A DNA stretch of 20,216 nt from Chloroflexota bacterium (GTDB taxonomy: Bacteria; Chloroflexota; Ktedonobacteria; Ktedonobacterales; Ktedonobacteraceae), in contig VBJK01000227.1 in assembly GCA_005879655.1 (NCBI GenBank), positions 1 through 20,216 on the forward strand, in the 5' to 3' direction. Below, piece by piece: positions 1-20,216 of the stretch. A model generated the notes under the pieces. The model did no database searches. It was not told where the DNA came from and saw only the letters and a list, made by a program, of their open reading frames with translations. The number at the start of each line of letters is the position of its first letter. The stretch's first letter is position 1. The translations under genes and the position numbers were made by a program.

Positions 1-309
1 CACCACATGAATATGTTCTGCTAATTTTCTGTGAGTAGAACAGGCACGATTTGAGAAGAGAATGACAATGGACAGAAACTCGCTTCAGGAGCCGTACACA
101 AGCTTGCTGATGGGGATCGGATCATGATTGGTCAATAGAACTTCGCCTTTTCCAACACGCCCGATCCCGACTTGGCGCTGCAAATAGCAAGAATGTCCCC
201 CTTCCCAGTTGCGTGGTGTCGAAACAAGGCTAGTATTCTGAAATCTCTAGTTCAACCGCTGTTTTCGTCAGCAGTCGGACTGTCCATCAATGAGCCACTA
301 CCTGCCGAT
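1..309. other. Gene-poor left edge, nothing recognised
   Basis: I see no convincing gene in this stretch. A short plus-strand open frame (172-381) runs into the hairpin that follows and has no family resemblance. The minus strand has broken coding-like stretches, for example one reading GRVGKGEVLLTNHDP at about 105-160, but I cannot assign it. It may be the eroded end of a gene or insertion sequence that lies mostly outside the window. Confidence 0.4.
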
Positions 310-370
310 GGGTGCACGTCATTTTTTGCGCAACTACGATCTGCTTGGCGCAAAAAAATGACGTGCACCC
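310..370. repeat. Long perfect-arm inverted repeat (hairpin)
   Basis: The left arm (310-331) starts GGGTGCACGTC and ends TTTTTTGCGC. The right arm (348-370) is its reverse complement with one extra A in the A-run. The loop is about 16 nt. It lies 7 bases beyond the stop codon of the minus-strand antiporter, so it could act as its transcription terminator. The very long arms are also typical of fused ends of a small insertion element or a MITE-like remnant. Both readings are inference. Confidence 0.7.
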
Positions 371-377
371 CTATCTT

Positions 378-1640
378 CTAAGATGCTGTAGCTTGTGTAG
401 AAGTGTCAGGTATATCGTTGCTATCCTCTTCCCGATACGCCTTTTGCTGGTAGCCCAGCAGTAGCAACAGAGGAGAAACCATCATCGTTGTCACAAGAGC
501 CATTATTACCATTATGGCGAACATGGTAGGCGAGAGAACACCCAGGTCCAGCCCGATGTTGAGCACAATCAACTCTACCAGTCCACGTGTATTCATCAGG
601 ATACCGAGGCTCAGGGCATTGCGCCAGCCTTCACCCATGAAGCGCATAGCAAATATAGCACCAAAGATTTTCCCCGCACAAGCAACCACCAATACGAGCA
701 GGCAGATGAGCCATAACCAGGGAGAGCTAATCAAGGTGATCTCGGTGCGCAATCCACTGAAGATGAAGTAGAGTGGAAGGAAAAGCACCCCACTAATCCG
801 GTCAAACGCACGAACGAGTTCAACAAACACACCTTTGCGTGGCAGAACGATGCCCATCAGGAAGGCACCAAAGACTGGGTGAATACCAATCGCACCGGTA
901 CAGTAAGCCGAGAGCATGAGCAAGACGACACCCAGGACCATGAGCAACTGCTTGGAACGAATATGCTGATCAGCCCTGGCAAGCAAAGGGCGCACTCCCA
1001 TTAGTATACACATGGTAAATATTAAGGTAAGACCGACCGTCAGGACAACAGATAGCAGGCTCTGAGAATGGGCCACGACAATAACCAAAGCTAGCAGACA
1101 CCAAGCGAGAACATCATCAACGGCAGCACAGGTCAGTGCGAGTGTCCCGATTGCAGTGCGGAGCATCTTTCTCTCAGTGAGCAGGCGTGCGAGAACAGGA
1201 AAAGCCGTGATGGACATCGCCGTCCCAACCATGAGCATGAAGGAGATCAGCGTGGCTTTTGGCCCACCCAGGCTGGGGAAGAGGAAAAACGCCAGCGTCA
1301 CTCCCAACAGGAATGGCAGAACAATACCACTGATCGAGGTAACGACTGCCATCCGGCTCTGGCGTAGCATCATATGCGTATCCAGGCTTGCTCCCAGAGA
1401 GAACATATAGAGCACCAGGCCAATATCACCGAGCGTTTGCAGCGTTGGCAAAGCCGAGAGAGGAAAAAGGAGACTTTTCACGTTGGGCAAGAGTACTCCT
1501 AAAAGGGAGGGACCTAATGCCAGTCCTGCCAAAATTTCTCCAATCACCCACTGCTGACCAATGCGCCTGCACAGAGCACCAAAGAGCTGAACGACGATCA
1601 AAATGATGACGAGCTGGAGGAGAATGGTTGCTGTAAGCAT
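378..1640 (-). CDS. Cation:proton antiporter, CPA2 (Kef/NapA-like) family
   Basis: This is a 420-residue polytopic membrane protein that should exchange Na+ or K+ for H+ across the cytoplasmic membrane. About 12 hydrophobic segments fill the sequence. The N-terminal segment carries the family-typical IGEILAGLALGPS (residues 33-45). The acidic pair in AAVDDVLAW (D175-D176) sits where CPA2 antiporters have their ion-binding aspartates. A charged tail of about 25 residues (from GYQQKAYREED) ends the protein, with no RCK/TrkA-N domain, so it is a membrane-only version rather than a complete KefB/KefC. The ATG at 1640 gives a full-length N-terminus preceded by purine-rich GAGATGAGAAA. The gene stands alone, with a strong hairpin just past its stop. 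The family is clear; ion specificity is not. Confidence 0.9.
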   Translation of the reverse strand: MLTATILLQLVIILIVVQLFGALCRRIGQQWVIGEILAGLALGPSLLGVLLPNVKSLLFPLSALPTLQTLGDIGLVLYMFSLGASLDTHMMLRQSRMAVVTSISGIVLPFLLGVTLAFFLFPSLGGPKATLISFMLMVGTAMSITAFPVLARLLTERKMLRTAIGTLALTCAAVDDVLAWCLLALVIVVAHSQSLLSVVLTVGLTLIFTMCILMGVRPLLARADQHIRSKQLLMVLGVVLLMLSAYCTGAIGIHPVFGAFLMGIVLPRKGVFVELVRAFDRISGVLFLPLYFIFSGLRTEITLISSPWLWLICLLVLVVACAGKIFGAIFAMRFMGEGWRNALSLGILMNTRGLVELIVLNIGLDLGVLSPTMFAIMVIMALVTTMMVSPLLLLLGYQQKAYREEDSNDIPDTSTQATAS

Positions 1641-1696
1641 AAGGGTTTCTCATCTCTTTACAAAAAGTTAACGGTAGATAGTTTATAATAGCTGAG

Positions 1697-1975
1697 CTAT
1701 CGCTTGATACCATCTTCAATTGCGGCAACACTGCAATGAGAAAAATTCAGGCGCATACAATGGGCTGCATTGCGATCTTGCCCAATACCAAATGCATGAC
1801 CAGGCAAAAAGGCAATCTGCTCCTTTTCTATCGCCACCTTGAGTAGTTCGCCAGTGTCTATGTCATCGGACAGTTTCAGCCAGATGAACATTCCATGGCG
1901 AGGCGGTGAGTACTGTGTGGTTGAAGGAAAATGCGTACGGAGGAGTTGAAGCATCGTATCCCGACGCTCCTTATA
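1697..1975 (-). pseudogene. C-terminal fragment of a PLP aminotransferase (MocR/LysN-like)
   Basis: The minus-strand frame reads YKERRDTMLQLL and then a C-terminal small domain with HGMFIWLKL, FLPGHAFG and MRLNFSH. These match the end of class I/II aminotransferases such as 2-aminoadipate or valine-pyruvate types and the MocR regulators. Only about 90 of the usual 400 residues remain. The PLP lysine and large domain are missing, and a TGA lies directly in front of the Tyr codon at 1975, so it cannot be a functional enzyme. It abuts an apparent P450 scrap (1969-2095) on the same strand, which points to several deletions in this interval. Confidence 0.7.
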
Positions 1976-2095
1976 TCAAAGTGATCTGGATCAGGAAGTA
2001 TCGAAATGGACTGGATGGTCTGAGCGCAAACGACGGTAAAGAGGATACGGATTGGCAAAGAGTGTATCACTTAGCAGATCATAATTACGTGGCAT
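1969..2095 (-). pseudogene. Probable cytochrome P450 scrap (N-terminus, possibly plus a C-terminal piece)
   Basis: From an ATG at 2095 with a purine-rich leader, the frame reads MPRNYDLLSDTLF, then ANPYPLYRRLRSDHPVHFD, and stops at 1991. The second part is the typical start of bacterial class I P450s (ANPYPLYxRLRxxxPVHxD). Immediately after, in the next frame, comes ILPDPDHFDIR, resembling the FPDPDRFDI segment that normally lies about 300 residues further on, just before the heme loop. An internal deletion could have joined the two, although the second match is short enough to be chance. No heme-binding Cys motif remains. Confidence 0.5.
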
Positions 2096-2332
2096 CAGAA
2101 ACTTCTCTCTTCTTTCGCATATCTCAGATATGTACAAAGCGTAATACAGATAAAAACATGTTATCACCAACAACATGTTTTATCAATACACTCTTGCAAT
2201 TTTTGTTCTAATAACCAAACATAAGGCTCAGTTACCAGCGAAACATGATCACCACCAATCTTATGCACCTCTCCTGGCTCTGGTATCACGGAATTATTTT
2301 TTATTTCTCAAAATAAAATACGTCTACTTATG

Positions 2333-2338
2333 TATAAT
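2333..2338 (+). promoter_or_regulatory. Candidate -10 box for the Trypco1 gene
   Basis: A perfect TATAAT lies 31 bases before the Trypco1 start, in AT-rich DNA. The -35 region (about 2310) is poor. GGAG at 2359-2362 gives a good ribosome binding site for the ATG at 2370. Confidence 0.35.
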
Positions 2339-2369
2339 GTTGTTCTTTATCGTCTTATGGAGTGACTTT

Positions 2370-2711
2370 ATGAAACGTATTGGTCAATTTGAGATGACAG
2401 ATGGCGATTATGTCATGATCGAAATTGATGAAGTAGGGGGAGGATCTAGTGTGATTCCTGCTGGCAGGGTAGGGGAGGTCGTAGACCAAGCTAAAGTTCA
2501 CTTTGAGGATGCTCTGCACTGTGTGCTCCCAGCGCTCAAACGTGTGACTGCTACACTACGCGAACTTCAGCCAGATGCATTTGAAATCGCGTTTGGAATC
2601 AAATTTAACACCCAGGTCGGTGCGATGATTGCTGCCATTGCCTCTGAAGCAAATCTTACAGTTACTGTCAAATGGAACAAAGACATGGATGAATCTGCAC
2701 ATACATCATAA
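2370..2711 (+). CDS. Trypco1 (trypsin-co-occurring domain 1, CU044_2847 family) protein
   Basis: This is a small 113-residue protein. I chose the ATG at 2370 because it follows GGAG by 7 bases and gives the family-typical start MKRIGQFEMTDGDYVMIEIDE. The pattern continues with a GEVVDQAKVHFEDAL helix, an LPALKRVTATLREL helix, and the strand-rich end FEIAFGIKFNTQVGAM plus ANLTVTVKW. The family is known from predicted NTP-dependent conflict systems, where it is found beside a trypsin-like domain fused to STAND NTPases. That is the arrangement here, with the protease gene starting 26 bases downstream. It is thought to be a regulatory or sensor partner of the protease; the mechanism is not known. 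This gene looks intact although its partner is broken, so it may be an orphan remnant. Confidence 0.78.
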   Translation: MKRIGQFEMTDGDYVMIEIDEVGGGSSVIPAGRVGEVVDQAKVHFEDALHCVLPALKRVTATLRELQPDAFEIAFGIKFNTQVGAMIAAIASEANLTVTVKWNKDMDESAHTS

Positions 2712-2737
2712 ACACTTCCGAATAATAGAGGTGTATT

Positions 2738-3313
2738 GTGAGTGACACATTACGAGCCGGAATAGTCCGCGTACAGGCGGCTAATGGAGTTGGAGCAGGT
2801 TTCATCTTGTCTGCTTCCGCCAATACCTTTTTGATCGTCACCTGTGCACATGTGCTTGGTCAATCGCAACCTTCAACAGCTACGGTGATTTTTCATCCCT
2901 CGAATGAGACCAGAGAGGTATTTGTGGACATTGCCCTTTGTCATGAAGATCGTGATGTGGGATTCCTGCGTCTGTCAGGCCCATTGCCAGAGGGAGCACG
3001 GCCTCTCTCCCTTGGCTCCTCCAAACGATTGTATCGTCATCCTATTCGTACATTCGGTTTTCCCTTACCCGACTGCTATGCCGAAGGCAGGTGGGGACAT
3101 GGAAGCATTGATGGCTTACTCCAATCTTCGAGCGAATCGTCGGTTCTCCAAATCAGTTCAGACCAGATCACCAAGGGTTTTAGTGGCTCTGCGGTATGGG
3201 ATGAGTGCAAGCAAAAAGTCGTCGGGATGGTGATCGCCTTTCAGGAACCGGATGAGTGGGGAAAAGGCGGGAAGAATGCTTACGCCATTCCTTCAGAAAC
3301 GTTGCGTGTGTGA
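2738..3313 (+). CDS. Trypsin-like serine protease domain (front part of a broken conflict protein)
   Basis: From a GTG start preceded by AGAGGTG, 191 residues form a complete chymotrypsin-fold protease. His38 is in LIVTCAHVLG, Asp73 in EDRDVGFLRL, and Ser149 in KGFSGSAVWD. There is no signal peptide, which fits the cytoplasmic trypsin domains of conflict systems rather than secreted DegP-type enzymes. The coding frame ends at AYAIPSETLRV, exactly where related proteins continue into an effector-associated region and an nSTAND1 NTPase. The next frame already encodes the middle of nSTAND1. A deletion and frame change therefore cut the original protein here. The protease could still be made as a free domain. 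It probably forms an operon with the Trypco1 gene. Confidence 0.8.
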   Translation: MSDTLRAGIVRVQAANGVGAGFILSASANTFLIVTCAHVLGQSQPSTATVIFHPSNETREVFVDIALCHEDRDVGFLRLSGPLPEGARPLSLGSSKRLYRHPIRTFGFPLPDCYAEGRWGHGSIDGLLQSSSESSVLQISSDQITKGFSGSAVWDECKQKVVGMVIAFQEPDEWGKGGKNAYAIPSETLRV

Positions 3314-4190
3314 TCAAATTGGTCGAGCATTGCCTCTGCAATATCCCAGAGGTGACAGACAAAAACATCTCATACATTGTCCAGGAACCTGCCGCCGTCG
3401 AAGGTATCCATTTTGAAGGGGAACTGGCATCTCTTATTGTCGATGACGCTATGAGATCCGCTGCCGAAGCAGTCGAAGCACGCCGCAAAAGGCATAGTGC
3501 AGTCTTGCCTTCATTGAGCTTTTGCTTACAAGAGCTCTGGGAAAAAAGAGTTGACAATAGCTTAACATTTCATAGCTATCAGTCTCTTGGAGGCGTCTTC
3601 GGGGCACTCCCCACGTTTGCGGATAAAACATATTATGCACTCCCTGAAGCACAGCAACGAATCGCCCGACGTATCTTTACCGATCTGGTCTCCCTGGGGG
3701 ATGACCAGACTGGTCGTCTTGATAGTCGCGTGCGAAGAACACTTTCTGCACTTTGTCGTCATGAGGGCGAGAGGACAGATGTTCATGAGGTAGTAGAAAC
3801 GTTTGCCAAAGCCAGTCTCCTGGAAACCCGTCTGGATAATTCTCGCCTGGAAGTGCGTGTTCAAATCATGCACGAGATCTTATTGCGAGAATGGGGTCTT
3901 CTCCAAAGCTGGTTACGCGATGATCACCAATTTATTAGTTGGCATCATGAGATTCAGAGTCGCATACAGCGATGGGGTACCAGTCACACTCTCCCAGGAC
4001 ACCGAGACCCGGATCTCCTTTTACGTGGACGAGATTTGACGGTTGCCAGCGCATGGCTTGAAGAACGGATGGCTGATATCCATCCAGACGTGCAAGCTTT
4101 TATACAGGCAAGTAAGCTGTTTTTCGAGCAAGAAGAGCAACGCAAGAAACGCTTTGAGGAAGCACAACAACAACGGCAAGTTGCACTGGC
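3308..4190 (+). pseudogene. C-terminal half of an nSTAND1 NTPase module, P-loop part deleted
   Basis: A different frame from the protease reads VQEPAAVEGIHFEGELASLI, then LPSLSFCLQELWEKR, SYQSLGGVFGAL, AQQRIARRIFTDLV, IMHEILLREWGLLQSWLRDD and DPDLLLRGRDLTVASAWLEE. This is the lid/winged-helix and helical tail typical of the nSTAND1 family found in trypsin-STAND-WD40 proteins. Walker A and Walker B, which should come about 200 residues earlier, are absent, so the upstream NTPase core was deleted at the join near 3308. A charged coiled segment (EEQRKKRFEEAQQQRQ) ends the homology. The open frame continues to 4545 as nonsense relative to the WD40 part. It cannot be an active NTPase. Confidence 0.75.
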
Positions 4191-4739
4191 CATCGACTTC
4201 ATCTTCTCAAGCATGGTGGTGCAATACGTGCCCTCGCGTTCAGCTCGGATGACCGTTATCTGGCAACGGCAGGCGCTGATCAGCAGGCTAGAATCTGGGA
4301 TGTCACCAGTGGGGCGTTACTTGATATCTTGGAACATCACAGACCGATCGATATCATCACTTTCAGTCCAGACGGGACCTTCGTTGCGTTTGCAGATGAT
4401 GATCATACAGCGATGGTATGGCAGTGGGAACCAAAAAGAAGTCAGCGGTTACGGAGGAAGCAAAATAGCGCCAGTAATCGTCAATGCTCTCATCGGGGAA
4501 TTATTCGTGCACTCGCTTTTAGCCCGGACGGGAGAAGTCTTTTAACAGCCAGCGACGACTCAACAGCGAAAGTGTGGGATCTCAGCAACGAGAACGAGAT
4601 CCAGGAAATCAAACGTTTTGAGCACCAGGGACCAATCAAGGCTGCATGTTTTCATGCCGAAGGCCAGTTGATCGTGACGGCCAGTGAAGATCACACAGCT
4701 CGTGTCTGGGAGATCAGTAGCGGCCAAGCTATACATTAA
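4191..4739 (+). pseudogene. WD40-repeat tail of the broken trypsin-nSTAND1-WD40 protein
   Basis: A third frame encodes four WD40 repeats. The first begins KHGGAIRALAFSSDDRYLAT and ends ARIWDVTSG. The second has ITFSPDGTFVAFADDDHT and MVWQW. The third has IRALAFSPDGRSLLTASDDS and KVWDL. The fourth has TASEDHTARVWEISSG. The open ORF proper would only start inside repeat 1 (ATG at 4329). The frame switches from the nSTAND1 part near 4190. Family members usually carry 7 or 14 repeats to close one or two propellers, so four followed by a stop suggests 3' truncation as well. In intact proteins this domain would be the sensor for an invader or cellular signal. Confidence 0.78.
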
Positions 4740-4925
4740 TTCACGTCAGAAAGAGATTTATAATTTTCAGAAACTAGCCGCTATCATTAAGAAAGCTATG
4801 TCTATACCGCTTATCACTACTAGTCCCTACAAGGGTGTGCTGTAACCTCGATTTTTTCAATCCCCCCATCCTTTCACCACTTAATGGGGTCCTACCATAT
4901 ACAAATTCAGAGAGGAGAAAGAGCA
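4740..4925 (+). other. Intergenic gap before the Replic_Relax gene
   Basis: No gene is seen. AGAGAGGAGAAAGA just before the ATG at 4926 is a strong ribosome binding site. A clear -35/-10 pair is not obvious. Confidence 0.4.
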
Positions 4926-5945
4926 ATGTCATCACCACACAATTCAGAAGTCACACAAGAGCGTAGGAAAAAGGAGGCTATCCAGATCACCACCGGCTCG
5001 CGTAAGAAACGGAGCGATGCAGGGATTGTTCTCTGCAATGACCGCGATGAGCAGGCCCTGACCTGGATAGGACAACAGTATGCCATCCGCCTCGACCATT
5101 TACAGTGGTTGCTAGGCTCGCAGCCGGGTCGTGGCGCACAACACGAAGCGTGGATCAGCGAAGGAGCAGCGCGAGCCGTCGTCACCCGATGGAAAAGCGC
5201 CGGATGGGTGCAGGCAGAGCGTATCCGAGCGAAGGAGCCGTTCTGGGTCTGGCTCACCCATCGAGGACTACGCAAGATGGGACTGCCGTACACTTCCAAT
5301 GATCTAGAGCATACAGACTTGGATGCTCTACGCCATCTCCATGCGATCAATGCTATTCGCCTCCAACTCACGCATGAGCAGGAAGGCATACGCTGGATCA
5401 GTGAACGTCAGCTCCTCTCTCGCATCGTTCGTCGCAAGGGGCAGACATTGCTCCATCGTTCTGATGGGGAGATCCACTACAGCGATGGCGACATCATCGC
5501 CATTGAAGCGGAGATTTCCAGCAAGGGGCCGTTCAAGCTGGCTGAGAACCTCATGGAACTCTTGCGCGGAAAGGAGTATCTCCGTCTCAAGGACGAGTAC
5601 GGATGGCAGCAGGCGCGAATGATGAGCCAGAGCTACGAGAGCGAGTATGACCAGATCTGGTACTTTGCGCCCAAGAAGGTGCGTCGGCTTGTCTATAACG
5701 TGCGGGCTAAGCTTGTGAGTGTTGGAGATCTGGATAGCGCCGAGGCCGAGCGCTTGGTGGTGCGTTGGTACCCGCTGACCCAAACGGATGAGGAGATTGA
5801 GCAAGAGGAACAGGAGGATCGTGAGGCGAGGCGAGACCCAGCGTTGCTTGATGCGCCCGTCTCCATCGAGGATGATGACAGATCCCTGGTGATCGTGGCC
5901 AGGGTCGGTCATTTGCTCTTCGGCTCGTCCTTGGCCAGGGAATGA
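4926..5945 (+). CDS. Replication-relaxation (Replic_Relax) family protein
   Basis: I chose the ATG at 4926 over an upstream in-frame ATG (4884) because AGAGAGGAG precedes it at good spacing; this gives 339 residues. After a basic N-terminal tail, residues about 35-115 form a winged helix (DEQALTWIGQQYAIRLDHLQ, AVVTRWKSAGWVQAERI, FWVWLTHRGLRKMGLPY). A second domain with HLHAINAIRLQL, GDIIAIEAEISSK and a Tyr/Arg-rich IWYFAPKKVRRLVYNVRA follows, which is the pattern of Replic_Relax proteins. The C-terminus is acidic. Founding members are linked to plasmid replication or relaxation, and the family is common in integrative and conjugative elements of Gram-positives and Chloroflexota. The region behind it holds iteron-like motifs. 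No relaxase or FtsK/TraG gene is present, so this may be a remnant of an element. Confidence 0.72.
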   Translation: MSSPHNSEVTQERRKKEAIQITTGSRKKRSDAGIVLCNDRDEQALTWIGQQYAIRLDHLQWLLGSQPGRGAQHEAWISEGAARAVVTRWKSAGWVQAERIRAKEPFWVWLTHRGLRKMGLPYTSNDLEHTDLDALRHLHAINAIRLQLTHEQEGIRWISERQLLSRIVRRKGQTLLHRSDGEIHYSDGDIIAIEAEISSKGPFKLAENLMELLRGKEYLRLKDEYGWQQARMMSQSYESEYDQIWYFAPKKVRRLVYNVRAKLVSVGDLDSAEAERLVVRWYPLTQTDEEIEQEEQEDREARRDPALLDAPVSIEDDDRSLVIVARVGHLLFGSSLARE

Positions 5946-6322
5946 TTTATGTATCAGATCCATCCCTAGCTAAAGGCGAACCATGTAGCAGGATGTGCCC
6001 AGATGCGTATTGGCCGAGAAAGTGCTCAAGCTGGTGTCATCTCCGTGTACAGAAGCCTTATGTCTGCACCACAAGCCTATCTGGTGCATTGCCGCCTCAT
6101 TCTCTGGGCTGGAGAGCTACCAAAAACCCATTTGGGCTGTTCTCTGGCCGCATGCTGATCGCTTCGACACGCGAGCGTATGGGATTCATCTGGGAGCAGG
6201 GTGGTATGCCGATGGACAAGCAGCGGTCCATGGTCGGAAAACCATCGGTTTACGACCAGAAAAACATGACACACTGTCAGCCTATTTATCTCTATAAGAG
6301 CCATGAAACAGTGCTGATGCGT
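5946..6322 (+). other. Gene-poor stretch with weak overlapping open frames
   Basis: Two overlapping plus-strand open frames (5942-6334 and 5995-6297) lie here. Neither has a good ribosome binding site. Both are rich in Cys, His, Trp and Pro without a family pattern I know. The 5995 frame holds IHLGAGWYADGQAAVHGRK, which looks more protein-like than the rest. I treat the stretch as probably non-coding or a decayed gene. Confidence 0.35.
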
Positions 6323-6557
6323 GACATGTCATGACAGCGAATATGCACCAGGGCAAGTGGTTCCACCGGACGTGTCATGACCGGCTGGCTCAGGCACACA
6401 AGCGCTTCGGGGCGCAAACATTGAGCGAACAGCGGACATGTCATGACTGCGTTGGGGCACTTGCGAATGCATAAAGTGCGGACACATCATGTCAGTATGG
6501 CACCGAACGCCTAGTGCACTTCACCCAGTGTCACTCGATCTCAGTACATGATGTCAA
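6323..6557. repeat. Iteron-like spaced palindromic repeats
   Basis: GACATGTCATGAC occurs at 6323-6335 and 6435-6447, and GACGTGTCATGAC at 6369-6381. A weaker version, GACACATCATGTC, is at 6481-6493, and an inverted one, TACATGATGTCA, at about 6545-6556. The motif is made of two overlapping 8-bp palindromes, GACATGTC and GTCATGAC. Start-to-start distances are 46, 66, 46 and about 64-66 bases, an alternating pattern. The cluster follows a Replic_Relax gene and precedes the 3' end of the effector operon. An origin, an oriT or a multi-site operator are all possible; this is inference. Confidence 0.55.
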
Positions 6558-6639
6558 GCAGTATTATGCTCAAGGGCTGATCACACTCATGGCTCATCCA
6601 GACTCAGCGCTTTAGCAACAATACCAGAGAAAGTTTTGC

Positions 6640-8388
6640 TCAAGATAATCCCCCAATCGGCTGATAACTCCCCTTACTGTACTCATAAAGCGTAATAGAG
6701 CAGAGTGCATTCAATTGATGCCCAATAAGCACCGCCAGTTCTACAGGAATGGCCACAAAGAGATGGATCTGTCTCACACGTTGCTGATCACAAAGTTTCC
6801 GACAGATGTGACGAACCTGTTGAGCAATGGCCCGTGCATGAGCAGCATCTCTGACAGATTCACCAGAGAGTTCGGATGACTCTAGTTGGATGCAGTAAGC
6901 TGGCGTGAAATTAACCACAGACAATGTCTCTGAGATCGATTGCTTGATGGAAAGCGTCGTAGCAACCCCTATCACAGCTATCTGTTGGTCTCCCTGATCG
7001 TTATACGTCCATTCACAGTGCAATAGTTCTTGCTCCGATGGAGATGTTTCCGTGCTCCAGATTTCCTTCTGCCCTTCGAGCAGCAAGGCGATGCCGCAAG
7101 TTTCACGAAAGACAAAACCAAGCGCGATAGCAACTGGCAAAATGCCCTTGATAAACAGGTGAATGCGATGGCTAGGGATCTTTTCGCTTATAGTACGCTT
7201 GACATCGAGCAATGCAGGCCACAGGATTTCCTCCCATTCCTGTGCAGTGGGTATATGCTCTTTCCCGTCAATAACCTTCTGCCAATCCAGAGAGAGATCA
7301 GGAATGCTCCGTGGGGCAGACACGAATGTTCTCAGATATATTGAGGGTTCATAGCTATGGTCTGCATGGATACGACGCAAGTGGAGAGCAAAAGCGTCTT
7401 GCAAGATACGTCTGGCTACGTCATTGCGTTTCTTATTCTGCTCTTGCTTCGTCTCGCTCGTCGTTCCATCCGCCAATACAATACCGTTAAAGCGGGACAG
7501 ATCTGCCAATTTACGGTTGTAACAAAACTGCTGTACCTCCGCAAAGGAGATGCCTTGTAGCAGAGGCACGATATGAAAATGAGGGTCGCGCTTGTGTCGG
7601 CGCAATGCAGCGGGGACTTCGACGCGCCAGATAAAATCCGATTGCAGACAGGAAGGGGTTAGAAAGAGCGCAATGGCATCAGCATCATGCTCGATTGCAC
7701 GTATGATCTCGCCTTCAACTAGGCTCCCAGTTGGCAGATCATCGACATCGCGCCATGAAGCGATACCACGCACATTGATGCGTAGCTGCAAGTCTCTGAC
7801 AAGCTCCGTATCCTCATGCGCATAGCTGAAGAAGACGGTGGCCCAACGCTGTAAGCCATTGCTCGCTGGTGGCTGGTTCATCGCTGGCTGTTCCACTGGC
7901 CTGACCTCCTGTTGCACTCCTGCTGGCAACGCTTTGAACTTCTCAAGGGCACGGCGAATGCCCAACGCTACATCGCGTAATGCTTCGTCCTGATTGCTCC
8001 AACTGGTAATCGGCTTCCGATTGCTGGGAAGCGGCTCAAGTTCGGCAAAAGGAGTTCCTTCCCAGTCCACCGGGCGCAGGAGAATAGGGATAACACAGGC
8101 ACTCTGCGCTTTATGCCGTTCGATTGCGCGTTGCGTCTCCGTACGGTAACAGTAATCGCTGGCCAGGAAATCTGAGCTGATCAGCAGCAGGATGATCTGA
8201 GCAGTATTGAGATGACGATCAATCTCCTGGACACTATAGGTGCCGGGCAGAATCTTGTGCTGGTACCAGGGGGTGATCTGTCGTTGCTGGACCAAATGAC
8301 TGAGATGTTTTTCTATCTCCTCCCGCAATGCTTCGTCTGGTTGTGCATACGAATAGAAAAGTTCGATGGGGCGTTGTGACTCACTCAT
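6640..8388 (-). CDS. TIR-TIR-SAVED effector of the type III-B CRISPR system
   Basis: I chose the ATG at 8388 (582 residues) because it overlaps the cmr6 stop by 8 bases (ATGAGTGA); an upstream in-frame ATG at 8415 would add nine residues. The first TIR domain (about residues 7-150) reads IELFYSYA, ITPWYQHKILPG, ILLLISSDFLASDYC and a CYRTE motif whose Glu84 is the expected catalytic residue. The second TIR (about 182-310) reads ATVFFSYAHEDTELV, LTPSCLQSD and WRVE with Glu257. After a linker, the last 200 residues form a SAVED domain: IHLFIKGILPVAIALGFVF, FTPAYCIQL, and IHLFVAIPVELAVLIGHQLN followed by YQPIGGLS at the C-terminus. SAVED binds cyclic oligonucleotides and TIR domains cleave NAD+, so this should kill or arrest the cell when Cas10 signals. 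Linkage to cmr6 rather than to a CD-NTase argues for a CRISPR effector rather than CBASS. Confidence 0.85.
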   Translation of the reverse strand: MSESQRPIELFYSYAQPDEALREEIEKHLSHLVQQRQITPWYQHKILPGTYSVQEIDRHLNTAQIILLLISSDFLASDYCYRTETQRAIERHKAQSACVIPILLRPVDWEGTPFAELEPLPSNRKPITSWSNQDEALRDVALGIRRALEKFKALPAGVQQEVRPVEQPAMNQPPASNGLQRWATVFFSYAHEDTELVRDLQLRINVRGIASWRDVDDLPTGSLVEGEIIRAIEHDADAIALFLTPSCLQSDFIWRVEVPAALRRHKRDPHFHIVPLLQGISFAEVQQFCYNRKLADLSRFNGIVLADGTTSETKQEQNKKRNDVARRILQDAFALHLRRIHADHSYEPSIYLRTFVSAPRSIPDLSLDWQKVIDGKEHIPTAQEWEEILWPALLDVKRTISEKIPSHRIHLFIKGILPVAIALGFVFRETCGIALLLEGQKEIWSTETSPSEQELLHCEWTYNDQGDQQIAVIGVATTLSIKQSISETLSVVNFTPAYCIQLESSELSGESVRDAAHARAIAQQVRHICRKLCDQQRVRQIHLFVAIPVELAVLIGHQLNALCSITLYEYSKGSYQPIGGLS

Positions 8389-9412
8389 TTGCTGTCTGCC
8401 CTCCGTGCTCATCAAGGAAGGCCCGTAGCTCTTTATACCACGTCTTCTCTGCCGTCACTTTTGTACGCCCGGCTTGCTCTACTTTGTCGATCAGAGCCTG
8501 AGCAAGCAGTTGGCGGGCCTCTGGGGATGTCAGGGTTTTCCATTTCTGATAGTAGCCAGGTATCTGCCCTGCCACATCTCTGAGCGCCATCACTTCCTTT
8601 ATATACCCTTGTGCTATTTTGAGTTCTGGATCGAGAGGCTTAGCAGGTGGATCGATGAAGGCTATACGTCCATAGCCGCTGGACGTTTTTGCGCCAATGC
8701 CAAGTTTGTCGAGCGCCTCTGCAAGAATCTGAAAGGTGATATCGATCCAGCGTGTTGGCTGCTCAAAGTCAGGAGCAGAGAGGGCGAGCAGGTAATGCCC
8801 GGTCGCGCTGAGAAAAGGAATCGGTGTGGGATCGTCGCTGTCGTATGGTACTTGAGCAGTATTCTGGTAATACTTCTGATGATGTACAGTGATGACATCT
8901 GGGACAAGTGCTCTTCCGCCTTGCTCTGTACCAGGAATATAGAGTCCATCGAAGAAGGTAATATAGCCCGCATTGTCGGCATCACCGAAGACCACACGAT
9001 GAAACATTCCTCCCTTGCGCCATTCATCGCCAAGACGATGGTGGGCATAACTTGCGGCCAGTCCCTTCAACGCACTTGCTGGGATGTAGGGTACGCCATA
9101 GGTACGATGCAAACTGATCGATGCCTCTAGCAGGCTTTCGCTACCAAGTCCTATTACCATACGCCCTCGCACCCGCACTTTGCGCGTCTGGGCACGACAA
9201 TCCTTGAGGATTGCCTGCCAGCGCGTGAAAAAGGCAAGATACTCAGCAGGCTCAGGCTGTTGCGCCACCTCGTCTACTAGCTCGCGCCGACTCTTTGTAT
9301 CTTCGCGCTGCTGATCAAGCAGATACTTATCCAGCCAGAGACCTGCGTGTGTGCCCCGCTCTTGCCGTAGCTCTGGGGTGAATATTTGATGAATGGTCTT
9401 CTGATCAATCAT
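8381..9412 (-). CDS. Type III-B RAMP protein Cmr6
   Basis: This 343-residue RAMP-fold protein caps the crRNA 3'-side end of the Cmr complex. The N-terminus is helical. The core reads VRGRMVIGLGSESLLEASI, then YGVPYIPASALKGLAASYAH, the characteristic Cmr6 segment, with FHRVVFGDADNAGYITFFDG following. The glycine-rich RAMP loop is GIGAKTSSGYGRI. Its ATG overlaps the cmr5 stop by 4 bases and its stop overlaps the effector gene start by 8 bases, so translation is coupled on both sides. It is full length with no lesion seen. The C-terminal 80 residues are charged and helical, longer than in minimal Cmr6. Confidence 0.9.
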   Translation of the reverse strand: MIDQKTIHQIFTPELRQERGTHAGLWLDKYLLDQQREDTKSRRELVDEVAQQPEPAEYLAFFTRWQAILKDCRAQTRKVRVRGRMVIGLGSESLLEASISLHRTYGVPYIPASALKGLAASYAHHRLGDEWRKGGMFHRVVFGDADNAGYITFFDGLYIPGTEQGGRALVPDVITVHHQKYYQNTAQVPYDSDDPTPIPFLSATGHYLLALSAPDFEQPTRWIDITFQILAEALDKLGIGAKTSSGYGRIAFIDPPAKPLDPELKIAQGYIKEVMALRDVAGQIPGYYQKWKTLTSPEARQLLAQALIDKVEQAGRTKVTAEKTWYKELRAFLDEHGGQTANE

Positions 9413-9792
9413 TGCTCCATGCCATCCTGTCTTATTGATTCAGTTACATCCACTTCAAGAATTGACTGCGCGAAGCGTTTGTACCAGAGAAGCGCGGCAA
9501 GCATCTGTCTAGTCAGCCGGATATAGCGGCTCAATGGTGCACTCTTGACTGTTTGCAGCAGCGTTTGCGCATTCTCCTGCCCCAGAGTCACGGCAAGATG
9601 TTCAAGCAGGCGTCTCTGAATGGGTTCGCCGCGTGAATTGACAAACTCTAGTGCCTGTACAAGCCCTGCCGTGTGAATGAGAACGGGCAGTTTGTGGGCC
9701 ATCGCACCATATTTTTTATAGTCTTTCTCCTTTTTTATAGAGAGAACCTGCTCATAGGCACTGGCTGAGTATTGCTGGTCAAGTGTCTGCAT
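9409..9792 (-). CDS. Type III-B small subunit Cmr5
   Basis: This 127-residue all-helical protein is the filament-forming small subunit that lies along the target RNA in the Cmr complex. QQYSASAYEQVLSI near the start, YGAMAHKLPVLIHTAGLVQA in the middle and the helix YIRLTRQMLAALLWYKRFA at the end match Cmr5, whose typical length is 120-150. The ATG at 9792 lies 3 bases after the cmr4 stop. The stop overlaps the cmr6 start (ATGA). No lesion is seen. Confidence 0.88.
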   Translation of the reverse strand: MQTLDQQYSASAYEQVLSIKKEKDYKKYGAMAHKLPVLIHTAGLVQALEFVNSRGEPIQRRLLEHLAVTLGQENAQTLLQTVKSAPLSRYIRLTRQMLAALLWYKRFAQSILEVDVTESIRQDGMEQ

Positions 9793-9795
9793 GGG

Positions 9796-10695
9796 TCATG
9801 CCTCCTTTCCCATCTTGCCATCGAGCAAGACACGACAAAGTCCGCGTCCAACGGTCGCCTTCCCGCCGAACTGCAATGTTGTGTTCGTCAAGCCTTGCAG
9901 CACCTCGAACACTTTGGATGCTGTGATCCCCGATTTTTTGGTTGGTATTGCCAGCACAATGCCAGAGAGAATCGTTTCCGTGGGTAGGGCTTCTTCGTAC
10001 CAGAGGCCACCATCCTGTACCGTTTTGGCGTCTTCTTGCAGTTTGATGCGCGCAGTTATTTCTGTGGCAGCGTCGATCAGGAAATTAAAAACGTCATCAT
10101 GTACAATGCAGAAGCGTTCGATCAGCATCGTCTGCCAGTCTGTAGCGCTCGGAAATACACGCCGGGCTATCCAGGAAACCCATGCATAGGCCTCAGGAAG
10201 AACTGCGGCGGACGAGATTTGAAGATCTTCGAGATAAACGCTGCTATCAACGTCGATCTTGCTTGTCTGGCTGGCAATGGCACAGTGGTCTTCATCCTCG
10301 ATCACTGGAATGGACCCTTCGGGGAGTGCGAGTTGAGCATCCGCGATGTCGCGGGCAAGGCGACGCAGGATATATGGCGAAGTCACCCAGGCAAAGGTTC
10401 CGGCCAGGCTACGAACGGGCAGTAGCAGTAAGCGTTGATCGGAGAACTGTGCGGAACTGGCGTGCAGGTCATTGGTCAGGCGATCTTCCATATCAGGTCC
10501 GAAAACCAGACGGCAATCCTGGGGATTCTGACAGCTTGCACGTAAGGTTCCCTTGAGCGATGAACCAGGCAAATAGGGCAAGCCAGTGGCTTTTTCGCGT
10601 GCAATAGGCAGATCAATGATCCCGGCCCCCTGACCCGTCCCTGCATGGAGGGGTGAGAGGGCATGCACAAAGGAGAGGCATGTTGTACTCTTCAT
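9796..10695 (-). CDS. Type III-B backbone RAMP and target RNase Cmr4
   Basis: This 299-residue protein forms the backbone of the Cmr complex and cuts target RNA at 6-nt intervals. The N-terminus reads FVHALSPLHAGTGQGAG followed by IIDLPIAREKATGLPYLPGS, then SLKGTLRA. Asp28, in the loop before LPIARE, is at the position of the catalytic Asp of known Cmr4 proteins. ILRRLARDIADA forms the thumb-side helix, and FGGKATVGRGLC near the end is the glycine-rich RAMP loop. The start is 8 bases after the cmr1 stop and cmr5 begins 3 bases after its stop. It looks intact. Confidence 0.9.
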   Translation of the reverse strand: MKSTTCLSFVHALSPLHAGTGQGAGIIDLPIAREKATGLPYLPGSSLKGTLRASCQNPQDCRLVFGPDMEDRLTNDLHASSAQFSDQRLLLLPVRSLAGTFAWVTSPYILRRLARDIADAQLALPEGSIPVIEDEDHCAIASQTSKIDVDSSVYLEDLQISSAAVLPEAYAWVSWIARRVFPSATDWQTMLIERFCIVHDDVFNFLIDAATEITARIKLQEDAKTVQDGGLWYEEALPTETILSGIVLAIPTKKSGITASKVFEVLQGLTNTTLQFGGKATVGRGLCRVLLDGKMGKEA

Positions 10696-10703
10696 CTTCT
10701 CTA

Positions 10704-11919
10704 TTAAACTTCCTTAAACCATTGCATAAACGCTTGTAATACGTCTGTTTCATTCCTGAGAACCGGAAGCCTTCTGGTGAGCAAGCGAGCTTCCTCTTTC
10801 GTGAGCATTCCATCCACAGGCTCTAGCTTTTTTTCTTTATCCTGCAAAACGAGCTGTTGGAGATCAACACGCGACCCTTCAAGGAGCAGAGCTAATCCAA
10901 CGGCCCGTTTATCACGGCAGAGAAAAGGGCGCAGGATGAGAGGACTGGCAAAACGTTCTTTGCTTTCTAGTACTTCACGTTCTGTATCAGCTTCATTGAG
11001 CGTGTAATCATCTGGTGCATCATTGCCTGTAAAGTGAAAGGGAATGGGTAAGCCAAAGGCGGCACGAGGGAACACTTCTGGACTGGGAGGAAAATTCTTG
11101 GTCCTTTTTCCGTCTATGCGACGGATAGCATCTGCCTCCGGCCATGCGCTACGGTTATGCTCATCTTTTTGCAGTCGGAAATCCTGTAGCTTTCTTACCA
11201 GAGTGTTCCATGCCCGCATAGGATTATCTGTTGGTGCTGTCAAAGCGAGCTGCAAGTCGCTGGTGAGATGAGGAAGACCGGCAGGAAAACTCCCCGCTTT
11301 GAGATGTTTGCGAGCTTCATCTTGTATCCAGCGCTTTACATCATGAGATGCAGGCAGCAACTGATTTGGTTCATCATCAATCGAGAGCAGATGGAGCGCA
11401 CCAAAACCACGCCGCGTGCGCCCTCCCAGACCGCCAAAGGTTTCCCAGGCCCACAGAGCTGCTGCGATCTCCTTAGCCAGATGTTCAGGATATGAAATAG
11501 TCAGCAGAAACTGCACCCCTTTCTGCACATCTGGAATAGATGGGTTCGCTTTTTTGCGCTCATGCTGATCGGGCTGCAAGGGAAATGCCTTCCTGGGAGA
11601 CAACGACCACAATCTGCACCGTTTGATTGGGAGGTATACCCTTATCGCCTTTTTCATAGGCTTTCCCCCAAATCGCATCCTCTCGTTTCTTCATATCAAG
11701 ATCGCCTTCGGCCTGGCCTCCGCGCATAGCACGCCACCAGAAACGGAGATGGCCACGCACCTCGGTCGCTCGTACGACGCTGATAGGATCGGCTTGATGA
11801 GGAGTCACACCCCCACCATAAAGCGGGGTAATAAGCTCATATTTGCGTTTCTGCTCAACGAGAGCAAGCTCGCGGTGAGTGATCTCTGTCGGAGGTGTGA
11901 CCTCTGGTTGTCTTCTCAT
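10704..11919 (-). pseudogene. Type III-B RAMP protein Cmr1, split by a frame change
   Basis: The first frame (11919 down to 11560, 119 residues) starts from an ATG with GAGGAAAGAGAT before it. It gives the Cmr1 signature KYELITPLYGGGVTPHQADP, then VVRATEVRGHLRFWWRAMRGG. The second frame (to 10704) carries AFPLQPDQHERKKANPS, VQFLLTISYP and AALWAWETFGGLGGRTRRGF, which is the rest of Cmr1. The two meet near 11585-11592, where VVVSQE passes into AFPLQPD. Skipping one base there restores a protein of about 404 residues, the normal Cmr1 size. Cmr1 caps the Cmr complex at the target 3' side. The lesion is either a mutation, a sequencing error or recoding; I see no classic slippery heptamer. Spacing to cmr3 (12 bases) and cmr4 (8 bases) is that of an intact operon. 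Confidence 0.85.
11585..11592 (-). other. Frame-change site inside cmr1
   Basis: On the minus strand the sequence is GTCTCCCAGGAAGGCATTTC. The upstream frame reads VSQEGIS and soon stops, while the downstream frame reads SPRKAFP and continues. Removing one base among the AGGAAGG positions joins the two. The exact base cannot be fixed from sequence alone. Confidence 0.7.
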
Positions 11920-11931
11920 GTATCTCTTTCC

Positions 11932-13170
11932 TCACTGCATCGCTACCGGTTGCCCGGACCATGTTCCCAGGACGGCCAACCCAAAGCCATCACAACGGCT
12001 CTGCTCATCATCGCTCATACAGTGCATCCATGTTCGTTCAATCCAGATCTCCAGCGCGGCATCGCTTGCTGCCTTCACAGAGAGGAAGAGGACCGTTCCC
12101 GCCGCAGCCAGACGACGCGAGGATTTTGGTCTGCCGAGCGCAAGATCCCACCCAGAAACCACCTGGGGACGGCGTACGGCGATGGCTCGTAGCTCTACAT
12201 CGACACCACACTGCTGTGCATGGGTCGTACGTAGCCAGCTTGGATAATAGCCTTCCGCAAAATGAGCCGGAGTCAGCAGCACAAGGCGGCAATGTCCGTC
12301 ACGTTTGATTGCCTGCTTGATCTCCTTGGGGCATGGAGGCAAATGCGCATTGCTTTGACGCCAAGTGACGATACGACGTTCACCACCAAAACTAGCAACG
12401 CCCCCTCTGAACGTGACATTGGTCTCATCGACATCGACGGCCAGCGCCAAGCGTCGAGCCTTATGCAAACGCTGCTTTTGTGCTCCGGGGTGCGTGAATT
12501 CCAGCCCCGAAGTCCCAAAAAGCAGACCCTCTTTCCCCATCTCTCTCTCTGAATCCATACTCACGTGCAGGCGGCGCTCATGAAGAAGATCTTCACGACC
12601 CAGCGAGGAGAGAGGCAGGTCATCTTCCTGTTCGAGTTGCGCGGGATCGATAAGCCAGGTTTGAAATGGCTGCCAGTACCAGTAGCGTAATGCGTGGGCG
12701 AGTGGCTTGCGTGGCAGTGCAGCAGCGCGGCTCTGTCCAACCAGGAGCAATTGTTGTTCGCGGCTCTGCTGAGCAAAATCGGTCTGTGCACCAGCGGGAA
12801 GAGTAAGCGGGACGAAACGGAGCAGGCGAACCACCCCTTCAGCATCAGTAGCAAACAGCTGGACATCATTGGGCATAGGCACTAACCACGCATTCTCATC
12901 GGGGGCAAGAGCATCGCCCTCATCAGCCAGCTGCACGAGCAACGGACCACGAATGCGTATCCCTTTGAGCTGTTTGAGCTGCTCCTTATCATCTTGTTCA
13001 TACTTGAAGGCCCCATCCTCATCGAGGGCTGAGCGTCTACGAACGCCACCAGCAATGGTTGAAGGAAACGGAAAAGGCAGCGACGCGGCCCACGCGCCAG
13101 AATCGGGACTAAAGGGGCGTCCATCACGCACAATCAAGGGGTCGCGAGGCTCAACGAGCCAGATGGTCAT
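11932..13170 (-). CDS. Type III-B RAMP protein Cmr3
   Basis: This 412-residue protein pairs with Cas10 at the foot of the complex and holds the crRNA 5' handle. The N-terminus WLVEPRDPLIVRDGRPFSPD, then SLPFPFPSTIAGGVRRR, is the classic Cmr3 opening. Further on come IRIRGPLLVQL, LPALV-like linker material with LFATDAEGVVRLLRFVPL, FGTSGLEF in the middle and VVSGWDLALGRPKSSRRLAA near the end. The ATG overlaps the cas10 stop by 4 bases, so it is translationally coupled. The stop lies 12 bases before cmr1. The reading frame is intact over its whole length. Confidence 0.9.
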   Translation of the reverse strand: MTIWLVEPRDPLIVRDGRPFSPDSGAWAASLPFPFPSTIAGGVRRRSALDEDGAFKYEQDDKEQLKQLKGIRIRGPLLVQLADEGDALAPDENAWLVPMPNDVQLFATDAEGVVRLLRFVPLTLPAGAQTDFAQQSREQQLLLVGQSRAAALPRKPLAHALRYWYWQPFQTWLIDPAQLEQEDDLPLSSLGREDLLHERRLHVSMDSEREMGKEGLLFGTSGLEFTHPGAQKQRLHKARRLALAVDVDETNVTFRGGVASFGGERRIVTWRQSNAHLPPCPKEIKQAIKRDGHCRLVLLTPAHFAEGYYPSWLRTTHAQQCGVDVELRAIAVRRPQVVSGWDLALGRPKSSRRLAAAGTVLFLSVKAASDAALEIWIERTWMHCMSDDEQSRCDGFGLAVLGTWSGQPVAMQ

Positions 13171-15134
13171 AGCTTCACTCCTTCTCCAGGTTGCGCCAGT
13201 TCTGCCGCTTCAGCCAACATCTGCGCAATCACCAGTTCATTGATAAATGTCTCTAGCGAGACCAAAGGACGACGTTGTATCTCCCTTTGCTCCGCTAAAG
13301 AGCGTACCATGCTAGATGCTTGAAACATATTATGTTGACCTTTTTGCTCCTGCGGTGGCAGGTCCAACTGGACACGTAAAAAGCCATCAATCTCTTTGAC
13401 TCGCTCAGGCGGCAACTTACCTGCGGGCACAGTTAATTTGCGCATCAAAATACGCAGTGCGTCGAAGCGCATGACGTTTTGCAAGGCATCATACTGCGGA
13501 TCAGTTTCGGGGACAGAGAGACGCAGCACCAGATCACGCAATTCGTAGGCCATACCCACGGGGAGACTGGCAGCACGGCAATAGGTCATGAGCTGGGATA
13601 GACGAACATCGATATTGCCCCAATTGCCAACGGCACGATAGTCTTCGCCACTACGCTTGCTCACCGTGATGGCCAGAGCGTTCTTTCCTGCGCGCTTAGC
13701 CTGCTGCTCGGCATCGTGAGCCAAATAGCGGGCATCGCGCAAAGAAGCAAGCTGATGTACAATAGCAATACCGACCGAAAGTGTAGGAGGACGACGACCC
13801 AGCCGAGTCCCAAGACCCTTCAATGCATTATGGAAACGCCTTTTCAGTTCAACAGCACACTTGAGAACGGTATGCAGAGGAAGAAACGCGAGCACATCAT
13901 CACCGCCGGAATAGACTAGCGCCCCCTGATGATCCTCATTGACGACCTTGCGCACGCTTTCAGCAAAACGAGAGAGCGCTTGTGAAAGCTCACGATGGCG
14001 TTCATATCCATGTTCTGCCAGCGCATCGATGAAGTCACCCATACTATCACCGTCAGCTTGTAGCAGCGCATAATACGTTGAGGGGCGCTTCTCGCCCAGG
14101 CCAATTCTGCGGAACTGCTCATCAAGTGAGCGATAGAAGGTTTGCTGTCCATCTCTGGCCTGTAAAAGCCTCTCATTCAACGTTGTATCCGTGGAGGGAA
14201 GAGCGAGCACGTCTGCGAGTCGGCCTTCAAAGAGGAGAGAACCATCATGGCGGTCCAGTATAGGATGAGCCGCGTACTCCTGAGAGATTTGTTCTTTGAG
14301 TGGAATGACTGCCAGTTGGTCCAGTTTCTTGATAGAGACATCCCAGGCGGCGCGAAGCTTCTGCTTCCCGGCAGCATCAATGCGCATCATGCGCTGGAGA
14401 AAAGGGAGTGCAGCAATATGGGATGTACTGGGGAAATGGGAATCAAATGCGGTCCTACCTGAGCGCTTGAGCAGATCAACACCTGAGAGGCGTTCTGCCA
14501 GCCCTGCCACTCCGTAGCGGTGGTAGAGGCGCTGAAGCGTGGCCAGCTATTCGGCGGTAGTCGCATTGGGAGGGGGAGATTCGCTTTCCAGGATCACACT
14601 CTCAAGCTGCCCATCCAGAGAGGATTTGGGGGCCTCTGCGCCCCACTTCACTGGCTGAAAAGTCAAGGTGTTCTTGCGTACAGCCATCAATGACTCCAGG
14701 TCCTTACGCACCTCATGGTAGGGCTTCTCCTCGTAGGGGAGTGTAACCCACATCAGTTCGATCAAATCATCGATCTGCCGATATGCCACAGCTCTTTGCT
14801 CACCGAACAGAGCGATATCTTTGTAGACCTTATCTCTGATAGCATGCAAACGTCGAAAAACGGCTGCTTGTACCTGTACGGCCAGCTCCTCTGGTTTCTG
14901 CTCAATAAGGGCGAGGATTCTATTGGCAACGTTGAATGATTGACCTGGTTGTAGCCAAACTGTGTTCTCTGGTGCCGGAAAAATCAAATACCCATTGCGG
15001 GCATTGATTTCATGAGCGGCGGCGCGGGAAAGTTCACTGAGAAACCATGAGCCAAAGTGAAGGTCGCGTGTGCGGCGTGCGCTAGCAATAAAGCCCTGGA
15101 CAGGTCCAAGAGTCACAAGAAAGAGAAAACGCAT
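13167..15134 (-). pseudogene. Cas10 (Cmr2), HD-less cyclic-oligoadenylate synthase, interrupted by one in-frame TAG
   Basis: Two parts lie in one frame: residues 1-195 (15134-14547) and the rest (13167-14546, with a possible GTG restart at 14510). They are separated only by TAG at 14547-14549. Reading through gives a protein of 655 residues. The first part starts RFLFLVTLGPVQGFIASARR, then TRDLHFGSWFLSELSRAAA, the Palm1-like start of Cmr2 proteins that lack the HD nuclease. The second part has QADGDSMGDF (about 359-368) and YSGGDDVLAF with GGDD at about 410-413, the cyclase site in Palm2. Cas10 makes cyclic oligoadenylates on target RNA binding, feeding the SAVED effector at the operon end. 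CAG to TAG is a single change, and AEQLATLQRLYHRYG would be a natural sequence. If not suppressed, the stop removes the whole GGDD domain. It overlaps cmr3 by 4 bases. Confidence 0.85.
14547..14549 (-). other. In-frame amber codon in cas10
   Basis: On the minus strand the context is GCC GAA TAG CTG GCC. The frame is otherwise open from 15134 to 13167 and coding character continues immediately after, with LATLQRLYHRYGVAGLAERL. The next in-frame start candidate is a GTG at 14510, with no well-placed ribosome binding site. Confidence 0.85.
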
Positions 15135-15154
15135 GCTTCCACTCCAATATCCAT
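15113..15154 (-). other. Possible 13-residue leader ORF overlapping the cas10 start
   Basis: AAGGAG sits 8 bases before an ATG at 15154 that opens the peptide MDIGVEACVFSFL, ending in TGA at 15113-15115. The cas10 ATG (15134) lies inside it in another frame, preceded by its own GGAG at 7 bases. The upstream Shine-Dalgarno is the better one. This could be a coupling leader, or a sign that the cas10 N-terminus once began further upstream. Confidence 0.25.
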
Positions 15155-15360
15155 AAAGAGATCTCCTTCTAATAAAGAATCAGAAAATTATCCCTTTCTA
15201 CATTAGTCAAGCTTATATGATCTAGTGAGTCTTGTGCAGAGGCACATATCTAGTAATTCCATAGCCAAACGCTCTGCAAGTGAAAAAACCTTTCTATTTT
15301 GTGGTGCTATTATCGCATATAATAAAAAGAAAAGAAACAGTCATAAACAGAAAGTACTAG
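15135..15360. other. Upstream region of the type III-B operon
   Basis: This AT-rich gap should hold the promoter of the leftward cmr operon. The minus strand has TTGACT near 15205-15210 followed by TAATTT about 14 bases later, shorter than an ideal spacer, so I do not call it firmly. No gene is seen. Confidence 0.35.
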
Positions 15361-15540
15361 TTGAAAATTTTGAAACATAGCGACGAATATCGTGTGCGGA
15401 TTGAGCAATATCTCGGCTTCCTCGGTCAAACACTTGATGAGATGCAGACCAGAGCTGCCCTTATCCTCTTGGGAGGAGCACTCATGGTGACTCAAATAGG
15501 AAACCGAGAATCAACACGAGATATTGATTCTGACAAATAG
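15361..15540 (+). pseudogene. Truncated nucleotidyltransferase-like gene (DUF6036/AbiEii-like N-terminus)
   Basis: From a TTG (15361, or 15370) the frame reads RIEQYLGFLGQTL, then MQTRAALILLGGALMVTQIG and NRESTRDID before stopping. LLGGALM...RESTRDID matches the first strand, Gly-Gly loop and the first Asp of the DxD metal motif in minimal nucleotidyltransferase-fold proteins such as DUF6036. These usually run to about 150-200 residues; here only 59 are left and the second half of the active site is missing. A TAG directly precedes the TTG and no good ribosome binding site is visible. It sits just before the next gene, which is probably its former partner. Confidence 0.55.
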
Positions 15541-15559
15541 ATTTTGTTTGCTGTATAAT
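15530..15559 (+). promoter_or_regulatory. Probable sigma-70-type promoter for the 15598 gene
   Basis: CTGACA (15530-15535) and a perfect TATAAT (15554-15559) are separated by 18 bases. They lie 39 bases before the ATG at 15598, with AGAGAGGAG between. The -35 box overlaps the last codons of the truncated nucleotidyltransferase frame. Confidence 0.5.
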
Positions 15560-15597
15560 AGAAACATGAAGAGCAATTGCAGAGAGGAGTAAAAACG

Positions 15598-16101
15598 ATG
15601 ACACCTCCACTTCCCTATCCCATACATCCCATCGCAGACGTAGCTATACGCATTTCGCAAGGAGAAGATCCCTGGCATGCTCTAGGCAATTTTCTCCATG
15701 ACTGGTGGTGTTATGCAGTAGACTATCGCCATGACCTTATTGCCAGGCCACCTGCAATAGGCTCAACGTCAGAAGGAAGACGCTGGGCTGCTTTTTGTGC
15801 TGCGACCGTCGAAGAGCTTTGTGCTAGAACATCCTTTCCTCGCCCAGCATGGATTAATCAGCAAGACTTTTTTTTAGCACAACCCTGGTTTTATGATCCC
15901 CAACCCTCTCAACGTAACTGGCTCCTCTCAACAACACCGGAGCCGTTCAAACGCCGTAATATCTTTGTTGGCGGAAGTGTCCTCGACAATAAGTACGAAC
16001 TTGAGCAACTCTTCAGCTCGAAACCTCGATGGACTCTATGGTCAGATCAAGAATTACAGGAATTATTAGGATCTACTAGTGATAAATCAATAACACCATA
16101 G
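15598..16101 (+). CDS. Hypothetical protein, probable partner of a nucleotidyltransferase-like gene
   Basis: This 167-residue cytoplasmic protein starts at an ATG with a strong AGAGAGGAG before it. I recognise a general pattern rather than a named family. The N-terminal half is helical (HPIADVAIRISQGEDPWHAL, NFLHDWWCYAVDYR). Then comes a Trp/Pro-rich block with FPRPAWINQQDFFLAQPWFY and WLLSTTPEPFKRRNIFVGG, and a last helix YELEQLF. Similar proteins in Actinobacteria are, as I recall, found next to DUF6036 nucleotidyltransferases, and a truncated one lies just upstream here. That could have been a toxin-antitoxin-like pair; this is inference. The gene has its own likely promoter and looks intact. 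It lies between the cmr operon and the CRISPR array on the opposite strand to both. Confidence 0.65.
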   Translation: MTPPLPYPIHPIADVAIRISQGEDPWHALGNFLHDWWCYAVDYRHDLIARPPAIGSTSEGRRWAAFCAATVEELCARTSFPRPAWINQQDFFLAQPWFYDPQPSQRNWLLSTTPEPFKRRNIFVGGSVLDNKYELEQLFSSKPRWTLWSDQELQELLGSTSDKSITP

Positions 16102-16169
16102 CACTAACGTCCCTGTTCACCTCTTCGCATCCACTTCCCACAAGCTACCAACCAGCAGATCCACATAGA

Positions 16170-16392
16170 AACAGATATTTCATCTAGCCTCCCAAGCCTT
16201 CTACACCGGCACTTTTTTCCCGATATTTAATATTGTATTGTGTCTCAAGCTCCAACGAGCCTCCCAAGCCATTTAGACACAGCCGTTTAAGGATGCCATT
16301 TTCGCTGTCAGAGTGTCTCAAGCTCTAACGAGCCTCCCCAGCCATTTAGACCGCAAAGTTTAAATCTTTTAGCTCCAAGACACGGGGGTCTC
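16170..16392 (-). CRISPR. CRISPR array, trailer-end segment (left of the intron)
   Basis: Two full 37-nt repeats lie at 16242-16278 and 16315-16351. The first 5 nt of a third (GTCTC, 16388-16392) follow, and a decayed terminal copy lies at about 16170-16206 (AGCCTCCCAAGCC kept). Spacers are 35-36 nt. Plus-strand repeat halves are GTCTCAAGCTCCAACGAGCC and TCCCAAGCCATTTAGAC, with substitutions in the second repeat (CTCTAACG, CCCCAGCC). Read on the minus strand the repeat ends CTTGAGAC. Decay at this end and the GAAAC-type 3' end of other copies both indicate that transcription runs leftward and that this is the old, trailer end. Confidence 0.85.
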
Positions 16393-17124
16393 ATGAAGTG
16401 GGTAGACAGCGCGTTACGTTCTTGGTATAATAGAAGGGCAGCCAAGAGCTTGACCAGAGCGCAGAAAAACCACTCTCCGTTCCCGTACTCTCTATACCTA
16501 CGCACGTTTCTGTCCACCTCTTCCCGAACCGTACAGGCTACTTTCATAGCATACGGCTCTCCAGGCACACAATTCTTCACTGGGTCTCCTGCCGCATCCA
16601 CGACAACCCAGTGCTTTCCATTTGCGTAGCCCTACACCCCTTCCCCTTGTATCGGGCATTACCCCAATCATTTGAGTACTACGAGTGCTCTGTCACCATG
16701 CACCGCAAGGGTGTTTAGGTGATCCCCAAGTTACCTGAAAAGGTTCGTTCTGTGTTTAGGCAGCCCTTGCGTCGTTTCCCACTCCGTGTGGGCTGGTTTC
16801 GGTGGGAGTTTTAGAAGGAAGAGCTTGTTTTCCCGCTAACACCGAACACAGGCGGTTATATCGTATCCTGTGGGCCTCGTTTTGACCTCCGCGACTAGAC
16901 TTCAGACAGTTTGGTCTTTACCTTGCACAGCCTAGCTGACCGACCTCTGGTTTGCGATACTCAAACTTCACCGGCCTTCCTCACATCATGCTATTGTCCC
17001 CTCGCGCCTTTCGGCTGAAGGTATCCCTATACTCTTATTTGTATAGGTAAGATGCTGCTTTAATCACTTTACTCCAGTGATATCTCTTCCTTGAAATAGA
17101 ACCTTTTCTGCCACATGGGCGCAC
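16393..17124 (-). mobile_element. ORF-less group II intron inserted in a CRISPR repeat
   Basis: On the minus strand the element begins GTGCGCCC (17124), the group II 5' consensus, and ends CACTTCAT (16393). Domain V is a 34-nt hairpin at 16526-16559 with the AGCCGTATGC start, a GAAA loop and GTACGGTTC end. A domain VI stem pairs GGTGGACAG with CTGTCTACC. Removing the 732 nt joins GGAGCTT to GAGAC and rebuilds a perfect repeat. Candidate EBS1, AAGCTC (16821-16826), is complementary to exon GAGCTT. Candidate EBS2, AACGAG (16876-16881), is complementary to CTCGTT, one base further upstream, and the order in domain I is as expected. No reverse transcriptase is encoded, so mobility would need one in trans. 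It lies in the same sense as the predicted crRNA precursor, so splicing could restore the array transcript. Confidence 0.87.
16401..16559 (-). ncRNA. Group II intron domains V and VI
   Basis: Domain V (16526-16559) has lower stem GAGCCGTA/TACGGTTC, upper stem GCTAT/GTAGC, and a GAAA tetraloop. Domain VI is closed by a 9-bp stem (16510-16518 with 16401-16409) with one G-U pair and is unusually large, about 118 nt. The 8 bases after it reach the 3' splice site. The intact catalytic core argues for splicing competence. Confidence 0.82.
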
Positions 17125-17438
17125 AAGCTCCAACGAGCCTCCCTTGCCCCTTACACCCCGTAGAGGTGGACCAGGAATGACTGCTGGCCCAAGTCTCAAG
17201 CTCCAACGAGCCTCCCTAGCCCCTTACACACTCTTATGTTCCATTCGAGATGTCCTTGGGGTTGTGTCTCAAGCTCCAACGAGCCTCCCTAGCCCCTTAC
17301 ACCTATGATGTTGCACACGGCCATCAGTCAACTGCTGTTGTCTCAAGCTCCAACGAGCCTCCCTAGCCCCTTACACCATCGCATCGCCGGACTACCTCAC
17401 TGAAGAGACAGAGTCTCAAGCTCCAACGAGCCTCCCTA
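17125..17438 (-). CRISPR. CRISPR array, central segment between intron and IS
   Basis: This segment begins with the remaining 32 nt of the intron-split repeat (17125-17156). Full repeats follow at 17193-17229, 17266-17302 and 17340-17376, then the first 26 nt of a repeat (17413-17438) that the insertion sequence cuts. Spacers are 36-37 nt (17157-17192, 17230-17265, 17303-17339, 17377-17412). These repeats share GTCTCAAGCTCCAACGAGCC but end CCCCTTACAC instead of CCATTTAGAC. No spacer matches anything else I can see in the window. Confidence 0.92.
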
Positions 17439-17573
17439 CACTACAGTAGCACTTATAAGCAGAGCCATATGAGAGATGAGAGCCAAAAAAGGCTCATGAA
17501 ATCTCAAAAAACTTGTGACATTCTGTAAACAGAAAAAACCTTGAGAAGAAAGCACAAAAGATCGGAGACCATC

Positions 17574-18956
17574 ATGAAACACCAATATGATACCACAGAA
17601 GAAGAAATGCGACCATCGATCAAAGAAATTCATCAATGGAAATGGAGCTTAGAGCAACTGCATCAACGTATCGCCCCTCGCTTCGCACGACCGGAACCAC
17701 GTCATCATGCCCTGCTCTACCTTGAAGCCATTTTGAGTGAGATCCCCCGCAAAAATAGCTGGCAAATAGCTGAACATGCCCTGCTTACGCGACCCTACGG
17801 GATGCAACGCTTGCTCTCCAAGGCTGTCTGGGATGTCAACGGAGTACGTGATGACTTGCGTAAGTACGTGCTCGAACAGCTTGGCACACAAGAGAGCATG
17901 GAGGCTATTCTGGTTCCTGACGAGAGTGGCATTCCCAAGGAAGGCAAAAAATCAGCCGGAGTCAAAAATCAGTATTGTGGACTGACTGGATGCGTGCAGA
18001 ATTGCCAAGTTGGAGTCTTTTTGAGCTATGTCACGAGACGAGGCCACGCCTTCATTGATCGTGATCTCTATCTGCCAGAAGATTGGATTGATGACCCAAA
18101 GCGGTGTCGTGAGGCTGGCATTGCTGACGACGTGGCATATCGCCCCAAATGGGAGTTGGCTCTCAATATGATCAAACGAGCAAGACTGGCGGGCTTGCCG
18201 TTTGGATGGATAGTGGCTGATGAGGTCTATGGCCAAGCAAGAGAGCTACGCAGATGGCTTGAGCAACATGGTTATGCTTATGCTTTAGCCATCCCCTATG
18301 ATGAAGCCGTTTGTGTGCAGACCCTCAATGGAAGCTATATGCTGGCACAAGCCAGAGAGCTTGAGATTACTCTGCTTCAAGAGCAAGACTGGCATCGACT
18401 GCCGATGAGCCAAGGAACGAAAGGACCTCGCATGTTTGATTGGGCGATGTTGCCTGTGATGCATCAGGGAACGATCGATGGTCGCCACTTCCTCGTGATG
18501 CGTCGGTGCATCGATGATCCAAGCCAAACGACCTATTATCTCGTCTTTGCTCCTGTTGGCACCACACTCCAAAAGATGGTTTGGGCCATTGGGGCGAGAT
18601 GGCACGTAGAGGAAGACCTACAAGCAAGCAAAGGGCTTGGACTGGACCAGTACGAAGTACGAAGTTTCATCGGATGGTATCGTCATGTCACACTTGTTAT
18701 GCTGGCTTATGCCTTCCTCGTTGGCATTCGTGTCCATGATCAGAGCCATCTTCAGGCTCAGATTCCCCTTCCAACCACTCAACACTCACATCCCCTCATG
18801 CCTTTGACCACCTCTGAAATCCAACACTTGCTGGCCCGGCTCTGCTTTCCGTTGCCCTTTCATGCCACACTCGTACAAGCCTGGTCACACTGGCGTAGAG
18901 AACACCAATATTGGGCCAGCTACTACCACATGAGAGCGCGGCTCAAAGCTGGATAG
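17574..18956 (+). CDS. IS701 family DDE transposase
   Basis: This 460-residue protein starts at an ATG with GGAG 6 bases upstream. The RNase H-fold core has the family blocks LVPDESGIPKEGKKSAGVKN (Asp116), YCGLTGCVQNCQVGVFLSY, LYLPEDWIDDPKRCREAGI, GWIVADEVYGQ (Asp216), and RWHVEEDLQASKGLGLDQYE with the candidate catalytic Glu at 346/347. It ends WYRHVTLVMLAYAFLVGIRV, another IS701 hallmark, and a basic tail. Length is normal and the frame is uninterrupted, so the element may be active. It should cut and paste the element by binding the 16-bp end repeats. The observed 6-bp duplication differs from the 4-bp sites usually quoted for IS701 members, so it may be a side branch. Confidence 0.88.
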   Translation: MKHQYDTTEEEMRPSIKEIHQWKWSLEQLHQRIAPRFARPEPRHHALLYLEAILSEIPRKNSWQIAEHALLTRPYGMQRLLSKAVWDVNGVRDDLRKYVLEQLGTQESMEAILVPDESGIPKEGKKSAGVKNQYCGLTGCVQNCQVGVFLSYVTRRGHAFIDRDLYLPEDWIDDPKRCREAGIADDVAYRPKWELALNMIKRARLAGLPFGWIVADEVYGQARELRRWLEQHGYAYALAIPYDEAVCVQTLNGSYMLAQARELEITLLQEQDWHRLPMSQGTKGPRMFDWAMLPVMHQGTIDGRHFLVMRRCIDDPSQTTYYLVFAPVGTTLQKMVWAIGARWHVEEDLQASKGLGLDQYEVRSFIGWYRHVTLVMLAYAFLVGIRVHDQSHLQAQIPLPTTQHSHPLMPLTTSEIQHLLARLCFPLPFHATLVQAWSHWRREHQYWASYYHMRARLKAG

Positions 18957-19114
18957 CAGAGCTATGCACACACAAAGACAAAAATTTCTCTCTGGGGATT
19001 TTCCCCTCTCTTGTTAAAGAGCATTGTCTTAAGGCAGGACTCTGATCCTTTGGTCCTATCCTCAGGTCGTCTCGAGTCTTGTCCAGTCTGATCATTTGAC
19101 GCGAAAGGAGCGCC

Positions 19115-19981
19115 ATGATGACCCTTGTTTCTCTAGCTGACTGTTGTCGCAGGCTCTGCATTGACAGCAAGACCTTGCATCGTTGGCTCAAGCAGGCCCA
19201 CATCTCTGTACAACCTCATCCAATGGATACACGGTGCAAGTGTCTGACCCTGGAACAGATCCAGCAGATGGCGGCGGCTCACCACCGCAGCTTGCATGAC
19301 GCTGTGCACCAGCACTTGCCAGCACCAATCTCTGCTCCCTGTGACGTTGGGGCACATCCCTCTCATCGAGATGAGCAGATGGCAGATCTGCAAGCTCAAG
19401 TTGCCACCTTACAAAGTCAACTGAGCCAGCTGACACAACTGCTGCAAAAGGTGCAAACACAGGAACCGAAGGCTTCTGCAACCTTGGGCAACATGCAAGA
19501 GAACAAATCCCAGGATAAGTCCCAGAACAAATCCCAGGATAAGTCCCAGGAGTCTTCCCAGGATAAGTCCCTGAAGAAATCCCAGGATAAGTCCCAGGAT
19601 AAGTCCCCGAAGAAATCCCAGGACAAATCAAAGCCTCCCTCTGCTGCATCAATTGATCGACGCAAACATGTTGTGCCACTGGTTGAATATGCGGCTGAGC
19701 GCGGCTATGTCGTGATCAGTCCCGAACTGGGAATGCTTGACTTTCAGCCTGATTCTCCCGAATGGTTTGCTTGGCTCTTCATGCTTCCTTCTTTTCGCTT
19801 CGTCGGAAAATTGGGTCATTTTACTGCTTATCGGGGCAACCACTTCGGGCCTGACAGGGCTTGGAGAGCCTGTCGCCACATTCGCAATCACGTCTATCAT
19901 GAGCCTTTGGGCAAAACTGAGTCTCTTACTGTTGCCCTGCTTGAACAGGCTGCCGCCGCTCTTCAATCGCATCTGAACTAG
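19115..19981 (+). CDS. IS accessory protein: HTH, SQDK-repeat linker, regulator-type C-terminal domain
   Basis: This 288-residue protein starts at an ATG after AAAGGAGC. Residues about 4-50 are a MerR/excisionase-like helix-turn-helix (VSLADCCRRLCIDSKTLHRW, CLTLEQIQQMAA). Residues about 88-112 form a coiled coil (MADLQAQVATLQSQLSQLTQ). Residues about 129-172 are a low-complexity tract of roughly eleven 4-residue units, mostly SQDK with SQNK, SQES, SLKK and SPKK variants. The C-terminal 100 residues contain MLPSFRFVGKLGHFTAYRG, RAWRACRHIRN and PLGKTESLTVALLEQAAAAL. As I recall, this resembles a small domain in LuxR/MalT-type regulators of Ktedonobacteria. It lies inside the IS end repeats, so it is element cargo or a transposition helper or regulator. 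Function is unknown. Confidence 0.7.
   Translation: MMTLVSLADCCRRLCIDSKTLHRWLKQAHISVQPHPMDTRCKCLTLEQIQQMAAAHHRSLHDAVHQHLPAPISAPCDVGAHPSHRDEQMADLQAQVATLQSQLSQLTQLLQKVQTQEPKASATLGNMQENKSQDKSQNKSQDKSQESSQDKSLKKSQDKSQDKSPKKSQDKSKPPSAASIDRRKHVVPLVEYAAERGYVVISPELGMLDFQPDSPEWFAWLFMLPSFRFVGKLGHFTAYRGNHFGPDRAWRACRHIRNHVYHEPLGKTESLTVALLEQAAAALQSHLN
19504..19632 (+). repeat. 12-bp tandem repeat encoding SQDK units
   Basis: About eleven imperfect copies of a 12-bp unit such as TCCCAGGATAAG lie in the IS accessory gene. Unit length is a multiple of three, so copy number can vary without a frameshift. The repeat also keeps long open frames on the minus strand, which are not genes. Confidence 0.85.
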
Positions 19982-20049
19982 CTCTCTTCGCGGATGAGCT
20001 TCGGGCTTTTGCTCCCGGCCCACGTTCTCCTACAAGTGCCACTGTAGTG

Positions 20050-20216
20050 TCCCTAGCCATTTAGACGTCAATGACAACTCTGATAGCCATGCTCACTTCG
20101 GGGTTTCAAGCTCCAACGAGCCTCCCTAGCCATTTACACGCTGATGGCACTATGAAGATCCGCCCACCTATTCCCTCTGTTTCAAGCTCCAACGAGCCTC
20201 CCTAGCCATTTCGACA
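20050..20216 (-). CRISPR. CRISPR array, leader-side segment running off the right edge
   Basis: The rest of the IS-split repeat (TSD copy plus GCCATTTAGAC, to 20066) is followed by a 36-nt spacer, a repeat at 20103-20139, a 39-nt spacer, and a repeat at 20179-20215 at the window edge. Here the plus-strand repeats start GTTTC rather than GTCTC, so on the minus strand they end CTTGAAAC, the usual type III handle. Their other end varies: CATTTACAC and CATTTCGAC. The array probably continues, and its leader and perhaps adaptation genes should lie to the right. Confidence 0.88.

Follow-up and report, generated by a model that had tools for sequence, protein, structure and literature searches.

The window analysed here, a stretch of 20,216 nucleotides from a member of the Ktedonobacteraceae, carries a type III-B CRISPR-Cas locus. 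Profile matches placed cmr2, cmr3, cmr1, cmr4, cmr5 and cmr6, followed by the gene for a TIR-TIR-SAVED protein, in one operon on the minus strand (positions 6640 to 15134). The cmr1 to cmr6 families together with a repeat-spacer array assign the locus to type III-B. The TIR-TIR-SAVED protein (6640 to 8415) overlaps the end of cmr6 and is likely an ancillary effector; its doubled TIR domain, the first copy of which is ThsB-like, may be unusual. A search for Cmr2 relatives found 1155, and among the 120 listed, all six that carried an organism name were from Ktedonobacteraceae. Two of the cmr genes are interrupted: cmr2 contains an in-frame TAG at 14547 to 14549, which three relatives read through, and cmr1 is split over two overlapping frames (10704 to 11919). 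Both lesions could be due to decay or to sequence errors. The nonsense codon and the frame break make selection on the array in this strain doubtful. Elsewhere in the window, at 2738 to 4739, trypsin-like, nSTAND1 and WD40 pieces lie in different overlapping frames and are perhaps parts of one broken STAND-type gene.

The array is built of 37-nt repeats separated by 35 to 39-nt spacers and was mapped on the minus strand in two blocks. The left block (16170 to 17449) holds repeats at 17413 (cut by an insertion sequence, IS), 17340, 17266, 17193, 17120 (the intron-bearing one), 16315, 16242 and 16170, the last being degenerate and forming the array end. The right block, beyond the IS (20050 to 20215), consists of a repeat piece at 20050 and two repeats ending in GAAAC (20103 to 20139 and 20179 to 20215), and it runs past the window edge. 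Repeat variants change along the array (16170 to 20215). Repeats to the right of the IS end in GAAAC and those to its left in GAGAC; the 5′ parts are of the GGGGC type between the IS and the intron and of the ATGGC type on the outer side of each. The IS itself (17439 to 20049) is inserted in another repeat of the array, has the ends CACTACAGTRGCACTT and is flanked by a 6-bp duplication, TCCCTA. It contains a DDE_5 transposase gene (17541 to 18956) and an ORF of 288 aa (19115 to 19981) that matched no Pfam family and contains 12-nt repeats.

Type III crRNAs carry 8-nt tags that resemble CTTGAGAC and CTTGAAAC, the two sequences in which the repeats of this array end. The terminal repeat at the left end (16170 to 16206) is degenerate, with 14 mismatches. 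Both the tag-like repeat ends and this degenerate repeat point to the minus strand as the one on which the array is most likely read; its leader lies beyond the window. The intron described below would therefore lie in the predicted crRNA sense, and both lines of evidence agree with the earlier note, a reading of the DNA that had placed the intron in the sense of the predicted pre-crRNA.

The array is interrupted by a 732-nt element (16393 to 17124, minus strand), an anatomically complete group II intron without an ORF. Its first nucleotide, the G of GTGCG, is position 17124, and its last, the T of the terminal CTTCAT, is position 16393. These ends were read directly together with the flanks and agree with the 5′ GUGYG and 3′ AY ends of group II introns (GUGCG and AU, respectively). 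The Rfam model for domain V, RF00029, matched the element with 53.3 bits against a gathering score of 40 (E 3.8e-8). Domain V, which also appears in the minimum free energy (MFE) fold, spans 34 nt (16526 to 16559) and shows the AGC triad, a GAAA loop and a 2-nt bulge. Domain VI folded as a long stem (16395 to 16523), and its candidate branch A at 16399 is part of an unpaired CA, 7 nt from the 3′ end, in this single-sequence fold. The match to the Rfam model stops at 16425, since the stem of domain VI is very long in this intron. A short hairpin without an ORF (16578 to 16613) in the same fold is a candidate for domain IV. The intron as a whole folded with a z-score of −2.89, and 0 of 20 shuffles were equally stable. 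The identification as an ORF-less group II intron seated in a CRISPR repeat, with its 5′ GTGCG, domain V and domain VI stem, thus held in each part that the earlier note had named, and the domain V covariance model, a check proposed there, gave a clear match.

Rfam also holds families for group II domains I to IV. None of these matched the intron up to an E value of 5, leaving domains I to III without a class, and the plastid models before and over domain V scored far under their cutoffs (for example, 32.8 bits against 140 for RF04359). The longest stop-to-stop frame listed across the intron is 112 aa, so the intron encodes no reverse transcriptase (RT). Profile scans of each of the nine window ORFs of at least 300 aa gave no match to an RT family in the libraries applied to it.

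The intron interrupts its repeat after nucleotide 32, i.e., 5 nt before the repeat 3′ end. The first 32 of the 37 nt form the 5′ exon (17125 to 17156, minus strand) and the last 5 nt, GAGAC, the 3′ exon (16388 to 16392, minus strand). Rejoining the flanks gives GTGTAAGGGGCAAGGGAGGCTCGTTGGAGCTTGAGAC. Excision had been predicted to rebuild a perfect repeat; a 37-nt repeat is indeed restored in the sequence, but "perfect" does not hold, since 1 of its 37 positions differs from the commonest repeat of the array. The repeat can also be drawn with a candidate hairpin, AGGCUCGUUGGAGCUU, of −6.9 kcal/mol, which ends precisely where the intron is inserted. For the repeat as a whole, however, the MFE structure is a different fold (−8.3 kcal/mol), and it is no more stable than those of shuffles (z −0.58).

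Two stretches of the intron are complementary to the repeat just upstream of the junction. The EBS1 candidate AAGCTC (intron nt 299 to 304, window 16821 to 16826) pairs 6/6 with IBS1, GAGCTT (−6 to −1, 17125 to 17130), and the EBS2 candidate AACGAG (intron nt 244 to 249, window 16876 to 16881) pairs 6/6 with IBS2, CTCGTT (−13 to −8, 17132 to 17137). All four lie on the minus strand, both IBS elements are within the 5′ exon repeat, and the total is 12 pairs of 12. The isolated EBS-IBS duplexes have free energies of −5.4 and −6.3 kcal/mol. EBS1 was found in a hairpin loop whose stem has pair probabilities of 0.84 to 0.996. EBS2 had initially been expected in a simple hairpin loop as well, an arrangement that received a probability of only 0.02 in the fold; 4 of its 6 nt are unpaired in the MFE structure. 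The 6/6 and 6/6 pairing given in the earlier note was thus confirmed, and the expected EBS2 hairpin was left unsupported. In 5000 dinucleotide shuffles, EBS1 was present at nt 150 to 400 in 391 and EBS2 in 438, and both occurred in the real order and 20 to 120 nt apart in 9, with region and spacing both chosen after the real positions were known. The suggestion that the repeats of this array form a landing field was borne out to the extent that 9 of 10 repeat-like stretches keep IBS2 and IBS1, the occupied repeat being one of the nine.

A rival explanation is that a general group II intron landed in the array once, through a chance IBS match. About half of the array consists of repeats, which makes a seat in one of them unremarkable; the window holds a single intron copy, and the IS, too, interrupts one of the array's repeats. 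Introns are frequent in this group, with 34 group II-type RT genes given for Ktedonobacter racemifer in the accessible part of PMC3236041. What argues against such a single event are the insertion sites of related introns: in 3 of the 3 relatives found, the site fits a CRISPR repeat with an offset of 5 nt, and in one of these the repeat sequence is a different one. In light of these sites, a one-off landing is improbable.

The related introns were reached through protein. A chance open frame (16308 to 16601, minus strand) runs through domains V and VI into the 3′ exon and the next repeat, and its translation served as bait for the 3′ exons of relatives. This query yielded three relatives, P0121, P0122 and P0123, among three candidates. 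A second, hybrid query composed mostly of intron frames returned the same three among six candidates; it held residues of P0121 and P0122 and is not an independent sample, and the first bait held repeat-coded residues. Identity to the bait was 49/64 for P0121, 38/53 for P0122 (partly over repeat-coded residues) and 28/31 for P0123. The three are known from translations of spurious ORFs alone, in which the intron tails are conserved across the copies and the 3′ exons are readable (n = 3).

In P0122, the intron tail is followed directly by RHSDSENGILKRLCLNG, which is the window sequence starting at the end of the 16315 repeat (43 of 44 residues identical) and leading into a later spacer of the same array. 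An intron in a related strain therefore occupies a repeat that is intact here (16315 to 16351). A second insertion would be the simpler reading of this sequence. Alternatively, P0122 could carry the very insertion seen here and have lost one spacer-repeat unit, a loss that would need recombination through only the 5 nt of repeat that lie 3′ of the intron.

In P0123, the intron tail, in another frame, runs into GYAAY, 35 nt and then a repeat ending in GAYTGYAAY. This exon contains a codon-compatible direct repeat with a period of 73 and a run of 36 nt, a length that 0 of 2000 residue shuffles reached (maximum 26). Taken as 37 nt, which is an assumption, the P0123 repeat itself ends in GYAAY, which places this intron, too, 5 nt before a repeat end; the second copy is covered for 33 nt. 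At this length, it is compatible with the three window repeats compared at 21, 23 and 21 of 37 positions, respectively, with 3, 0 and 1 of 5000 shuffles as good. The P0123 repeat differs from the window repeat yet resembles it, and the window EBS1 and EBS2 could pair with it at 5/6 and 5/6.

P0121 continues with KPLQRSQLRWFKILV and then ends. Its exon would fit GAAAC, in which the right-hand repeats of the window end, followed by 38 nt and GTN-stop (GTGTAA or GTCTAA) as at a repeat start; this is compatibility only, and the end of P0121 could be a contig end. In random DNA after a fixed G, a GAAAC or GAGAC start is expected in 0.8%, and with GTGTAA or GTCTAA after a 34 to 40-nt spacer in 2e-5. 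P0121 also keeps the domain IV stretch TGLS.MRQETQ, which is recognisable from the window intron, and so looks ORF-less there too. Taken together, the translations suggest that each of the three relatives (3 of 3) lies in a CRISPR repeat, with the same orientation relative to the repeat and a distance of 5 nt to its end; the case is strong for P0122 and P0123 and weak for P0121. The proposal that repeats serve as homing sites gains from this common offset, to the degree that three translated exons allow, and insertion of related introns at non-CRISPR sites, the pattern that would speak against it, was not seen among the three readable relatives.

One 8-nt stretch of domain VI, TCAAGCTC (intron nt 672 to 679, window 16446 to 16453), is identical to 8 nt of the other strand of the repeat. 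It was considered as a second targeting element and set aside: the coding frames over it are conserved in P0121 to P0123, including P0123 with its different repeat.

DNA-level searches covered plasmids, phages, viral contigs, genome contigs and Synergistaceae relatives, sets with no bearing on Ktedonobacteria, and no close copy of the intron was found in any of them. Plasmid DNA gave one match to the intron, 52 nt over domain V, and phage DNA gave none. Repeat plus spacer DNA was absent from the plasmids, as was the bait ORF by tblastn. The domain V pattern occurred at nine loci in viral contigs, of which whole-intron blastn at 1e-3 matched one (34 nt over domain V); the patterns for domain VI, the intron 5′ end, the window repeat and the P0123 repeat had no match in the viral contigs, nor was cmr2 present there. 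One scan of genome contigs for the repeat-intron junction gave a single match, in a Synergistaceae contig; it was judged to be chance, since no CRISPR-like array was found in the first 3000 of the 7236 bases of this contig, which include the match. RF00029 matched in 2 of 21 genomes, made up of this Synergistaceae genome and relatives, with one locus matching the intron over 52 nt of domain V, and 389 relatives of the genome gave no intron match at 1e-6.

We consider it probable, at roughly 0.77, that this intron belongs to a lineage that targets the 3′ part of certain CRISPR repeats and inserts 5 nt before the repeat end. The intron would have moved by retrohoming, with an RT/maturase supplied in trans. 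It would be transcribed together with the pre-crRNA, and splicing would rebuild the repeat and soften the cost to the array. Trans donors are plausible in the group given the 34 group II-type RT genes of K. racemifer in the accessible part of PMC3236041.

The copy in the window may be a dead remnant, an intron once mobile that no longer splices, in an array and Cmr operon that are both decaying. This reading concerns the present copy only and is compatible with a lineage that homes to CRISPR repeats. In its favour are the lack of an RT in cis, the cmr2 stop and cmr1 frame break, and the IS that has entered the array. On the other side, domain V, the branch A of domain VI and the two EBS candidates look intact, intron tails are conserved among the copies, and the Cmr lesions could be sequence errors. 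We regard a dead remnant as unlikely, though it keeps appreciable weight.

The position of the pairing elements raises a further point. IBS2 and IBS1 overlap the two arms of the candidate repeat hairpin (which is not the MFE structure of the whole repeat), and EBS-IBS pairing (−5.4 and −6.3 kcal/mol) would compete with that hairpin (−6.9 kcal/mol). Because of this overlap, splicing may have to compete with Cas6-type cleavage for one RNA. An extended form of the homing reading is rather unlikely and is put forward as tentative. In it, CRISPR repeats would be the habitat of the lineage, the EBS elements would change with the repeat from one array to the next, and copies would move from repeat to repeat; since the intron would pair with both arms of the repeat hairpin, splicing and crRNA cleavage would be mutually exclusive and the intron would act as a switch on crRNA output. 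That the host has adopted the intron as a regulator, with splicing controlling the maturation of flanking crRNAs and the host keeping the intron for that purpose, is very improbable. The agreement of the intron with the predicted crRNA sense and the overlap of IBS2 and IBS1 with the hairpin arms would suit such a role. Against it, the occupied repeat differs between the strain of P0122 and this strain, the candidate hairpin is not the MFE structure of the repeat, the Cmr genes are broken and the IS splits another repeat.

The closest parallel lies in the group IIC-attC introns of integrons, which, in the accessible part of PMC7923331, insert into the bottom strand of attC, in the sense opposite to that of the transcribed cassettes, and use a hairpin where IBS2 would be. 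In both cases, a group II intron lands in an element that recurs along a prokaryotic array and can form a hairpin (a candidate one in the CRISPR repeat), with insertion into the stem-loop or directly after it. Unlike those introns (PMC7923331), the present one has a CRISPR repeat as its target instead of attC, and its sense agrees with the predicted transcript. Here, the IBS2 candidate pairs 6/6, as does IBS1; a candidate hairpin (−6.9 kcal/mol), which is not the MFE structure of the repeat, also abuts the site. A second parallel is provided by the ORF-less group II introns of Thermosynechococcus elongatus, which are mobilised by driver IEPs of other introns (PMC2882425, accessible text). Both are compact, with a reduced domain IV, no RT in cis and good EBS/IBS pairing. 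They differ in that no partner RT was found among the window ORFs of at least 300 aa, and CRISPR is not mentioned in the main text of PMC2882425. Group II introns are also the source from which RT-Cas1 and further CRISPR-associated RTs evolved (PMC4424553 and PMC5513706, accessible portions), a known evolutionary link between group II retroelements and CRISPR. RT-Cas1 and its kin are proteins without a ribozyme that are tied to spacer uptake, whereas the window intron is a ribozyme without a protein and lies in the array. No group II intron in a CRISPR repeat was found in the open-access literature as far as its text was accessible, including PMC8865420, PMC8547433, PMC4853749, PMC12479173, PMC8919778 and PMC6013744; the accessible text of PMC7714728 concerns CRISPRi cells and contains no such intron.

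If the homing reading is true, the lineage would parallel the integron attC introns and would mark a new meeting point of group II elements and type III CRISPR. The intron-in-repeat arrangement would also allow a direct test of competition between splicing and crRNA processing on one RNA. An intron with matching EBS elements would find many safe targets in CRISPR repeats, since these are numerous and nearly identical, are presumably transcribed and tolerate an insert if it is spliced out. Such a retroelement would have the immune memory of its host as its niche.
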